Origin: Epilithonimonas hungarica
Lineage (GTDB): Bacteria; Bacteroidota; Bacteroidia; Flavobacteriales; Weeksellaceae
NCBI RefSeq assembly: GCF_900102265.1
Contig: NZ_FNBH01000005.1
Span: forward strand, 124,001 to 188,000
DNA length: 64,000 nucleotides
Direction of reading: 5' to 3'
The position numbers and the translations under genes were made by a program. Each line of letters opens with the position of its first letter. Within the stretch, counting starts at the first letter, position 1. Of the stretch, positions 1 to 64,000 are shown one piece after another. Below the pieces are notes generated by a model. The model was not told where the DNA came from and ran no database searches. It saw only the letters and a program-made list of their open reading frames with translations.

Positions 1-732
1 TGCTGCCAAATGTTTGTCTGAGATCTTCTTTGGGTCATCTTTATAATCAAAACCTATGTGTGAAAGACAGATGATCAGATCACATTTTTTCTCGCTTCTT
101 AAAAAATCAGAATAATGTTGTGCTATCTCTATGGGATCATGATAAACTGTTTCTCCATAATTTTTTTTCCCAACAAGACCATTAAGTTCTATTCCGACCG
201 CAAAAATCCCGACTTTGATCCCATTTTTGTTGAATATTTTATAGGATTCTGTCTTCCCATCTAAAATCGTATTTTTAAAATCATAATTTGAGCAGATGAA
301 TGGAAATTTCGCATTAGGTAATACTTTCAAAAATCCCTCCAGTCCATTATCGAAATCATGATTCCCCATTGTAGATGCATCATATTGCATCATGCTCATT
401 AATTTAAATTCCAATTCGCCTCCGAAAAAATTGAAATAAGGTGTTCCCTGGAAAATATCCCCCGAATCCAAAAGCAAGACATTTTTTTCCTCACTCCTTA
501 TTTTTTTGATCAGGGATGCTCTTCTCGCAAATCCGCCCTGATTGGGATTGCTTTTAAACGAATCGGCAAAAGGTTCAATCCTGCTGTGCTGATCATTGGT
601 ATGCAAAATTGTCAGCTTGTGTGCAGATTCTTTTTTCAATATGTCAAATTGTTCCGCTAACAAAAGATTAGGTGTTAATGTCAAAGCGAGACTCCCACCT
701 CCTATACACTTTAGAAATTCTTTTCTTTTCAT
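1..732 (-). CDS. 5'-nucleotidase, N-terminal metallophosphatase half (3' end outside window)
   Basis: The reading frame is open from the ATG at 732 to the window edge, so only the first 244 residues are visible. After a hydrophobic export signal (Tat-like, starting MKRKEFLK) comes the start of a calcineurin-type phosphoesterase. The motifs ILHTNDQHS and MGNHDFDNGLEG supply the Asp/His/Asn metal ligands of the UshA/5'-nucleotidase family, and GDIFQGTPYF is also typical. The family hydrolyses nucleotides or related phosphate esters outside the cytoplasm. The ATG overlaps the stop codon of the upstream gene by one base (TAATG), and that gene encodes the missing C-terminal nucleotidase domain, so the two probably form one split enzyme. 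Substrate cannot be told from sequence. Confidence 0.88.
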   Translation of the reverse strand, partial: MKRKEFLKCIGGGSLALTLTPNLLLAEQFDILKKESAHKLTILHTNDQHSRIEPFADSFKSNPNQGGFARRASLIKKIRSEEKNVLLLDSGDIFQGTPYFNFFGGELEFKLMSMMQYDASTMGNHDFDNGLEGFLKVLPNAKFPFICSNYDFKNTILDGKTESYKIFNKNGIKVGIFAVGIELNGLVGKKNYGETVYHDPIEIAQHYSDFLRSEKKCDLIICLSHIGFDYKDDPKKISDKHLAA

Positions 733-1496
733 TATTCCTGCACTTTTTTATTTCTGAAGATCAGTCTTACATCATCAGGCACAGAAACTTCTGGGTTCTG
801 TTTAAATTTTTCCAGAAATAGGTCACGCATCTTGATACCTGTAGGAATCATTTCGCCTTTGCTGAAGAAAAACATATTATCTCCTCCCAAAGCTAAATAA
901 TCCGATGTTGCAATATAATACGTTTTGTTTTCATCAATTGTTTTGCCGTTGATAAGCTTTTTCGATATCATATCTCCTCCGTCTGTTTCTATTATCATAT
1001 GAGAAACCGGGTTATTTTGCTGCGTTTTTAAATAATATTGGAACATACCATCAATAACCTTTCCGGACATTTTTACAATTACAATTTCATTATTGAAGGG
1101 CATCACTTCATAAATATTTTTCAGGGTAATGTCTCCTTTCGGAATTATATTTCTAATTCCGCCAATGTTGATTACAGCAGCATCAATAGGAGGTATATTG
1201 TTATTTTTTGCCCATGCATCCGCACCTTCAAAAGTATAATCCGCCAAAAGGTTTCCGAGATTGCTATTATCTCCGGATTTATTAAGCTCTACATTGGTAT
1301 GGGAGATTTTGGTGTTCATCTTACCTTCCAGCTCGTGTTTATAAGGTTGGATAACGGCATCCATCGCCTTGTCGTCTTGTAATTGACTGGTAATGTAAAT
1401 GTTTTTTTCGGTATGGATGTCTGCAATATTGAGCGGCGTTTTACATCCGATCAAAAGCAATCCAATGATTCCGAATACAAGGAATTTATTCTTCAT
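732..1496 (-). CDS. 5'-nucleotidase C-terminal domain lipoprotein
   Basis: A 254-residue protein with a lipoprotein signal peptide (LLLIGC lipobox, Cys about 18). The body matches the 5'-nucleotidase C-terminal domain: GNLLADY near residue 80, a GGIRNIIPKG segment, the EVMPFNNEIVIV strand and TSDYLALGGDNM near the end, which are family substrate-binding segments. Normally this domain follows the phosphatase domain in one chain. Here it is a separate gene placed upstream of, and translationally coupled to, the phosphatase half. A TAGATTTG -7-like box lies on the minus strand at 1520-1527. Probably surface-attached nucleotide scavenging together with its partner. Confidence 0.88.
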   Translation of the reverse strand: MKNKFLVFGIIGLLLIGCKTPLNIADIHTEKNIYITSQLQDDKAMDAVIQPYKHELEGKMNTKISHTNVELNKSGDNSNLGNLLADYTFEGADAWAKNNNIPPIDAAVINIGGIRNIIPKGDITLKNIYEVMPFNNEIVIVKMSGKVIDGMFQYYLKTQQNNPVSHMIIETDGGDMISKKLINGKTIDENKTYYIATSDYLALGGDNMFFFSKGEMIPTGIKMRDLFLEKFKQNPEVSVPDDVRLIFRNKKVQE

Positions 1497-1582
1497 TTTT
1501 TATTTAGAAAATAGGAATACAAATCTAATGATTTTAAGGCTTGTAAACCAACTAATTAATTATTGGTCAATGAAATGGGTTG

Positions 1583-2311
1583 TTAATTTTTCTTCAAAAG
1601 TAAAATGGTATCTTTTTTCGAGGAACCTAAATCGTTATCTTGATCAAAAGTTTTGATGGTTACGATAAAACCTGCCTTTTCCAACCTTTCTGCCAAACCT
1701 TTTACAGAATAAAGCCTAACGTGGTCTGCCTGTCCGAAATACTTCAATCTATCCTCATCTGTCTTTGCTTCAGGAACTTCATATATATCACCTTCCTTGA
1801 AGGGCGTTTGCACGAATACCTTTCCATCGTTTTTCAGAACTCTGTACAGTTCGGCCATTGCCTTTGCATCATCCTCTATGTGCTCCAAAATATGATAGCA
1901 GAAAATATAATCGAAAAAGCCCTCTTCCACAGGAATGTTGGTAATATCATACTGATATTCTGCTATGAAATCCGTAGAAAGATCGGTTGGGAAATATTGG
2001 ATGTTCCTGGATTTTTTAAGTCTTCTATACAATGACCTGGAAGGGGAAAAATCCAATAATTTAATAATATCATTACCAGAGTATTCTTTTTTGAATTCTG
2101 CAAAAAGGCGTCTGTCTCTGGGCATACTTCCACAGCTTGGACATAATTTTTCCCCGCGTTGATTCAGTAGAAATTTCCGGAATGATTTATCACAAATCGG
2201 ACAGTGATAAGAATTACCAATATAGTAGAGATAAATTATTTTTCTTAAAAAGGTTTCATTCTTTATTAAAAAATCTTTAGGTAATATTCTTTTTATTGTA
2301 TTATACGGCAT
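1583..2311 (-). CDS. class I SAM-dependent methyltransferase with N-terminal zinc ribbon
   Basis: A 242-residue protein. Residues about 37-70 hold two CxxC knuckles (CPIC and CPSC) suggesting a zinc ribbon. The rest is a Rossmann methyltransferase of the Methyltransf_11 type, with LLDFSPSRSL as a degenerate motif I, the acidic DLSTDF segment and FDYIFCYHILEHIEDD as motif IV. Proteins with this arrangement often modify sugars or lipids in envelope pathways, but the substrate here is unknown. A TATATTTG -7 box for this gene sits on the minus strand at 2362-2369, almost touching the divergent dapA promoter. No coupled neighbour. Confidence 0.8.
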   Translation of the reverse strand: MPYNTIKRILPKDFLIKNETFLRKIIYLYYIGNSYHCPICDKSFRKFLLNQRGEKLCPSCGSMPRDRRLFAEFKKEYSGNDIIKLLDFSPSRSLYRRLKKSRNIQYFPTDLSTDFIAEYQYDITNIPVEEGFFDYIFCYHILEHIEDDAKAMAELYRVLKNDGKVFVQTPFKEGDIYEVPEAKTDEDRLKYFGQADHVRLYSVKGLAERLEKAGFIVTIKTFDQDNDLGSSKKDTILLLKKN

Positions 2312-2361
2312 TCTCTAATTTTCTGAAATAAGTGTATTAGGCTTGGAAGACTAAATAATGA

Positions 2362-2369
2362 CAAATATA
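2362..2369 (-). promoter_or_regulatory. -7 box (TATATTTG) for the methyltransferase gene
   Basis: Exact match to the Bacteroidota TAnnTTTG -7 element on the minus strand, about 50 bases upstream of the ATG at 2311. No TTG at the -33 spacing was seen. It lies beside the divergent dapA -33 box at 2373. Confidence 0.5.
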
Positions 2370-2372
2370 ATA

Positions 2373-2403
2373 TTTGTGAATTTATTAAAATAAATTAAAT
2401 TTG
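2373..2403 (+). promoter_or_regulatory. Bacteroidota-type promoter of dapA
   Basis: TTTG at 2373-2376, a 19-base spacer, then TAAATTTG at 2396-2403. This is an exact match to TTTG-N19-TAnnTTTG. The expected transcription start is near 2410, giving a leader of about 17 bases before the ATG at 2427. Confidence 0.75.
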
Positions 2404-2426
2404 ATAAATTTAATTTTAAAATAAAA

Positions 2427-3302
2427 ATGAGTCAGCTAAAAGGCGTAGGTGTAGCTTTGGTAACACCTTTCAACGAAGATCTCTCTGTGGATTTTGATTC
2501 TCTTACCAAATTAATCGATTACAATATAGACAACGGAACCAATTTCCTCGTTGTTCTGGGAACTACGGCGGAAGCTGCAACACTTTCCAAGGAAGAAAAG
2601 GAAAAGGTGATCGCACACATCACTAAAATCAACAACAACAGACTACCATTGGTTTTAGGGATTGGAGGAAATAACACTTCCGAGGTCGTACAACAGATCA
2701 AAGAAACTGATTTGTCAGATTTTGATGCGGTACTATCCGTTTCACCTTATTATAACAAACCCAATCAGGAAGGACTTTACCAGCACTATAAAGCTTTGGC
2801 TGAAACTGGCGAAAAAATCATCATTTATAATGTTCCGGGAAGAACCGGACAAAACGTGGAAGCTTCTACAACCCTAAGATTGGCAAACGAATATCCAAAT
2901 CTTTTTATGGTAAAGGAAGCCGCTCCCAACATCCTTCAATACTTTGACATCTTGAGACAAAAACCCGAGAATTTTTCCTTGATGTCTGGTGATGATGAAT
3001 ATACTTTGCCGGTAACTCTGGCTGGTGGGGACGGTGTAATTTCTGTGATTGGTCAAGCTTATCCAAAAGAATTTTCAACAATGGTAAAGCTGGCTCTGAA
3101 AAGAGAAGTTGATGAAGCTTATAAGATCCACAATTCTTTGGTAGAGATCACCAGACTGATTTTTGCAGAAGGCAATCCTTGTGGTGTAAAAACTATTCTT
3201 GCAGAAAAAGGAATCATCAAGAACTACCTAAGGCTTCCTTTGGTTCCAGCTTCGGAAGGTCTTCAGGAAAAGATAAGACAAGAGATGCAAAAACTTTCTT
3301 AA
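2427..3302 (+). CDS. dapA: 4-hydroxy-tetrahydrodipicolinate synthase
   Basis: A 291-residue, full-length member of the DapA TIM-barrel family. It condenses pyruvate with aspartate semialdehyde in the first committed step to diaminopimelate and lysine, which peptidoglycan needs. The Schiff-base lysine is K163 (MVKEA), the proton-relay tyrosine is Y134 with R138 in YNVPGRTG, and T46-T47 lie in the LGTTAEA loop. The family more often has GTTGE; the Ala in place of Gly is a mild variation. The gene stands alone with a strong promoter upstream and a symmetric terminator downstream. Confidence 0.97.
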   Translation: MSQLKGVGVALVTPFNEDLSVDFDSLTKLIDYNIDNGTNFLVVLGTTAEAATLSKEEKEKVIAHITKINNNRLPLVLGIGGNNTSEVVQQIKETDLSDFDAVLSVSPYYNKPNQEGLYQHYKALAETGEKIIIYNVPGRTGQNVEASTTLRLANEYPNLFMVKEAAPNILQYFDILRQKPENFSLMSGDDEYTLPVTLAGGDGVISVIGQAYPKEFSTMVKLALKREVDEAYKIHNSLVEITRLIFAEGNPCGVKTILAEKGIIKNYLRLPLVPASEGLQEKIRQEMQKLS

Positions 3303-3305
3303 AGA

Positions 3306-3337
3306 TAAAAAAGGTTCAGAAATTCTGAACCTTTTTT
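3306..3337. terminator. bidirectional intrinsic terminator between dapA and the 131-aa gene
   Basis: AAAAAAGGTTCAGAA pairs with TTCTGAACCTTTTTT with almost no loop, giving a T-run on both strands. It lies between convergent genes. Confidence 0.85.
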
Positions 3338-3339
3338 AT

Positions 3340-3735
3340 TTACATATCTAATTTGATCTTATAAACGTCTGAGGAATTTCTAACAATTCCTTCTTGGAAA
3401 AATTCATCATTTTGTGGAATAAGTTCTATAAAATCAAATACCTTACAACTTTTTGGCAATCCTGAGAAAACTAATGTAAACCAATATTCTTTTCCAAAAG
3501 GCACATCGGTCCACTCTGGAAAAAGGCTGATGTTTTCAAAATGAACAAGTTTGGAAACATGCTCAGATTGCCTGTCAACCAGATAAGTGGAAGACCAGAT
3601 CCTGATCTTCTCTTCAAGAAAAAACCCTGATTTGTAACAGCAATGTAGAATCACCTGTTTTTCTTCTACAATTTCAGACTTGATCTTCTCAAGAAGCTCT
3701 TCTGCAATATATGGTTTTACAATTGTTTCACTCAT
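3340..3735 (-). CDS. conserved hypothetical protein, 131 aa
   Basis: A soluble 131-residue protein with no signal peptide or membrane segment, rich in aromatic residues (SLFPEWTDVPFGKEYWFTL). I do not recognise a domain with confidence. Codon use resembles neighbouring genes and the frame is clean, so it is likely real. It lies 19 bases downstream of mqo on the same strand, so the two may be co-transcribed, and it ends at the terminator shared with dapA. No function is proposed. Confidence 0.7.
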   Translation of the reverse strand: MSETIVKPYIAEELLEKIKSEIVEEKQVILHCCYKSGFFLEEKIRIWSSTYLVDRQSEHVSKLVHFENISLFPEWTDVPFGKEYWFTLVFSGLPKSCKVFDFIELIPQNDEFFQEGIVRNSSDVYKIKLDM

Positions 3736-3754
3736 TTTTTATTGAGTTCAAAAA

Positions 3755-5236
3755 TTAATATTCCAATTCTAATTTTTCTTTAGAATACGCTCTGATCTGC
3801 TGGATCAATTCCGGATGTTCGGCTAGTTTTTTGCCATAACTTGGAACCATCTCCACAAGTTTGTCTTTCCAGTCCGTTTTAAGTTTATCCGCAAAGCAAT
3901 TTTCCAAAACCATGATCATTGCAAATGCAGATGTACTAGCACCAGGAGATGCTCCCAAAAGCGATGCGATATTTTTATCCTTGTTCACAACAACTTCTGT
4001 CCCAAACTCCAATCTCCCGCCTTCAAAACGGTCTTTTTTGATAATTTGTACTCTTTGTCCGGCTTGTTTCAGTTCCCAATCTTTTTCCTGGGCATCGGTA
4101 ACAAAATCTCTTAGATGCGACATCCTTTGAGATTTGTTCATCGTCACTTGTTGGATCAGATATCTCGTCAAAGGCATATTGTGCCACCAAACCCCGAATA
4201 ATGATCGGATATTTTTAAAATTAATACTTTCCGGCAAGTCCAAATAACTTCCTTCTCTTAGGAACTTGGTCGAGAATCCTGCAAAAGGACCAAATAGAAG
4301 AGCTTTTTTACCATCGATCATCCTAAGATCAAGATGAGGAACAGACATTGGAGGGGCACCAACTGTAGCCTGGGTATAAACTTTCGCATTATGTTTTTCC
4401 ACCAATTCCGGATTTGTGCTTACCAGCCATTGTCCACTTATTGGAAAACCACCGTAACCCTTACTTTCCTCGATACCGGAACTATCCAATAATGGCAAAG
4501 CATACCCGCCAGCCCCAATGAACACAAAATCTGCATTCACAGTCTGCTTATGAAGGTTTTTCCTGTCATTCACTTTTAGGTTCCAACTTCCATGTCCGTC
4601 CGCATCGATATCTTTTACTTCGTGATAGGTAAAAACTTCTACAGATTCTGTTTTGTCCAGATGTTCTATCAGCTTTACAGTCAACTTTCCAAAATCAACA
4701 TCAGTTCCCAAGTCCATTTTGGTAGCAGCCAGCTGATCTGTTGCCATTCTTTTCTGCATCATCAATGGGATCCACTCGGTAAGCTTTTTATGATCGTCAG
4801 AATATTCCATCCCTTGGAACAACGGAGATTTCTGTAAAGCTTCATGTCTTTTTTTAAGAAACTTCACGTCTTTTTCTCCGAATACGAAACTCATGTGCGG
4901 ACAAGAATTGATGAATTCTTTCGGATTATCAATAATGCCTTTGTTTATAAGATAGGACCAGAATTGTTTGGAAACCTCGAATTGTTCAGCTATATATTCT
5001 GCTTTTTTGATATCGATCTTCCCTTCTTTCTCAGGTGTGTAATTCAGTTCGCAGAATGCTGAATGTCCTGTTCCAGCATTGTTCCATGCAGACGAACTTT
5101 CTTTGGCCACTTTTTCCAGTCTTTCGAAGATTGCGATTTCCAGATTCGGATCGAACTCGTGTAACATTGTTGCCAAAGTTGCACTCATAATTCCACCGCC
5201 TACCAACGCAACATCGTATTTAGGTTTCGGATTCAT
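3755..5236 (-). CDS. mqo: malate:quinone oxidoreductase
   Basis: A 493-residue membrane-associated FAD enzyme that oxidises malate to oxaloacetate and passes electrons to the quinone pool, replacing or supplementing NAD malate dehydrogenase. The N-terminus has the dinucleotide motif DVALVGGGIMSATLA, followed by the family signature around SSAWNNAGTGHSAFCELNYT. The C-terminal FAD contact LLGASPGASTSAFAM is also characteristic. Length is normal. A TATTTTTG -7 box lies at 5257-5264 on the minus strand, close to the ATG. Alone except for the small downstream gene. Confidence 0.96.
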   Translation of the reverse strand: MNPKPKYDVALVGGGIMSATLATMLHEFDPNLEIAIFERLEKVAKESSSAWNNAGTGHSAFCELNYTPEKEGKIDIKKAEYIAEQFEVSKQFWSYLINKGIIDNPKEFINSCPHMSFVFGEKDVKFLKKRHEALQKSPLFQGMEYSDDHKKLTEWIPLMMQKRMATDQLAATKMDLGTDVDFGKLTVKLIEHLDKTESVEVFTYHEVKDIDADGHGSWNLKVNDRKNLHKQTVNADFVFIGAGGYALPLLDSSGIEESKGYGGFPISGQWLVSTNPELVEKHNAKVYTQATVGAPPMSVPHLDLRMIDGKKALLFGPFAGFSTKFLREGSYLDLPESINFKNIRSLFGVWWHNMPLTRYLIQQVTMNKSQRMSHLRDFVTDAQEKDWELKQAGQRVQIIKKDRFEGGRLEFGTEVVVNKDKNIASLLGASPGASTSAFAMIMVLENCFADKLKTDWKDKLVEMVPSYGKKLAEHPELIQQIRAYSKEKLELEY

Positions 5237-5406
5237 TTAATTAAATTTTTCGAGTACAAAAATACTGATAAATGTCAACTTGCCCCTTCTATCAATTCAG
5301 AAAGTTCTTACCATTTGTTAAGAAATCTCAATTCTATTTTTAAAACCTTTTCTGAAATTTTAAATCATTAATTTTGCATCGGCTTTGGAAAAACAAAGTT
5401 TGAAAA

Positions 5407-7095
5407 ATGAAAGCTTTAAAAACACTGAATCCATACTTCTGGAAACATCGCGTCTTACTTTTTTGGGGATTTTTATTCATTATTCTGAGTAACTTTTTTG
5501 CGATATACAAAATCCAATACATCGGACAGACTATCAATATAATTGAGAAAAATTATTCTACGCTTAAGCTATCTTCTGACCTTAATATCATTGATAATGT
5601 CAAAAATAATTGGACATATTTCAAGGTAATCTTCATCAATTCCGGAATCCTGATCGGTTGCTCTCTCCTATCAGGCTTTTTCACTTTTATGATGAGACAA
5701 ACCATCATTGTGGCATCCAGAAGAATAGAATATGAACTGAAGAATAAGATCTATACCCATTATCAGGAATTATCTGTTACTGACTACAAAAAGACTACAA
5801 TAGGTGACCTCATGAATCGTCTTAGCGAAGATGTTGTCGCTATCAGGATGTATCTGGGACCCGGAGTTATGTACGTCGTCAACCTGATTATTTTACTGAT
5901 CATCACCAGTGTTTATATGTTCATGACAGATCTGCAGATGACACTTTGGACGCTGATTCCTCTTCCGATTCTTTCTTACGGCATTTATAAAGTAAGTGAT
6001 ATCATCAACAAGAAATCGAAGGTAATGCAGAAAAGCCAATCCGGAATCTCGACTTTTGTACAGGATAGTTTTTCGGGGATCCGTGTTGTAAAGTTCTTTA
6101 GTAAAGAAAGATATATTGAGAAAAATTACGGCATAAAGGTTAAAGATTATCAAGACAAAGCACTTGATCTGGCAAGAACAGAAGCTTACTTTTTTACGAT
6201 CATCATTTTCGTTATTGGACTTTTGAACGTGGCTATTCTTTATATCGGAGGTCAAAAATATATTGCCGGGGAAATGAGTGTGGGAACGATTGCAGACTTC
6301 TTTATGTACATCAATATGCTAATTTTCCCTTTCTCAATGTTGGGCTGGGTAACATCTGTCAATCAAAGAGCGGAAGCAAGTATGCAACGTGTAAATGAAT
6401 TCTTGGATCTGAGGTCAGAAATAGTAAATACAAATCATGAAGTTTATCCAATAAATGGTGAAATAGAATTTCGAAACGTAAGTTATACTTATCCAAATAC
6501 AGGCATCAAAGCTATCGACAATCTAAGTTTTAAAATTGATGCTGGAAAATCGCTTGCGATAATGGGGAAAACAGGAAGTGGAAAATCAACGATCGCACAG
6601 CTTCTTTGTCGTTTGATCGACCCTGATGAAGGAGAGATCCTTATTGATGGAAAAGATTTAAAAACGCATAATCTGAAGCTTTACCGAGACAAAATTGGCT
6701 ACACTCCACAAGAAAGTTATCTATTTTCGGATACAATTGAAAATAATATTGGATTTGCTATTGACAAGCCAAACCAAAGCTTGGTGGTAGAAATGGCGAA
6801 AAAAGCAGATGTCCATAAAAACATCGAGGAGTTCAAAGAACAATACCAAACGATGGTAGGCGAACGTGGCGTAATGCTTTCTGGTGGGCAGAAACAGAGA
6901 ATTTGCATTGCCCGGGCAATGATAAAGCAGCCCAATATTTTAATTTTTGATGACTGCCTTTCCGCACTTGATACGGAAACAGAAGAAAATATCTTACAGA
7001 ATATCGACAACGATATCAAAACTACAACTTCCATCATAATAACCCACAGAGAATCAAGTGCAAAACGTGCGGATGAAATCCTATATCTAAATTAA
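5407..7095 (+). CDS. ABC exporter half-transporter (permease fused to ATPase)
   Basis: A 562-residue protein with six hydrophobic segments in residues about 15-315 (ABC type-1 exporter domain) followed by a nucleotide-binding domain. Walker A is GKTGSGKST (387-395), the signature is LSGGQ (491-495), Walker B is ILIFDD (511-516) and the H-loop lies in IIITHRES. The catalytic Walker B glutamate is aspartate (D516, in DDCLSALD), as in the degenerate half of heterodimeric exporters such as MdlAB/BmrCD. This suggests it pairs with another half-transporter not encoded here. A TAATTTTG -7 box is at 5369-5376. Substrate unknown. Confidence 0.92.
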   Translation: MKALKTLNPYFWKHRVLLFWGFLFIILSNFFAIYKIQYIGQTINIIEKNYSTLKLSSDLNIIDNVKNNWTYFKVIFINSGILIGCSLLSGFFTFMMRQTIIVASRRIEYELKNKIYTHYQELSVTDYKKTTIGDLMNRLSEDVVAIRMYLGPGVMYVVNLIILLIITSVYMFMTDLQMTLWTLIPLPILSYGIYKVSDIINKKSKVMQKSQSGISTFVQDSFSGIRVVKFFSKERYIEKNYGIKVKDYQDKALDLARTEAYFFTIIIFVIGLLNVAILYIGGQKYIAGEMSVGTIADFFMYINMLIFPFSMLGWVTSVNQRAEASMQRVNEFLDLRSEIVNTNHEVYPINGEIEFRNVSYTYPNTGIKAIDNLSFKIDAGKSLAIMGKTGSGKSTIAQLLCRLIDPDEGEILIDGKDLKTHNLKLYRDKIGYTPQESYLFSDTIENNIGFAIDKPNQSLVVEMAKKADVHKNIEEFKEQYQTMVGERGVMLSGGQKQRICIARAMIKQPNILIFDDCLSALDTETEENILQNIDNDIKTTTSIIITHRESSAKRADEILYLN

Positions 7096-7172
7096 TTTCA
7101 GCATAAAACCATTTAAAATTTATCAAAATTTTAAGAAAAAACCGTATTTAACACTTTTTTTTAACAAAAAAT

Positions 7173-7202
7173 TTTGAATTCCCGAGAATTCTGTTATATT
7201 TG
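7173..7202 (+). promoter_or_regulatory. promoter of the DUF3276 gene
   Basis: TTTG at 7173-7176, an 18-base spacer and TATATTTG at 7195-7202. Expected transcription start about 7209. An imperfect palindrome (GAATTCCCGAGAATTC, 7177-7192) fills the spacer and could be an operator, which is an inference. Confidence 0.65.
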
Positions 7203-7232
7203 TTAATACAGATTTCTAAAAAATATTTAACG

Positions 7233-7568
7233 ATGAGTGAATTTAAAGAACGACATGAGAATGAGATTTTCACTAAAGTGTTGAAAGCAGGCAGAAGAAC
7301 GTATTTCTTTGATGTGCGAGAGACAAAAGCAGGTGACTATTATTTAACCATTACAGAAAGTAAGAAGAATTTCGGGGAAAATGGTGAAGCAACTTTTGAA
7401 AAACATAAGATCTATCTTTACAAAGAAGATTTCAAAAGTTTCCAAGAATTATTCAATGAATCTACAGATTTTATCATCCAGCAAAAAGGCGAAGATGTTA
7501 TCTCTGAAAGACATGACAAAGACTTCAAATCTAAATCCTTTACAATAGACTCTGACGATGAAGTTTAA
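7233..7568 (+). CDS. DUF3276 / PUR-alpha-like nucleic-acid-binding protein
   Basis: A 111-residue protein of the DUF3276 family, a Bacteroidota and spirochaete group related to the eukaryotic PUR repeat that binds single-stranded DNA or RNA. The characteristic segments are KAGRRTYFFDVRETKAGDYYLTITESK and a second half ending in an acidic tail. I chose the ATG at 7233 rather than an in-frame start at 7200, because 7200 lies inside the -7 box; the promoter predicts transcription from about 7209. It is monocistronic with its own terminator. The biological role in bacteria is not settled. Confidence 0.9.
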   Translation: MSEFKERHENEIFTKVLKAGRRTYFFDVRETKAGDYYLTITESKKNFGENGEATFEKHKIYLYKEDFKSFQELFNESTDFIIQQKGEDVISERHDKDFKSKSFTIDSDDEV

Positions 7569-7574
7569 AAAACT

Positions 7575-7604
7575 AAAAATCACATCATAAGATGTGATTT
7601 TTTT
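7575..7604 (+). terminator. intrinsic terminator of the DUF3276 gene
   Basis: AAAAATCACATC, loop ATAA, GATGTGATTTTT, then more T residues, seven bases after the stop codon. Confidence 0.88.
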
Positions 7605-7632
7605 GTTTATATCTGAATGTCATGTTCTAAAA

Positions 7633-7665
7633 ATAAAGAAGCATTTCATAATCGAAATGCTTCTT
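7633..7665 (-). terminator. intrinsic terminator of tRNA-His
   Basis: A perfect 12-bp stem (AAGAAGCATTTC / GAAATGCTTCTT, 7636-7647 with 7654-7665), followed on the minus strand by a T-rich run. It starts just after the tRNA 3' end. Confidence 0.8.
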
Positions 7666-7669
7666 CTTG

Positions 7670-7747
7670 TGGGGTGAATGAGGGGTCTCGAACCCCCGAC
7701 CTCCGGAACCACAATCCGGCGCTCTAACCAACTGAGCTACAATCACC
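7670..7747 (-). tRNA. tRNA-His (anticodon GTG)
   Basis: Read on the minus strand, the cloverleaf runs from 7747 to 7670. The anticodon arm is CCGGA-TTGTGGT-TCCGG, giving anticodon GTG. The D arm GCTC..GAGC and T arm with TTCGAGA are standard. The extra 5' G (7747) faces C73, the histidine identity pair, and CCA is encoded. One acceptor pair (5:68) is a T-T mismatch. Confidence 0.95.
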
Positions 7748-7780
7748 GTTTTTGCGTGTGCAAATATAGCATTTTATCAT

Positions 7781-8503
7781 TTAATTGCAAACTATTCCCT
7801 CAAAATTTTTGATTGCAATTAATTTTTCTGTTGTAAAACCTTCCGCGTACTCTACTCCGGAAAGTCTTCCCAGATCTTGAGCCCTGTAAGTCAAGCTCTC
7901 TAAGAAATCTTTCGTTGCAATTGGCGTAATAGGTTCATTGGACTCAGGGTTATAAAATTGTGTTTTATAGGCCAGACAAGCTTCTATTTTTTTATTTAAA
8001 AATCCTGTAATATCAATTACGAAATCCGGTTCAATATTTTTCCATTGGATATAATGAAAAATATGTTTCGGGCGCCATACTTCTTGCAATTCATTATTAT
8101 CAAATGTTTCAATTTTCTTTAAACCAGATAAAAAACAAGCATCAGATATTAGTTTTGCAGCTTTTGCATGATCAGGATGACGATCGTCTATTGCGTTGGC
8201 TAATACAATTTCGGGCTTATATTTTCTTATTTTCTCAACTATCTTCAATTGATATTCTTCTGAATTATTAAGAAATCCATCTTTCAGTTTTAAATTCTCC
8301 CGCACGCTTATCCCTAAGATCTTTGCAGCATCTGTTGCCTCAACAGCTCTGGTCTCTGCAGTCCCTCTTGTTCCCAACTCGCCTTCGGTCAAGTCAATAA
8401 CACCGATTTTCTTTCCTTCAGAAATGAATTTTATAATAGTTCCTCCACATCCTAATTCCACATCATCCGGATGTGCTCCTATTGCGAGAATATCACATTT
8501 CAT
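7781..8503 (-). CDS. bshB1: bacillithiol biosynthesis deacetylase BshB1
   Basis: A 240-residue PIG-L/LmbE family zinc deacetylase. It removes the acetyl group from GlcNAc-malate in bacillithiol synthesis, the low-molecular-weight thiol used by many Flavobacteriia. The zinc motif AHPDDVE (H11, D13, D14) and the second site DRHPDH (H109, D111, H112) are intact, and EGELGTRGT is typical of BshB1. I start it at the ATG at 8503; a longer in-frame start at 8548 would lie inside the terminator hairpin at 8537-8570. Other bsh genes are not in the window. Confidence 0.93.
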   Translation of the reverse strand: MKCDILAIGAHPDDVELGCGGTIIKFISEGKKIGVIDLTEGELGTRGTAETRAVEATDAAKILGISVRENLKLKDGFLNNSEEYQLKIVEKIRKYKPEIVLANAIDDRHPDHAKAAKLISDACFLSGLKKIETFDNNELQEVWRPKHIFHYIQWKNIEPDFVIDITGFLNKKIEACLAYKTQFYNPESNEPITPIATKDFLESLTYRAQDLGRLSGVEYAEGFTTEKLIAIKNFEGIVCN

Positions 8504-8536
8504 ACTCAAAATATTTTGTGCAAATTTACTAAAAAC

Positions 8537-8570
8537 AAAACTTCCCAACTTTCGAGGCTGGGAAGTTTTT
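8537..8570 (-). terminator. terminator after the TPR gene
   Basis: AAAACTTCCCA (8537-8547) pairs with TGGGAAGTTTT (8559-8569) around an 11-base loop, followed by T-rich DNA on both strands. It ends the ExbB-to-TPR region and separates it from bshB1. Confidence 0.8.
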
Positions 8571-8588
8571 TATAACTAATAAATTAAA

Positions 8589-10223
8589 TTATTTATTCAA
8601 AGCTTTTTGAAGGTTGATCGCATCCTGGTATGTTGGTTCATATTCCAGAGATTTTGCAATATCTTGTTTTGCCTTCTCAGGATCAGTATCCTTTTCCATA
8701 AATGCAATAAAGAAATAGGCATAACCTAAACTTGGTTTGCTAGCTTCGATCTCTGCCGGTTTTACAAGAGAAATGAATTTCTCATAAGAAGCTTTTGCCA
8801 TATCATTATTTTTGGCTTGCTGATAAGCATAACCTTGGCTATAATATGCCGGTGCCCAATCCGGTAAAGCAGAAATCATTTTGCCCCAAGTGAGGATAGC
8901 TCCATTCCAGTTTTGAACATTCTGATATTCTGTTGCCAATTTGTAAAGAGAATCTGTATCACTAGGATTTTCTACGATCTTCTTTTTAAGCGCTTCTATT
9001 TCTGGAGAAGTCGGACCTTGGTCAACAGAAGCAGAATTGATTCCTCCCTTTACTTTTGCAAGTTCCTCATCCCATTTAAGTGTTTCATCTTTTGCAGCTT
9101 TTGCAATAGCAATTTTTTGTTGAGCAAGTGCATCCAACTGCGCTTTTTTAGCAGCATCTTTTTCATCTTTGCCCATACCTGCTGCAATTAAACCTTGTAA
9201 ACCTTCATCAGATGGCTGGATTCTACTTTTTTCAGCCTTTGACAAAAACGTTTCAATATTTTGTTGAGCCCCGGTATAATCTCCATCTCCGTACTGGATG
9301 TAAGCTCTCAATCTATATTTGATAGGGTCATCAACTTTATCAAAAACCGAATCTAATGTCGTTTTTGCATTAGCAAGATCTTCGTTTGTGAAGTAAAGTT
9401 TTGCAATCTCCAATTTTGTATATGGGTCATCATCCGCATATTTTGTATAGTTGATCAAGTTTTGTGTAGCCTCAGCATTTTTTTGATATTTGATATTGAA
9501 ACCGGCTAAAGCCTTATAAGCTGGTGCATAAGTTGGATCAACAGCAATTGCTTTATCAATGTTCTCTTTTGCTTGTTGCCATCTTTGAGCAGCCATCCAA
9601 AGTGTTCCCATTCTTGTATAAACAGATGCTTTGCTTTTTGCGACCGCAACAGCTTTATCATATGCGGACATTGCATTACCAGGATCTTTTTTCAATCTAT
9701 AAGCATCACCCAAAGAATAATAGTAGTTTGCAGGAACGCCATTTTTTTGCGCTTTTTCTACAGCTTTGTTAAGGAAAGTGATTGCCAGGTCTGGCGAACT
9801 GTTTTTTTCGAAAAGAGTGAGGGCCTCCCCAGCTCTGAAAAGAACTTCAGCATCCTTTTCCTTAGAATCTTTTACAATTTGTTGGATTTCGGCAATTGCT
9901 GACTTATCTCCTTTACCTAATTTAATGGATGCCAATCCGATCTTGTTCAAATAACTTTTAGGATCGGCGGCAAGACCTTTATTAAAACTATCTTGAGCTT
10001 CGTTGAAGTTAGGATCAAATTGAGTCAGATAAGTGTTTCCCAAATAGAAATAGTTGCTTGCATCTTTTGGGTCTTTGTTGATTAGGTCTGTGAAATTTTG
10101 TTTAGCCTTGGCATATTTTTGACTATCTACATAATTAATTCCATCTTGTACAGACTGCCCAAAGGATAAATTTGCAAAGAATCCAATTGCAGCTGTTAAA
10201 ACGATTTTTTTTGATACATTCAT
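8589..10223 (-). CDS. secreted tetratricopeptide-repeat protein
   Basis: A 544-residue protein. It begins with a signal peptide (MNVSKKIVLTAAIGFFANLSFG) and consists mostly of TPR units, recognisable as repeated NYFYLGNTYL, NYYYSLGDAYRLKKD, APAYKALAGF and APAYYSQGYAYQQAKN helices. I prefer the ATG at 10223 over one six codons upstream because it gives a clean signal peptide. It is the last gene of the TonB-energising cluster, following the PstS-like lipoprotein. This order is widely seen in Flavobacteriia. A role as periplasmic scaffold is an inference; no catalytic motif is visible. Confidence 0.88.
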   Translation of the reverse strand: MNVSKKIVLTAAIGFFANLSFGQSVQDGINYVDSQKYAKAKQNFTDLINKDPKDASNYFYLGNTYLTQFDPNFNEAQDSFNKGLAADPKSYLNKIGLASIKLGKGDKSAIAEIQQIVKDSKEKDAEVLFRAGEALTLFEKNSSPDLAITFLNKAVEKAQKNGVPANYYYSLGDAYRLKKDPGNAMSAYDKAVAVAKSKASVYTRMGTLWMAAQRWQQAKENIDKAIAVDPTYAPAYKALAGFNIKYQKNAEATQNLINYTKYADDDPYTKLEIAKLYFTNEDLANAKTTLDSVFDKVDDPIKYRLRAYIQYGDGDYTGAQQNIETFLSKAEKSRIQPSDEGLQGLIAAGMGKDEKDAAKKAQLDALAQQKIAIAKAAKDETLKWDEELAKVKGGINSASVDQGPTSPEIEALKKKIVENPSDTDSLYKLATEYQNVQNWNGAILTWGKMISALPDWAPAYYSQGYAYQQAKNNDMAKASYEKFISLVKPAEIEASKPSLGYAYFFIAFMEKDTDPEKAKQDIAKSLEYEPTYQDAINLQKALNK

Positions 10224-10340
10224 TATATTCTCGGTTTTCATTATTTCTAAAAATATTAATCAGTGGTTTGATTCGCAATATTCAGACCATTATTTTATAA
10301 TACAAAGTTTTTTCTGTTAAAAAAATATTAAAAAAAACAA

Positions 10341-11207
10341 TTATCGCATTTGAACCTCCCTTTTAAAGATGTTGTATGGCTGGAGACCTTCTTTTTCCAC
10401 AACGATCTGCCCCAATTGTTGGCAGGAAAATCTAATAAAACCGTTTCCAAGACCATAATAAGCTTCATTTGTAAGAAAATACAAAACTCTTGTAAATGGA
10501 TAGGTCATGTTTTTCAAATTATCATTAGAGATATCGTAAGCTTTATTATCCTTGATAACTTTAAGGACCTTCAGCTCATTTCTAAGCTTTTCCGCTTCTT
10601 TACCATAAGGGCGACTAATTGTATTGTAGCTTATGACGCCTATCTTATCTGGATAATTTTTAAGCTGCTCCGCAACATTTTCATTTCCATTGATAATGGA
10701 AAATTTCAAGTTAGCTGGGTTTTTCCGAAATTTCTGAGCGATGAAATTAAGATTACTGGAATTGGTCCCATCAAAAATCAAACGTTTTTTATCAGATTGA
10801 AGTTCATTGGAGATCTCATCCATAGAAATAGATTCCAAAGGTGAATCTTTTGGAACAACAAAAAGTACAGCATCAGCAGCAAATTTTGCTGGTTTCCAAG
10901 GCAAGTCAATCTTTTGATCATAAGCCTCTTTTTCTTTTTGTGATAGTTCTCTGGACATAACAACAACTCTTGCCTTTTTATCTAAAAGATCCAGCAGCCC
11001 CAGATCTTCTTTTTTGATAACAAGATTGATCTTTGTTTTTGGATTAAGCGCAGTATACCTTTCCACCAAGGCTTCTGCAACACTTTTGAAAGATTCATCC
11101 GCTTCTACCGTGATCTCCCCCTTATTAGGATTGTCAATTTCCTTATCCTTTGAACACGAATAGATCATAGCAAAACTTGCTATGATCATGAAGAATACTT
11201 TTTTCAT
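10341..11207 (-). CDS. PstS-like periplasmic substrate-binding lipoprotein
   Basis: A 288-residue protein with a lipoprotein signal (lipobox MIYSC, Cys about 18) followed by a PBP-like phosphate-binding (PstS superfamily) fold. Segments such as ITVEADESFKSVAEALVERY, VVMSRELSQKE, LIFDGTNSSNL and YPFTRVLYFLTNEAYYG support this. The start at 11207 fits because it is one base past the upstream stop codon (TAG-A-ATG); an earlier in-frame ATG would overlap that gene by more. No PstA/B/C genes are near, so it is probably not part of a phosphate ABC importer; its place in the exb/tonB cluster suggests a sensing or accessory role. Confidence 0.85.
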   Translation of the reverse strand: MKKVFFMIIASFAMIYSCSKDKEIDNPNKGEITVEADESFKSVAEALVERYTALNPKTKINLVIKKEDLGLLDLLDKKARVVVMSRELSQKEKEAYDQKIDLPWKPAKFAADAVLFVVPKDSPLESISMDEISNELQSDKKRLIFDGTNSSNLNFIAQKFRKNPANLKFSIINGNENVAEQLKNYPDKIGVISYNTISRPYGKEAEKLRNELKVLKVIKDNKAYDISNDNLKNMTYPFTRVLYFLTNEAYYGLGNGFIRFSCQQLGQIVVEKEGLQPYNIFKREVQMR

Positions 11208-11208
11208 T

Positions 11209-11391
11209 CTAATTATCATTTTTGAGCGCAATTATAGCTCTTACGAATCTGAATATTCCATAAGCTACCAGTAAAATACCTAGTGGATAAGCTATATTAG
11301 ACTCTATGATACTTAAGTATCTATAAACTATAATAAAAATCCCGAACGCTATGTAGAGAAACCCTACAATTAAAGAAAGCCATTTAAACAT
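11209..11391 (-). CDS. small two-helix membrane protein
   Basis: A 60-residue protein with two hydrophobic helices (residues about 4-25 and 35-54) joined by a short polar loop, ending in a charged tail. I recognise no family. It is tightly linked to the PstS-like gene (one-base gap) and follows tonB after a terminator-like hairpin. Such small proteins sit at this position in related clusters, but a function is not known to me. Confidence 0.75.
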   Translation of the reverse strand: MFKWLSLIVGFLYIAFGIFIIVYRYLSIIESNIAYPLGILLVAYGIFRFVRAIIALKNDN

Positions 11392-11408
11392 AACACAAAT
11401 CTAATAAA

Positions 11409-11437
11409 AAAAGAGAAGTTATAAAAACTTCTCTTTT
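11409..11437 (-). terminator. hairpin terminator after tonB
   Basis: AAAAGAGAAGTT pairs with AACTTCTCTTTT around a 5-base loop, with a T-run on the minus strand. It may be partial read-through, since the next gene is on the same strand about 20 bases on. Confidence 0.75.
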
Positions 11438-11462
11438 ATATAATCCATTACAAATTAAATCC

Positions 11463-12287
11463 TTATTGGAAATTCATTGTAACTGGGAATCTAAATCTAG
11501 ATCTTACAGGCTGTCCATTAACTTTACCTGGAGTCCATTTAGTTTTAATTCCTTTAACAGTAGCTTCTGCTTCTCTGTTGAAATCTGAATTAGGACCAGT
11601 CGCTTTTACTTGGGTAAGAGAACCGTCTTTTTCTACAACGAAAGTAATTTCTGTTTTAAGGGTTCCTTCTCCTTCCAAACTTCCTGAATCAAAATTATTA
11701 CTGAACTTACTTCTGAAAGCATTGGTTCCTCCAGGGAATTCTGCATTCTGATCCACAGACTCATAAACCTCATTAGTTACAGGTTTAACTTCTGCAACCA
11801 CACCTTTCCCTGTTGATGGTGGCGGTGGCGGTGGCGTGTAAGATGGAGTTTTAACCCCTTCTTGATTCTGAAGCCCCGTAGTAGTTTCCAATTGTTTTGT
11901 AATTGGTGGTGGTGGTGTTTCAATCTTAGGAGCTTTTTTAGGCTCAGGAACAACATTCTGAATCACTTCCTGTTTTTCCTCTTCTTTTGGAGGAGGAGGT
12001 GGTGGTGGTTCTTCTTCCTTCGGTTGCTCGATAATTGGTTGTTCATCCAATATATCTACCAGTTTTGCATCTACCTCAACTTTATCTCTAGCATTCATCT
12101 GTTGAATCTTAAGATAAATAAGAGGCGAAATTGCAAGAAGAAGAAAAAAAGCCGTTCCTATAAAGAAAGATCTTGTAAGCAACTTAGGATACGCCGTTCT
12201 AAGATCGTACGCACCATACTCTTTATTTCTATTTTCAAATACTATCTCGTCAAGACTGAGATCGTATTTCAAATTATCGTCTGCCAT
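11463..12287 (-). CDS. tonB: TonB family energy transducer
   Basis: A 274-residue TonB protein. It has a short cytoplasmic N-terminus with the ENRNKEYGAYDLRTAYPKLL motif common in Bacteroidota TonB, one membrane helix (about 39-60), a Pro/Glu-rich periplasmic spacer (about 80-165) and a C-terminal TonB domain ending RSRFRFPVTMNFQ. It couples the proton motive force, through ExbB/ExbD, to outer-membrane TonB-dependent receptors. It lies directly downstream of exbB and two exbD genes, as expected. Confidence 0.93.
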   Translation of the reverse strand: MADDNLKYDLSLDEIVFENRNKEYGAYDLRTAYPKLLTRSFFIGTAFFLLLAISPLIYLKIQQMNARDKVEVDAKLVDILDEQPIIEQPKEEEPPPPPPPKEEEKQEVIQNVVPEPKKAPKIETPPPPITKQLETTTGLQNQEGVKTPSYTPPPPPPSTGKGVVAEVKPVTNEVYESVDQNAEFPGGTNAFRSKFSNNFDSGSLEGEGTLKTEITFVVEKDGSLTQVKATGPNSDFNREAEATVKGIKTKWTPGKVNGQPVRSRFRFPVTMNFQ

Positions 12288-12323
12288 TTTTGATATTTTA
12301 AATATGATATTGTAGTATAGAGA

Positions 12324-12863
12324 TTACTCTCCAACTTTCTTTTTGTAAATAGCTAACTCCCAAGGCTTGATATCGGTAACACCGTATCTTTCATTTTTGG
12401 TAATAGCCATTTCATCGAGAATATCTACAAAATTCTTATATACCGCATCGTCTGTTGGTTTGATAATGACTGTAAACAAATCCTTATCAGCTGCACCAGC
12501 TTTTGCCTGCTCGATCACTTTTCTAATTCCCTCTCTATCGAATGTAGTTTCCATAAGAGTCGCATCATTAAGACCTGCTTGGTCTTGCTGATGATAGAAT
12601 ACTTTATTGTCTTTTCCTATGATCACAGAAATTGAATTACTTAATTTAATCTCTGTATCTGGTTGTTTTTGATCTTTTTTCGGTTTTGCCGGAAGACCAA
12701 GATCCATTACATTGGGTTTACTAAATGTTGTTGTAAACATGAAGAACATCAACATAAGGAAATTCAAATCAACCATCGGTGTCATATCTACTCGGGGATT
12801 ATGCTTCTTCGAACGGACCTTGCCGCCTTTCCCGCTATCCTCTTTTACTTGTACTTCTGCCAT
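12324..12863 (-). CDS. exbD: ExbD/TolR-type biopolymer transport protein (second copy)
   Basis: A 179-residue protein with a cytoplasmic head and a single membrane helix carrying the essential aspartate in VDMTPMVDLNFLMLMFFMFT, followed by a periplasmic domain. It works with ExbB as the proton-driven stator energising TonB. Two different ExbD-like proteins are encoded in tandem (12 bases apart), a usual Bacteroidota arrangement. The periplasmic part differs strongly from its neighbour, so the two are not a recent duplication. Confidence 0.93.
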   Translation of the reverse strand: MAEVQVKEDSGKGGKVRSKKHNPRVDMTPMVDLNFLMLMFFMFTTTFSKPNVMDLGLPAKPKKDQKQPDTEIKLSNSISVIIGKDNKVFYHQQDQAGLNDATLMETTFDREGIRKVIEQAKAGAADKDLFTVIIKPTDDAVYKNFVDILDEMAITKNERYGVTDIKPWELAIYKKKVGE

Positions 12864-12874
12864 TTCTGTATGAT

Positions 12875-13483
12875 TTAATTTCCAGGTTTACCTTCTTGTG
12901 ATGTTATCAACCAAAATTTAAGAAAATCAATATCTCTCAAACCTTCAAATAAGCTTTTTACTTTCGGATATTTTGTACTTACGTCACCTTTTATCGCTAA
13001 CTTGTAGTTAGGATTAACGGCAAGACTTTGTTGTACCCAATCAATCAATTGCTTATTTGTACTATCCATAGGGATTCCTTCTTTTGCTTTGTAAGTTTTT
13101 TGTTGGTCTTCAGGCAGATTCAAATAACTTTTAAGCTGACTCATTGGTACGCCAATCGCTTCTACTTTTGCAAATGCAGCTTTTTCCGGGTTAGTAAAAG
13201 TCATTCTGTACTTTTGTCCCATTTTATCTAAAAGTTGTATTTTTTCCGATCCATTATCTACTGGTTGAAAATAAAATACACCATCCGGAGTAACACTTAC
13301 GGTCATAAGACTTGCATCAGGAAGTAACTTCTCTGATATAGAAGAAGGCGGTTTTATCTGTGCCACATCGGGCTTTTTGAACTGGGTAGTCATAATGAAG
13401 AATGTAAGAAGTAAGAATGTTACATCACACATTGCTGTCATATCCAGAGCTACACCATGTCTTTTTGGTTTAATTCTCGCCAT
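12875..13483 (-). CDS. exbD: ExbD/TolR-type biopolymer transport protein (first copy)
   Basis: A 202-residue ExbD-like protein whose membrane helix contains the proton-path aspartate in LDMTAMCDVTFLLLTFFIMT. It is longer than the second copy, with extra sequence around residues 90-150 in the periplasmic domain. It lies 71 bases downstream of exbB and 11 upstream of the second exbD. Together with ExbB it forms the motor for TonB-dependent uptake. Confidence 0.93.
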   Translation of the reverse strand: MARIKPKRHGVALDMTAMCDVTFLLLTFFIMTTQFKKPDVAQIKPPSSISEKLLPDASLMTVSVTPDGVFYFQPVDNGSEKIQLLDKMGQKYRMTFTNPEKAAFAKVEAIGVPMSQLKSYLNLPEDQQKTYKAKEGIPMDSTNKQLIDWVQQSLAVNPNYKLAIKGDVSTKYPKVKSLFEGLRDIDFLKFWLITSQEGKPGN

Positions 13484-13554
13484 TATTTTTGTCTATTTAA
13501 CTTTTTGATGAAATTTAAAATGTAAAAATACATTTTAATAAAATGCCTAATTTC

Positions 13555-14418
13555 TTAGTGAAATTCAGCAAAAGATTGTTGGATGCTCATGGAAATCTCA
13601 TCAATCTTGTAAGTCAAACCGTCAATTTTAGCTGTAAAATAGTTATAAAGAATAATTGCAACAGCAGAAGTACCAATACCTAAGGCTGTATTCATCAATG
13701 CTTCTGAGATACCGATTGATAAAGCAGCAGCATCAGGAGTTCCTCCTGCATCACCTAACGCCTGGAATGAACGGATCATACCGATTACCGTTCCCAATAG
13801 TGCCACCAAAGTTGCAACAGTACCAAGAGTTGATAAGATATTCATGTTTTTCTCTAACATTGGCATCTCCAAAGTTGTAGCCTCTTCGATAGCTTTGTTA
13901 AGACCTGCCATTTTTTGTTCTTTGTCTAAAGTAGTATCATGAGCCAAAGCTTTGTATGTTGTAAGACCTTCTTTTACAACATTCCCGATAGAACCTTGTT
14001 GTTTGTCACACTCTTCTAAAGCCTCGTCAACTTTGTTATTGTTAAGCAAGCTTCTGATCTTTACAACAAAATTATCAACATTTCCATTTCCCGAAGCCTT
14101 GTTCAATACGATAGCTCTCTCGATTGAAAAAACGATAACGATGATCATAAAAGTGATCAAAACAGGAACAAGTATTCCTCCCATATAGATAACACCCAAT
14201 CCATGAGGATGAAGTTCTTTACTTTCGATGTCAGCAAATGCTACTGAAGGAGCGCCTGCAATACGAGCATCTTCTTGAAAGTTTGAAGGATTACCTAATA
14301 CAAATAAAAAGATCGCAATACCTACAGCCAATAAAATTGGGATGATTATAGCAGGATTAAGACCTCCCTTTTTTCTAGCAACTACTTGCTCGTCTGTTTT
14401 TGAAACATTCATTTCCAT
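13555..14418 (-). CDS. exbB: ExbB/TolQ/MotA proton channel protein
   Basis: A 287-residue protein with three or more membrane helices: one near residues 22-44, another near 78-100 and the conserved pair in the C-terminal half. That half contains the MotA/TolQ/ExbB signature LSTLGTVATLVALLGTVIGMIRSFQ and NTALGIGTSAVAIILYNYF. It forms the pentameric ring around the ExbD helices. It opens the operon exbB-exbD-exbD-tonB. Two ATGs two codons apart (14418, 14412) cannot be separated. The 286-base gap before it holds only the promoter region, with no clear consensus box. Confidence 0.94.
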   Translation of the reverse strand: MEMNVSKTDEQVVARKKGGLNPAIIIPILLAVGIAIFLFVLGNPSNFQEDARIAGAPSVAFADIESKELHPHGLGVIYMGGILVPVLITFMIIVIVFSIERAIVLNKASGNGNVDNFVVKIRSLLNNNKVDEALEECDKQQGSIGNVVKEGLTTYKALAHDTTLDKEQKMAGLNKAIEEATTLEMPMLEKNMNILSTLGTVATLVALLGTVIGMIRSFQALGDAGGTPDAAALSIGISEALMNTALGIGTSAVAIILYNYFTAKIDGLTYKIDEISMSIQQSFAEFH

Positions 14419-14704
14419 ATTAAAACTAAATTATAATTGTTAAATTTTATCGTGTAAAATAAAGTCAATTTTTTGAAAAATGCAAAATTATTTTCTGTTT
14501 GACTTGTAATTTTTTTATCTATTAAATCAGCTTATTTTAATTATTAATTAAATCGAAGCAGTGTTTTTATGAATTCATTATCTCTTTTGGAAACATTAAT
14601 GGAAGATATACAAATTTGTCATACATAAATTATGATTTTAATTTCTATAATTTCCAATGGCGAGAATAATAATTTTTCTTAATCTTTCACAAGGCTTTCT
14701 TAAA

Positions 14705-17515
14705 TCAGCTAACAATATTAATGATTTTCTTCGGTACGAATATGAAATTTTTAACTGATTTATCTCCTAAAAACTTCTTCACGTCATCATTCTCCATCAT
14801 TAGTTTTTCGACTTCTTCCTTACCAAGTTCAGCAGCTAATTTGATTTTGAATTTCATCTTTCCATTGAAGCTTACCGGATAATCTATCTCATCCTCAACA
14901 AGATAGCTTTCATCAAGAGTTGGGAACGGTTCAAATTCAATAGAAGCATTATTTCCGAGCAAATTCCATACCTCTTCACAAATATGTGGTGCATATGGTG
15001 AGATAATAACAGCCAAAGGTTGCAAAATATTGCGTTTATTACATTTTAATTTCTGCAATTCGTTCACAGCAATCATAAATGATGATACAGAAGTGTTGAA
15101 AGAAAAATTCTCAATATCGAAATTCACCTTCTTTATTAAGGTGTGAAGGATTTTATATTCCTCTTTCGTCGGCTCTTCATCAGAAACTTCAAAACTATCA
15201 TTGTTGAAATACAAGTTCCAGAATTTCTTCAGGAAACCATAAACACCGCTTAATCCTTGTGTGTTCCAAGGTTTGGATTGTTCTAAAGGACCAAGGAACA
15301 TTTCGTACAACCTTAAACCGTCTGCTCCGTATTCATTACATATATCATCTGGATTGACAACATTGTAAGTTCTTTTAGACATTTTATCAACTTCCCTTTC
15401 GGTTATTAACTTTCCATCTTCAAGAATAAACTCAGCATCATTAAATTCTGGACGCCAAACTCTAAGTTTTTCAACATCAATTTCATCTGTTGTTCCAATC
15501 AACATAGAAATATCAACAGGAATTCTTTGAGTTTGATATTCGTTTGCAAGATTTTTAGAAACAATTTTATTTGTTCCATCAATTCTATGAATTAACGCAC
15601 TCATCCCCAAAATCATCCCTTGATTAATCAACTTTTGGAAAGGCTCATTTTGCTCAATATAACCTCTGTCTTTCAAGAACATATTCCAAAAACGGGAATA
15701 CAACAAATGACCAGTTGCGTGCTCGCTTCCTCCTATGTATAAATCAACTTGTCCCCAATAATCGGTCAGTTCTTTTTTAGCAAAAACCTCATCGTCGTTC
15801 GGGTCCATATATCTCAGGAAATACCACGAACTTCCTGCCCAACCTGGCATCGTCGATAATTCCAAAGGGAAAACTGTTTTGTCATCAATCAAATCCGTGT
15901 CAACCACTTTTTGATTCGCCTCGTCCCACGCAAATGTTTTCGCATTTCCTAATGGTGGGTCACCGTCTTCTGTCGGTAGATATTTTTCAACCTCAGGAAG
16001 TTCTAAAGGCAAAGCGGAATTTGGCAAAGTGTAAGGCATTCCGTCCTTATAATAGATAGGAACCGGCTCGCCCCAATATCTTTGTCTGGAGAAAATCGCA
16101 TCACGCTGTCTGTAATTCGTCGTTCCGTGACCAATTCCTCGGTTTTCGATTTCAACAATTATTTTGGATTTCGCATCCTTATAATTAAAGCCGTTCAGGA
16201 AATCAGAATTCACACAAACTGAATCTTTGGAATCGTAAGCTTCTTCCTGAACATCCACATCAGATTCTACAACCTTGATAATTTCCAATCCGAATTTCTT
16301 TGCAAATCTATGGTCACGCTCGTCGTGTGCAGGAACGGCCATCACAGCTCCGGTTCCGTAACCCATCAACACATAATCCGAAATATAAACCGGAATTTTC
16401 TTCCCAGTAAACGGATTGATGGCATAACTTCCCGTGAAAGCACCACTCACGTTTTTCACGTCAGCCATCCTATCACGTTCTGTTTTTTTGGAAGTTTCTT
16501 CTATATAATGATCAACCTCAGTTTTTTGTTCTGGAGTTGTTAAATTCTGAACCAAAGGATTTTCCGGCGCCAAAACCATAAAGGTCGCTCCGAAAATCGT
16601 GTCAGGTCTTGTCGTAAAAACTTCAATCGTTTCTCCATTTTCAGTTGCGAATCTCACCTGCGCTCCCTGAGATTTTCCAATCCAATATTCCTGAGCATCC
16701 TTCAACGGTTGTGGCCAATTCAAAGTTTTAAGGCCTTGCAACAATCTTTCCGAGTATGCAGAAATCCTCATACTCCACTGCATCATTTTCTTTTGAAAAA
16801 CAGGATAACCGCCTCTTTCGGATTTCCCGTCTTTTATTTCGTCGTTTGCTAAAACAGTTCCGAGAGCCGGACACCAATTCACGGTAGTTTCCGCACGGAA
16901 GGCCAGACGATAATTCAATAATATCTCTTCTTTCTTAATATCAGAATAATTTTTCCATTCTTCTGAAGTGAAATTTAATTCTTCATTTTGATTGGCATTC
17001 AAACCTTCCGTTCCTTTTTCTTCAAAATGTTTGATTAAGGTTTCGATAGATTCCGCCTTGTCCGTATCTTTATTGTACCAGGAATGAAACAACTGGATGA
17101 AAATCCATTGCGTCCATTTGTAATAAGAAGCGTCCGAAGTTCTCACTTCCCGGCTCCAGTCAAATGAAAAACCAATTTTTCTTAATTGCTCCTCGTATCT
17201 CGTTATATTTTGTTCAGTCGTAATTGCAGGATGCGTTCCGGTTTGTATTGCATATTGCTCAGCAGGAAGTCCAAAACTGTCATAACCAATCGGATGCAAA
17301 ACGTTAAAACCCTGATGTCTCTTGAATCTCGCATAGATATCCGATGCGATGTATCCCAGCGGATGCCCCACGTGAAGTCCAGCTCCGGAAGGATACGGGA
17401 ACATATCGAGGACGTAGAATTTCGGTTTATCGGTTGAGTCGGAAGTCTTGTAAGTTTGGTTGTCTTCCCAGTATTTCTGCCACTTTTTTTCTATCTGCTG
17501 ATGGTCGTAAAACAT
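14705..17515 (-). CDS. leuS: leucyl-tRNA synthetase
   Basis: A 936-residue class I synthetase that charges tRNA-Leu. The HIGH motif appears as HVGHPLGY near residue 48 and the KMSKS motif as KMSKRTYN in the last third. The CP1 editing domain is present with the threonine-rich TTRPDTIFGATF. It carries the long insertions usual in Bacteroidota LeuRS, for example around residues 150-200 and just before KMSK. It is a single-gene unit with a well-formed promoter upstream at 17559-17588. Confidence 0.98.
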   Translation of the reverse strand: MFYDHQQIEKKWQKYWEDNQTYKTSDSTDKPKFYVLDMFPYPSGAGLHVGHPLGYIASDIYARFKRHQGFNVLHPIGYDSFGLPAEQYAIQTGTHPAITTEQNITRYEEQLRKIGFSFDWSREVRTSDASYYKWTQWIFIQLFHSWYNKDTDKAESIETLIKHFEEKGTEGLNANQNEELNFTSEEWKNYSDIKKEEILLNYRLAFRAETTVNWCPALGTVLANDEIKDGKSERGGYPVFQKKMMQWSMRISAYSERLLQGLKTLNWPQPLKDAQEYWIGKSQGAQVRFATENGETIEVFTTRPDTIFGATFMVLAPENPLVQNLTTPEQKTEVDHYIEETSKKTERDRMADVKNVSGAFTGSYAINPFTGKKIPVYISDYVLMGYGTGAVMAVPAHDERDHRFAKKFGLEIIKVVESDVDVQEEAYDSKDSVCVNSDFLNGFNYKDAKSKIIVEIENRGIGHGTTNYRQRDAIFSRQRYWGEPVPIYYKDGMPYTLPNSALPLELPEVEKYLPTEDGDPPLGNAKTFAWDEANQKVVDTDLIDDKTVFPLELSTMPGWAGSSWYFLRYMDPNDDEVFAKKELTDYWGQVDLYIGGSEHATGHLLYSRFWNMFLKDRGYIEQNEPFQKLINQGMILGMSALIHRIDGTNKIVSKNLANEYQTQRIPVDISMLIGTTDEIDVEKLRVWRPEFNDAEFILEDGKLITEREVDKMSKRTYNVVNPDDICNEYGADGLRLYEMFLGPLEQSKPWNTQGLSGVYGFLKKFWNLYFNNDSFEVSDEEPTKEEYKILHTLIKKVNFDIENFSFNTSVSSFMIAVNELQKLKCNKRNILQPLAVIISPYAPHICEEVWNLLGNNASIEFEPFPTLDESYLVEDEIDYPVSFNGKMKFKIKLAAELGKEEVEKLMMENDDVKKFLGDKSVKNFIFVPKKIINIVS

Positions 17516-17558
17516 TCTATAAATTAAGAATTAATAATGAATAATTTTTTAAGATTCA

Positions 17559-17588
17559 CAAAGTTAAGATTTTGAAATAAATAGACAA
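17559..17588 (-). promoter_or_regulatory. promoter of leuS
   Basis: On the minus strand, TTG at 17588-17586, a 19-base spacer and TAACTTTG at 17566-17559. This gives a leader of about 35-40 bases before the ATG at 17515. Confidence 0.65.
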
Positions 17589-17630
17589 TTTTAAATTTTC
17601 GGATTCACTTTTTCAACATTTATAATTATT

Positions 17631-17730
17631 TGGGCACCTTTATCCGTCCTCCGTTCTCGCTTTTTTATTTTCCCAATCCTCTCCCAACGCAAAAAATAAA
17701 AAGAGCTCCACTCAGGCCGGGGCGCAGATT
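17631..17730. repeat. R1 composite palindromic repeat, copy A
   Basis: Outer blocks TGGGCACCTTTATCCG and GGCCGGGGCGCA flank opposed T-rich and A-rich cores (CTTTTTTATTTTC ... CAAAAAATAAAAAG). It aligns block by block with the reverse complement of the copy at 43543-43655. Confidence 0.75.
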
Positions 17731-17764
17731 CCCACTTCGAATCAGCATTTGTCATAACCACACG

Positions 17765-17820
17765 TTTGTCATTCCGTAGGAATCTAAACAAAGCTGTCGA
17801 GATTCCTACGGAATGACAAA
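17765..17820. repeat. perfect 21-bp inverted repeat
   Basis: 17765-17785 is the exact reverse complement of 17800-17820, with a 14-base loop. The arm contains TCCTACGGAATGACA, which recurs once more at about 57860-57874. No T-run follows, so it is unlikely to be a terminator. Confidence 0.85.
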
Positions 17821-17856
17821 TAGTATGAAATCATTAAATAACAGTCAGTATTACAT

Positions 17857-17885
17857 TTGTCACACTGAGCGGAGTCAAAGTGTTC
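17857..17885 (+). repeat. R2 REP-like unit
   Basis: TTGTCACACTGAGCGGAGTC followed by AAAGTG. An inverted relative lies at 57721-57749. Confidence 0.75.
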
Positions 17886-17959
17886 TCGCAATCAAAAAGT
17901 CTTTTATCTTTCATCTATTATCTTAAAGTCTATATCTTTATCTTTGTAAAAAATCGCAA

Positions 17960-18712
17960 GTGCCGGAAATCTCAATCATCACACCGAGTTACAATTCTTC
18001 AAAATATCTTGATGAAACCATCAGTTCTGTCCTCAATCAAACTTTCCAAGATTGGGAATGGCTGATTACTGATGATTGTTCCACAGACAATTCCGTAGAA
18101 ATTCTTGAAAAACAAAACGACCCAAGAATCAAAGTTTTCAAAGCTGAAAAAAATGGAGGTGCCGGACACGCAAGAAATATTTCGTTGGAGAATGCAACCG
18201 GAAGATTCATAACTTTTCTGGACGCCGACGATTTTTGGGAACCGAATTTCCTCGAAGAAATGGTCAGCTTTATGAAATCTGAAAATGCAGAACTGGCCTA
18301 CTCTACTTATTCCCGCTGCGATGAAAATCTGAATCCGGTTTTAGGCGATTTCGAAGCGGATACGATTGTCAATTTCAACAACCTTTTGAAAACCTGCAGA
18401 TTGTCTTTGTTAGCATCAATGTACGATTCCAAAAGAGTTGGGAAATTTTATTTTCCGGAAGGTACAAAACGAGAAGACCACGTAATGTGGCTGGAACTTT
18501 TGAAGAAAATACCACAGGGAAAACCCTTAAAAAAGACTTTATCAAAATATCGAATGCTTCCCAACAGCGTTTCCCGAAATAAAACGAATATTATGAAGGA
18601 CCAATATTTGGTTTATAAAGATTATATGAAATTTTCGACTCTGAAATCGTTGTATTACACGGCAAATTGGGCATTTAACGGTTTTATTAAATATTCAAAA
18701 ATCTTCAATTAA
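17960..18712 (+). CDS. family 2 glycosyltransferase
   Basis: A 250-residue GT-A glycosyltransferase. The N-terminus EISIITPSYNSSKYL and the ITDDCSTDNSVEIL segment bind the nucleotide sugar, and LDADD (87-91) is the metal-binding DxD motif. There is no membrane anchor. Translation starts at GTG (17960); no in-frame ATG precedes the conserved first strand, and a TATCTTTG -7-like box ends 14 bases upstream. The stop overlaps the next ATG by one base (TAATG), so the two genes are coupled. Substrate unknown; an envelope glycan is likely. Confidence 0.9.
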   Translation: MPEISIITPSYNSSKYLDETISSVLNQTFQDWEWLITDDCSTDNSVEILEKQNDPRIKVFKAEKNGGAGHARNISLENATGRFITFLDADDFWEPNFLEEMVSFMKSENAELAYSTYSRCDENLNPVLGDFEADTIVNFNNLLKTCRLSLLASMYDSKRVGKFYFPEGTKREDHVMWLELLKKIPQGKPLKKTLSKYRMLPNSVSRNKTNIMKDQYLVYKDYMKFSTLKSLYYTANWAFNGFIKYSKIFN

Positions 18713-19338
18713 TGGAATATTCAAAAGAATTCAAACAGGCTTTGAGCGAATTTTCTCCATCAGAAAAAGACAAATTGATTTTCCGATTGTTGAAGAAAGA
18801 TAAATTGCTTTCCAAAAAACTCTATTTTGAATTGATTGACCTTGAAACGGTTGATGACAAACGAGATGCAATGGAAGAAATCATCCGTGAGAAAGTTACA
18901 TTGGCTTCAAAATACATTGCAAATCAAAAATATTTCCTCGTTCTTATCAGAAAAATAAGTGCAGAAATCACAGAACACGTGAAAATCACAACGGATAAAT
19001 TTGGCGATGTTTCCTTGAATTTATTTTTAATTAATGAAATCCTGGAACACAACGAAAAACTTGGAACACAAAGATTTGACAATGTTTACAAACTTTATAT
19101 TTATCTCATTAATAAAATCTTCAAAGCATTGATTTTAACGAAAAAACTGGACGAAGATTACTGGATGGAAATCGATAAATTCCTTGAAAACCTCAATGAA
19201 AAAATAGATGGAAATATTTATTTCCAGAAACTTTGCATCAATAATGGATTGGATTTCAACTGGCTGAAATCTGAGAACATTCCAGAACATTTTGAGTTGA
19301 TTGTGAAAGGAATTAAGAGTGAAGGATTTTCGAGGTAA
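18712..19338 (+). CDS. conserved hypothetical protein coupled to GT2
   Basis: A 208-residue, highly charged, mostly helical soluble protein without signal or membrane segments. I do not recognise a domain. Its start overlaps the stop of the GT2 gene by one base, implying co-translation. The sequence (EFSPSEKDKLIFRLLKKDKLL near the start, DAMEEIIREKVTLASKYIANQKYFLVLIRKIS in the middle) suggests an all-alpha fold. An R4-type repeat follows immediately after its stop. Confidence 0.75.
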   Translation: MEYSKEFKQALSEFSPSEKDKLIFRLLKKDKLLSKKLYFELIDLETVDDKRDAMEEIIREKVTLASKYIANQKYFLVLIRKISAEITEHVKITTDKFGDVSLNLFLINEILEHNEKLGTQRFDNVYKLYIYLINKIFKALILTKKLDEDYWMEIDKFLENLNEKIDGNIYFQKLCINNGLDFNWLKSENIPEHFELIVKGIKSEGFSR

Positions 19339-19343
19339 TCTTT

Positions 19344-19430
19344 TAACCACAAAAGACACCAAGCTTTCCACAAAACACACAATCAAGCATTTAGCGGGCC
19401 TTGTGCAAAAACTTTGTGAACCTTGTGTTT
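19344..19430. repeat. R4 CACAAAG-type repeat
   Basis: AACCACAAAAGACACCAAG at one end and CTTTGTGAACCTTGTGTTT at the other, forming a loose inverted structure between convergent genes. It abuts the waaA stop codon. A related stretch lies at 54773-54922. Confidence 0.6.
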
Positions 19431-20685
19431 AAGACATGATTTTCCTCAAAATAATCTCTGTAGAGTTTGGCTGAGAAGCTACAAAATCACCGGCGTTTTT
19501 CGCCATTTCTTTCAAGTAAGAAACTTCGCCTTCTTCTGTGGTCAAATCTTTTTTCATCATTTCCTCGATGAAAACTGAAGCAGCCACAAAATCATCAAAA
19601 CTTTTTCCGCCTTTTGCTTCAATCAGCGCATCTGCTTCCGGATTTTTCTTGTACTGGTTGCCAAAGATCACAGGAACGCCATAGACCGCTGCCTCCAAGA
19701 TATTGTGTAATCCTGTCGAATGAAAACCGCCACCAACAACTGCCAGATCCGCATAAGAATACAATTTGGAAAGTTTACCGATGCTATCTATGATTAGAGT
19801 TTGAGAGTTTGAGAGTTCAGGGATGTGAGAATTTGTAAGAGAACTGTATAATATAGCGTTCGGAAATAATCTTTGCAAATGTGGGACCCGATGCAGATCG
19901 TGAGGTGCAATTACAATTTTGGTTTCGGGGAGTTTTTTTACAAGAACCTGTGCAATATCCTCTTCCGCCTGCCAGCTGCTTCCCAATATGATCAGTTTTT
20001 GATCAGCCTTGAATTCTTCTATAAATTCCAAATGATTATCTCTTTCGAGAAATTGTTTCACTCTGTCAAATCTTGTGTCTCCTGAAACTGTAGAATTGGC
20101 CAACCCGATTTTTTTTGCCAAAGCTAAAGACTTGATTGTCTGATGAAAAAACCAATCAATGTTTTTCTGCAGTTGTTTTGCAAACCACTTCCCATAATTT
20201 TCAAAAAATACCTGATGTTCATAAAACAGAGCCGAAATCACATAGATTTTTGTTTTGCGATTTTTTAACTCTTCTAAAAGATTATACCAATAATCATATT
20301 TCACAGTGAAGAAAATCTCAGTTTCAAAAGTGGAAACAAACTCTTTCACGTCTTTTTTCCTATCAAAGGGCAAGTAACAAATCGCGTCCGCAATCTGTTT
20401 TCTTTTCTTTACGTTTTCATAACCCGAAGGTGAGAAAAAAGTCACCAAAGTTTTATGTTCTGGGAACTGTTCCTTCAATTTTTCGAGAACAGGCAAACCT
20501 TGTTCGTATTCGCCTAAACTTGCTGCGTGCATCCAAAGTACCTTTTTCCCTTTAATTTTTTCACGAACGATCTTCAAAGATTCTTTTCTTCCTCGCACTC
20601 CTTTTTTTGCTTTTGAATCGAAGAGTGAGAGGACTTTCATCCCGAAACTCATTAAATGAATAGAAAGATTATATAGAGATCTCAT
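19429..20685 (-). CDS. waaA: 3-deoxy-D-manno-octulosonic acid (Kdo) transferase
   Basis: A 418-residue GT30 enzyme that transfers Kdo to lipid A precursor at the inner membrane. An N-terminal amphipathic anchor is followed by HAASLGEYEQG, which holds the catalytic glutamate, and the C-terminal half has the CMP-Kdo-binding ILGSSWQAEED, VIAPHDLHR and GGGFHSTGLHNILEAA. Residues about 280-300 (SSLTNSHIPELSNSQTL) are an unusual insertion whose DNA resembles the GTTTGAGAGTTTGAGAG repeats common in these genomes. The cupin gene lies 3 bases upstream on the same strand, suggesting co-transcription. Confidence 0.95.
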   Translation of the reverse strand: MRSLYNLSIHLMSFGMKVLSLFDSKAKKGVRGRKESLKIVREKIKGKKVLWMHAASLGEYEQGLPVLEKLKEQFPEHKTLVTFFSPSGYENVKKRKQIADAICYLPFDRKKDVKEFVSTFETEIFFTVKYDYWYNLLEELKNRKTKIYVISALFYEHQVFFENYGKWFAKQLQKNIDWFFHQTIKSLALAKKIGLANSTVSGDTRFDRVKQFLERDNHLEFIEEFKADQKLIILGSSWQAEEDIAQVLVKKLPETKIVIAPHDLHRVPHLQRLFPNAILYSSLTNSHIPELSNSQTLIIDSIGKLSKLYSYADLAVVGGGFHSTGLHNILEAAVYGVPVIFGNQYKKNPEADALIEAKGGKSFDDFVAASVFIEEMMKKDLTTEEGEVSYLKEMAKNAGDFVASQPNSTEIILRKIMS

Positions 20686-20688
20686 CTT

Positions 20689-21033
20689 TTATTTTTCTAC
20701 TGCAAATCTATCATTATTTGTTGAAGGATTTGATATGACGAGAAATTCCAAATCGATATCCGACCTGTTTTCTATCAAATGATTTTTATTAGGAGTGATA
20801 TGAAATCCTGAATGTTCTGCGACTTCAAAAGTTGCTCCATCTACTGTAAAAGTTGCTTTTCCTTTCAAAATAAAGAAAAATTGTTGCGCATTTTTATGAA
20901 AATGCAATTGCTCTTTTGAACGAGGCGGCATCGTTTCCAGTTTAATAGAAAGATTCTCTGAGTTCAGCAAAATCCAGCTGTCACAATTTTCACCCCAAAA
21001 ATAATGTTCAGAGTTTTGTTTTGATTTTATCAT
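20689..21033 (-). CDS. small cupin-domain protein
   Basis: A 114-residue single cupin. Motif 1 is visible in PPRSKEQLHFHKNAQQFFFILKGKATF (two His and a Gln in the metal-site positions) and motif 2 in HITPNKNHLIENRSD. Cupins of this size range from isomerases to sugar-binding regulators, so the reaction cannot be assigned. The gene precedes waaA by three bases. A TATATTTG -7 box is on the minus strand at 21051-21058, 18 bases before the ATG. Confidence 0.85.
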   Translation of the reverse strand: MIKSKQNSEHYFWGENCDSWILLNSENLSIKLETMPPRSKEQLHFHKNAQQFFFILKGKATFTVDGATFEVAEHSGFHITPNKNHLIENRSDIDLEFLVISNPSTNNDRFAVEK

Positions 21034-21100
21034 CTTTGACTTTTCTATTACAAATATAATTGAGACTTTTAGAAAACAGAACTTTTCAATTCAAATCAGA

Positions 21101-21149
21101 CACTTCGATGGAGTTTATGTTGAGCGAAGTCGAAATGCTCTGTGTGACA
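21101..21149. repeat. R2 REP-like unit pair
   Basis: CACTTCGATGGAG faces TGTTGAGCGAAGTCGAAATG, ending GTGTGACA. It is a degenerate inverted doublet of the R2 motif. Confidence 0.6.
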
Positions 21150-21180
21150 GCTCTAATACTAAGCATAATATTTCAACATT

Positions 21181-21209
21181 GTTAGTCTGAGCGGAGTCGA
21201 AGACTTTTG
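21181..21209 (+). repeat. R2 REP-like unit
   Basis: GTTAGTCTGAGCGGAGTCGA then AGACTTTTG, close to the copies at 42369, 53703 and 57773. Confidence 0.75.
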
Positions 21210-21260
21210 TTTAATGTTTTCATATCTTTCCTAATAACAAATGCTATTATGATGCTGAAT

Positions 21261-21402
21261 CCGCAGCCCGACTTGAGCGGAAATCCTTTTTTGCGCGTAA
21301 TCCAGTTCTATGATTGTGAAAACTTCTGCAAAAAAGATTGACTTCGTCGAACCACTTCGTTAGGTTTGGGAGCGGAAGGCGGAAATAGCTGCCCAAATTA
21401 TT
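21261..21402. repeat. R1 composite palindromic repeat, copy B
   Basis: Left block GCAGCCCGACTTGAGCGGAA, right block GGGAGCGGAAGGCGGA then AATAGCTGCCCA; both are near-identical to copy C at 43543. The inner part carries CCTTTTTTGC and GCAAAAAAG. A 32-base insertion (21336-21367) is shared with about 57828-57860. Confidence 0.8.
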
Positions 21403-21448
21403 AGAATAAATGGAAAGTGAAAAATTAACACAAAAAAGTTTTTAAATA

Positions 21449-21479
21449 TTTGCCACTCAAAATAAAATCTCTATATTTG
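21449..21479 (+). promoter_or_regulatory. promoter of rpmH
   Basis: TTTG at 21449-21452, exactly 19 bases, then TATATTTG at 21472-21479: a perfect Bacteroidota vegetative promoter. Confidence 0.85.
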
Positions 21480-21523
21480 CAGTCTGAAAATAAAAAGATA
21501 ATTACGAACTAAATATATTAGTG

Positions 21524-21682
21524 ATGAGTAAAAGAACATTCCAACCATCTGAAAGAAAAAGAAGAAACAAACACGGTTTCCGTGAAAGAATGTCTACACC
21601 GAACGGAAGAAGAGTGTTGGCAGCTAGAAGAGCGAAAGGCAGAAAGAGTTTAACTGTTAGTGCATCTCGCGCTAAGAGATAA
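21524..21682 (+). CDS. rpmH: 50S ribosomal protein L34
   Basis: A 52-residue, very basic protein of the large ribosomal subunit. [19 protein letters not shown] is the L34 signature, followed by [20 protein letters not shown]. It stands alone here; in many bacteria it precedes rnpA, which is not present. A perfect promoter lies 45 bases upstream and a strong terminator follows. It is followed by ftsE on the same strand. Confidence 0.98.
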
Positions 21683-21702
21683 TTTTCTTTAATTATCATA
21701 TA

Positions 21703-21737
21703 CAAAAAATGCTTGAATGATTTTCAAGCATTTTTTG
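21703..21737 (+). terminator. terminator of rpmH
   Basis: CAAAAAATGCTTGAA pairs with TTCAAGCATTTTTTG around a 5-base loop. Confidence 0.9.
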
Positions 21738-21819
21738 TTGTTAAAATTTGCCAAAAGTAAAAGCGGAAAAATAAGTTTTTGCTATTTTTGAACTTCACAA
21801 ACTTTCAATTTCCGAAATT

Positions 21820-22530
21820 ATGCCGCATAGAAATGACCCAGGTATCGATATTATAGATTTGAGCAGCGCCAAAATTGTTCAGAAAAACTTTACTGTTCTT
21901 AATAATGTAGACCTTCATATCAAGAAAGGAAAATTCTGTTATCTGATCGGGAAAACAGGCTCGGGAAAAAGTTCACTTTTGAAAGTTCTTTACGGACAAC
22001 TTCCTTTACAGGGCGGAAGCGGACAAGTTGCAGGCTTTGATCTGAAAAAACTGAAGCAATCTGATGTTCCTAACCTGAGAAGAAAATTAGGAATCGTTTT
22101 CCAGGATTTCCAATTGTTATCTGATAGAAATATTGAGAAGAATCTTCTTTTCGTTCTGCAGGCAACAGGCTGGAAAGACAAACATAAAATGGAAACGAGA
22201 ATCGATGAAGTTTTGTCAAGCGTTGGAATGAAAACCAAAAAGCACAAAATGCCGCATCAACTTTCCGGAGGAGAACAACAACGTGCTGCAATTGCAAGAG
22301 CGCTTCTGAATCACCCTGAATTGATCCTTGCCGATGAGCCAACGGGAAATCTCGACCCGGAAACGTCTAACGATATTATGACGCTTTTGAAAAACCTTGC
22401 GGAGGAAAACCATTGCGCTGTTGTAATGGCGACACACGATTATCATATGATCCAGAATTATCCTGGCGAAGCTATCAGATGTGAAAATGGCGAAGTTTCT
22501 GTTTTGGATACTGCGGAACTTTTTGAGTGA
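21820..22530 (+). CDS. ftsE: cell-division ABC ATPase FtsE
   Basis: A 236-residue ABC ATPase. Walker A is GKTGSGKS (44-51), the signature LSGGE is at 148-152 and Walker B is LILADEP (168-174) with the catalytic glutamate present. The GNLDPETS D-loop and the overall size fit FtsE, which with FtsX links the divisome to peptidoglycan hydrolases. FtsX is not adjacent, a common split in Bacteroidota. A LolD/MacB-type ATPase cannot be fully excluded. A TATTTTTG -7 box lies at 21783-21790. Confidence 0.85.
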   Translation: MPHRNDPGIDIIDLSSAKIVQKNFTVLNNVDLHIKKGKFCYLIGKTGSGKSSLLKVLYGQLPLQGGSGQVAGFDLKKLKQSDVPNLRRKLGIVFQDFQLLSDRNIEKNLLFVLQATGWKDKHKMETRIDEVLSSVGMKTKKHKMPHQLSGGEQQRAAIARALLNHPELILADEPTGNLDPETSNDIMTLLKNLAEENHCAVVMATHDYHMIQNYPGEAIRCENGEVSVLDTAELFE

Positions 22531-22595
22531 AAATCAGAAGTTAGAGATTAGAATTTATATGTTAGATTTCAAATTCTAATGTTTTTAAAATATAG

Positions 22596-22627
22596 GACCT
22601 CTCTGAAAATTTCAGAGAGGTTTTTTG
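22596..22627. terminator. shared terminator of ftsE and trmN6
   Basis: ACCTCTCTGAAA pairs with TTTCAGAGAGGT (22597-22621), followed by TTTTTT. The TGA stop of the minus-strand gene (22614-22612) lies inside the hairpin. Confidence 0.85.
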
Positions 22628-23316
22628 TTGAATAAATGGAAATCTTTTGTAAGCTCCAGATATTCATCCGAATAAACTCTTGGAGACTTTTCTATGACGA
22701 AGTTTTCTACTTTTATCTCTGACTTTTTTAAAGAATATTCCAAAACTACTCTTTTTGGCTCAGCGGTTTTGATTCCTTTGATGATAACTTTTCTTTGAAG
22801 GAATAAATTATTCTCTGAACAAATTTGGGCGAATTCTTTTTCAGAATCAATTGGAATAATAACAGAAAACAAACCTTTATCATAAAGTAATTGCGAAGCT
22901 TTTCGAATTAGATCAAAGAAATCCAATTCCAATCTTTGCCTTGCCAAAATATCTTTCCCAGAACTATTAATTTCAAAATAAGGCGGATTTGAAATGATCA
23001 AATCAAACTTTTCATCAGTCCAAAAATCTTTAAAATCCTTAAGCTGGCTTTTAATTCTATCTGAAAAAATTGAGTTAGAGAAATTATATTGTGAAATGTT
23101 GACTGCTTCCGAATTAATATCAATTGCTAAAATATTGACGTTTCGATTTCTTTGTGCCAACATCAAAGAAATAATCCCTGTTCCAGTTCCAACCTCAAGG
23201 ATTTGTTTTGCATTAGCAACGGTCGACAAAGCTCCCAACAGAACTGCATCTGTTCCTACTCGGAAAACATCAGAACTTTGATCGATATCAAATTGTTGAA
23301 ATCGGAAAGGCTTCAT
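22612..23316 (-). CDS. trmN6: tRNA1(Val) (adenine37-N6)-methyltransferase
   Basis: A 234-residue SAM methyltransferase of the TrmN6/YfiC type. The SAM loop is EVGTGTG (41-47), the acidic residue is in LAIDINSEAV, and NPPY (110-113) marks an N6-adenine methyltransferase. The N-terminus MKPFRFQQFDI...VFRVGTDAVLLGAL is diagnostic. It modifies A37 next to the anticodon of tRNA-Val. Its ATG directly follows the stop of the histidine-kinase gene with no gap, so ribE, the kinase and trmN6 probably form one transcript. Confidence 0.92.
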   Translation of the reverse strand: MKPFRFQQFDIDQSSDVFRVGTDAVLLGALSTVANAKQILEVGTGTGIISLMLAQRNRNVNILAIDINSEAVNISQYNFSNSIFSDRIKSQLKDFKDFWTDEKFDLIISNPPYFEINSSGKDILARQRLELDFFDLIRKASQLLYDKGLFSVIIPIDSEKEFAQICSENNLFLQRKVIIKGIKTAEPKRVVLEYSLKKSEIKVENFVIEKSPRVYSDEYLELTKDFHLFNKKPL

Positions 23317-24771
23317 TTATAAATTAGACGGCATTGAGATGGTGAAAGTTGCGCCTTTATCAACTTCTGAAACCACAGTTATCGTTCCGTTGTAATCTTC
23401 CACCATTCGTTTTACCATTGTTAATCCGATTCCCATTCCACTATTTTTTGAAGTGAAATTCGGGTCAAATATTTTATTGATTTTATCATCAGAAATCCCC
23501 ACTCCATTATCCTGAACAGTTATTCGGATTCGTTTTTCAATTTTTTCCAAATCAACATTGATAACAGATCTCCTGTCATCAGCTTTTGCCTGACTTGCAT
23601 TCGTCACAAGATTGGTAATGATTCTCGCCATATAATCTTTATCGATCTTCATCATTATATTATCGTGATTGGCGTGTACAAAGATATTTTCATCACTGAA
23701 AATCGTCAGCACATTTTTGATTTCTTTATTCAGGGAGATTTCTTCATCGTTCTTCTTGGGTAATTGCGCAAATTCGGAAAAAGCACTCGCTACTCTACTG
23801 ATGACATCGATCTGACCAATCACAACCTCGCTAAGGTTTTTAACTTTCGCAGTGATATTTGGGTCATTCGGGTCAAATTTTCTTTCAAAATTCTGCATCA
23901 TCAGCTTCATTGGTGTGAGCGGATTTTTAACTTCGTGCGCCACTTGTTTTGCCATCTCCTGCCAAGCCGATTGTTTCTCGATATAGCTTAGGCGTTCCCT
24001 TTGGTCTGCTATCTCGGAAATCATTTTATTATAAGCTTTCACCAAGGCATTGAGCTCATCATTCTTATAATATTTGATAGGCTGAAGATTTTTATCAAAT
24101 AAGTTGATTCGGCTGATCATTGATGTAAAACGTGTAATCGCTTTCGTCAAATTATTCGAAATGATCCAGCTTAACCAAATACTGAACAAAACGATCAAAA
24201 GATTAATCCCAATGATGTAGGCAAAATAATGTTTGAAAACCATCATATAGGCACTCTCATTGTGATAATACGGAAAATAAACATAAGCGATATTTTCCAG
24301 CATATTGTTTTTCAGAACCATATAGGAAGAAACAATGGTAGCCTCTAATTTTTCATCATAAGACTTGTCATCGTATTGCTTCCCGTTTTTCTTGATTGCC
24401 GTTATAACATCCGCAGGCATTTTTTTCTGAGCAACAAGATTCGGCTCTTTATTAGAAAGGAGATAATTTCCGTTCAGGTCATAGATGATAATATCGTGTT
24501 TGTTGATATCTGCAATCTCGTAGATTTTGTTTTCGAGAACCGTGGGAATATCTTTGGTCTCGACCTGGACATGACTGAGTGCATAATCCAAAGAAGACAT
24601 CAGCGCTTCGGATTTGTTCTGCATATCCGTTTTGCTCTGCTTCTTGGCATTGTCGCGCAAAATCACAAATGACAAAACTGCCGAAGTAAGAATACTAAGG
24701 AAGCAAATCGCCAAAAACCCAACAAAAACCCTGTTTCTTAACCGGTAACCTTTATAATCACTAAATGACAT
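23317..24771 (-). CDS. sensor histidine kinase (orphan)
   Basis: A 484-residue membrane kinase. The first membrane helix is at about 16-38, an extracytoplasmic sensor at 40-180 and the second helix at 182-205. A HAMP linker follows, then a HisKA domain with phospho-accepting H279 (AHEVKNPLTPMK). The ATPase domain has its N box (NLVTNASQAKADD), G1 (DNGVGIS) and G2 (GMGIGLTMVKRMV). The NtrY-like H box is typical of many Bacteroidota kinases. No response regulator is nearby. Its ATG overlaps the ribE stop by 11 bases. Confidence 0.93.
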   Translation of the reverse strand: MSFSDYKGYRLRNRVFVGFLAICFLSILTSAVLSFVILRDNAKKQSKTDMQNKSEALMSSLDYALSHVQVETKDIPTVLENKIYEIADINKHDIIIYDLNGNYLLSNKEPNLVAQKKMPADVITAIKKNGKQYDDKSYDEKLEATIVSSYMVLKNNMLENIAYVYFPYYHNESAYMMVFKHYFAYIIGINLLIVLFSIWLSWIISNNLTKAITRFTSMISRINLFDKNLQPIKYYKNDELNALVKAYNKMISEIADQRERLSYIEKQSAWQEMAKQVAHEVKNPLTPMKLMMQNFERKFDPNDPNITAKVKNLSEVVIGQIDVISRVASAFSEFAQLPKKNDEEISLNKEIKNVLTIFSDENIFVHANHDNIMMKIDKDYMARIITNLVTNASQAKADDRRSVINVDLEKIEKRIRITVQDNGVGISDDKINKIFDPNFTSKNSGMGIGLTMVKRMVEDYNGTITVVSEVDKGATFTISMPSNL

Positions 24772-25357
24772 TTTGTTTTTTCAAAAGTTTCGCAACATAC
24801 TTGCCGATAATATCGAATTCCAGATTCACGACATCACCTTTTTTCAGATGCTTCATATTCGTAAACTCCCAAGTGTAGGGAATTATTGCCACAGAAAACT
24901 GATTTTTTCCACTTTCTGCAACAGTCAGGCTCGTTCCGTTTACCGTAATCGAGCCCTGCGGAACTGTCGTATATTCTACAGACTCTTCGTAATTAATTGT
25001 AATAAAATAACTTCCGTTCTGGTCTTCTATACTTTCCACAGTTCCTGTTTTATCCACGTGTCCTTGAACAACGTGACCATCCAATCTACCTTCGAATTTC
25101 AAACAGCGTTCCAAATTCACTTCCGTTCCAACATCCCAGAATCCAAGATTGGTTTTTTCCAGCGTTTCATTGATGGCAGTTACCTTATAAGTATCATTAT
25201 TAATTTCAACAACAGTAAGGCAACAACCGTTGTGGGCAAGGCTTTGGTCGATTTTCAATTCGTGGGTGAAAGGACAACTTAGTACAAAATCGATATTACT
25301 TTCGTTTTTGTCAATTTTCTCAACTTTTCCGGTCGCTTCTATTATTCCTGTGAACAT
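24761..25357 (-). CDS. ribE: riboflavin synthase, alpha subunit
   Basis: A 198-residue protein made of two similar lumazine-binding barrels. The N-terminal MFTGIIEATGKV, LAHNGCCLTV and GRLDGHVVQGHVD are family signatures. The second half repeats GSITVNGTSLTV. It dismutates two dimethyl-ribityllumazine molecules into riboflavin. It begins a three-gene minus-strand unit (ribE, kinase, trmN6). No FMN riboswitch motif was recognised upstream; that gap holds an R1 repeat instead. Confidence 0.96.
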   Translation of the reverse strand: MFTGIIEATGKVEKIDKNESNIDFVLSCPFTHELKIDQSLAHNGCCLTVVEINNDTYKVTAINETLEKTNLGFWDVGTEVNLERCLKFEGRLDGHVVQGHVDKTGTVESIEDQNGSYFITINYEESVEYTTVPQGSITVNGTSLTVAESGKNQFSVAIIPYTWEFTNMKHLKKGDVVNLEFDIIGKYVAKLLKKQNVI

Positions 25358-25380
25358 TTGTTTTGTGATTTAATATTTTT

Positions 25381-25463
25381 TTAGGAGCCTAATCCCGCTT
25401 TCCACCATATCTTTTTCTTTTTTAGCAAAAAAAGAAAAAAGATGCCGTTTCAATCGGGGCTAT
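25381..25463. repeat. R1 composite palindromic repeat, copy D
   Basis: AGGAGCCTAATCCCGCTTTC, then CTTTTTCTTTTTTAGC facing AAAAAAAGAAAAAAG, ending GATGCCGTTTCAATCGGGGC. It lies between the divergent ribE and pdxA genes. Confidence 0.7.
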
Positions 25464-25575
25464 TTACTTTGCATTTTAAAATCATTTATAATAATATTAA
25501 GCAAAGAATGGTTAAAAAACTAACCTAAAAAAACGTAATTTTGTAAAATTCATTTTAAACGTCAAAGATAAGCAA

Positions 25576-26664
25576 ATGAGCTCCAAACACCATAAGATCA
25601 GAGTAGGAATTTCCATCGGCGATTTCAACGGAATCGGCCCAGAAATTATCCTAAAGTCTCTGAAAGACAAAAGCATCACAGATTTTTTCACGCCAATTAT
25701 ATTTGGCTCAGGAAAACTGTTTACTTATCAGAAGAACATTTTCAAGCTGCAGACCAATTTCAATTACATCAATTCTGCAAAAGAAGCTCAGGGCGGGAAA
25801 ATCAATATGGTAAATCTTACCAAGGAGAATAGCAATGTAGAATTCGGTGTTCCTACGGAAGAATCCACAAAAATGGCGATTGACTCTTTGGAAAAAGCCA
25901 CACAGGCACTTTTAGATAACGAAATCGATGTTATCGTAACCGCGCCTATTAATAAGGATGAAATGATGAAATATGGTTTTGCTCATGCAGGGCACACTGG
26001 TTATTTCGAAGAAAAAGCCGGGAAAAAAGCGATAATGTTTATGGTAACCAACAATTTGAAAGTGGCCGTTTCCACACATCATATTCCTGTTGCAGAGATC
26101 GCACAGAACATTTCCAAAGAGAAATTGAAAAAGCAGATCACTCAGCTGTCCAAAACTTTAAAAGAGGATTTCTGCGTGGAAAAACCGAAAATTGCAGTTT
26201 TGGGACTCAATCCACACGCTGGAGACGGTGGTGTAATCGGCAAAGAAGAAATAGAGATCATAGAACCTGCGATAAAAGAACTTTTCAACAATGGAACTTT
26301 GGCCTTTGGACCATATCCGGCGGACAGTTTTTTCCAGCCAGAAAAATATAAAGCTTTCGATGCAGTTTTGGCAATGTACCACGATCAGGGATTGGCGCCA
26401 TTCAAGACAATTGCCTATGAAGAAGGCGTGAACTATTCCGCAGGTTTACCTTTTATCAGGACATCTCCGGACCACGGTGTTGCTTATGATATTGCAGGAA
26501 AAAACCAGGCAGACGAAAGATCTTTTTCAGAAGCAATTTTTACAGCAATTCACATTTTTAAAAACAGAGAAGAATATCACGACCTGATGAGCAATCGTCT
26601 TCGTCCGAAAGCTACCCATGTAAATAATGGTATAGACGAGGACCTTCCTATGGAAAATAATTAG
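25576..26664 (+). CDS. pdxA: 4-hydroxythreonine-4-phosphate dehydrogenase
   Basis: A 362-residue PdxA enzyme of pyridoxal phosphate synthesis (DXP-dependent route). The N-terminus VGISIGDFNGIGPEIILKSL, the metal histidine in AHAGHTGYFE and the MYHDQGLAPFK motif are family signatures, and FIRTSPDHGVAYDIAGK near the end completes the active site. A TAATTTTG -7-like box lies at 25536-25543. The gene is followed by the DUF177-rpmF pair, which has its own promoter. Confidence 0.95.
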   Translation: MSSKHHKIRVGISIGDFNGIGPEIILKSLKDKSITDFFTPIIFGSGKLFTYQKNIFKLQTNFNYINSAKEAQGGKINMVNLTKENSNVEFGVPTEESTKMAIDSLEKATQALLDNEIDVIVTAPINKDEMMKYGFAHAGHTGYFEEKAGKKAIMFMVTNNLKVAVSTHHIPVAEIAQNISKEKLKKQITQLSKTLKEDFCVEKPKIAVLGLNPHAGDGGVIGKEEIEIIEPAIKELFNNGTLAFGPYPADSFFQPEKYKAFDAVLAMYHDQGLAPFKTIAYEEGVNYSAGLPFIRTSPDHGVAYDIAGKNQADERSFSEAIFTAIHIFKNREEYHDLMSNRLRPKATHVNNGIDEDLPMENN

Positions 26665-26724
26665 ACAAAAAAACCAAGCTTTTATGAAGTAATTTTTTGT
26701 AGTTCAAGTATTTCCAAAAAAGAT

Positions 26725-26755
26725 TTTGTTATTTAAAAAAAATAAATTATTTTTG
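26725..26755 (+). promoter_or_regulatory. promoter of the DUF177-rpmF operon
   Basis: TTTG at 26725-26728, exactly 19 bases, TATTTTTG at 26748-26755. Transcription should start only a few bases before the ATG at 26768, which rules out the longer open frame beginning at 26726. Confidence 0.85.
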
Positions 26756-26767
26756 CAAACCGTTTTT

Positions 26768-27295
26768 ATGGACAGAATTAGAAACTATGACGTTGCCTTT
26801 ATAGGCTTAAAACCGGGAAAACACGATTTCAAATTTGAGATCGGTCAAGAGTTCTTTGATTTATTTGAGACTGAGCAGGAATTTTTCAATCCAAAAATCA
26901 TTGCTGATGTTCTTTTGGACAAGCATACTACTTTTTTGGAATTCTACATTAATGTTTCAGGGACCGTTCAATTGATTTGCGACATTAGCAATGATGAATT
27001 TTCTGAAAACATTGAAAATGATTTGAAGATTCTTGTAAAATTTGGAGAAGAATATGATGACAGCAACGAAGATGTCATTACAATCAACAAAAAAGACGGT
27101 GAATTCAATCTCGCTAATCTTATATATGAAGCAGTAGTTTTATCTATTCCGATGAAAAAACTGGCGCCATCCATAAGAGACAATGATGAATACCAAAAGA
27201 TATTAGACCAATACAGTCCAAAAATAGTCGAAGAAAAAGAAGAAAGCACAGACCCGAGATGGGAAGCTTTGAAGAAATTAAAAGACAACAATTAA
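26768..27295 (+). CDS. DUF177 (YceD) family protein
   Basis: A 175-residue acidic protein of the DUF177/YceD family. Members usually precede rpmF and are linked to 23S rRNA accumulation. The beta-rich segment LEFYINVSGTVQLICDISNDEF and the helix LIYEAVVLSIPMKKL are typical, as is the C-terminal DPRWEALKKLK. The usual family cysteines are reduced to one. The start at 26768 is set by the promoter just upstream. It is 48 bases before rpmF in the same operon. Confidence 0.9.
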   Translation: MDRIRNYDVAFIGLKPGKHDFKFEIGQEFFDLFETEQEFFNPKIIADVLLDKHTTFLEFYINVSGTVQLICDISNDEFSENIENDLKILVKFGEEYDDSNEDVITINKKDGEFNLANLIYEAVVLSIPMKKLAPSIRDNDEYQKILDQYSPKIVEEKEESTDPRWEALKKLKDNN

Positions 27296-27343
27296 GAAAT
27301 AACAACAATATAATTCGGTAAGAATTTTTAAAAAGTACTAACA

Positions 27344-27547
27344 ATGGCACATCCTAAAAGAAGACAGTCGTCTACAAGAAGAGATAAAAGAAGAACACAC
27401 TACAAAGCTGTAGTTCCTCAATTGGCAAAAGACGCAACGTCTGGAGAAATGCACTTATACCACAGAGCGCACTGGCATGAAGGAAAACTTTATTACAGAG
27501 GCAAGGTCGTATTAGAGAAAACAGTAGAAACTACAGAAGAAAACTAA
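27344..27547 (+). CDS. rpmF: 50S ribosomal protein L32
   Basis: A 67-residue basic protein. [19 protein letters not shown] is the L32 signature. The zinc-binding cysteines found in many L32 proteins are absent; the region reads [16 protein letters not shown], the zinc-free form. It follows DUF177 as in most bacteria and is closed by a terminator. Confidence 0.97.
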
Positions 27548-27578
27548 GATCTATCTTTGATAATCTTATACTTAGCAT

Positions 27579-27619
27579 AAAAAACCACTCGGATTTTATC
27601 AATTTGGGTGGTTTTTTAT
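27579..27619 (+). terminator. terminator of rpmF
   Basis: AAAAAACCACTC pairs with GGGTGGTTTTTT across a 16-base loop. The accB -7 box (TATATTTG, 27620-27627) begins directly after it. Confidence 0.8.
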
Positions 27620-27652
27620 TATATTTGGCGTTCAAAACAATTTAAAAATTTT

Positions 27653-28129
27653 ATGGATATAAAAGACATTCAGAATCTTGTAAGATTTGTTGCAAAGGCA
27701 GGTGTTTCCGAGGTGAAATATAAAAATAAAGACTTCGAGATCTATATCAAAACTCCGCTTGGAGGCGAAGCTGTAAGTTACGTAACTCCGCAAGTTGCTT
27801 ACCAAACCCCGGTTTCTGCACCTGTTGCAAATCCAGGTTCTGCACCTGTTGTAAATTCTGATGCAGCTAGTTCTGCAGATGAAAGCAAATATATTACTAT
27901 CAAATCTCCAATGATCGGGACATTCTACAGAAAACCATCCCCAGACAAAGACGTTTTCGTAAACGTAGGAGATTCTGTAACAGAAGGAAAAGTGGTTTGT
28001 GTAATAGAAGCAATGAAACTTTTCAACCAGATCGAGTCAGAAATTAGCGGAAAAATTGTAAAAATATTGGTAGAGGATTCTTCTCCTGTAGAATATGACC
28101 AACCGTTATTTTTAGTAGACCCATCATAA
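27653..28129 (+). CDS. accB: acetyl-CoA carboxylase biotin carboxyl carrier protein
   Basis: A 158-residue biotin carrier for the first step of fatty-acid synthesis. Residues 1-35 form the N-terminal domain, 36-75 an Ala/Pro/Val-rich linker and 80-158 the biotinyl domain. The biotin lysine is K122 in the EAMK motif. The ATG at 27653 was chosen because the longer frame would start inside the terminator and -7 box. It is followed 104 bases on by accC. Confidence 0.96.
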   Translation: MDIKDIQNLVRFVAKAGVSEVKYKNKDFEIYIKTPLGGEAVSYVTPQVAYQTPVSAPVANPGSAPVVNSDAASSADESKYITIKSPMIGTFYRKPSPDKDVFVNVGDSVTEGKVVCVIEAMKLFNQIESEISGKIVKILVEDSSPVEYDQPLFLVDPS

Positions 28130-28130
28130 T

Positions 28131-28231
28131 TTAGTTAGAAGTTAGAAGTTAGAAATTAGAAGTTAGACCACTAACTTTTAAGTTTCGTACTCATAATCTA
28201 ATTAACTAATCATCTAATTAACTAATTAAAA
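28131..28231 (+). repeat. AT-rich direct repeats between accB and accC
   Basis: Iterations of GTTAGAAGTTAGAA (28134-28165), then two copies of ATCTAATTAACTAAT (from about 28196). A similar AGTTAGAGATTAG stretch lies after ftsE at about 22540-22560. Confidence 0.6.
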
Positions 28232-28233
28232 TT

Positions 28234-29592
28234 ATGTTCAAAAAAATATTGATCGCAAACCGTGGTGAGATCGCAATGCGAATCTTGCGTACGGCAAAAG
28301 AAATGGGGATAAAAACTGTTGCAGTGTATTCTACAGCAGACAAAGACAGTCTTCATGTTCGTTTTGCAGACGAGGCAGTTTGCATCGGTCCTGCAATGAG
28401 CAAAGACTCATATCTAAAAATCCCTAACATCATTGCAGCTGCAGAGATCACTAATGCAGACGCAATCCATCCTGGTTACGGGTTTCTTTCAGAGAATGCA
28501 AATTTCTCAAGGATCTGTGCAAAAAATGGAATCAAATTTATTGGTGCAACTCCTGAGCAGATTGAAAAAATGGGCGATAAGGCTACGGCCAAAGCGACCA
28601 TGAAAGAAGCCGGAATTCCTTGTGTCCCAGGCTCTGAAGGTTTGATCGATTCTTATGAGGATGCCAAGAAGACCGCAAAAGAAATCGGCTATCCTGTGAT
28701 GATCAAAGCTACCGCCGGTGGTGGTGGAAAAGGGATGAGGGCCGTTTGGAAAGAAGAAGACCTAAAAGGGCATTGGGATTCTGCAATTCAGGAAGCAGTT
28801 GCTGCTTTCGGAAATGGCGGAATGTACATGGAAAAACTAATCGAAGAGCCTAGACATATTGAGATCCAGATTGCTGGAGATCAATTTGGGAAAGCTTGCC
28901 ACCTTTCCGAAAGAGATTGCTCTATCCAAAGAAGAAATCAGAAATTGATTGAAGAAACGCCATCTCCTTTCATGACGGACGAACTTCGTGAAAAGATGGG
29001 TGCTGCTGCTGTAAAAGCTGCGGAATATATCGGATACGAAGGTGTTGGAACTATCGAGTTCTTGGTAGATAAACACAGAAATTTCTATTTCATGGAAATG
29101 AATACCCGAATCCAAGTAGAACATCCAATCACTGAACAAGTCGTTGATTACGATTTAATTCGTGAGCAGATCCTTCTGGCAGCAGGTACGCCAATCAGTG
29201 GAAAAAATTACTATCCAAAAATGCACGCCATTGAGTGTAGAATTAATGCTGAAGATCCTTACGCAGATTTCAGACCCTCTCCCGGAAAAATTAAAGAACT
29301 TAACATCCCTGGCGGGCACGGCGTAAGAGTTGACACTCACGTTTATTCTGGATACACGATTCCTTCCAATTATGATTCGATGATCGCAAAATTAATCGTA
29401 ACGGCTCAAACAAGAGACGAAGCAATTGCCAAAATGAAGCGTGCTTTGGAAGAATTCTATATCGAAGGTGTGAAAACCACGATTCCTTTCCACAGACAAC
29501 TATTGGAAAATGAGGATTTCCTTGCTGGAAATTACACGACCAAGTTCATGGAAGATTTTGTTATGGATAGAAATTTTGATAATCATATCTAG
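28234..29592 (+). CDS. accC: acetyl-CoA carboxylase biotin carboxylase subunit
   Basis: A 452-residue ATP-grasp enzyme that carboxylates AccB-bound biotin. The N-terminal [20 protein letters not shown], the glycine-rich ATP loop [12 protein letters not shown] and the catalytic [16 protein letters not shown] are intact. Length is normal. It probably shares a transcript with accB. The carboxyltransferase subunit accA lies 13 kb downstream at 42461, and accD is outside the window. Confidence 0.97.
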
Positions 29593-29613
29593 AAAGATCA
29601 TTAATAAATATAT

Positions 29614-29645
29614 AAAATGCCTGACTTTGAAAGTTAGGCATTTTT
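29614..29645 (+). terminator. terminator of accC
   Basis: AAAATGCCTGACTTT pairs with AAAGTTAGGCATTTTT, with an imperfect pair near the loop. Confidence 0.85.
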
Positions 29646-29694
29646 ATTAGCTATGATTGATATCAAATTTATTATTTTTGTAAAAAATAAAAGT

Positions 29695-30945
29695 ATGTCG
29701 ACAGCAATTCAGGAAAAGGATTCTCAATATTTCATCGAACTCGAGAATCAGTATGGTGCTCATAATTATCATCCGCTACCCGTAGTTTTGGAAAAAGGCG
29801 AAGGTGTTTTCGTTTGGGATGTTGAAGGTGAGAAATATTACGATTTCCTTTCCGCATATTCTGCTGTCAATCAAGGACATTCTCATCCAAAAATTGTGGC
29901 GGCATTGGTAAATCAGGCCAAGAAACTAGCGCTGACATCAAGAGCGTTTTATAATTCAAATCTTGGAGAATACGAGAGAAAAATCACAACTCTTTTTGGG
30001 TTTGATAAAGTACTTCCAATGAATTCCGGCGCTGAAGCTGTAGAAACGGCTGTAAAATTAGCACGAAAATGGAGTTATGAAGTAAAAGGTATTGCAGAAA
30101 ATGCTGCAAAAATAGTAGTCTGTGAAAATAACTTCCACGGAAGAACGACAACTATTGTTTCCTTTTCAAATGATCCAGACGCCAACCAAAACTATGGACC
30201 TTTTACACCCGGATTTATAAAAATACCTTACAATGATTTAGCTGCTTTAGAAGAAATTTTTAAAAATGAAGCTAAGAATATTGCGGCATTTCTAACAGAA
30301 CCAATCCAAGGAGAAGCTGGCGTTTATGTTCCAGACGAAGGATTTTTGAAAGGCGCTTCGGAGCTTTGTAAAAAATATAATGTTCTTTTCATAGCTGATG
30401 AAGTTCAGACGGGAATCGCAAGAACCGGAAAACTGATAGCTTGTCATCACGAAGATGTTCAGCCTGATATTTTGATTCTTGGAAAAGCACTTTCAGGTGG
30501 TATGTATCCTGTTTCTGCAGTCTTGGCAAATGACGGAATCATGAATGTCATCAAACCTGGACAACATGGTTCTACGTTTGGAGGAAACCCGATTGCCTGT
30601 GCTGTTGCTGTTGCAGCTTTGGATGTTGTAGAAGAGGAAAAACTTTCGGAAAGAGCTGAAGAACTTGGACAACTTTTCCGTTCGGAAATTGAAAAATTGA
30701 TTCAGAAAACAAGTTTAATTACTAAAGTAAGAGGAAAAGGCCTTTTGAATGCAATTCTTATCAATGATACGCCAGATAGCAAAACTGCCTGGAATCTTTG
30801 TGTAAAGCTAAAAGAGAATGGTTTACTAGCGAAACCTACTCATGGAAATATTATTAGATTAGCACCACCACTGGTCATTACTGAGGAACAACTTTTGGAT
30901 TGTGTGAAAATTATCGAAAAAACATTTTTGGAGTTCGGTAATTAG
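29695..30945 (+). CDS. rocD: ornithine aminotransferase
   Basis: A 416-residue class III PLP aminotransferase that converts ornithine to glutamate semialdehyde. PLP-binding lysine is in [17 protein letters not shown], and FNSGAEA (as [18 protein letters not shown]) binds phosphate. FHGRTT and [13 protein letters not shown] are also typical of RocD. The ATG at 29695 was preferred because a TATTTTTG -7 box lies at 29673-29680. The stop is one base from the next ATG, so the glycosyltransferase cluster may start from this promoter. Confidence 0.95.
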
Positions 30946-30946
30946 A

Positions 30947-31951
30947 ATGAAGATATTGGTCATACAGAAAAAATTTATGGGTGACGTTCTCGTTACAAGT
31001 ACAATTTTACCATTATTGAAAAATAAATTTCCAGATTCTGAGATAAGTTTTCTGTTAGAAGAAAAACACGCTCAGATTTTGGTTGGGAATCCGTACATCG
31101 ATCATTTTATTTTTTTTAAAGACAGTTTTCATAAAACCTTATCAGAGGTAAAAAATCAGAAATTCGATATCGTTATTGACCTTTACTCCAAAATAGAAAC
31201 TGGAATCCTGACTTTACTTTCCGGAGCAAAAACACGGATTGGATTTTTCAAAAATTACACTCAGTTTTTGTATAATTTCCCGGTAAAAAGGGCAACAAAT
31301 TTAAAATCAAAAAACACAACATTTGGGATTGAGCATCGATTACAAATGTTAGAACCTTTGGGTATCGATTTTCAAGAAACATTCCCGAAAATTTATCTTT
31401 CAGAAGAAGAAATAGAAAACGCACATAGAATCCTTTCAGAAAATGGTTTGTCTGTTGATGATAATCTGATCATGCTGAGTACATTCGGTAGTTCAGAAGA
31501 AAAAACCTATCCGATCGAATATATGGCGGAGGTTATTAAGTATATTTTTCAATGCAAACCAAATTCGAAACTGCTTTGCAATTATATGCCTTTTCAAGAG
31601 GATCTATTTGAAGAATTATACAATCAACTTCCAGAAGATGTAAAAAAATTGGTCATAAAAAATTTTCGCACCAAAAGCTTAAGGGAATTTGCTGCAGTAG
31701 CTAGTCTTTGCAAATGTTTGATTGGAAATGAAGGAGGTGCAACTAATGTGAGTAAATCTTTGAAAATCCCTACATTTACTATATTTTCACCACAAATTCA
31801 ATTAGAAGATTGGGCTTGGACAAGTAATCCAAAAATGGACAGATTTTTGCATGTAAAGGATTTTATCCCAAATTCGGAAAGCTATTCGGATTTCAAACCA
31901 AACTATTTTGAGAAAGAATTGAAAGAATTTTTGGACAAAACTATATCATAA
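30947..31951 (+). CDS. GT9 family glycosyltransferase (heptosyltransferase-like)
   Basis: A 334-residue GT-B enzyme of family GT9. The N-terminus MKILVIQKKFMGDVLVTSTILPLLK and the motif GNEGGATNVSKSLKIPTF, standing where ADP-heptose LPS heptosyltransferases have GPxxGPxH, are family features. Family members add heptose or similar sugars to the lipopolysaccharide core. It directly follows rocD (one-base gap) and opens the eight-gene glycosyltransferase run. Confidence 0.9.
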   Translation: MKILVIQKKFMGDVLVTSTILPLLKNKFPDSEISFLLEEKHAQILVGNPYIDHFIFFKDSFHKTLSEVKNQKFDIVIDLYSKIETGILTLLSGAKTRIGFFKNYTQFLYNFPVKRATNLKSKNTTFGIEHRLQMLEPLGIDFQETFPKIYLSEEEIENAHRILSENGLSVDDNLIMLSTFGSSEEKTYPIEYMAEVIKYIFQCKPNSKLLCNYMPFQEDLFEELYNQLPEDVKKLVIKNFRTKSLREFAAVASLCKCLIGNEGGATNVSKSLKIPTFTIFSPQIQLEDWAWTSNPKMDRFLHVKDFIPNSESYSDFKPNYFEKELKEFLDKTIS

Positions 31952-31965
31952 GAATAGAAGGCAGA

Positions 31966-32922
31966 ATGCACGAAGACAAAAAAAATATACTTCTTATTAC
32001 CTTTGACAACTGGGGTTACAATCAATACATCGCAGATGCGTTGGAGAAAAAATCATATCGGGTAAAGCACGTCAACTTTCATAGTTTTGAGTATACTTAC
32101 CCAGATTTTACTCATAAGGCTTTTAATTTTATTACAAAAAATCTAGGTATCGTAAATCTTAAGCACATTCATTATAATGATATTATTACGGATGAAATTA
32201 AGAATATCAATAATATAGATACTGTTATCTACATCAAAGCTGATTTTTTATCCAAACAAACTATTGAAACAGTCAATCAAAAGGCTAAAAAGTCTGTTCT
32301 CCTCATTAACGATTCTATCAACAGATATCCGAATACGAAAAATATTCTTGGCTTATTTGATAAAGTTTTTTCTTTTGAAAGGAAAGACTGCGACAAATAT
32401 GATCTGATCTTCAAACCAAATTTTATTTATAAAACGATTGATAGAATACCAAAACATTTTAAATACAAAGTTTTCAACATAAGCTCTTATGACAAGAGAT
32501 TTCCGGTAATCAAGAAAATTGCAGAGGCTTTGTATGATCTTAACATCAAGAGCAAGATCGTTATTTTCTCTTCCAAAGAGAACAATGATCCCTATTTGGA
32601 GTTTTCAAAATGTACATTATCGATTTCTGAGATCAATGCTTTGATGGAGGAATCGGAAATAATCCTTGATGTCAATAGAAATCAGCAAGAAGGCTTAAGT
32701 TTCCGTGTTTTTGAGAGTCTGGGGCTAAAGAAAAAATTGATCACGACCAACACCGACATTGTGACCTATGATTTTTATAATCCGGAAAATATATTTGTAA
32801 TCGAGGATGTAGACAATATAAAGATCCCGCAATCTTTTCTGCAATCACCTTATAAGGTTATCCCTCAAGAGATTTTGGATAAATATCTGGTAGAAAACTG
32901 GGTGGATGAATTGATAAATTAA
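31966..32922 (+). CDS. putative GT-B-type glycosyltransferase
   Basis: A 318-residue soluble protein. Its N-terminus KNILLITFDNWGYNQYIADALEKKSYRVKHVNF looks like a nucleotide-sugar Rossmann domain. The C-terminal EIILDVNRNQQEGLSFRVFESLGLKKKLITTN resembles the donor-binding region of capsule and LPS transferases. No standard EX7E motif is complete. It sits 14 bases after the GT9 gene and probably modifies the same glycan. Assignment to a CAZy family is not possible from reading alone. Confidence 0.7.
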   Translation: MHEDKKNILLITFDNWGYNQYIADALEKKSYRVKHVNFHSFEYTYPDFTHKAFNFITKNLGIVNLKHIHYNDIITDEIKNINNIDTVIYIKADFLSKQTIETVNQKAKKSVLLINDSINRYPNTKNILGLFDKVFSFERKDCDKYDLIFKPNFIYKTIDRIPKHFKYKVFNISSYDKRFPVIKKIAEALYDLNIKSKIVIFSSKENNDPYLEFSKCTLSISEINALMEESEIILDVNRNQQEGLSFRVFESLGLKKKLITTNTDIVTYDFYNPENIFVIEDVDNIKIPQSFLQSPYKVIPQEILDKYLVENWVDELIN

Positions 32923-33009
32923 ACTGTTGTGATTTTCAAAATTATATGCTATTATAGCTGATAAATTTGGCAAGGTTTTGTTATCAAATTTTCATCAACT
33001 CTTTCCTTA

Positions 33010-33996
33010 ATGATCTCGTATAAAAAAACATCAAAAATTGTCATCTTCTGTCCTCCGAAAAAAGTAACAGGCGGACCGGAAGCCTTGCATCAATTATCTA
33101 ATAAATTGATCGAGTTGGGTGTTGGAGACGTTTTTATGCGATATATCCCTAAACGGACAAACGCCAAAGCAAAAAACTACAACATATATAAAACCAAAGA
33201 GATCTCCTTTATTGAAGATAATCCTGACAATATTCTGATCATTCCGGAATCTATGACTTTTCTGGTTAAGAGATTTCCCAAAAGTCAAAAGATCATATGG
33301 TGGTTAAGTGTAGATTTTTACAAAATTTTGATGGACCATAGAATTAGAAAACAAAGTTTTTTGACAAAGCTTTTCTATAAACAGGATGACAAAGAGTATC
33401 ATTTTGAATCGTTTCCAAATGTTTTTCATTGGGCACAATCGTTTAGGTCCAGTTTGTATTTGAAAAGTCATAAAGTTCCAGAGAATCAGATAGATTTTGT
33501 TTGTGATTACATCAATCCAAGCTTTCTGAAAAACTCTGATCAGATCCAAAAAGACCTTTCCAATAAAAATATTTTATACAATCCTAAAAAAGGGAAGGAA
33601 GAGATTGCGGAATTAATCAAAAATTCTCCGGAGCTCACTTGGATTCCTATCCAAAACATGAATGCTGAAGAGATAAAAAACCTGATGGCAAAATCTCTGT
33701 TATATGTAGATTTTGGAGAAAATCCGGGAAGAGATAAAATGCTAAGAGAATCGGTTTCACAAGACTGCTGCATCATTTCTGGAAAAAATGGTTCATCTGC
33801 ATATTATGAAGACCTGATGATTCCCGATGAGTATAAATTTGATTTCAGTAATGATAATATTCCTAAGATCTTAAATAAAATAAAAGACGTTCTTGAGAAT
33901 TATCCTGAACATATTTCTTATTTTAAAACTTATAAGGACAAAGTTCTGAATGAAGAAATTGATTTTGAAAAAAAATTAAAAGAAATTTTTATATGA
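33010..33996 (+). CDS. putative glycosyltransferase
   Basis: A 328-residue soluble protein. It begins KIVIFCPPKKVTGGPEALHQLSNKLIEL, which has the GGPE loop of acceptor domains in GT-B enzymes, and has a C-terminal region (ENPGRDKMLRESVSQDCCIISGKNGSSAYYEDL) in the donor-binding position. The 87 bases before it contain no clear promoter. It precedes the GT4 gene by 9 bases. Donor and acceptor are unknown. Confidence 0.7.
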   Translation: MISYKKTSKIVIFCPPKKVTGGPEALHQLSNKLIELGVGDVFMRYIPKRTNAKAKNYNIYKTKEISFIEDNPDNILIIPESMTFLVKRFPKSQKIIWWLSVDFYKILMDHRIRKQSFLTKLFYKQDDKEYHFESFPNVFHWAQSFRSSLYLKSHKVPENQIDFVCDYINPSFLKNSDQIQKDLSNKNILYNPKKGKEEIAELIKNSPELTWIPIQNMNAEEIKNLMAKSLLYVDFGENPGRDKMLRESVSQDCCIISGKNGSSAYYEDLMIPDEYKFDFSNDNIPKILNKIKDVLENYPEHISYFKTYKDKVLNEEIDFEKKLKEIFI

Positions 33997-34005
33997 AAAT
34001 TTGCT

Positions 34006-35289
34006 ATGAGTGAAGAAAAGCAAAAATTTGGAGTAAATATGTCTGGACTTTTCAACGCCGAAATTGGTTTTGGAGAAGCTATCCGTAATAATCTTAAAGC
34101 ATTAGAAAAAGTAGGAGTTCCTGCAAAACCTATCAACTTCAATATGCAACTCGGTCATAGATTAAACGATAATTCTGTGAACTTTGATGACAATATAAAT
34201 GATTATCCTGTCAATATCGTTCATGTTAACATGGATACGATATGGAGTTTTTTAAAAGAAAAATCTTCTGAATTTTTTGAAAACAAATATAATATTGGAT
34301 ATTGGGCTTGGGAAATGGAAGAATTCCCAGATGAATATGTAGAATATTTCAAATATTATGATGAGATTTGGACCTGCTCAAAGTATTGTCTTGATTCTAT
34401 GTCTTTAAAATCCGACATCCCCGTTATTAACATTCCTCATGCAATCGATATTGATAAAAAGGATATAAATGAAAACTTCGAGACCGACCTTACTGGTGAA
34501 TCTTATCATTTTCTTTTCATTTTTGATTACAACAGTCTCATTGAGCGTAAAAATACGTTAGCAGTTATAGATGCTTATGAAAAAGCTTTTGGCAAGGATA
34601 ATGGAAAGGTAAAACTTGTTCTCAAAACTTCTATTCCAGGAAGTCATCTTTCAAAAGCAAGAAGCCAAGTAAAAACAAGAATTGGCAACAATAAAAGCAT
34701 TATTTATAAAGAAGAAATGCTGAGAAGAAATGATTTGTTGGCCTTAATGAACAAAGCCAATTGTTACATTTCCCTACATCGTTCGGAAGGTTTCGGTCTC
34801 ACAATGGCCGAAGCAATGGCACTCGGTAAGCCGGTCATTGCAACAGGTTATTCTGGCAATCTAGATTTCATGAATATCAATAATTCATTTTTGGTGAAAT
34901 ATAAAATGATAAAACATGAGTATGATTTGAGCGTTTTACCAAAAAACAATTATTGGTCTGATCCCGATACGGATCATGCAGCAGAATTGATGAAATTTGT
35001 ATTTGAAAACCAGAGCTATGCCTCTGAAATAGGAAAGAAAGCAAAAGAAGATATTCAAAATTATTTTTCATTGGACGCAATAGGCAAAAAAATGAAAAAA
35101 AGGTTGGAAATTATTGAAAATACAATTTTGAAAGAAAGAGATAATCAAGAAGTAAAAAACAATCTGATCAAATTATTGAGTGAAAACAAGATTTTACAGA
35201 AAAGAGTGACATATCTTGAAAAAGGTTTTTATAATAAGGCTAGAAAAAAAATAAATGAAATTCTAAAAAAAATAAAAGGCAGGAATTAA
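34006..35289 (+). CDS. family 4 glycosyltransferase with C-terminal helical tail
   Basis: A 427-residue GT4 (GT-B) enzyme. The EX7E-type donor motif is EGFGLTMAEAMALGKPVIATGYSGN, and the acceptor domain opens with MSGLFNAEIGFGEAIRNNLKALEK. The last about 60 residues (LKERDNQEVKNNLIKLLSENKIL onward) look like a coiled coil with a very basic end, which could tether it to the membrane or to a partner; this is an inference. It is in the middle of the cluster, 26 bases before the next GT4. Confidence 0.9.
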   Translation: MSEEKQKFGVNMSGLFNAEIGFGEAIRNNLKALEKVGVPAKPINFNMQLGHRLNDNSVNFDDNINDYPVNIVHVNMDTIWSFLKEKSSEFFENKYNIGYWAWEMEEFPDEYVEYFKYYDEIWTCSKYCLDSMSLKSDIPVINIPHAIDIDKKDINENFETDLTGESYHFLFIFDYNSLIERKNTLAVIDAYEKAFGKDNGKVKLVLKTSIPGSHLSKARSQVKTRIGNNKSIIYKEEMLRRNDLLALMNKANCYISLHRSEGFGLTMAEAMALGKPVIATGYSGNLDFMNINNSFLVKYKMIKHEYDLSVLPKNNYWSDPDTDHAAELMKFVFENQSYASEIGKKAKEDIQNYFSLDAIGKKMKKRLEIIENTILKERDNQEVKNNLIKLLSENKILQKRVTYLEKGFYNKARKKINEILKKIKGRN

Positions 35290-35315
35290 TTCCCCTTGGT
35301 TTACCTATTTTAATC

Positions 35316-36563
35316 ATGAAAGAAAAAATTGCAATAGTTGTTCAAAGATATGGTTTGGAAATAAACGGAGGGGCTGAGCTTCATGCGCGATTGCTTGCTG
35401 AAAAATTATCTCCTCTTTATAATACTGAAGTCATTACAACTTGTGCAATAGAATATGAATTTTGGGATAATTATTATCCTGAAGGAACGGAACTCATCAA
35501 TGATATTAAAGTAAGAAGATTCAAAACATTAAAAAAAGATTTAAAAAGATTTAATCAGCTTAGCAAAATTGTTCAAAATATTTATAGATACAGTACGAAA
35601 AATTTAAATTTTTTAAATTTTCCTTACTTACTCTACAAACGAATAAAATACAATAAAAAAGCAATCGATTTTAATGAATGGCTGGAAGCACAAGGCCCTT
35701 ACTCAAGTGATTTAATTGATTTTATAAAAGAAAAAAAAGAAGATTATAATGCATTTATCTTCTTTACTTATCTTTATCACCCTACCAATATTGGAATTAA
35801 AGAAATAGCTGAAAAAAGCATTCTAATTCCTACAGCTCATGATGAACCCCAATTCTATCTTGATGGTTATGCTCAATTGTTTTCCAGTCCAAAATTTATT
35901 TTTTATAATACCCAAACAGAAAAAGATCTGGTGGAAAAAGTCTATCCCCAGACAAAAAAAATAGAATCCGAAATCGCTGGAATTGGATTTGATGATTATG
36001 ATACAACAACAAGCAAATTACCTGAATACCTTTCTCCCAAAAAATATTTTATTTACATAGGAAGAATTGTAGAAGATAAGGGTTGTGTTATGATGATCGA
36101 GTATTTTAAAAATTTCAAAAAGGCAAACTCAAAATATCTAGATATAAAATTAGTATTGGTCGGCAAAAATTCTCTTGATAAAAAAACAATTCTTGGGGAT
36201 GATATAATCCTAACAGGATTTGTAGACCACACTTTAAAAAACACATTGCTTGCAAATGCCTCCGCCCTTATAATGCCCTCATTTTACGAGAGTCTCTCTT
36301 TGATAACATTGGAATCTATGTTATTGGAAGTTCCTGTAATTGTAAACAAAGCATGTGAAGTCTTATATTCTCATATCAAAAAAAGCGAAACAGGAAAAAG
36401 CTTCACTAATAGTTTTGAATTTTCCCAAGCTCTTATTTACTATATTGAACACAAACAAAATGATTTAATTTTAGAGGGTAACAAAGCCAAAAACTATGTG
36501 TTAGAAAATTACTCATGGAATGCTATCATAAACAAATACAATTCAGCCATTAAATCTTTATGA
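35316..36563 (+). CDS. family 4 glycosyltransferase
   Basis: A 415-residue GT4 enzyme. The N-terminus KIAIVVQRYGLEINGGAELHARLLAEKL and the donor-site motif PSFYESLSLITLESMLLEVPVIVN are clear, with FIYIGRIVEDKGCVMMIEYF as the linker strand. The DNA is strikingly A-rich compared with flanking housekeeping genes. Its stop overlaps the next start by four bases (ATGA), so translation is coupled. Confidence 0.9.
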   Translation: MKEKIAIVVQRYGLEINGGAELHARLLAEKLSPLYNTEVITTCAIEYEFWDNYYPEGTELINDIKVRRFKTLKKDLKRFNQLSKIVQNIYRYSTKNLNFLNFPYLLYKRIKYNKKAIDFNEWLEAQGPYSSDLIDFIKEKKEDYNAFIFFTYLYHPTNIGIKEIAEKSILIPTAHDEPQFYLDGYAQLFSSPKFIFYNTQTEKDLVEKVYPQTKKIESEIAGIGFDDYDTTTSKLPEYLSPKKYFIYIGRIVEDKGCVMMIEYFKNFKKANSKYLDIKLVLVGKNSLDKKTILGDDIILTGFVDHTLKNTLLANASALIMPSFYESLSLITLESMLLEVPVIVNKACEVLYSHIKKSETGKSFTNSFEFSQALIYYIEHKQNDLILEGNKAKNYVLENYSWNAIINKYNSAIKSL

Positions 36564-37702
36564 CAAAAAAAATTCTATTTTTTTTCCCGGAAAATCCATT
36601 TTCTAGCCGAGCTGGAAATGTAACTAGAGCAAAGACAACACTTTCTATTTTAAAAAAATTAGGAAATCATATTGATCTGGTAGGTGTAAGTGAAATCTAC
36701 AGTGAACAAAATGACACCACAGAAGTCAATTCGGATATTGTAGATAATTTGTTTTTAATTAGGCAAAGACCACCAAAAAAAAAGACTTCTTTGGATTATT
36801 GGGAACATAAAATTTTACAAAATTTTACAAAACCTAATCCGTATAATTTTGCATTGACAAATTTTGCAAAGAAAGAATTCGTGGAAATTTTTAACAAGGG
36901 CAAATATCATATTATTATCATCAATTATGAATTTTGGACAGGATTAATCGACGATGTATCAATGAAAAACACTAAAAAAATTATTGATACACATGATTGG
37001 ATCACACTAAATGAATTTTATAAAAACAAATCATTAGATATTGGCAAACGTTTTAATGAAGAAATAAATAATCTCTCAAAGTTTGATAAAATAATAACAA
37101 TATCAGAGGACGAACATATTGTTTTTAAAAGATTTTTAGGAAAAAAAGTAATAAATATACCTCCTTCTTTTCCTGCCCATTTTGAAACTAATCTTAAGAA
37201 AAAATACGATTTAATTTTTGTCGGTTCAGAAAATATTTTCAATATAAAATCGATGCAATGGTTCTTTGAAAATGTTTATCCTTTCTTACCAAAAAATATT
37301 AACATTGTAATTATCGGAAGAATCTGCAGGCGCATTGAAAAAAAGACCAATGTGGAATTAATAGAGTTTGTAGAAAGCTTAGAGGAATATTATGGACAGT
37401 CTAAAATCGCTATCTGCCCAATGTTGGAAGGTACTGGCATTAAAATCAAAGTGATAGAAGCTCTTTCTTACGGGCTTCCTATAGTAGGAACCGAACGATC
37501 GATTGACGGCTTCTCATCAAAGTTATCAAATGGATGTTTAGTGGCGGATGACCCCGAAAAATTCAGAGACAACATAGTTTCTTTATTGGAAAATAAACCC
37601 TACTATGATGAGATAAAAAAAGATGCGGAAAGATATTTTAATAATAATTTTGATGAACAAAATGCAGAAAAAAAATGGAAAAAAACTTTAAGCGATGAAT
37701 GA
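36560..37702 (+). CDS. family 4-like glycosyltransferase
   Basis: A 380-residue GT-B enzyme. The N-terminus is KILFFFPENPFSSRAGNVTRAKTTLSILKKLG. In the donor domain, CPMLEGTGIKIKVIEALSYGLPIVGTERSIDGF corresponds to the GT4 EX7E region. Overlaps the preceding gene by four bases and the following by eight, so three genes are translationally linked. The coding strand is very A-rich with several lysine-rich tracts. Specific sugar unknown. Confidence 0.88.
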   Translation: MTKKILFFFPENPFSSRAGNVTRAKTTLSILKKLGNHIDLVGVSEIYSEQNDTTEVNSDIVDNLFLIRQRPPKKKTSLDYWEHKILQNFTKPNPYNFALTNFAKKEFVEIFNKGKYHIIIINYEFWTGLIDDVSMKNTKKIIDTHDWITLNEFYKNKSLDIGKRFNEEINNLSKFDKIITISEDEHIVFKRFLGKKVINIPPSFPAHFETNLKKKYDLIFVGSENIFNIKSMQWFFENVYPFLPKNINIVIIGRICRRIEKKTNVELIEFVESLEEYYGQSKIAICPMLEGTGIKIKVIEALSYGLPIVGTERSIDGFSSKLSNGCLVADDPEKFRDNIVSLLENKPYYDEIKKDAERYFNNNFDEQNAEKKWKKTLSDE

Positions 37703-38579
37703 CCTGGCGATTATCATACTGAACTATAATTCTTTTGACGACACCAACAGAGAAATCAATTCTTTATTAAATGAGAATTTCCCGGAAAAAGCGATCTATG
37801 TCGTAGACAATAATTCTAAAGACAAAGAGCTGATAAAAGAACTAGGGTGTCAAAAAAATGTGAATATCATTCTCAGTGATCATAACGGTGGCTATGCCTA
37901 TGGTAACAACTTGGCAATAAAAAAAGCAATTGAAGATGGAAAGAATTATTTCCTATTATTGAATCCTGATATTGAAATATCAGTAGACAACATTAAAAGA
38001 TTATATGACAACTTAAGGGAATTTACCAATATTGGCATAATAGGACCTAGGATCTGCTATAGAAATGACCGTAATAAAATATTTTCAGATGGTGGCTTAT
38101 TGTTCCCTGAACAAGGTTTTATGGGCGGACATACTAATTCTGAAGAAGATAAGAGAAATGTAATAACACAACATTTTAATTACAATATAAATTATATTGA
38201 CGGGAGTGCCCTTATGTTCAGAAAAGAAATAATAGATGAAATAGGATCGATGAATGAAGATTTTTTCATGTATTATGAAGAATCTGAGTGGTGTATGCGC
38301 CTTCTCAAGAACACAAAATGGAAAATAGCAGTCAACACAAAATGTGAAGCTTATAATATTGCAAGCAATAAAGGCAGCTTTTATGAATATTATATGACCA
38401 GAAATCGCATTTGGATTTGTCGATTATATAACGGAAATATAAATTATGTCACCAAAGAAAGATGGAGACTTACAAGAAAAGCTTTGAAAAAATTAAAACT
38501 TTCTTTAGCAAAAGCTTACATAAAAGGAATATTTGATGGGCTATATACCAAATTGGAATTAAAAATAAAACATGAGTAA
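37695..38579 (+). CDS. family 2 glycosyltransferase (rhamnosyltransferase-like)
   Basis: A 294-residue GT-A enzyme. DLAIIILNYNSFDDT, YVVDNNSKD and SDHNGGYAYGNNLAI bind the nucleotide sugar, and LLNPDIEI (around 90) takes the DxD role as in rhamnosyltransferases. The C-terminal YYEESEWCMRLLK is the usual general-base region (EXW). It overlaps both neighbours by eight bases. A role in side-chain or O-antigen synthesis is inferred. Confidence 0.9.
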   Translation: MNDLAIIILNYNSFDDTNREINSLLNENFPEKAIYVVDNNSKDKELIKELGCQKNVNIILSDHNGGYAYGNNLAIKKAIEDGKNYFLLLNPDIEISVDNIKRLYDNLREFTNIGIIGPRICYRNDRNKIFSDGGLLFPEQGFMGGHTNSEEDKRNVITQHFNYNINYIDGSALMFRKEIIDEIGSMNEDFFMYYEESEWCMRLLKNTKWKIAVNTKCEAYNIASNKGSFYEYYMTRNRIWICRLYNGNINYVTKERWRLTRKALKKLKLSLAKAYIKGIFDGLYTKLELKIKHE

Positions 38580-39456
38580 CAAAAAAAGCGTTATTAAGGT
38601 CGGGTATCTTCTATCTTATGACTATTCCTATATCTTCACATCTCTTGAGCACATTTATGAGTATGCAGATCATATCGTAATAAGCTATGATGCTAATCAT
38701 AAAACTTGGGCTGGTAATGAGATCCATATTCCAGAAAATGTTTTCATTGATATAAAAAAACTCGACACCGAGAATAAAATTGTATTGTATAAAGATGCTT
38801 TTTATATAGATGGAATGCAGCCAATGGACCTGGAAACCAGACAGAGAAATATGATGGCGGAGAAAATGGGGGCGGGTGGCTGGCATATTCAAATGGATGG
38901 AGATGAATATGCTTATGATTTCAGAATGTTAACTCAATTTTTACGAAAAAATAAATATTTACTAAGAAAACCTGCTAAGACACCCATAAATTTCCAAGTA
39001 AATTTTGTTACCCTATTTAAGCAGAATAATGAAGGCTATTTTGTCATAGTTCCATTTGAAGAGAAATGTATGCTCATTACAAACACTCCTAAGTATGCAT
39101 ATGCCCGAAATACCAATATTGGCAGAATTCTTCCCTTGGATTATTATCTAATTCATCAATCTTGGGCAAGAAATGAAGATGAAATTTCAGAAAAAATAAA
39201 TAATTGGGGACATAAAAATGATTTTGACACTTCAGAATTCTTTGATAAATGGAAAGAGATTGATTCTGACAATTATAAAAATTTCGCAGATTTCCATCCT
39301 TTATATAAGACTTTATGGAAAGAGCTGTCTTTTTTTCCTTCCAAAAACATCAATGATTTTATATCTTCTTTTTCTAAAAAACACATACAGAAGAAACAAT
39401 ATTTGAAGTTATCCTTAACAAAAAAAATAAAACTTTATATAAGAAGTTTGTTCTAA
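38572..39456 (+). CDS. putative GT-A-type glycosyltransferase
   Basis: A 294-residue protein. The opening VIKVGYLLSYDYSYIFTSLEHIYEYADHIVISYD and the motif MDGDEY (D109, D111) resemble a GT-A nucleotide-sugar site, but the protein is not a standard GT2. It may belong to a less-characterised polysaccharide family. The basic C-terminus ends the glycosyltransferase run. It overlaps the previous gene by eight bases, and no strong terminator follows. Confidence 0.75.
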   Translation: MSNKKSVIKVGYLLSYDYSYIFTSLEHIYEYADHIVISYDANHKTWAGNEIHIPENVFIDIKKLDTENKIVLYKDAFYIDGMQPMDLETRQRNMMAEKMGAGGWHIQMDGDEYAYDFRMLTQFLRKNKYLLRKPAKTPINFQVNFVTLFKQNNEGYFVIVPFEEKCMLITNTPKYAYARNTNIGRILPLDYYLIHQSWARNEDEISEKINNWGHKNDFDTSEFFDKWKEIDSDNYKNFADFHPLYKTLWKELSFFPSKNINDFISSFSKKHIQKKQYLKLSLTKKIKLYIRSLF

Positions 39457-39546
39457 TGTTTCAGGATATTTTATACAGAAAAGGTAGTATTTAATTAATA
39501 CTGCTGCAATAATCATTATCAAGATTATTTGAGAGCCCGAGTCGCA

Positions 39547-40302
39547 TTATTTATTTTTATCCCAAAGAGCAATGCCTCTAGCATCATAAATGACCAGATT
39601 ACCGTCATTCTGTATGGATATTTTTTGTGCATTTGTACCTTCGGTATTGGTGTAAAATACTGGGCGGTCCGCATTATTATACACTACCAGATTTCCATCA
39701 TTTTGAAACTCTGCCCTGTTTCCATAACCATCCGTTTTACTGGACCATAGTGGCGTTTGGCTAAATTTGCTGTATAAAACAAGGTTTCCGTCATTCTGGA
39801 AGGTTATATAATACTTCATATTTGTAGAATAAAGTTTTTTGTTTTTTTCAAAAACATATCCTTTATATATGGTTCCATTTCTATAATTACCATTGTTGCT
39901 GGAACCACTCCCATTTTCCGTAGAAGTTTGCGAAGCCCAGAGCGCCGTACCATTACGGTTATAGATAACAAGATTTCCATCAGTCTGCATATCCATTCTT
40001 ATTGCGTTCTTATTATTAGTATTAGAGCTAAAGACCGCATTTGCAGAAGAATCATAGACCACAAAATTCCCATCCATTTGAAACACTGCTTTCTTCCCTT
40101 TTCCATCAGTCCTAGAGCTCCATTGTGCAATATTATTTCTATTCAGTATCACCAAATTTCCGTCATTCTGAAACACAACCTTATATTTTCTATCTGAAGA
40201 ACTGTATATCTGCCCCATTACTAGATTTGTTCCAAGACCAAAACTTTGTGCAATAAATTGGGTGCTTATTATAATAAGTAAGAAAACAAATGTTTTTTTC
40301 AT
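39547..40302 (-). CDS. secreted tandem B-lectin (MMBL / mannose-binding lectin) protein
   Basis: A 251-residue protein with a signal peptide (MKKTFVFLLIIISTQFIAQ) and two tandem bulb-lectin domains, residues about 22-125 and 142-251, separated by a Gly/Ser/Asn linker. The sugar-binding motif QxDxNxVxY occurs six times, starting at Q45, Q75, Q106, Q169, Q200 and Q231, spaced 30-31 residues within each domain as in monocot mannose-binding lectins. The first has Leu instead of the final Tyr (QNDGNLVIL). The ATG at 40302 gives the signal peptide directly. Size and two-domain layout match LlpA lectin-like bacteriocins, but adhesion or glycan recognition are equally possible. Confidence 0.88.
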   Translation of the reverse strand: MKKTFVFLLIIISTQFIAQSFGLGTNLVMGQIYSSSDRKYKVVFQNDGNLVILNRNNIAQWSSRTDGKGKKAVFQMDGNFVVYDSSANAVFSSNTNNKNAIRMDMQTDGNLVIYNRNGTALWASQTSTENGSGSSNNGNYRNGTIYKGYVFEKNKKLYSTNMKYYITFQNDGNLVLYSKFSQTPLWSSKTDGYGNRAEFQNDGNLVVYNNADRPVFYTNTEGTNAQKISIQNDGNLVIYDARGIALWDKNK

Positions 40303-40372
40303 AGTATTTTGATTTGTTATCAAATCTATCAATAATAATTATCCAAACAAAATAAAAAAGTTGATAACAAAA

Positions 40373-40717
40373 TCAACTCCTATCATACTCATCCTCCAGT
40401 CTCACAATATCATCTTCACCAAAGTAAGTTCCTGTCTGCACTTCTATGAAAACAACAGGTTTGTCTGTAAGGTTCATGATTCTATGTTTTGCTCCAAGGG
40501 GAATAAAGATGCTTTGTCCGTAAGCCAAAGGGATTTCCTCACCATCCAAAACTATGGTTGCATTGCCTTCGATAATTGTCCACTGTTCCTGTCTTTTGTA
40601 ATGGAATTGGTAGGATAATTTCTGTCCGGGATTGACTTCTATTCGTTTCAATTTATAATGTGGCTCATCTGCTAGCACAAAATATTTTCCCCAAGGTCTT
40701 TCGCCTATTTCTAACAT
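40373..40717 (-). CDS. phosphomannose-isomerase-like cupin
   Basis: A 114-residue single-domain cupin. ERPWGKYFVL, HYKRQEQWTIIEGNA and IPLGAKHRIMNL match the C-terminal isomerase domain of bifunctional mannose-1-phosphate guanylyltransferase/mannose-6-phosphate isomerase (type II). Standing alone, it may isomerise mannose-6-phosphate/fructose-6-phosphate or a related sugar nucleotide. I use the ATG at 40717, which begins the conserved domain. It lies between the lectin gene (same strand) and gltX (divergent). Mannose supply for the surface glycan would fit the context but is inferred. Confidence 0.82.
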   Translation of the reverse strand: MLEIGERPWGKYFVLADEPHYKLKRIEVNPGQKLSYQFHYKRQEQWTIIEGNATIVLDGEEIPLAYGQSIFIPLGAKHRIMNLTDKPVVFIEVQTGTYFGEDDIVRLEDEYDRS

Positions 40718-40853
40718 AGTTTTTATTTTAATACACAAAAATACCATTTCGAAAAAGATTAACCAAATTCAAAAGACAAAACGGGAAGAATTTCTTAATT
40801 TTGCCCCACAATTTTTTGGTCATGAACATGGCTTGTAAAATAAATATCTATTT

Positions 40854-42362
40854 ATGAAAAAAGTAAGAGTGCGTTTTGCACCAAGTCCAACAGGAGCTTT
40901 ACATTTAGGAGGTGTGAGAACCGCTTTGTATGATTATCTTTTTGCGAAAAATCAGGGAGGAGAATTTGTCCTTAGAATAGAGGATACCGATACTGCAAGG
41001 TATGTAGAAGGTGCAGAAGATTATATTATGAATTCCTTGGAATGGTGTGGAATTATCCCTGATGAAAGTCCAAGAATTGGCGGTCCTTATGCTCCTTACA
41101 GGCAATCTGAAAGGAGAGATATTTATGATAGGTACAAAGAGCAGATTTTGAAAACCGACTATGCTTATCTGGCTTTTGATACGCCAGAAGAATTGGACGC
41201 CATCAGAAAAGACTTCGAAGCTAAAGGTGATGTTTTCTCTTACAATTATCAGACAAGACAACAATTAAAGAATAGTATTTCTCTTTCCCAGGAAGAAGTC
41301 CAGAAATTACTGGATGCAAATATTCCATATGTTGTTCGTTTCAAAATGCCGGTTGACAGAACTTTGAATCTTCAGGATATTATCAGGGGAAATTTTTCTG
41401 TAAATACAAACACTTTGGATGACAAGGTTTTGATTAAAAATGACGGAATGCCAACTTACCATTTCGCGAATGTAGTTGATGATTTCGAAATGAAGATCTC
41501 ACACGTCATCCGAGGCGAAGAATGGTTACCATCCATGCCTTTGCATGTTTTGCTTTACGAAGCGATGAATTGGGAAGCCCCTGAGTTTGCACATCTTTCA
41601 TTGATTCTAAAACCTGAGGGTAAAGGAAAATTAAGCAAAAGAGACGGCGCAAAATTTGGTTTTCCGGTTTTCCCGATGGATTTCAAAGATCCGGAAAGTG
41701 GTGAGATCTGGAAAGGCTATAAAGAATCCGGATATTTTCCTGAAGCTTTCATCAATATGACAGCACTACTTGGTTGGACACCTGCAAATGACAGAGAAAT
41801 AATTTCTATGGACGAGATGATCGCTGAATTTGACCTTCATAAGGTTCATAAAGCAGGCGCAAGATTCGATCCTCAGAAAGCAAAATGGTTTAACCAAGAA
41901 TATCTTAAAATTAAATCGAATGAAGAAGTTTTAGAATTGTTAAAAGAAGTCGATGAAGTAAGATCTTTGAATCTTTCTGATGACAAATTAATGAAAATAG
42001 TTTCATTAATGAAAGAAAGAGCAACTTTCGTTATTGATATTTATAACGATGGTAAATTCTTCTTCGAAGCACCAACAACCTACGATGAAAAAGCATTGAA
42101 AAAAGCTTGGAACGATACAACCTCTGCAGTTCTAAAAGATTTATCTGTTAAACTGGAGACATCAGAATTTGATTCAGAAACCTTGAAAGAAGCGATTCAT
42201 CATTTTGCAGAAGAGCATTCTTTGGGAATGGGAAAAGTGATGATGCCACTTCGTCTTGCTCTAGTAGGAGAACTTAAAGGTCCTGATGTTCCAGATATTA
42301 TGAACATCATTGGAAAAGAAGAGACGTTGGCTAGAATTGAAAAAGCTATCAATTCAAATTAA
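40854..42362 (+). CDS. gltX: glutamyl-tRNA synthetase
   Basis: A 502-residue class I synthetase. The HIGH-type motif is in RFAPSPTGALHLGGVRTALY and the KMSKS-type motif is KGKLSKRDGAKFG. The DDFEMKISHVIRGEEWL segment is typical of GluRS. It charges tRNA-Glu. A TAATTTTG -7 box lies at 40796-40803. Single gene, followed by accA with its own -7 box. Confidence 0.98.
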   Translation: MKKVRVRFAPSPTGALHLGGVRTALYDYLFAKNQGGEFVLRIEDTDTARYVEGAEDYIMNSLEWCGIIPDESPRIGGPYAPYRQSERRDIYDRYKEQILKTDYAYLAFDTPEELDAIRKDFEAKGDVFSYNYQTRQQLKNSISLSQEEVQKLLDANIPYVVRFKMPVDRTLNLQDIIRGNFSVNTNTLDDKVLIKNDGMPTYHFANVVDDFEMKISHVIRGEEWLPSMPLHVLLYEAMNWEAPEFAHLSLILKPEGKGKLSKRDGAKFGFPVFPMDFKDPESGEIWKGYKESGYFPEAFINMTALLGWTPANDREIISMDEMIAEFDLHKVHKAGARFDPQKAKWFNQEYLKIKSNEEVLELLKEVDEVRSLNLSDDKLMKIVSLMKERATFVIDIYNDGKFFFEAPTTYDEKALKKAWNDTTSAVLKDLSVKLETSEFDSETLKEAIHHFAEEHSLGMGKVMMPLRLALVGELKGPDVPDIMNIIGKEETLARIEKAINSN

Positions 42363-42368
42363 TTAATT

Positions 42369-42395
42369 TGTCAGTCTGAGGCTCTCGAAGACTTT
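42369..42395 (+). repeat. R2 REP-like unit
   Basis: TGTCAGTCTGAGGCTCTCGA then AGACTTT, seven bases after the gltX stop. Identical core to the unit at 57773-57802. Confidence 0.8.
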
Positions 42396-42460
42396 TTATT
42401 AATATTAGAATCCATTTAAAAAAAATAGATTATTTTTGAACGGTTTAATCCAAACAAAAT

Positions 42461-43417
42461 ATGGAGTATTTAGAATTTGAACAACCTGTAAAAGAATTGA
42501 TCGAGCAATACGAAAAATGTGTACAATTAGGCACAGAAAGCGGTATCGATGTTGATGAATCCTGCAAAAAGATCAAGACTAAAATAGAGGAAACTAAGAA
42601 AAAAATATACGGAAATCTTACACCCTGGCAAAAAGTTCAACTTTCCAGACATCCGGACAGACCTTACACGTTTGATTATATCAATGGTCTGGCTGATCCG
42701 GGAAGTTTTGTAGAACTTCACGGAGACAGAAATTTTGGTGATGACCCTGCAATGGTGGGTGGAATTGCCAGCATCAGTGGAAATACGGTAATGATCATCG
42801 GAACCCAGAAAGGCAGAACAACCAAGGAACGCCAGCACAGACGTTTCGGAATGTCCAATCCAGAAGGTTATAGAAAAGCTCTTAGACTTATGAAATTGGC
42901 TGAGAAATTCAATATTCCTGTAGTGACATTGGTTGATACACCTGGAGCTTATCCTGGTCTTGAAGCAGAAGAGCGTGGACAAGGTGAAGCGATCGCCAGA
43001 AATATCTACGAAATGTGCCAATTGAAAACTCCGATCATTACTGTGATTATTGGTGAAGGTGCAAGTGGTGGCGCTTTGGGAATTGGTGTTGGAAACAAGG
43101 TCTATATGATGGAAAACACTTGGTATTCTGTAATCTCTCCGGAAAACTGTTCTGCAATCCTTTGGAGAAGCTGGGAATATAAAGAAACTGCAGCGACCAC
43201 AATGAAACTGACAGCTGATGATATGCTGAAACAAAAATTGATTGACGCGATCATTCCCGAGCCGCTTGGAGGTGCTCATTATGATCTTGCAGCAACTTTT
43301 GAAAATGTAAAAAAAGTATTGTTAAAAGATATCAAAACACTTTCTAAAGAACCTGTTGAAAAATTGGTAAGCGACCGTCAGGAGAAGTTCATTGCGATGG
43401 GAGAATTCAAAGGGTAA
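42461..43417 (+). CDS. accA: acetyl-CoA carboxylase carboxyltransferase subunit alpha
   Basis: A 318-residue Acc[15 protein letters not shown], the [12 protein letters not shown] segment, the oxyanion hole region [13 protein letters not shown] and [12 protein letters not shown] are all family signatures. It forms the carboxyltransferase with AccD (not in the window). A TATTTTTG -7 box lies at 42431-42438. It ends in a terminator and faces rpsB. Confidence 0.97.
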
Positions 43418-43441
43418 TTATACTTTTGATTTTATAAAATA

Positions 43442-43480
43442 CAACCCTTTCAGAGTTTGAAACTTTGGAAGGGTTTTTTA
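43442..43480 (+). terminator. terminator of accA
   Basis: AACCCTTTC...GGAAGGGTT with an inner AGAGTTT/AAACTTT stem, followed by TTTTTT. Confidence 0.8.
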
Positions 43481-43542
43481 TTTGTAAAAATTTAACTAAA
43501 TGAAAAATCTTGAATTAATGAATAAAAGTTCAATCTTGCGAA

Positions 43543-43655
43543 GCGCAGCCCGACTTGAGCGGAAATCCTTTTTTGCATGGTCGCCGAGTTCTTTTTAGAC
43601 TGAAATCGTCTGCAAAAAAGATTGGGAGCGGAAGGCGGATAAAGCTGCCCAGATC
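43543..43655. repeat. R1 composite palindromic repeat, copy C
   Basis: GCGCAGCCCGACTTGAGCGG then AAATCCTTTTTTGCA, a short spacer, TGCAAAAAAGATTGGGAGCG and GAAGGCGGATAAAGCTGCCC. It is the cleanest copy of the family and very close to copy B. Confidence 0.8.
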
Positions 43656-43663
43656 TTTATAAA

Positions 43664-43697
43664 TAAAAAAGCGATTCAAATAATTGAACCGCCTTTA
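43664..43697 (-). terminator. terminator of rpsB
   Basis: On the minus strand, AGGCGGTTCAA pairs with TTGAATCGCTT around a TTAT loop with one G-T pair, followed by a T-run. Confidence 0.75.
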
Positions 43698-43717
43698 TTT
43701 TGTAGAAGATCTATTGA

Positions 43718-44479
43718 TTATTCTGCATCGAAATCAGCATCTGCGTCTGCAGAAACTTTTTCGCCTTCTTCTTTAGATTTTTCTTTGTCTGCTTTTCTTT
43801 GAGATAAACCTTCTTTGATAGATTCTGAAACTACGCTCAACAACATATCAATAGATTTAGAAGCATCATCATTTCCTGGGATCACAAAATCCACTTTTCT
43901 AGGATCTGAGTTAGTATCAACGATACCGAAAACCGGGATACCCAATTTTTTAGCTTCTGTTACTGCGATGTGCTCTCTCATAATATCAACTACGAAGATA
44001 GCTGAAGGAAGACGAACCATGTCTGCGATAGACCCCAAGTTTTTCTCAAGATTAGCTCTTTGACGATCAACTTGCAATCTCTCTTTTTTAGATAAAGTTT
44101 CGAAAGTACCATCTTTCTTCATTTTATCGATAGAGTTCATTTTCTTAACCGCTTTTCTGATAGTTACAAAGTTTGTAAGCATACCACCTGGCCATCTTTC
44201 TGTAATATAAGGCATGTTAAGTTCAGCAGCGTGTTTTGCCACTACTTCTTTCGCTTGCTTCTTAGTAGCTACGAAAAGGACTTTTTTACCTGCAGAAGTC
44301 AATTTTTCCAAAGCCGTACAAGCTTCGTCCAATTTAACAGCTGTTTTATGTAAATCTACGATGTGAATACCGTTTTTCTCCATGAAAATGTATGGAGCCA
44401 TATTTGGATTCCACTTTCTGGTCATGTGACCGAAGTGTACACCAGCCTCTAAAAGGTCTTTTACATTTGCTTTTGCCAT
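43718..44479 (-). CDS. rpsB: 30S ribosomal protein S2
   Basis: A 253-residue S2. LLEAGVHFGHMTRKWNPNMAPYIF, the ATKKQAKEVV segment and PVFGIVDTNSDPRKVDFVIPGNDDA are signatures. The last about 25 residues are an acidic tail (EEGEKVSADADADFDAE). It is the last gene of the rplM-rpsI-rpsB run; a 173-base leader with a hairpin precedes it. tsf does not follow. Confidence 0.97.
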   Translation of the reverse strand: MAKANVKDLLEAGVHFGHMTRKWNPNMAPYIFMEKNGIHIVDLHKTAVKLDEACTALEKLTSAGKKVLFVATKKQAKEVVAKHAAELNMPYITERWPGGMLTNFVTIRKAVKKMNSIDKMKKDGTFETLSKKERLQVDRQRANLEKNLGSIADMVRLPSAIFVVDIMREHIAVTEAKKLGIPVFGIVDTNSDPRKVDFVIPGNDDASKSIDMLLSVVSESIKEGLSQRKADKEKSKEEGEKVSADADADFDAE

Positions 44480-44522
44480 GTTTTCTTGTTTTTGTTAGTT
44501 TACGTTCCGCTTTTCTGCAATC

Positions 44523-44549
44523 AACTTTACTTTAGATGGGAGTAAAGTT
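44523..44549 (-). promoter_or_regulatory. hairpin in the rpsB leader
   Basis: AACTTTACT and AGTAAAGTT form a 9-bp perfect stem with a 9-base loop, 44-70 bases upstream of the rpsB ATG. No T-run follows on the minus strand, so a regulatory RNA structure is more likely than a terminator. Confidence 0.45.
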
Positions 44550-44652
44550 TGGATGCTAAACATAACGGGCAATATTTTTTGGTTAGATAATAGACTTCAG
44601 AAATAAGACAATCGATAAAATATCTGACGTCCGATCTGATGTCCGAAAAAAA

Positions 44653-45039
44653 TTAACGTTTTGAGAATTGGAATCTCTTTCTCGCTTTTTTCTGACCTGG
44701 TTTCTTTCTTTCTACCATTCTTGCATCTCTAGTCAACAATCCGTGTGGCTTAAGAGCCAATCTGAATTCTTCGTTGATCTCGCATAGCGCTCTAGAAACA
44801 CCAAGTCTGATAGCTTCTGCCTGACCAGTGATCCCTCCTCCAAAAACATTAACAGTTAAGTCATATTGACCTAAAGTTTCTGTTAACAAAAATGGCTGAT
44901 TCACTTTATAAACCAAAACATCCGTACAGAAATAAGTTTTAGCATCTTTACCGTTTATAGTGATGTTACCAGTTCCTGGCTTCACATAAACTCTTGCAAC
45001 AGAAGTTTTTCTTCTTCCGATTTTGTGTACTATAGACAT
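44653..45039 (-). CDS. rpsI: 30S ribosomal protein S9
   Basis: A 128-residue S9. The N-terminal [39 protein letters not shown] and the basic C-terminus [19 protein letters not shown] are diagnostic. It lies five bases downstream of rplM in the conserved rplM-rpsI pair. Confidence 0.98.
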
Positions 45040-45044
45040 ATCAA

Positions 45045-45500
45045 TTATTTAAATTCGTTAACATTGATTACTTTTGGCTGTTGAGCTTCGTGTTTGTGCT
45101 CTGTTCCTTCATATAAATAAAGGTTCTTGAATAAAGCCGAACCTAATCTGTTTTTAGGAAGCATCCCTTTCACAGATCTTTCTAATACTTTAAGAGCATC
45201 TTTTTTTCTAAGCTCATCAGCAGTCATAGACTTCTGACCTCCTGGATATCCAGTGTGCCAAATGTAAGTTTTGTCTGCCCACTTGTTTCCGGAAAGTGTA
45301 ACTTTCCCAGCGTTCAAAACGATCACGTTGTCTCCACAATCTACGTGTGGCGTGTAATTCGTTTTGTGCTTACCTCTCAAAATCTTTGCAACGGTAGAAG
45401 CTAGTCTTCCCAACGGTTGCTCAGCAGCGTCTACAACAACCCATTCTTTATTTGCTGTAGCCTTGTTTGCCGATACTGTTTTGTAACTTAATGTATTCAC
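45045..45500 (-). CDS. rplM: 50S ribosomal protein L13
   Basis: A 151-residue L13. [29 protein letters not shown], the [19 protein letters not shown] region and [11 protein letters not shown] are family signatures. It starts the ribosomal run. A TACCTTTG -7 box is on the minus strand at 45546-45553, about 46 bases upstream. Confidence 0.98.
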
Positions 45501-45717
45501 AATTTATCGTTTACGATTAAACATAATTTTCCCTCAAAGGGTGTGCAAAGGTATGAATTTTTTCTCGGATGAAAAATTTTCCCCGGAAAAATATTTTAAT
45601 TTTCTGCAAATTAGCAAGTTAACGAATCATTAATTGACTGAAAACTTTCTGAAATTTGTCAAAATAAGCTTTATTTATAATTCGAGTTTTTTATATTTTT
45701 GAGGAAAATTCTATAAA

Positions 45718-46815
45718 ATGAGCCACGGAAAACTTAGAGAAGAGAAAGACTGCCTTAATTGCGGACATATTGTTGAAGAACATTACTGCCCGCATTGTGG
45801 ACAACAAAACATAGAAACAAGACAGCCCTTTCATTATCTCTTCACCCATTTTATAGAAGACTTTACCCATTATGACGGGCAATTTTGGGGGACTCTTAAA
45901 AATCTGCTGTTCAAACCCGGGAAACTGACGACTACTTATCTCGAAGGTAAAAGGCAAAAATTTGTTCCGCCTGTTAAGCTTTACATTTTCATCAGTTTCA
46001 TAACTTTTTTCCTTTTTGCTGTTTTCCCTCCATTCTCTATTGATTTTGAAGGTAAAAAAAACGCTGAAAAAGAAAAGACAATCTCACTGAACAGACTTGC
46101 AGAAACTTCGGAAAAGCTTGACAGCATCAGAACGGAAGAAAAAATGAAAGGAACAGATTCTGTGACAATTAGTAAGGTGAATGCTTTGCTGAAAGATTCT
46201 GCAAGATTAAGCGATATCGAAGACAGCTTTGATATGAGCAAGAAATTGGATGATGATTTTAAGTTTAATGGTTATACAAATCAAAAATCATTTGATTCTG
46301 CAAAAGCAAAAAATCCAGCGTTTTATGATTTCATCAATGTTCCTGTTGCCCATAAATTTTTTGAGCTCAAAGAAAAAGGTGTAAGCAAGGGAGAAATCCT
46401 CAAAAACCTTATTGAGATTTCATTCCATAATCTTCCAAAAGCACTTTTTATCTACTTGCCAATGTTTGCATTTTTTCTTTGGATATTCCATAACAAGAAA
46501 AAATGGTGGTATTTTGACCATGGGATCTTCACACTTCATTATTTCAGCTTCTTGTTACTGACGTTTTTATTATTTTCCTTTTTATATAAATTGACAACTG
46601 TTACACATACTTCAATCAGTATAATCATTTATTTATTGATGAATGTCTTGTTTTTCTACAGTATCATTTATTTTTTTATCGCACATTATAAGGTCTATCA
46701 TACACACGGTGTCATCAGTTTTATTATCGGAAGTATTCTATTTATGTTTAATTTCTTTGCTTTTATATTTTTGGTTATAGGTCTAGGTGTAGTCAGTTTC
46801 CTGATGATTCATTAA
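45718..46815 (+). CDS. DUF3667 membrane protein with N-terminal zinc ribbon
   Basis: A 365-residue protein. CLNCGHIVEEHYCPHCGQ near residues 12-30 is a CxxC...CxxC zinc ribbon, followed by the DUF3667 segment (FTHYDGQFWGTLKNLLFKPGKLTTTYLEGKR). Several membrane helices follow: one at about 90-110 and four in the last 130 residues. A charged, Ser/Lys-rich stretch lies between. Function is not known. A TATTTTTG -7 box is at 45694-45701. Common in Flavobacteriia. Confidence 0.9.
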   Translation: MSHGKLREEKDCLNCGHIVEEHYCPHCGQQNIETRQPFHYLFTHFIEDFTHYDGQFWGTLKNLLFKPGKLTTTYLEGKRQKFVPPVKLYIFISFITFFLFAVFPPFSIDFEGKKNAEKEKTISLNRLAETSEKLDSIRTEEKMKGTDSVTISKVNALLKDSARLSDIEDSFDMSKKLDDDFKFNGYTNQKSFDSAKAKNPAFYDFINVPVAHKFFELKEKGVSKGEILKNLIEISFHNLPKALFIYLPMFAFFLWIFHNKKKWWYFDHGIFTLHYFSFLLLTFLLFSFLYKLTTVTHTSISIIIYLLMNVLFFYSIIYFFIAHYKVYHTHGVISFIIGSILFMFNFFAFIFLVIGLGVVSFLMIH

Positions 46816-46819
46816 AAAT

Positions 46820-46852
46820 AAAAAGCCGGACTTCTATCGAGTCCGGCTTTTA
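46820..46852. terminator. bidirectional terminator
   Basis: AAAAGCCGGACT pairs with AGTCCGGCTTTT around a 7-base loop, between convergent genes. Confidence 0.92.
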
Positions 46853-46868
46853 AATTATATTTCTAAAA

Positions 46869-47201
46869 TTAATACCTCAACGATTTACTTTCCCGGAAGC
46901 TTGCAATCATATAATAGGCAACAAAAACCGTAGAGAATTTGATAATAGATGGAACGGCAGTTTCAAAATCGAAACATAGCAATCCAACAGCAACCAAGAA
47001 AACAATTCCAATCAAGGAAATCCCCATTTTCTTTGGTAAAGACCATTCCGGATGGTCAACGAAATAGGCCAATCCCCAACCAATTCCAAAAGCAGAAGCT
47101 ACATAAAGCTCCACCCAAAAGTCTGCCTGCTCCCCTGTAAAACGTCTTAAGAAAAAACTAATTAAAGTTCCGATTACAAAATACATCAGCGTTTTTACCA
47201 T
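46869..47201 (-). CDS. small membrane protein, 110 aa
   Basis: A 110-residue protein with four hydrophobic segments (about 3-20, 33-47, 58-76 and 84-102) and a positively charged C-terminus (SFRESKSLRY). I recognise no family. I use the ATG at 47201; a TACTTTTG -7 box at 47217-47224 lies just upstream and inside any longer frame. It shares the convergent terminator with the DUF3667 gene. Confidence 0.75.
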   Translation of the reverse strand: MVKTLMYFVIGTLISFFLRRFTGEQADFWVELYVASAFGIGWGLAYFVDHPEWSLPKKMGISLIGIVFLVAVGLLCFDFETAVPSIIKFSTVFVAYYMIASFRESKSLRY

Positions 47202-47331
47202 TTCAAAAAATTTTGACAAAAGTAAGAATTGTAATTTGTACAATGTGAAAGTAATGTATTAATGATCAAAATCAATCAAGTTCAAAACTCTCCTCAACAA
47301 AATTCCTTAGATTTGTGTAAATGATATTTTT

Positions 47332-48507
47332 ATGCGCGAAGTTCGGCTGAATTCTATTCTGGATAATGACTTTTATAAAATCACAATGCAAAATGCAGTC
47401 GTGAAATTATTTACCAACGAAATTGTAAAATACGAATTCATCAACCGTGGCAAACATCAGTTTCCAGAAGGTTTTGCTGAAGAACTCAGAAAGTCTGTCA
47501 ACGCAATGGCAGAACTGAAACTGACCAAGGATGAAAAAAAATATCTGAAAGTTACTTGTCCTTATCTCGCCCTTCCCTATCTCGATTTTTTGGAAGGTTT
47601 TCATTACGACCCGTCTGAAGTAAGGATCGAGCAAAACGGAAATGAACTAAAAGTTTCTGTCGAAGGTCTTTGGTACAGAACGATTCTTTGGGAAGTTCCT
47701 TTATTGGCGCTCATCAGCGAACTTCATTATGAAATGAATCATCTGGAAAGACAAACCAACGAAGAAGTCATCAATAAGACGGTCGAAAAAGCCGTACATC
47801 TTACAGAACTTGGTGTTCCGTTTGCAGAGTTTGGAACTCGACGAAGACATTCGTACAAAGTTCATAGATTGGTAATGGATGCTTTGATTCAAGACAAGAA
47901 ATCAACTTTCACCGGAACTTCGAATGTCCATTTGGCAATGCTTTACAACGTAAAACCAATTGGAACTCACGCGCATGAATGGTTTATGTTTCACGCGGCG
48001 GAATTTGGTTTCAAGATGGCGAATTCTATCGCATTGGAAAATTGGGTGGATGTTTACCGTGGCGATTTGGGTGTTGCACTTTCCGACACTTATACGACGG
48101 AAGTTTTCTTCCAGCAATTTGATAAGAAATTTGCAAAGTTGTTTGACGGCGTTCGTCACGACAGCGGTGACCCATTGGAATTTGCAGACAAAACCATTGC
48201 GCATTATCAGAAACAAGGCATCAATCCATTATTCAAATACATTATTTTCTCAGACGGTTTGAATCTCGAAAAAGTAGAAGAAATTACCAATTACTGCAGA
48301 GGAAGAATCGGAATTTCTTTCGGAATCGGAACCAATCTGACGAATGATGTCGGACTGAAACCAATGAATATCGTCATGAAGCTCATCAGCGTAAAAGGTA
48401 TCAATAATGAATGGATTCCGACAGTTAAGTTATCTGATGAAAAAGGCAAATACACCGGCGACCCGAAAATGATCGAGCTGGCGAAGGAGTTTTTGAGGAT
48501 AAAATAA
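47332..48507 (+). CDS. pncB: nicotinate phosphoribosyltransferase
   Basis: A 391-residue PncB enzyme of NAD salvage, making nicotinate mononucleotide from nicotinate and PRPP. SILDNDFYKITMQNAV at the start, FAEFGTRRRHSYKVHRLVMDAL, and SNVHLAMLYNVKPIGTHAHEWFM with the catalytic histidine are family signatures, and GVRHDSGDPLEF binds phosphate. A TAGATTTG -7 box lies at 47308-47315. It stands alone. Confidence 0.96.
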   Translation: MREVRLNSILDNDFYKITMQNAVVKLFTNEIVKYEFINRGKHQFPEGFAEELRKSVNAMAELKLTKDEKKYLKVTCPYLALPYLDFLEGFHYDPSEVRIEQNGNELKVSVEGLWYRTILWEVPLLALISELHYEMNHLERQTNEEVINKTVEKAVHLTELGVPFAEFGTRRRHSYKVHRLVMDALIQDKKSTFTGTSNVHLAMLYNVKPIGTHAHEWFMFHAAEFGFKMANSIALENWVDVYRGDLGVALSDTYTTEVFFQQFDKKFAKLFDGVRHDSGDPLEFADKTIAHYQKQGINPLFKYIIFSDGLNLEKVEEITNYCRGRIGISFGIGTNLTNDVGLKPMNIVMKLISVKGINNEWIPTVKLSDEKGKYTGDPKMIELAKEFLRIK

Positions 48508-48785
48508 TTTTTTGTTCAATTTTGTCTCTTAAATTTAATCATAAAAGAATATCCTTTTTACAGTAATCAAAATTAAAAAAACATTATTGCTAAGTATGTT
48601 TTTGTCGATTTAAAATACTGGGTATCAATTTTGTTAATTTTAATTAAAATTATTTTCAGTATCAAAAAATAATTTAATTTTACCATTAGTGAAAGTTTAA
48701 AAATAGCTATCAGGATTTGAATGAATTTTCCTTTTGGCATCAATTTTAATACTTATAAAAAACACAATATAAATTATTTTATACT

Positions 48786-49265
48786 ATGAGAAAAACAATT
48801 AAAATCGCTGCTCTTGCCCTGATGGTATCAATGACAGCCGTTTCTTGTAAAAAGAAAGTCTCTGATGCCGATTTGACATCACAGGCAACAACTGCAATCA
48901 CTGCTTATCCTGGAACTTCTGTGGAAGTGAAGGAAGGACAGGCACACTTAAGCGGAGTTTTCGCAACCGAAGCTGATAAACAGGCTGCTATCGAAGCTTT
49001 GAAAAAAGTAGAAGGTGTGAAAGATGTTCACGATATGGCAACTGTTGCACCAGTAGCAGCGTCTGTAGAAGTTAATGCTGTTGATGCAGCGGTTCTTCAG
49101 AAAGTGAATGATGCATTGAAAGACATCCCTGGTGTGAAAGCTGAAGATGTTGCAGGAACTTTGACATTGACAGGAACTACAACTTCTGCTAACGCAAGAA
49201 AAGTAAAAGAGTCTGTAGATGCACTAAAAATTGGTAAATACGATAACAAAATAACTGTTAAATAA
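48786..49265 (+). CDS. BON-domain lipoprotein
   Basis: A 159-residue lipoprotein (lipobox AVSC, Cys21) with two BON (OsmY-like) domains: residues about 30-85 and 100-159, each with the pattern of an alpha-beta hairpin ending in a VEGVKDVHD or VKAEDVAGTLTLTG strand. BON proteins bind phospholipids or stabilise the envelope, often under osmotic stress. The Ala-rich middle (VAPVAASVEVNAVDAA) links the domains. A long AT-rich 278-base leader precedes it. It is followed two bases later by an SH3b partner. Confidence 0.88.
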   Translation: MRKTIKIAALALMVSMTAVSCKKKVSDADLTSQATTAITAYPGTSVEVKEGQAHLSGVFATEADKQAAIEALKKVEGVKDVHDMATVAPVAASVEVNAVDAAVLQKVNDALKDIPGVKAEDVAGTLTLTGTTTSANARKVKESVDALKIGKYDNKITVK

Positions 49266-49267
49266 TT

Positions 49268-49684
49268 ATGAGCTTACAAGATAAATACGCAAGTGTGGTT
49301 TCTGCAGCTCAGTCTGCTGGACTTTCTGACCTTTCTGTTCAAGAGCAGGACGGTGTTTTGTACATCACAGGAAAAGCTGCAAGTAGTGCTGCAAAAGACA
49401 CAGTTTGGAATGCTTTAGGCGCAATTGACCCATCTTATACGGCAACCGATGTCAATATCGATGTTCAGGTTTCCGGATTGACTGCTGGTGCTTCTTTGAC
49501 TGTTGCAACTGATGAATCCAATCTTAATATCAGACAAGAACCTTCTACAGAAGCTTCTATTGTAGGGAAAGCTGCAAAAGGAGAAACAGTAACTTTGGTT
49601 GAGCAATCTTCAGAAGATTGGTGGAAGATCAAAACGGCTGACGGTGAAGAAGGTTATGCATACGCAAGATATTTGAAAGCTTAA
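49268..49684 (+). CDS. BON-like plus SH3b domain protein
   Basis: A 138-residue protein. Residues about 1-68 resemble a BON-like domain (YASVVSAAQSAGLSDLSVQEQDGVLYITGKA) and 75-138 a bacterial SH3 domain (SNLNIRQEPSTEASIVGKAAKGETV, SSEDWWKI, GYAYARYLKA). There is no clear signal peptide. With the upstream BON lipoprotein (two-base gap) it may form an envelope-associated pair, the SH3b part binding peptidoglycan; this is inferred. Confidence 0.85.
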   Translation: MSLQDKYASVVSAAQSAGLSDLSVQEQDGVLYITGKAASSAAKDTVWNALGAIDPSYTATDVNIDVQVSGLTAGASLTVATDESNLNIRQEPSTEASIVGKAAKGETVTLVEQSSEDWWKIKTADGEEGYAYARYLKA

Positions 49685-49707
49685 TTTCAAAACTTTAATA
49701 AAATTTG

Positions 49708-49735
49708 AAACCTCTGACTTTTCAGGGGTTTTTCT
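49708..49735 (+). terminator. terminator of the BON/SH3b pair
   Basis: AAACCTCTGA, loop CTTT, TCAGGGGTTT, then T-rich. One G-T pair. Confidence 0.75.
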
Positions 49736-49803
49736 ATTTTTGAGGTTCAGCATTTAACATTAAGTCAATTTCCAATCTAACTCCTAACTATTAAAAACTA
49801 TTG

Positions 49804-52512
49804 ATGAGAAAACTCCTATTTCTTTTTATTCTGATTTGTCTAAGACTAAATGCCCAAACGTACAACATCAACGGGAAAGTGACTGACGAGAATAACAATC
49901 CAATTGAAAACGCCACAATTTCATTAATAAAACAAAAGGATTCTACTATCATTAATTTTACCGGAACCAATAATAAAGGAAACTTTGAAATCAAGATCCC
50001 TGAGCAAAAAGAAACTTCTTTTTTACAGATCTCCGGAGATAAATTTCGTTCGCTTTCTAAAAAATTTGAAATTATTATTAAAGATGAAGAACTTGGAACC
50101 GTCAAATTAGAAAAAGATTTAATCACGAATATCGAGGAAGTCCAAATCACAGCTTCGCCGGTCAAAATCAAAAAAGACACAGTTGAGTATAATGCATCTT
50201 ATCTGAAAGTAAAACCTGACGCCAAAATAGATGAATTGCTAAAAGAGATCCCTGGCGTAGAAACTGATGCCGACGGAAAAATGACAATTAACGGACAACC
50301 TGTCAACAAAATCCTCATCAATGGAAAGCCTTTCTTCAATCGAGATGGAAGCATTGCTTTGCAGACTTATCCCGCAGACATCATCAAGAAAATTCAAATC
50401 ACGACGTCTAAAACCAAGGAAGAAGAATTTACAGGAAGAGCTCCTATTTCCGATAGCTTGACCGTGAACTTTAATATTGATGAAAAAGACAACAAAGTCA
50501 ATCTCAATAATGTGATGCTTGGCTACGGAAGCAACGACCGCTACGAGGGAACTATGTTTTTCACAAGAGCTCAAAATAATAGAAATATCGCTCTGATTGG
50601 TGCTTCCAACAACATCAACACAGCTGGGTTTTCCGTCGATAGTTTTTTTGACAATGGAACCAAAAGCAAAAACTCCGCAATAAACGGCAGCTCTGTAAAC
50701 CAAGGAATTATGAGGACCTCGATGATCGGGCTCAATTACATTGATAAAATCGGAGAGAATCTCGACTTGGAAAAATTCAGTCTGCAATATGATGATAACA
50801 ATCTGGAAACTTATTCCAAAACTTCTAGGACGACTTTTTTGCCAGAATATAAACTTGATAAAGACACGGAACGAAGTGGAAATACGGACACAAGAAAATT
50901 CAATTTCGGTACAGATACGAATTATAAAATCAATAAATCCACCAAAATCACTTTATCTATAGATTTCACAAATACCAACATAGACAGAACTAATGACAGC
51001 AAGAGTTTTACGTTTCGGGATGATGAGCAACTCAATAGCAATGTGAGCTCATCCAGAGGAAATTCTGTCAACAATAGTTTTTCTCCAAAAATTGGATTTA
51101 CCAAAAAATTTCAGAAAAACGGAAGGTCTTTTTCAGCGTATCTTAAGAATGTTTTTTCGGAAAGTAAGAATGACAATTTTAATCTTCAGGAAACCATTTT
51201 CTATCAATCTCCGGAAGACAATGATTACAGAAATCAACGCTCACAGACCAAAAACTCAAGAAATAGTTTCTTTGCAGACGTCAAATATTACGAACCAATT
51301 ACAGATTATTCCACGATTTCTATGATCGTGACTTATGATAATCAAACTCGTGATAATGAAAAAATTGTGAATGATTTTGATATTGCAAATAATCAATATT
51401 CGGTTTACAATTCTCTATTGTCCAATATTCTGAATCAAAACAGCACTTACATCAATCCTGAAATCGGTTATCATCTTAACCGTGGCAAAATATCTTTCAA
51501 CGCAAGTACGAATCTGAATATTTCTAAATTGGATGTCAGCACGATGTTTAATCTTCAGAATTCTGGATTTCAGAAAAACTTCACTTTGCCAGAATATGAT
51601 GTTAATTTTAAATATAATTTCACCAAACTTAAAAATATCCGAATCAGCAACCGAGGTAGTTACACGATTCCCACAGCTATGGAACTCAACCCTTTCCGAG
51701 ACGAGTCAAATCCGCTTTTGACTTTTCAGGGAAATAAGGATCTGAAGAGTACTTGGCAAAACTCGACCAATATTAATTTTATGGGTTCTAACATTGGTAG
51801 AACAATGAATTTTTATGTCAGATTGGAATTCAGTTATTGGGAAAATGACATTGTGGATTATTCCTATTTTGATGAGACTGGAAAACAGTTCAGTTCGTAT
51901 GCGAACATCAGCGGAAACAAAAGACTGAATCTCATTTCCAATTTTACAAAAACCATTAAATGGAACGGAAATCAGCTAAAATTAACACCAGCTTTCTCTT
52001 CTAATTTCAATTATCGAAAAGGATTTGTGGATGGTTCAGAATTCACGAATGATATTTTCAGTGTGACGCCAAGATTTAATTTAAATCTAAGACTGAAAGA
52101 CATTATCGATCTGAGAGCATCTTACAGCTACGGTTTTTCGCAGTCCCATTACACCAATTATCGTCTGGATAAAACCAAGACATCCAACAAAAATCTGAAT
52201 TTGGGAATGGTCAATTATTTTCTTGCTAATAATTTATTCATCGAAAATGATTTCAGATTCAGAGAGAATAATAATATGTCGGCAAACTTCAACAGAAAAT
52301 CTTATTTCTGGAATGCAAGTGTGAATTATCAATTTTATAAAAAACAGATGATGCTGAAATTCCGGGTTTATGACTTACTGAATCAAAGACAAAACGCTGT
52401 CACAAACATCGGCGACAATTATATCGAAGACCGGGAAGATCTGGTTCTCAGACGGTATTTTATGTTGTCATTAGTAATGAAATTCAATAAAATCGGCGGA
52501 AATAAGAGTTGA
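49804..52512 (+). CDS. outer-membrane beta-barrel protein with CarboxypepD_reg-like domain
   Basis: A 902-residue protein with a signal peptide (MRKLLFLFILICLRLNA). A carboxypeptidase-regulatory-like domain (TYNINGKVTDENNNPIENATISL) follows, then a plug-like segment (AKIDELLKEIPGVETDADGKMTINGQPVNKILINGKPFF) and a long beta-barrel of the OMP_b-brl type. It is related to TonB-dependent receptors but has no clear TonB box. The start is the ATG at 49804; a TTG one codon upstream is unlikely. The ligand is unknown. It stands alone. Confidence 0.9.
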   Translation: MRKLLFLFILICLRLNAQTYNINGKVTDENNNPIENATISLIKQKDSTIINFTGTNNKGNFEIKIPEQKETSFLQISGDKFRSLSKKFEIIIKDEELGTVKLEKDLITNIEEVQITASPVKIKKDTVEYNASYLKVKPDAKIDELLKEIPGVETDADGKMTINGQPVNKILINGKPFFNRDGSIALQTYPADIIKKIQITTSKTKEEEFTGRAPISDSLTVNFNIDEKDNKVNLNNVMLGYGSNDRYEGTMFFTRAQNNRNIALIGASNNINTAGFSVDSFFDNGTKSKNSAINGSSVNQGIMRTSMIGLNYIDKIGENLDLEKFSLQYDDNNLETYSKTSRTTFLPEYKLDKDTERSGNTDTRKFNFGTDTNYKINKSTKITLSIDFTNTNIDRTNDSKSFTFRDDEQLNSNVSSSRGNSVNNSFSPKIGFTKKFQKNGRSFSAYLKNVFSESKNDNFNLQETIFYQSPEDNDYRNQRSQTKNSRNSFFADVKYYEPITDYSTISMIVTYDNQTRDNEKIVNDFDIANNQYSVYNSLLSNILNQNSTYINPEIGYHLNRGKISFNASTNLNISKLDVSTMFNLQNSGFQKNFTLPEYDVNFKYNFTKLKNIRISNRGSYTIPTAMELNPFRDESNPLLTFQGNKDLKSTWQNSTNINFMGSNIGRTMNFYVRLEFSYWENDIVDYSYFDETGKQFSSYANISGNKRLNLISNFTKTIKWNGNQLKLTPAFSSNFNYRKGFVDGSEFTNDIFSVTPRFNLNLRLKDIIDLRASYSYGFSQSHYTNYRLDKTKTSNKNLNLGMVNYFLANNLFIENDFRFRENNNMSANFNRKSYFWNASVNYQFYKKQMMLKFRVYDLLNQRQNAVTNIGDNYIEDREDLVLRRYFMLSLVMKFNKIGGNKS

Positions 52513-52520
52513 TTCTAATC

Positions 52521-52632
52521 TAACCACATAGGCACATAAGAAAATCTAAAAAAGAAAAGACCCAGAAGTTCTAATAGCCATTTCATCTTAGTTATTTTTT
52601 GCAACAACAAAATCTACTGTACCTATGTGGTT
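52521..52632. repeat. R3 long inverted repeat
   Basis: AACCACATAGGCACATA at the left end and GTACCTATGTGGTTT at the right, enclosing about 80 bases. It fills the gap between two convergent genes. A half-copy (TCTATGTGGTTTTAAA) lies at 60131-60146. Confidence 0.75.
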
Positions 52633-52635
52633 TCA

Positions 52636-53604
52636 TCAATACAAAACCTCTTTTGTGATAATACTCTCAATATTATCCGGGTAATCCACTTCTATCCTAT
52701 TCTCAGAATTTATCCATTCCCGGATTTTGATTGGGTCAAGTTTGTCAGAATTGGCAATTCCCATTTTGTGAAGTGCAAACGCATTACATTCCTGTTCGTA
52801 TTGATTTTCAATCGGGATAACGAATAATTTCTTATTCATAAAAAGAGCTTCTGCAGGTGTTTCGAAGCCTGCATTACAAAGAATTCCTTCACAAGTTTCA
52901 AAGAATTCCAAATACCTGTTCTCATCTATCGGGAAAATCTCAACATTGTTGAACTTCTGATGTTGCTTGGCATATTTGGAAAAAACTTTCCATTGAACAT
53001 CAATTCTCGTCAGGAAATTAGTGATGACCTCATCCGAAAAGCTTGGAAGATAAACCAGATAATGACCTTTGTTTTCGGGATTTAGCTTTCTGATCTTTTG
53101 TCTGATGACCGGCTTTTTGATATGCGAATTATAATTTTCAAAATGAAACCCGATTTTCTTTTCACAAGGCACATAATGTTTCAGAATAAAATCCCCGAAC
53201 CAATCTTTCTTCTCTGGCTTCGGTGTTTCTTTGAAAGTTAAAGAAGCTTGATGGCTCAGTTCTACAATTGGTAAATTTCTCAATTTCGCCGACCAACCTG
53301 TCAAAGGTTCAAAATCATTGATGATCAGATCATACGCACTTAAATCCAAATCCTTAATCACTTTCGCAGCTTTGCAAAAATTATTTTCAAAAAACGTTTT
53401 CTTGTAAGACAAACCGCCAGTTTTATTATAAAGCAAAGAAATCCCTTTGAAACGAAAATCAATATCAAAATCCGACTTCAGTTGGGTCTGATGTCCACTG
53501 ATTAAAGTATCCACAAGCGCGTGTTTTTTCAGAATGGGAATGATTTCCTGAGCTCTTGCAAGATGTCCGTTTCCTGTGCCTTGGAAGGCGTATAATATTT
53601 TCAT
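52636..53604 (-). CDS. glycosyltransferase (MurG/GT28-like)
   Basis: A 322-residue GT-B protein. The N-terminus KILYAFQGTGNGHLARAQEIIPILKK has the GxGNGH loop of MurG-type and UDP-sugar transferases, and the C-terminal CEGILCNAGFETPAEALFMNKKLFVIPI is the donor-site region with the conserved glutamate. Its place 125 bases after the LpxH-like gene suggests a lipid or envelope glycan substrate. The acceptor is unknown. Confidence 0.87.
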   Translation of the reverse strand: MKILYAFQGTGNGHLARAQEIIPILKKHALVDTLISGHQTQLKSDFDIDFRFKGISLLYNKTGGLSYKKTFFENNFCKAAKVIKDLDLSAYDLIINDFEPLTGWSAKLRNLPIVELSHQASLTFKETPKPEKKDWFGDFILKHYVPCEKKIGFHFENYNSHIKKPVIRQKIRKLNPENKGHYLVYLPSFSDEVITNFLTRIDVQWKVFSKYAKQHQKFNNVEIFPIDENRYLEFFETCEGILCNAGFETPAEALFMNKKLFVIPIENQYEQECNAFALHKMGIANSDKLDPIKIREWINSENRIEVDYPDNIESIITKEVLY

Positions 53605-53650
53605 ATTGCTTTAAAAAAATTTAAATATTTGTGTTTTTATAATTTTAAAA

Positions 53651-53732
53651 TAGACATTTCGACAAGCTCAGTATGACAATTTTAACAACAATTATTTTAG
53701 CAGTGTCACTCTGAGGTTCTCGAAGACTTTTA
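53651..53732. repeat. R2 units as an inverted pair
   Basis: GACATTTCGACAAGCTCAGT then ATGACA (53653-53678) faces TGTCACTCTGAGGTTCTCGA then AGACTTTTAA (53703-53732). The second unit supplies the stop codon of the phosphoesterase gene. Confidence 0.75.
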
Positions 53733-54581
53733 AACAATCTGAGTTACGATTTTCATCAGTTCAGTGCTGTCAATTTCCTTCATCTCGTCCGTTTCATCAT
53801 CTGTAAGCGTATGTTTTTCATCTTCGTAAATGAAAAGTTTCCAGTCGCCATTCTGATATTCCAAAGCGGAAAGATTTTCCACCCAATCGCCGGAATTCAG
53901 ATAGATACATTTTCCTTTTTTGTTAACAACTTCTCGAATCTGAGGCTGATGAATATGACCACAGATTACATAATCAAATTCATTTTCAATGGCCAGTTCA
54001 GAAGCGGTCAGTTCAAAATCACCGATATATTTTACGGCTTTTTTGACATTATTCTTAATTTTTTTTGAGAAGGAATATTTTTCTTTTCCCATTTTTTCCA
54101 ATCCCCAATTCACAAGATTGTTAATTGCAATCAGCAAATCATAGCCTTTTCCACCCAACTTCGCAATCCACTTGGAATGTTGAACCGACGCATCAAAAAC
54201 ATCGCCGTGAAAAATCCAGGCTTTCTGATTACCAAGTTTCAGAACGTGCTTGTTACACAATTTCAGTTTTCCTAATTCAAAATCTGTAAAATTCCTGAAC
54301 GCCTCATCGTGATTTCCCGTGATGTAAAAAACCTCCGATTCTTTGGTCGCAAACGAAATCAGTTTTTTGACAACCTTGAGATGAGACTTGGGAAAATAAG
54401 ACTTCTTGAACTGCCAGATGTCGATGATATCGCCGTTCAAAATCAATGTTTTTGGACGGATAGAATTCAGATATCTTAGTAATTCTTTGGCTTTGCAACC
54501 ATAAGTTCCAAGATGCACATCAGAAATAATGACAATTTCAACATCTCTTTTCATTCGTTGATCAATGGCAATTTTATTCAC
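53730..54581 (-). CDS. UDP-2,3-diacylglucosamine diphosphatase-like metallophosphoesterase
   Basis: A 283-residue calcineurin-type phosphoesterase. ISDVHLGTYG, NGDIIDIW, TGNHDEAF, FHGDVFD and CGHIHQPQIR supply the dinuclear metal site. The layout and length resemble LpxH/YbbF-like enzymes that cleave UDP-2,3-diacylglucosamine in lipid A synthesis, although they may act on other phospho-lipids. A second ATG nine codons on is also possible as start. It may be co-transcribed with the glycosyltransferase. Confidence 0.85.
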   Translation of the reverse strand: MNKIAIDQRMKRDVEIVIISDVHLGTYGCKAKELLRYLNSIRPKTLILNGDIIDIWQFKKSYFPKSHLKVVKKLISFATKESEVFYITGNHDEAFRNFTDFELGKLKLCNKHVLKLGNQKAWIFHGDVFDASVQHSKWIAKLGGKGYDLLIAINNLVNWGLEKMGKEKYSFSKKIKNNVKKAVKYIGDFELTASELAIENEFDYVICGHIHQPQIREVVNKKGKCIYLNSGDWVENLSALEYQNGDWKLFIYEDEKHTLTDDETDEMKEIDSTELMKIVTQIV

Positions 54582-54950
54582 AGTCAGATTTATACAAAGA
54601 ACGAAATCTAATTTGAACTGTGCATGAATGCTATTTTATTTTTGTTGATGAGAATCGGCGATTTTTCTTTGATTCTCTTAATATTAATTTAAAATATTGG
54701 TGGTTATTCTCTCAAAAATATTAGTTTTGTTCAGTTACAATTTATGTTGAAGAAATTTTAGCAATGTAATTGGAACACAAAGCACACAAAGAATTGATAG
54801 AATAATGCTCAAGAGTTCACAAAGCCGCTTCGCTTATATGAGAATTTTACTCTTTGTTAAGTTTTACGCCTTGGTGAGCCTTAAAACATTTTAATAAATT
54901 AAATCTTAGTGGACTTGGTGTTCAAAATATTTAAATCTATATAGAAAGTT
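54582..54950. other. 369-base gap with R4-like repeat
   Basis: Between divergent genes. The right part (54773-54922) consists of an R4-type stretch (AACACAAAGCACACAAAG ... CGCCTTGGTGAGCC ... AGTGGACTTGGTGTTC). The left part is AT-rich with no recognisable gene or promoter box. Confidence 0.7.
54773..54922. repeat. R4 CACAAAG-type repeat
   Basis: Alternating CACAAAG/TTCACAAAG and CTTTGTTAAG/CTTGGTG motifs in a loose inverted order. Resembles the element at 19344-19430. Confidence 0.6.
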
Positions 54951-56186
54951 ATGAAAGGTCAGAATAAACTGTTTATCGCAATTATCGTCGCATTGATTTT
55001 GGGTGTCGTTTTAGGAGGCATTGTCCATACAAATTATCCCGATTCTGCCGATGACTTTTCAAAAAACATAAAACTTCTGGGAACGATTTTCATCAGACTG
55101 ATCCAGATGATCATTGCGCCTTTGGTTTTCTCAACTTTAGTGGTTGGGATTGCAAAAATGGGCGACATCAAGATGGTTGGCCGTGTCGGGACAAAAGCGA
55201 TGCTTTGGTTCATAACAGCTTCCCTGGTTTCTTTGTTAATCGGTCTGGTTTTAGTGAATTGGCTGGAGCCGGGCCACGTAACACAACTTCCAATCACAGA
55301 TACTTCTTCAGCTTCCGAAATCGTGAATAATAGCAAAGGTTTCTCGATGGAAGACTTCGTAAAACACGTTATTCCAAAAAGTTTATTCGAAGCTTTTGCA
55401 ACCAATGAAGTTTTACAGATTGTTGTCTTTTCTGTAATTTTTGGAATTGCGCTTTCTGCAATGGGTGAAGAATATACAAAACCTGTAATCAAAGGATTGG
55501 ACGTGATCGCTCATGCCATTTTGAAAATGGTGGGTTATATAATGTGGGTGGCACCTCTAGGCGTTTTCGGAGCGATCGCTGCAGTGGTTGCTACCAATGG
55601 TTTTGAGATCTTCAAAGTTTACGCCATTTATCTCCGGGATTTCTTCTTTGCACTGGGAATTCTTTGGTTGGTTCTGTTATTAGTTGGTTATATGATTCTC
55701 GGCAATCGTCTTTTCGAATTGTTACGAAGAATCAAAGAACCATTATTAATTGCTTTTTCCACCACCAGTTCCGAAGCCGTCTTCCCAAAATTGGTAGAAG
55801 AACTGGAAAGATTTGGTTGCAACAGCAGGATTGTTTCTTTCATTTTGCCTTTGGGTTATTCTTTCAATCTTGACGGAAGTATGATGTATATGACATTTGC
55901 GTCAATTTTCATTGCTCAGATTTACGGCATCGATATGCCTGTTGGACAGCAAATCATAATGCTCTTGGTTCTGATGCTTACTAGTAAAGGAATTGCCGGT
56001 GTTCCGAGAGCGAGTCTAGTAATCATCGTGGCGGCGTGTGGAATGTTTGATATTCCGGTAGAGGGAATTGCTTTGATCTTACCAATAGACCATTTCTGCG
56101 ATATGGGAAGAAGTATGACGAATGTTCTTGGTAATGCATTGGCGACGTCTGCAGTGAGTAAGTGGGAAGGGCAGTTGGAGAATTAA
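54951..56186 (+). CDS. dicarboxylate/amino acid:cation symporter (DAACS family)
   Basis: A 411-residue membrane protein of the GltP/DctA family with eight helices and two re-entrant loops. AFSTTSSEAVFPKLVEELERFG is hairpin 1 and the LPLGYSFNLDGSMMYMTFASIF motif lies in helix 7. GIAGVPRASLVIIVAACGMF and the final PIDHFCDMGRSMTNVLGNALATS carry the substrate-binding residues. Likely imports glutamate, aspartate or C4-dicarboxylates with sodium or protons; which one cannot be decided. Confidence 0.93.
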   Translation: MKGQNKLFIAIIVALILGVVLGGIVHTNYPDSADDFSKNIKLLGTIFIRLIQMIIAPLVFSTLVVGIAKMGDIKMVGRVGTKAMLWFITASLVSLLIGLVLVNWLEPGHVTQLPITDTSSASEIVNNSKGFSMEDFVKHVIPKSLFEAFATNEVLQIVVFSVIFGIALSAMGEEYTKPVIKGLDVIAHAILKMVGYIMWVAPLGVFGAIAAVVATNGFEIFKVYAIYLRDFFFALGILWLVLLLVGYMILGNRLFELLRRIKEPLLIAFSTTSSEAVFPKLVEELERFGCNSRIVSFILPLGYSFNLDGSMMYMTFASIFIAQIYGIDMPVGQQIIMLLVLMLTSKGIAGVPRASLVIIVAACGMFDIPVEGIALILPIDHFCDMGRSMTNVLGNALATSAVSKWEGQLEN

Positions 56187-56251
56187 TATTTTGTATTCTA
56201 ATGTAACAAATCAAAGACCAGAATTGTCCTTATGTCATAACCCAATAACTA

Positions 56252-57703
56252 ATGAAACAAGCTTTCTTGACCCTATTATTCCTAAATCTTTCATTTTTAG
56301 GATTTTGCCAAAAAGCAGAGAAAACAAAATCAATCGACAACTATCTTACCGAAGTAATGAAAACTTATGAGATTCCAGGTTTGGCGGTCGGCGTTGTAAA
56401 AAATGATAAAATTATTTTCAAAAAATATTACGGCAGAGAAAACTTGGAGTCTGATAAAAAAGTGGATTCACATTCTCTTTTCCGGGTTTATTCTACTACG
56501 AAACTGATTACCAATGTTGCTGTTTTTCAATTGATTGAAAAAGGACAACTTTCGCTTGAAGATAAAATTTCGAAGTATGTTGATAATCTTCCAAAACAGT
56601 GGCAAGATGTGAAAATAAAAAATCTTTTGTCACACTCTTCTGGCATTCCGGATTTTGCTCGTTATGAGGATATTCCGGCTGATGCATCTAATGCTCAGGT
56701 TTTTGAAAGGCTGTCCAAAGAAAAAATGGAATTTGAAACTGGAAATCAATTCAGTTATAATCAGACGAATTATATGCTTTTGGCGATGATTATCGAAAAA
56801 ATCACAAGACAAAAGTTTGAAGATTATGTTCAGAAAAATCAATTTTCAGATGCTAACAACAAGGTTATATTTTCGTCCAATTCTATTGAAGAAGTTCCAA
56901 ATCGTATTCAGTTATACCGATACAATGATTCGCTTAAACAGTATAAAAAATCTACGCACGTTGGTGGTCTAAGGTCACATCCTGGCAACGGATTGACAAT
57001 TTCGCTTCCCGATTTTCTGCAATGGAGCATTAATCTTGACACAAACAAATTCCTGACAGACAATACAAAAAAGATAATGTGGAGATCTTTTGATTATACC
57101 AATAAACAAGATGTTTTTGCGCACGGCTGGGAAATTACCAAAACTGGAAACATAATGTCTTATGGTTTTTCTGGTGGAAACATCAGTGCTTACAGTATCT
57201 TTCCAGAGAATGATTTGTCTATCATTTTTATGTCAAACGGTTACAAATACAATGCTTTTCCGCCTCTTTATTTTATCGTCAACCACATTGCAGGATTGAT
57301 TGATAAACATTTGGCCAATCCGTATTGGTCAAGAGAAGAATCGGTAGCTTCTGAAATTATCAACAAGCCTAATGTCAAAAAGGAAATTTATGGCTATAGG
57401 ATTGAGAATGATAACGTGATTTTCACTTACAAAATCCCTAAAGATTTAAACGCTGAAGCTATAGATAAAATGTCTGTTGCAGGTTCATTCAATGATTGGA
57501 ATCCTGGGAATAAAGCTTATCAAATGGTATTAAAGGACAAAAATACGTTTGAATTGGTGTTGCCGAAATCTCAATTCGAGAAAGGAAAGACTTATGAGTT
57601 CCGGTTTGTAATGAACAAAAGTGGTTGGTTCACGACGCCTTACAGCGCACTCAACACCAATGGAAATCCGAATGATAATAATTTGACTTTTAGGGTTGAT
57701 TAA
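56252..57703 (+). CDS. serine hydrolase (beta-lactamase family) with C-terminal carbohydrate-binding E-set domain
   Basis: A 483-residue secreted protein. A signal peptide (MKQAFLTLLFLNLSFLGFC) precedes a class C-like serine hydrolase domain, with catalytic STTK (S81, K84), the LLSHSSGIPDF signature and YNQ (169-171) where relatives have YSN or YAN. Residues about 400-483 form a glycogen-binding-like E-set domain (MSVAGSFNDWNPGNK). Family members act as esterases, D-aminopeptidases or DD-peptidases. The C-terminal domain suggests binding of a sugar polymer; this is an inference. Confidence 0.9.
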   Translation: MKQAFLTLLFLNLSFLGFCQKAEKTKSIDNYLTEVMKTYEIPGLAVGVVKNDKIIFKKYYGRENLESDKKVDSHSLFRVYSTTKLITNVAVFQLIEKGQLSLEDKISKYVDNLPKQWQDVKIKNLLSHSSGIPDFARYEDIPADASNAQVFERLSKEKMEFETGNQFSYNQTNYMLLAMIIEKITRQKFEDYVQKNQFSDANNKVIFSSNSIEEVPNRIQLYRYNDSLKQYKKSTHVGGLRSHPGNGLTISLPDFLQWSINLDTNKFLTDNTKKIMWRSFDYTNKQDVFAHGWEITKTGNIMSYGFSGGNISAYSIFPENDLSIIFMSNGYKYNAFPPLYFIVNHIAGLIDKHLANPYWSREESVASEIINKPNVKKEIYGYRIENDNVIFTYKIPKDLNAEAIDKMSVAGSFNDWNPGNKAYQMVLKDKNTFELVLPKSQFEKGKTYEFRFVMNKSGWFTTPYSALNTNGNPNDNNLTFRVD

Positions 57704-57720
57704 TAATCATTTTTTGAAAA

Positions 57721-57802
57721 ACACTTTGGCTCCGCCCAGTGTGACATTTATAGTAAGACTTCTTTATTCAGCAATGTCAGTCTGAGGCTCTCGAAGACTT
57801 TA
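57721..57802. repeat. R2 units as an inverted pair
   Basis: CACTTTGGCTCCGCCCAGTG then TGACAT (57723-57748) faces ATGTCAGTCTGAGGCTCTCG then AAGACTTT (57774-57801). Confidence 0.75.
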
Positions 57803-57918
57803 TAAATTGAAATTCCATTATGTGTTGAGATTGACTTCGTCGAACCACTTCATTAGGTTTCCTACGGAATGACATAATTTTATTTTCATTGACAAAACTA
57901 AATTCGAAGACAAAATCC

Positions 57919-58009
57919 CTAGCCCTGATGGTAGTGGAAATCCCACAGTTAGCGATGGGAAAGCAAGGCGCAAGGAATTGCAACAGACAGCAGGTTCCCG
58001 GCTCCTAAT
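57919..58009. repeat. R1 composite palindromic repeat, copy E (divergent)
   Basis: TAGCCCTGATGGTAGTGGAA then ATCC, AGCGATGGGAAAGC, and GGTTCCCGGCTCCTAA. The outer blocks match copy D in reverse orientation; the A/T core is lost. Confidence 0.55.
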
Positions 58010-58205
58010 TGCGGTGGAGTGTGGGAGTGTTTGAGAGTTGATGATTTTTTTTACTGAATGATTATCTTGAACACTAAAAACGCTCCAACTCGCCCACCCA
58101 ACTCGCCTGCCAAAAATCATCAACATAGACAAAATCATAAATTCAATTAATTCTAAATTAATTTTAAAATCCGTAATTTTGTAGCCACTTAAGAATAATA
58201 AATTT

Positions 58206-59315
58206 ATGCTGACGAAATCAAAAGTTCAGGATTTTCTGAAAGAGATAGAAGTGGATGACCTTGTAAGTAATTTCCAGGTGATGGGCAATGACGTATATAT
58301 TGATATGACTTCTCATTCTCCGGCAATGCACGAGAAAAAGAAACTGGAAGTGGCGATGAAGCAGGCTTTTGCTTCGGAATTCGGGGAACATATCAACTTG
58401 AAATTGAAAATCGCTTCTCCTGAATTGCCTGCAACTCCCGTGACGAATGAAATCAAAGGAAAACAGATTCCGGGAATTCAGAATATCATCGCCATTGCTT
58501 CCGGAAAAGGTGGCGTTGGAAAATCTACGGTTGCGGCAAACCTTGCGGTAACGTTGGCAAAAATGGGCTTCAAGGTTGGATTGCTGGATGCTGATATCTA
58601 TGGACCCTCTGTTCCTACAATGCTTGATACAGAAGGTCAACGACCAATCTCTGTAGAAGTGAACGGCCGAAATCTGATGAAACCAATTGAAAATTACGGC
58701 GTGAAAATGCTGTCTATCGGATATTTTTCAGGTGCAAACCAAGCGGTTGTCTGGAGAGGGCCGATGGCTTCTAAAGCGTTGAATCAAATGATCCGTGATG
58801 CGGATTGGGGCGAATTGGATTTCCTTTTAATTGACCTTCCTCCAGGAACTGGAGACATTCATTTATCTATTATTCAGGAAGTTCCGGTAACTGGAGCGGT
58901 TATTGTGAGTACGCCTCAACATGTTGCATTGGCCGATGTAAGAAAAGGAATCGCAATGTTCAATATGGAAAGTATCAACATTCCGGTTTTGGGATTGATA
59001 GAAAATATGGCTTATTTTACGCCGGAAGAGCTACCCGAGAATAAATATTATATCTTTGGAAAACAAGGTGCCCAATTTATGGCAGAAGATTTGGGAATTC
59101 CGGTTTTGGGAGAGATTCCATTGATTCAAAGCATCAGAGAGGCTGGAGATGTTGGAAGGCCAGCAGCGTTGCAGGAAAATTCCAAAATCGCTGAAATCTA
59201 CACCAAAACTGCCCAAAATATGGTAGAAAGCCTTGTAGAAAGAAACACCAATCTGCCACCAACCGAAGCCGTTAAAATCACAACAATGGCCGGTTGCTCG
59301 CCTAAGAAAAAATAA
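58206..59315 (+). CDS. mrp: Mrp/NBP35 family ATP-binding iron-sulfur protein
   Basis: A 369-residue protein. Residues 1-75 are a DUF59/MIP18-like domain and 95-340 a P-loop ATPase with the deviant Walker A GKGGVGKST (100-108). LLIDLPPGTGDIHLS is the Walker B region. Mrp proteins carry Fe-S clusters to targets. The CxxC motif that many members have after ENM is replaced by AYFTPEELPENKYY, so cluster binding may differ or rely on other residues. The next gene, four bases on, is NifU-like. Confidence 0.93.
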   Translation: MLTKSKVQDFLKEIEVDDLVSNFQVMGNDVYIDMTSHSPAMHEKKKLEVAMKQAFASEFGEHINLKLKIASPELPATPVTNEIKGKQIPGIQNIIAIASGKGGVGKSTVAANLAVTLAKMGFKVGLLDADIYGPSVPTMLDTEGQRPISVEVNGRNLMKPIENYGVKMLSIGYFSGANQAVVWRGPMASKALNQMIRDADWGELDFLLIDLPPGTGDIHLSIIQEVPVTGAVIVSTPQHVALADVRKGIAMFNMESINIPVLGLIENMAYFTPEELPENKYYIFGKQGAQFMAEDLGIPVLGEIPLIQSIREAGDVGRPAALQENSKIAEIYTKTAQNMVESLVERNTNLPPTEAVKITTMAGCSPKKK

Positions 59316-59319
59316 TAAA

Positions 59320-59571
59320 ATGAATAATACAAATCAAATTCAGGAAGAACTGGTAACCAAAGTAATGGATGCTTTGGACAGTATTCGACCATTTCTTAAC
59401 AAAGACGGCGGTGATATCGAACTTGTAGATGTTCAGGGAACAACCGTTATTGTAAGACTTTTGGGGCATTGTTCCAGCTGTGGAATCAGTAGTTCTACGA
59501 TGAAATTGGGTGTGGAAAACACCATTAAGCAGTTTGCTCCGGAAATAGAGACTGTTATCAATATTGAATAA
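59320..59571 (+). CDS. NifU-like Fe-S scaffold protein
   Basis: An 83-residue protein equal to the C-terminal NifU domain. FLNKDGGDIELVDVQG and the cluster-binding CSSC motif (C51, C54) in GHCSSCGISSSTMKLGVE are diagnostic. It can hold a 4Fe-4S cluster for transfer. It is four bases downstream of mrp, implying a joint pathway, and is followed by a terminator. Confidence 0.95.
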   Translation: MNNTNQIQEELVTKVMDALDSIRPFLNKDGGDIELVDVQGTTVIVRLLGHCSSCGISSSTMKLGVENTIKQFAPEIETVINIE

Positions 59572-59574
59572 AAA

Positions 59575-59603
59575 AATCCCGATTCAAAATGAATCGGGAT
59601 TCT
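59575..59603. terminator. bidirectional terminator after nifU
   Basis: AATCCCGATTCA, loop AAA, TGAATCGGGATT, between convergent genes with A/T runs on both sides. Confidence 0.9.
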
Positions 59604-59612
59604 TATTTATTG

Positions 59613-59945
59613 TTACTCTACAATTTCTGCGTCTATAACATTAGGATTATTTTTACGGCTTTCCCAGAGCAGGAATTTGTCTACTTCTTTCATTAGCAAT
59701 GGAATCGCAAAAGCCAGAATTGCCAAATCGTCCAAAGCTCCTACAACAGGAACGAAATCCGGAATGATATCGATCGGCGAAATCACATAAATCAGAGCCA
59801 AAGCAGGCAACAGAATGTCTGTGAATTTCATTTTATATTCCCCTTTGTAATAAAGTTTTATCATCCTGAAAACCGCAGGAATCTTCTGCAAGAACCCTTT
59901 GTGTTTGATAGCTTCCTGAGCCAGTTTAAATTTTGAATGTTTCAT
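59613..59945 (-). CDS. DUF1232 / YkvA family membrane protein
   Basis: A 110-residue protein with a basic N-terminal half and a DUF1232 hairpin: DILLPALALIYVISPIDIIPDFVPVVGALDDLAILAFAIPLL. The ISPIDIIPDFVPVVG signature is diagnostic. Function unknown; it is probably membrane-embedded. A single gene in a convergent position to nifU. Confidence 0.92.
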   Translation of the reverse strand: MKHSKFKLAQEAIKHKGFLQKIPAVFRMIKLYYKGEYKMKFTDILLPALALIYVISPIDIIPDFVPVVGALDDLAILAFAIPLLMKEVDKFLLWESRKNNPNVIDAEIVE

Positions 59946-60150
59946 TTTGTGTTTGATATTTTCATTTTCAGATGCAAAATTTGCAAATTCTATTCCATTG
60001 TATTTCTATAATTGTTAATTAACTTTCATTAAGATTTACTTTATTTTTTGAAATCTTTAATACAAATTTGATAGAGTTAAAATAGCTATTTAATATTGAA
60101 TAAGTATTTTAAAATTTCAAAATATTATATGTCTATGTGGTTTTAAAATA

Positions 60151-61167
60151 TTAAGTCAATTTATCCGTCAACTTGGCAAATTGCTTCTCTGCACTTTTCC
60201 CTTCATACAAAATATCATAAACTGCATTGATGATAGGCAGTTTCAGCTTCTTTTCTTTACAGATGGCGTAGATTCCGTTGGTAGCATAATAACCTTCTGC
60301 AACCATACTCATCGATTGGATTGCCGATTTCACGGTATAACCTTTGCCAATTAAATTTCCTAAGTTTCTGTTTCTGGAAAAGAGCGAGTAAGCCGTTACA
60401 ATCAAATCGCCCAGATATGCACTGTCGTTCACATCTCTCTTTTCAGGATAAATCGCTTCCAGAAAGGTTTCCATTTCCCGAATGGCGTTGGAAACATAAA
60501 CCGCAATGAAGTTGTCTCCGTAACCCAAACCGCTCGCAATCCCAGCTCCAATAGCATAAATATTTTTAAGAATCGCCGAATATTCGTTTCCGAGAATATC
60601 GCAACTCGTATTGACTTTGATATAAAAAGAGGACAGAACTTCTCGTAAAATATCTGCATCATCCTGCTCCGCTACAGCAACGGTAAGATAGGATAAGCGT
60701 TCCATCGCAACCTCTTCTGCATGGCAAGGACCGGCAATGACCGCCTGATTTTTGAATCCGATCTTGAACTCATCACGAAGATAATGCGCCACAATATCGT
60801 TATGTTTCGGAACAATCCCTTTGATGGCAGAACAGAATAATTTGTCCTGGTAATCACAAGTCAATTTTTCCATAGATTCCGCCAGATAAATAGAAGGAAC
60901 AGCAAGAATGATCACATCACAATTGGAGACCAACTCATTGATATCCGTAGTAATCTGAAGTTTTTTGAGATTGAAATTAACCGTTGTAAGATAAGTCGGA
61001 TTATGTCCGCGTTGCTCGATAGCGCCTTTTACAAACTCGTTACGAACACACCAGTTAACCGTTTTGCAATTTTCAAGAAGCATTTTCACGATAGCAGTTG
61101 CAAAACTTCCGCTTCCCAAAACGCCAACTCGTACATTCTTAGGTGATTTAGTCAATTTCTTTGCCAT
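60151..61167 (-). CDS. gpsA: NAD(P)-dependent glycerol-3-phosphate dehydrogenase
   Basis: A 338-residue GpsA, which makes sn-glycerol-3-phosphate for phospholipid synthesis. NAD-binding VGVLGSGSFATAI starts the Rossmann domain; CSAIKGIVPKHNDIVAHYL, AGPCHAEEVA and the catalytic lysine in YSAILKNIYAIGAGIASGLG are family features. A TAGATTTG -7 box lies at 61192-61199 on the minus strand, 25 bases before the ATG. An R3 half-copy lies just after its stop. Confidence 0.96.
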   Translation of the reverse strand: MAKKLTKSPKNVRVGVLGSGSFATAIVKMLLENCKTVNWCVRNEFVKGAIEQRGHNPTYLTTVNFNLKKLQITTDINELVSNCDVIILAVPSIYLAESMEKLTCDYQDKLFCSAIKGIVPKHNDIVAHYLRDEFKIGFKNQAVIAGPCHAEEVAMERLSYLTVAVAEQDDADILREVLSSFYIKVNTSCDILGNEYSAILKNIYAIGAGIASGLGYGDNFIAVYVSNAIREMETFLEAIYPEKRDVNDSAYLGDLIVTAYSLFSRNRNLGNLIGKGYTVKSAIQSMSMVAEGYYATNGIYAICKEKKLKLPIINAVYDILYEGKSAEKQFAKLTDKLT

Positions 61168-61351
61168 TCTTTTTCGTCTTTTTCATTGTTACAAATCTAA
61201 TGTAAATTATGAATTTACATCCATCTAAATTTTCTTTAACAATAAATTAAGAATAATTAACTTTCTTTAATCAAATTATATTCCGAACACCTATTAACAT
61301 TAGAAAAAATAAAAATTTCTTACTTTTGCAATCCATTTAAAAACCCTATTA

Positions 61352-62233
61352 ATGGTTCAATTTTTAAGATCGAAAAAGAAAAAGAACATTGTTCTCATAT
61401 TATTGCTGATCATTTGCTTTATCGAAGGATTGGTCATCGCAAAATTTTACAACGGGATAGATGACAAGGTCTATCAGGTCAATCTTGTAAAAATCAACAA
61501 CGAAAAGGACAGCATCGACCATCTGCAGCTGAAAACCGACCTTGCACTGGTTGACCAAAGTATTAGAAGCATCGATGGTTTTTTAAAATCGAAGAACGTA
61601 TCTGACCTTAGGATCGAAAGATTGGCAAAAGATAGTCTGGAAAATGAAGTTTACCTGGCAAAAGTCAGCAACAGATACAGCCAATATCTTATCGACCTGG
61701 AACAAAAATTACAGCAGGTTCCCTTGGGAATTCCGACTGATGGTTATATCTCGTCTAACTTTGGAATCCGAAAAAATCCAATTCCCAAAAAGTCTACAGA
61801 AGTTGCAAATAGTTCCAATATTGCCGAAGAAAAAGACAGTCTTGGTAATGTTATAAAAAGGCAAGCGATTGTAAAAGAAGATAAAAATGCATCCAGCAAT
61901 GCACCTGCTGAGAAAGACCAAATGCAATTCCACAAAGGTTTGGATGTTGGAGTCGCTTATGGAAGCCCGGTGAAATGTTCAGCATCGGGAAAAGTGATTT
62001 TCGCTGGTGTAAAAGGTGGTTATGGAAATTGTGTGATCATCGAGCACGGTAACGGATTGGCGACTTTATACGGACACCTTTCAGAAATCCTGGTCGAAGC
62101 CAATGACCGAGTGAAAGTGGGACAAACCATAGCCAAATCGGGAAATACGGGTCGATCGACAGGACCTCATCTTCATTATGAGGTTCATAAAAACAATCAG
62201 CCGGTCAATCCAAGGTTGTTCTTGAATTTTTAA
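61352..62233 (+). CDS. M23 family metallopeptidase (LytM-like), membrane-anchored
   Basis: A 293-residue protein with one N-terminal membrane helix (about 12-30), a helical region at 36-125 likely to coil, and a C-terminal LytM domain. The zinc ligands are present: H194 and D198 in FHKGLDVG, and H273/H275 in GPHLHYE; H231 and H242 follow the family pattern. It probably cuts peptide cross-links in peptidoglycan. An unusual Ser/Lys-rich loop (145-190) is inserted between the first LytM strands. A TACTTTTG -7 box lies at 61321-61328. Confidence 0.93.
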   Translation: MVQFLRSKKKKNIVLILLLIICFIEGLVIAKFYNGIDDKVYQVNLVKINNEKDSIDHLQLKTDLALVDQSIRSIDGFLKSKNVSDLRIERLAKDSLENEVYLAKVSNRYSQYLIDLEQKLQQVPLGIPTDGYISSNFGIRKNPIPKKSTEVANSSNIAEEKDSLGNVIKRQAIVKEDKNASSNAPAEKDQMQFHKGLDVGVAYGSPVKCSASGKVIFAGVKGGYGNCVIIEHGNGLATLYGHLSEILVEANDRVKVGQTIAKSGNTGRSTGPHLHYEVHKNNQPVNPRLFLNF

Positions 62234-62238
62234 TTTTA

Positions 62239-62272
62239 TGAGTCTTCGAGAACCTCAGACTGACAATCTGAA
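62239..62272 (-). repeat. R2 REP-like unit
   Basis: In reverse orientation: AGTCTTCGAGAACCTCAGAC then TGACA, six bases after the M23 stop codon. Confidence 0.75.
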
Positions 62273-62289
62273 ACATACGTTAATCAAAT

Positions 62290-62320
62290 AAAAAACGCTC
62301 CAGAATCTGGAGCGTTTTTC
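62290..62320. terminator. bidirectional terminator
   Basis: AAAAACGCTCCAGA pairs with TCTGGAGCGTTTTT with almost no loop, between the M23 gene and tig. Confidence 0.92.
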
Positions 62321-62338
62321 AATATATTTTGAGGAAAA

Positions 62339-63673
62339 TTATTTCTTCAATACTTCAAGAAACTCATCGTGAGAGATTGAAGTTTCGTTTTTCTTAGATT
62401 TCTCCAAGATAACGTCTTTCAATTTCGCCATAGCAACTTCAGAAGATATTTGTCTTACCTGGTTTTCGTCTTTCAACATTTCCGCAGCATATTTCTGAAC
62501 CTCATCATCACCTAAGTGGTGGATTCCGTAGATCGCTAACTGATTTCTTACCAATTGCTCAGCTTGTCCCAGAACTTCTGAATAATCCAATTGGATCTCA
62601 TTATCGTTCATCAATTTTCCTTCAAGGATTTGACCTTTGATAATGTTCTTTTCGTTTTCAAGGATCTCTTTAGCCTGTGCTTCAGAAGTGATATTTTGAT
62701 TAGAGAACAATAACCATTTGATCAGGAATTCTTCCGGTAATTTGATTTCTTCTTTCTCGTTAACTTGCTCTAGGATTTTGTTTACGAAATGAACATCAGC
62801 ATTTTGTTGGAAATACTCATCTAATTCCGTTTTCACTCTCGCTCTCAATTCCTCTTCAGTTGTAATAACATCCTTACCATAAACTTTGTCGAACAACTCT
62901 TGGTTAAGTTCCGCAAGGTTCAATCCGTAGATATCTTTTACAGTTACTTCAACCTCGTTGTGGTGAAGGTGTTCTGCTTCTTCTTTGCTGAATCCTAATT
63001 GTTTTGCCAATTCTTCCTTAGAAACTAGATCTTCTTTAGAAACTTTTACAGAATCGTCCTTTTTCAATTTTTTCACCAGATCGTAAGCTTCTTTCTGTTC
63101 TTTAGAAATCGTTACATTTTTTGGAGCGTGGTGGTGCTCCCCTTCTGCATCAGCTTCTACAACTTGAGCAATTTCTAAAGCGACATAAGAATCTTTACCT
63201 ATTTTTTCTTCTGGCAATCTTTCCGCAAAACGTTTTTGCATATTTTCTACACTTGTAGAGATTTCTTTGTCAGAAGCTTCTACTTTGTAGTGAGGTGCTT
63301 CGTATTTAGTCAAATCCACAGTGAATTCTGGCTCGTATCCAACTTCGAAAGCTACGGATAGAGATTCTGCATTGTGATTGAAGTCGTTGACTGGCTGAGG
63401 AACCGGTTGTCCAACCAATCTCAGTTTGTTTTCGTTTACATAACCGTTTAGAGCCTCAGAAACCTGTTTGTTGATTTCTTCGAAAGCGATTCCAGCCTCA
63501 TATTGTTTTCTTACCATACTCAATGGCACTTTCCCTTTTCTGAATCCGGGAATCTGCGCATTTTTCGCATAGTTGATCAATTGCTTTTCTACTTTTTCCT
63601 TATAATCTGCCTTCTCCAATGTTACCGTAAGTAGTGCACTTACCTCATCGTGGTTTTTAGCTGTAACGTTCAT
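62339..63673 (-). CDS. tig: trigger factor
   Basis: A 444-residue ribosome-bound chaperone. The ribosome-docking loop is GFRKGKVP (residues 40-47); the middle PPIase domain is divergent with a His-rich stretch (EGEHHHAPKNV) and the C-terminal part is the helical chaperone body (EELRARVKTELDEYF). Bacteroidota trigger factors usually have such a reduced PPIase domain. A perfect promoter lies upstream at 63694-63724. Confidence 0.93.
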   Translation of the reverse strand: MNVTAKNHDEVSALLTVTLEKADYKEKVEKQLINYAKNAQIPGFRKGKVPLSMVRKQYEAGIAFEEINKQVSEALNGYVNENKLRLVGQPVPQPVNDFNHNAESLSVAFEVGYEPEFTVDLTKYEAPHYKVEASDKEISTSVENMQKRFAERLPEEKIGKDSYVALEIAQVVEADAEGEHHHAPKNVTISKEQKEAYDLVKKLKKDDSVKVSKEDLVSKEELAKQLGFSKEEAEHLHHNEVEVTVKDIYGLNLAELNQELFDKVYGKDVITTEEELRARVKTELDEYFQQNADVHFVNKILEQVNEKEEIKLPEEFLIKWLLFSNQNITSEAQAKEILENEKNIIKGQILEGKLMNDNEIQLDYSEVLGQAEQLVRNQLAIYGIHHLGDDEVQKYAAEMLKDENQVRQISSEVAMAKLKDVILEKSKKNETSISHDEFLEVLKK

Positions 63674-63693
63674 TAATTGAAATTTTTAGGTTG

Positions 63694-63724
63694 CAAAAGT
63701 ATGCAAATTCTGAGGAACTTCAAA
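63694..63724 (-). promoter_or_regulatory. promoter of tig
   Basis: On the minus strand, TTTG at 63724-63721, exactly 19 bases, TACTTTTG at 63701-63694. The ATG is at 63673. Confidence 0.85.
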
Positions 63725-63779
63725 ATTAAATACGATCTTGATATTTATAAAAAATCATAATTTTTTATAAATGATGTTC

Positions 63780-64000
63780 TTAAGAAGCTTTCCAAAAAGT
63801 CCAAACCGTCCCATTGAAAACAGCCAGCATCTTTTTTGTCGTGTCATAAACTATCATTCCCGGTGTCGGAGAAACAATATTAAGGTGTGGATTGGCCACC
63901 TTTGGCAGGATCATAGCTCTATTTGTATCTTCCAAAACCAAGATCCCCGGCGTGGAAGTTACTGTTCCGAATGACACTTTCGCATCTGTCTGCTCTGTCA
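63780..64000 (-). CDS. hypothetical protein, C-terminal part (5' end outside window)
   Basis: The open frame continues past the right edge, so only the last 73 residues are seen. The segment VTSTPGILVLEDTNRAMILPK...PGMIVYDTTKKMLAVFNGTVWTFWK resembles the tail modules of secreted Flavobacteriia proteins that end in a NGTVWTFWK-like strand. No catalytic motif is visible. Internal methionine 63977 is unlikely to be the start because coding continues upstream. Confidence 0.7.
   Translation of the reverse strand, partial: TEQTDAKVSFGTVTSTPGILVLEDTNRAMILPKVANPHLNIVSPTPGMIVYDTTKKMLAVFNGTVWTFWKAS

What the first reader, a model, noticed from the sequence alone, without database searches (positions are those of the whole stretch)
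39547..40302. Tandem mannose-lectin protein, possible lectin-like bacteriocin, beside a glycan cluster
The sequence shows a signal peptide and two B-lectin domains with six QxDxNxVxY-type sites at near-even spacing (Q45, 75, 106 / 169, 200, 231), all but the first with the final Tyr. LlpA-type bacteriocins of gamma-proteobacteria have the same two-domain size and bind surface polysaccharides. Here the gene ends about 90 bases from an eight-gene glycosyltransferase cluster. A Bacteroidota killing or self-glycan-binding role is an inference; LlpA proteins usually lack a cleavable signal, and this one has one.
Basis: partly seen in the sequence, partly recalled or inferred. Interest (0 to 1): 0.65.

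Follow-up and report, generated by a model that had tools for sequence, protein, structure and literature searches.

The report
Secreted tandem lectin in toxin slot
This gene encodes a secreted two-domain sugar-binding protein; the spot it occupies, at the end of a variable surface-sugar gene cluster, is filled in related bacteria by relatives of bacteria-killing pore toxins, so it may be a weapon against competitors, which can now be tested.

Summary
The ORF (251 aa, ATG at 40302, minus strand) has a signal peptide and two B-lectin domains with six sugar-site cores, five complete. Two beta-prism II domains are predicted; best whole-length PDB matches are pyocin L1, LlpA and the plant tandem lectin SCAfet. 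Membership in LlpA is not supported: the C-terminal extension is absent, and both domains are equally conserved with intact sites.

Location is not random for this branch. All 10 clade-A loci found (four genera) lie between gltX and glycan genes; none of 28 sister clade-B loci is beside gltX. In the Chryseobacterium genus, MACPF genes crowd the same side of gltX: 66 of 70 same-contig matches within 20 kb. Ten of ten MACPFs scanned in one call (eight slot, two in-cluster) match the BSAP5a pore-forming toxin family, below cut-off. Two genomes carry both MACPF and lectin there. Clusters with the window's glycosyltransferase order carry MACPF instead of lectin.

Best reading: a secreted surface-glycan-directed lectin, probably antagonistic. 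Killing is untested; self-glycan binding remains a serious rival.

The parts
39547..40302 (-). secreted tandem B-lectin protein, 251 aa
   Evidence: Pfam PF01453 3.9e-20; AlphaFold mean pLDDT 79.8; PDB matches; signal peptide by eye with invariant A18-Q19 in seven homologues
39931..40245 (-). N-terminal B-lectin domain, about residues 20-124, site cores at Q45, Q75, Q106 (first site lacks Tyr)
39556..39873 (-). C-terminal B-lectin domain, about residues 144-249, three complete sites at Q169, Q200, Q231; protein ends four residues after the last Trp
40321..40351 (-). promoter-like sequence TTTG-N19-TAGATTTG (Bacteroidota consensus as recalled), ending 18 bases before the ATG
   Evidence: 11 strict matches on both strands of the whole window; within 250 bases upstream in only 3 of 42 lectin genes, not in the L006 orthologue, so weak
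40373..40747 (-). cupin, mannose-6-phosphate isomerase C-terminal type, between gltX and the lectin
   Evidence: PF01050 2.7e-34; match in 21 of 23 genus genomes; layout
40854..42362 (+). gltX (glutamyl-tRNA synthetase; name recalled, no family scan run), conserved edge of the variable locus
   Evidence: identity across loci
38572..39456 (+). last gene of the glycan cluster (family f60, no Pfam match); 19 of 19 Chryseobacterium-genus homologues on the gltX contig lie within 8 kb of gltX
30947..38579 (+). other seven genes of the glycan cluster: GT9 heptosyltransferase-like, WaaS/CpsH family, one unassigned, three with Glycos_transf_1-type domains, one GT2
29653..30945 (+). ornithine aminotransferase, other edge of the variable locus
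   Evidence: TIGR01885, 673 bits; family f12 recurs at related loci

Best explanation
A secreted, multivalent surface-glycan-binding lectin that occupies an antagonism slot at the gltX end of a hypervariable surface-glycan (LPS-type) locus. Shown by computation: two intact B-lectin domains, the clade-A linkage to the glycan locus, and sharing of the slot, in other genera, with MACPF genes related to the BSAP5a toxin family. Inferred: after Sec export the protein reaches the cell surface or medium by an unknown route, binds mannose- or 6-deoxymannose-like residues on the surface glycan of competing strains, and harms or blocks them; the producer is spared because its own neighbouring glycan genes make a coat that the lectin does not bind, as reported for BSAP-2 and its O-antigen in Bacteroides uniformis.
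For: Domains and sites. Fold. 10 of 10 clade-A two-domain loci have gltX one to three genes upstream on the opposite strand and a family with a glycosyltransferase match within three genes downstream; 0 of 28 clade-B loci are beside gltX. In the Chryseobacterium genus 66 of 70 MACPF matches on the gltX contig lie within 20 kb on the 5' side of gltX, 51 of them within 8 kb. L065 and L066 have MACPF and lectin together in the slot. The order f60-f59-f34-f49-f48 is the same in the window and in Chryseobacterium-genus loci L169, L171, L173 that hold one or two MACPFs plus a 321-aa gene where the window holds lectin plus cupin. Ten of ten MACPFs scanned (eight slot, two in-cluster) match BSAP5a_fam, E 1.6e-13 to 1.2e-24. 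The gene is under purifying selection, dN/dS about 0.17 to L006. Precedent: PMC4999547, abstract and passages.
Against: No killing or binding data. No C-terminal extension as in LlpA. No genome of the window's own genus is among the 69 with a MACPF match, so slot sharing comes from other genera. Between the window and L006 the lectin's synonymous divergence (pS 0.51) matches gltX (0.57), not the glycosyltransferases (0.69-0.78), so it was not co-acquired with the present glycan genes in that pair. Slot position within clade A may be plain inheritance, since A is one clade. Three of five Chryseobacterium-genus clade-A genomes have no MACPF match. The MACPF scores (50-87 bits) are far below the BSAP5a cut-off of 500, and a B. 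uniformis MACPF beside an O-antigen locus showed no antimicrobial activity. Lectin-first and MACPF-first loci share no detectable leader sequence.
Confidence: 0.42

Rival explanations
1. Self-glycan lectin: the protein binds the polysaccharide made by the neighbouring cluster and serves as a cell-surface or biofilm-matrix cross-linker, its six sites giving multivalency.
For: All six site cores kept, unlike LlpA; signal peptide; constant position beside glycan genes; in two of five pairs compared within clade A the lectin's synonymous divergence tracks the adjacent glycosyltransferase f40 (0.095 vs 0.081; 0.123 vs 0.144) and lies below gltX (0.247; 0.334).
Against: Glycan genes beside the lectin differ between the clade-A sub-lineages, although some families recur, so the lectin would have to be re-tuned; slot shared with toxin-like MACPF genes; homologues in only 45 of 320 family genomes at E <= 1e-10.
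Confidence: 0.3
2. Anti-eukaryote lectin: binds mannans of fungi, protozoa or host cells, like plant GNA lectins.
For: Five complete mannose-type sites; matches to plant and fungal lectins.
Against: The glycan-locus linkage of clade A has no obvious reason under this reading; the MACPFs of the slot match a bacterial-target BSAP model, though weakly.
Confidence: 0.13
3. Inherited position without a functional link: an ancestral family gene that happened to sit beside gltX and was lost many times.
For: Clade A is one clade in the lectin tree; in the window-L006 pair lectin pS resembles gltX and accA.
Against: In two pairs the lectin shares the recent history of the adjacent glycosyltransferase rather than of gltX; MACPF genes of a different fold converge on the same spot.
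Confidence: 0.15

Closest known systems
LlpA lectin-like bacteriocins (putidacin L1, pyocin L1; NCBIfam NF033557)
   Same: Two B-lectin domains, similar size; a Sec signal as in pyocin L3 and the Xanthomonas and Burkholderia members (PMC6240691, sections 4 and 9)
   Different: No C-terminal extension; all six site cores kept; N and C domains equally conserved; score 195 against cut-off 275
Tandem MMBL genes of Chryseobacterium and Spirosoma mentioned in PMC6240691 section 7
   Same: Same kind of gene in the same phylum; existence already in print in one sentence
   Different: That section says nothing of their gene context, clades, or link to glycan loci or MACPF genes
BSAP MACPF toxins of Bacteroidales (BSAP-2 at the O-antigen locus, PMC4999547)
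   Same: Position beside the surface-glycan locus; patchy presence
   Different: Different fold; the lectin has no MACPF match
SCAfet and GNA-type plant mannose lectins
   Same: Beta-prism II, QxDxNxVxY sites; SCAfet is also a tandem
   Different: Here a secreted bacterial protein from a gene beside a glycan locus

Membership tests
LlpA lectin-like bacteriocin | two B-lectin domains in tandem | tested here: met
LlpA lectin-like bacteriocin | C-terminal extension after the second domain (PMC6240691 abstract and section 4) | tested here: not met
   the protein ends 4 residues after its last Trp, whereas the phage LlpA-like control (L190/L191, alike over the shared stretch, so one control) runs on well past it; LlpA 4gc1 aligns only to residue 243 of 275
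LlpA lectin-like bacteriocin | sites conserved mainly in the C domain; N domain more diverged (PMC6240691 section 4) | tested here: not met
   six cores, five complete; mean identity N 0.61, C 0.59 in clade A
LlpA lectin-like bacteriocin | NCBIfam LLB_putidacin cut-off 275 bits | tested here: inconclusive
   195 bits, but the phage LlpA-like controls score only 176 and a three-domain Chryseobacterium-genus lectin scores 333, so the cut-off does not discriminate here
LlpA lectin-like bacteriocin | kills related strains; BamA and D-rhamnose binding | not testable with these tools
   needs protein and strains
B-lectin (GNA/MMBL) domain family | beta-prism II fold with QxDxNxVxY sites | tested here: met
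B-lectin (GNA/MMBL) domain family | binds mannose-type sugars | not testable with these tools
   inferred from motifs only
BSAP (MACPF) antimicrobial proteins | MACPF domain | tested here: not met
   only B_lectin above its cut-off; no MACPF match in the window's genome
BSAP (MACPF) antimicrobial proteins | gene beside the variable surface-glycan locus, as BSAP-2 (PMC4999547) | tested here: met

The most novel reading that the evidence does not exclude
Weeksellaceae carry a dedicated weapon slot at the gltX end of their variable surface-glycan locus, filled either by BSAP-related MACPF toxins or by tandem B-lectins; the lectin is then a new class of Bacteroidota bacteriocin whose self-immunity is the adjacent glycan type rather than an immunity protein.
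Probability: 0.33. Interest if true: 0.75.

Novelty: new variant of a known kind. Interest (0 to 1): 0.55.

Why it matters
If right, it extends the reported BSAP pattern (toxin gene beside the genes for the resistant surface molecule) from gut Bacteroidales to Flavobacteriales and to a second, unrelated protein fold, gives a positional rule for finding further weapons, and makes it testable whether lectins help drive surface-glycan diversity. It would also give the Bacteroidota tandem lectins, which the 2018 review only listed, a testable role.

Tried and rejected
Membership in LlpA: rejected on two tested features. Co-acquisition of the lectin with its present glycan genes as one cassette: suggested by the amino-acid identity step between window and L006, not upheld by synonymous divergence for that pair; of five further clade-A pairs, two fit it (L065/L066, L064/L067), two show no clear difference (L064/L065, L067/L066) and in L095/L102 the lectin exceeds every other gene compared. 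Low G+C as a mark of recent gain: lectin 0.349, window 0.354, glycan block 0.306, so not seen. Shared leader between lectin-first and MACPF-first slots: none found. Relatives in viral contigs: none; the three phage hits are Pseudomonas phages at 28-31% identity. No PADLOC match. No PDB sequence match for one slot MACPF at E 0.01. Order-level draw of 395 genomes: 12 matches, all in the window's own family.

Limits. Foldseek matches to the tandem structures have whole-length TM-scores of only about 0.3-0.4 because the mutual orientation of the domains is uncertain (pTM 0.48); VIA-align rows cover mostly residues 17-195. Insect-directed reading of the slot MACPFs: PMC9937505 (passages only) describes insecticidal Chryseobacterium lipoproteins and names MACPF only for a Chromobacterium protein; I did not compare those proteins with the slot MACPFs, so this is not excluded.

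In print: searches for Chryseobacterium with MMBL, B-lectin or MACPF, and for MACPF or BSAP with Flavobacteriia or Weeksellaceae (the last two listed 15 of 319 and 15 of 21 papers) showed nothing on this slot in what was listed; the library lacks most subscription papers. McEneany 2018 (MACPF genes and LPS glycan diversity) is not held; only its title was seen, in a reference list.

Full report
What is there. The gene at 39547-40302 (minus strand) encodes 251 residues from the ATG at 40302; the mechanical ORF adds ten residues from a TTG. The protein starts with a signal peptide (by eye) and carries two B-lectin domains, Pfam E = 3.9e-20. Site cores lie at Q45, Q75, Q106, Q169, Q200 and Q231; five of six are complete QxDxNxVxY. 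AlphaFold gives two all-beta domains (mean pLDDT 79.8) with uncertain mutual orientation (pTM 0.48). The best whole-length PDB matches are pyocin L1, LlpA and the plant tandem lectin SCAfet, E down to 1.4e-13 but whole-length TM-scores of only about 0.3-0.4; the N domain matches single B-lectin domains with Z up to 17. No other B-lectin gene was found in its genome.

Is it an LlpA? The 2018 review (PMC6240691; abstract and sections 4, 7, 8 and 9 read) describes LlpA as two B-lectin domains plus a C-terminal extension, with sites conserved mainly in the C domain and a more diverged N domain. Here the extension is absent and the domains are equally conserved (mean identity 0.61 and 0.59 in clade A, 0.74 and 0.71 in clade B); a phage-encoded LlpA-like protein (L190 and L191, alike over their shared stretch, so one control, itself below the NCBIfam cut-off) shows the extension and a degenerate N domain, while a tandem lectin of an Arthrobacter plasmid has neither. 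The NCBIfam model scores 195 against a cut-off of 275, but that cut-off does not discriminate: the phage control scores 176 and a three-domain lectin 333. The review also shows that some LlpAs have Sec signals, and it mentions tandem lectin genes in Chryseobacterium, so the bare existence of such genes is known.

Distribution. A match at E <= 1e-10 was found in 45 of 320 family genomes and in 2 of 23 genomes of the window's genus: itself and one single-domain protein (134 aa). I fetched flanks for 40 of those 45 genomes and added the window and one named relative, L006 (Flavobacteriaceae PS02293, 75% identical); flanks of G087, G175, G261 and G279 were not fetched. Of the 42 loci, 10 lie between gltX and glycan genes (clade A), 28 share another locus behind a small RRM protein gene (clade B), and 4 lie elsewhere. 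RRM and DUF4153 of the B locus were scanned; other names there are recalled. The tree (41 proteins, the single-domain one left out) separates A from B with one change (100/98); the two three-domain proteins fall inside A although they lie elsewhere, and L094, also elsewhere, falls beside B. In the order-level draw 12 of 395 genomes matched, all of the window's family.

The slot. In all 10 clade-A loci gltX lies one to three genes upstream on the opposite strand, and a family with a glycosyltransferase match lies within three genes downstream (families scanned). Of 20 genus members that lack the lectin, 17 have the cupin directly beside gltX, L122 has only a 60-aa overlapping ORF between them, L116 one gene, and L123 has a cupin relative without gltX beside it; in most of them other glycan genes follow, with differing content. 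In L065 the gene between gltX and lectin is a 462-aa MACPF lipoprotein; in L066 it is such a MACPF plus a 199-aa ORF (MACPF and DUF5648 matches for L066). A family-wide search found MACPF in 69 of 320 genomes, 91 matches, none in the window's genus. gltX was located in 132 of 173 genomes of the Chryseobacterium genus. Of the 91 MACPF matches 8 were in genomes without a gltX row, 13 on other contigs and 70 on the gltX contig; 66 of the 70 lie within 20 kb on the 5' side of gltX and 51 within 8 kb. A 21-kb target in a genome of 4-5 Mb would catch about 0.5% by chance (my estimate). By contrast 4 of 18 same-contig lectins lie there, all clade A. Ten MACPFs were scanned (eight from the slot, two from inside the cluster): all ten match BSAP5a_fam (E 1.6e-13 to 1.2e-24), each far below the 500-bit cut-off, as does an eleventh.

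Same sugar genes, different slot gene. The window's last cluster gene (f60) has homologues in 30 of 320 family genomes. Of the 23 in the Chryseobacterium genus, 4 have no gltX row and 19 of the other 19 lie within 8 kb of gltX. In G190, G207 and G103 (L169, L171, L173) the order f60-f59-f34-f49-f48 is that of the window, but the slot holds one or two MACPFs and a 321-aa gene instead of lectin and cupin; G115 (L170) has the same order with the 321-aa gene only. That gene has a weak glycosyltransferase match below cut-off. These loci were among 20 chosen by me to show slot architecture, not drawn at random.

How it moves. Between window and L006 the lectin is 75-76% identical, the glycosyltransferases 65-88%, and gltX, accA and cupin 94-98%. 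Synonymous divergence tells another story: lectin pS 0.51, accA 0.56, gltX 0.57, cupin 0.63, cluster genes 0.69-0.78. So in this pair the lectin shares the history of the flank and evolves faster in protein sequence under purifying selection (dN/dS about 0.17, my own Nei-Gojobori-type script). Of five further pairs, in L065/L066 and L064/L067 the lectin tracks the adjacent glycosyltransferase f40 (0.095 and 0.081 against gltX 0.247; 0.123 and 0.144 against 0.334); in L064/L065 and L067/L066 the three are alike; in L095/L102 the lectin (0.613) exceeds gltX (0.421) and the cluster genes compared (0.467-0.519). Eight genus members are closer to the window by gltX than L006 is, yet lack the lectin; the gltX tree of the genus is poorly resolved. 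The picture is an old slot gene, often lost or exchanged. Values above about 0.5 are partly saturated, so rough.

Mechanism. [quoted passage not shown] The same positional logic suggests a secreted lectin that acts on competitors' surface sugars, with the producer's own glycan as immunity. The sharing of the slot with MACPF genes is the main reason to prefer this over self-binding. That the locus makes LPS rather than capsule rests on its GT9 heptosyltransferase-like and WaaS/CpsH genes and is an inference. The export route beyond the inner membrane is unknown.

Verdict. Observation confirmed; LlpA label not upheld; a new variant of a known kind (tandem B-lectin) in an unexpected and testable position. 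On rechecking I mended counts (cupin adjacency, chance estimate, make-up of the MACPF scan, pair comparisons); none required a change of odds.

Noticed in passing
gltX side of Chryseobacterium-genus genomes, e.g. L065, L066, L169-L181: MACPF genes of this genus crowd the gltX end of the variable glycan locus or lie inside it (66 of 70 same-contig matches within 20 kb, of 91 in all); shorter 341-343 aa MACPFs lie deeper in the cluster (L179, L181).
   Followed up: partly
L069:8256-9353, L070:8285-9382: Three-domain B-lectin proteins (365 aa, nine complete sites) away from the glycan locus; L069 passes the LLB_putidacin cut-off (333 bits), probably only because it has more domains.
   Followed up: partly
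28 clade-B loci among L072-L101: A sister clade of tandem lectins at a fixed locus behind a small RRM protein gene; site four lacks its Tyr in the five examples aligned.
   Followed up: partly
L174:3275-4519, L180:6786-8051: Lipoprotein-like proteins of 414-421 aa inside the glycan locus; the L180 one has no Pfam match at E 1.
   Followed up: no
L190:1492-2331, L191:1459-2331: Pseudomonas phages Hali and Pacha_bin_1 encode LlpA-like proteins annotated as hypothetical; the L191 form keeps a full signal peptide.
   Followed up: partly
L193:2851-4806: A long CDS with B-lectin similarity on an Eleftheria terrae plasmid lies near two glycosyltransferase genes.
   Followed up: no
L065 versus L066, slot MACPF: The MACPF genes differ far more (pS 0.54) than the lectin (0.095) or gltX (0.25) of the same pair, as if the MACPF had been exchanged.
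   Followed up: no
G006:C12:29992-30848; L067 (G052): The f60 homologue of G006 is split with stop codons in one piece, and the gltX of G052 gave no hit at 1e-150 although its locus holds two gltX-like pieces, perhaps a frame error.
   Followed up: no
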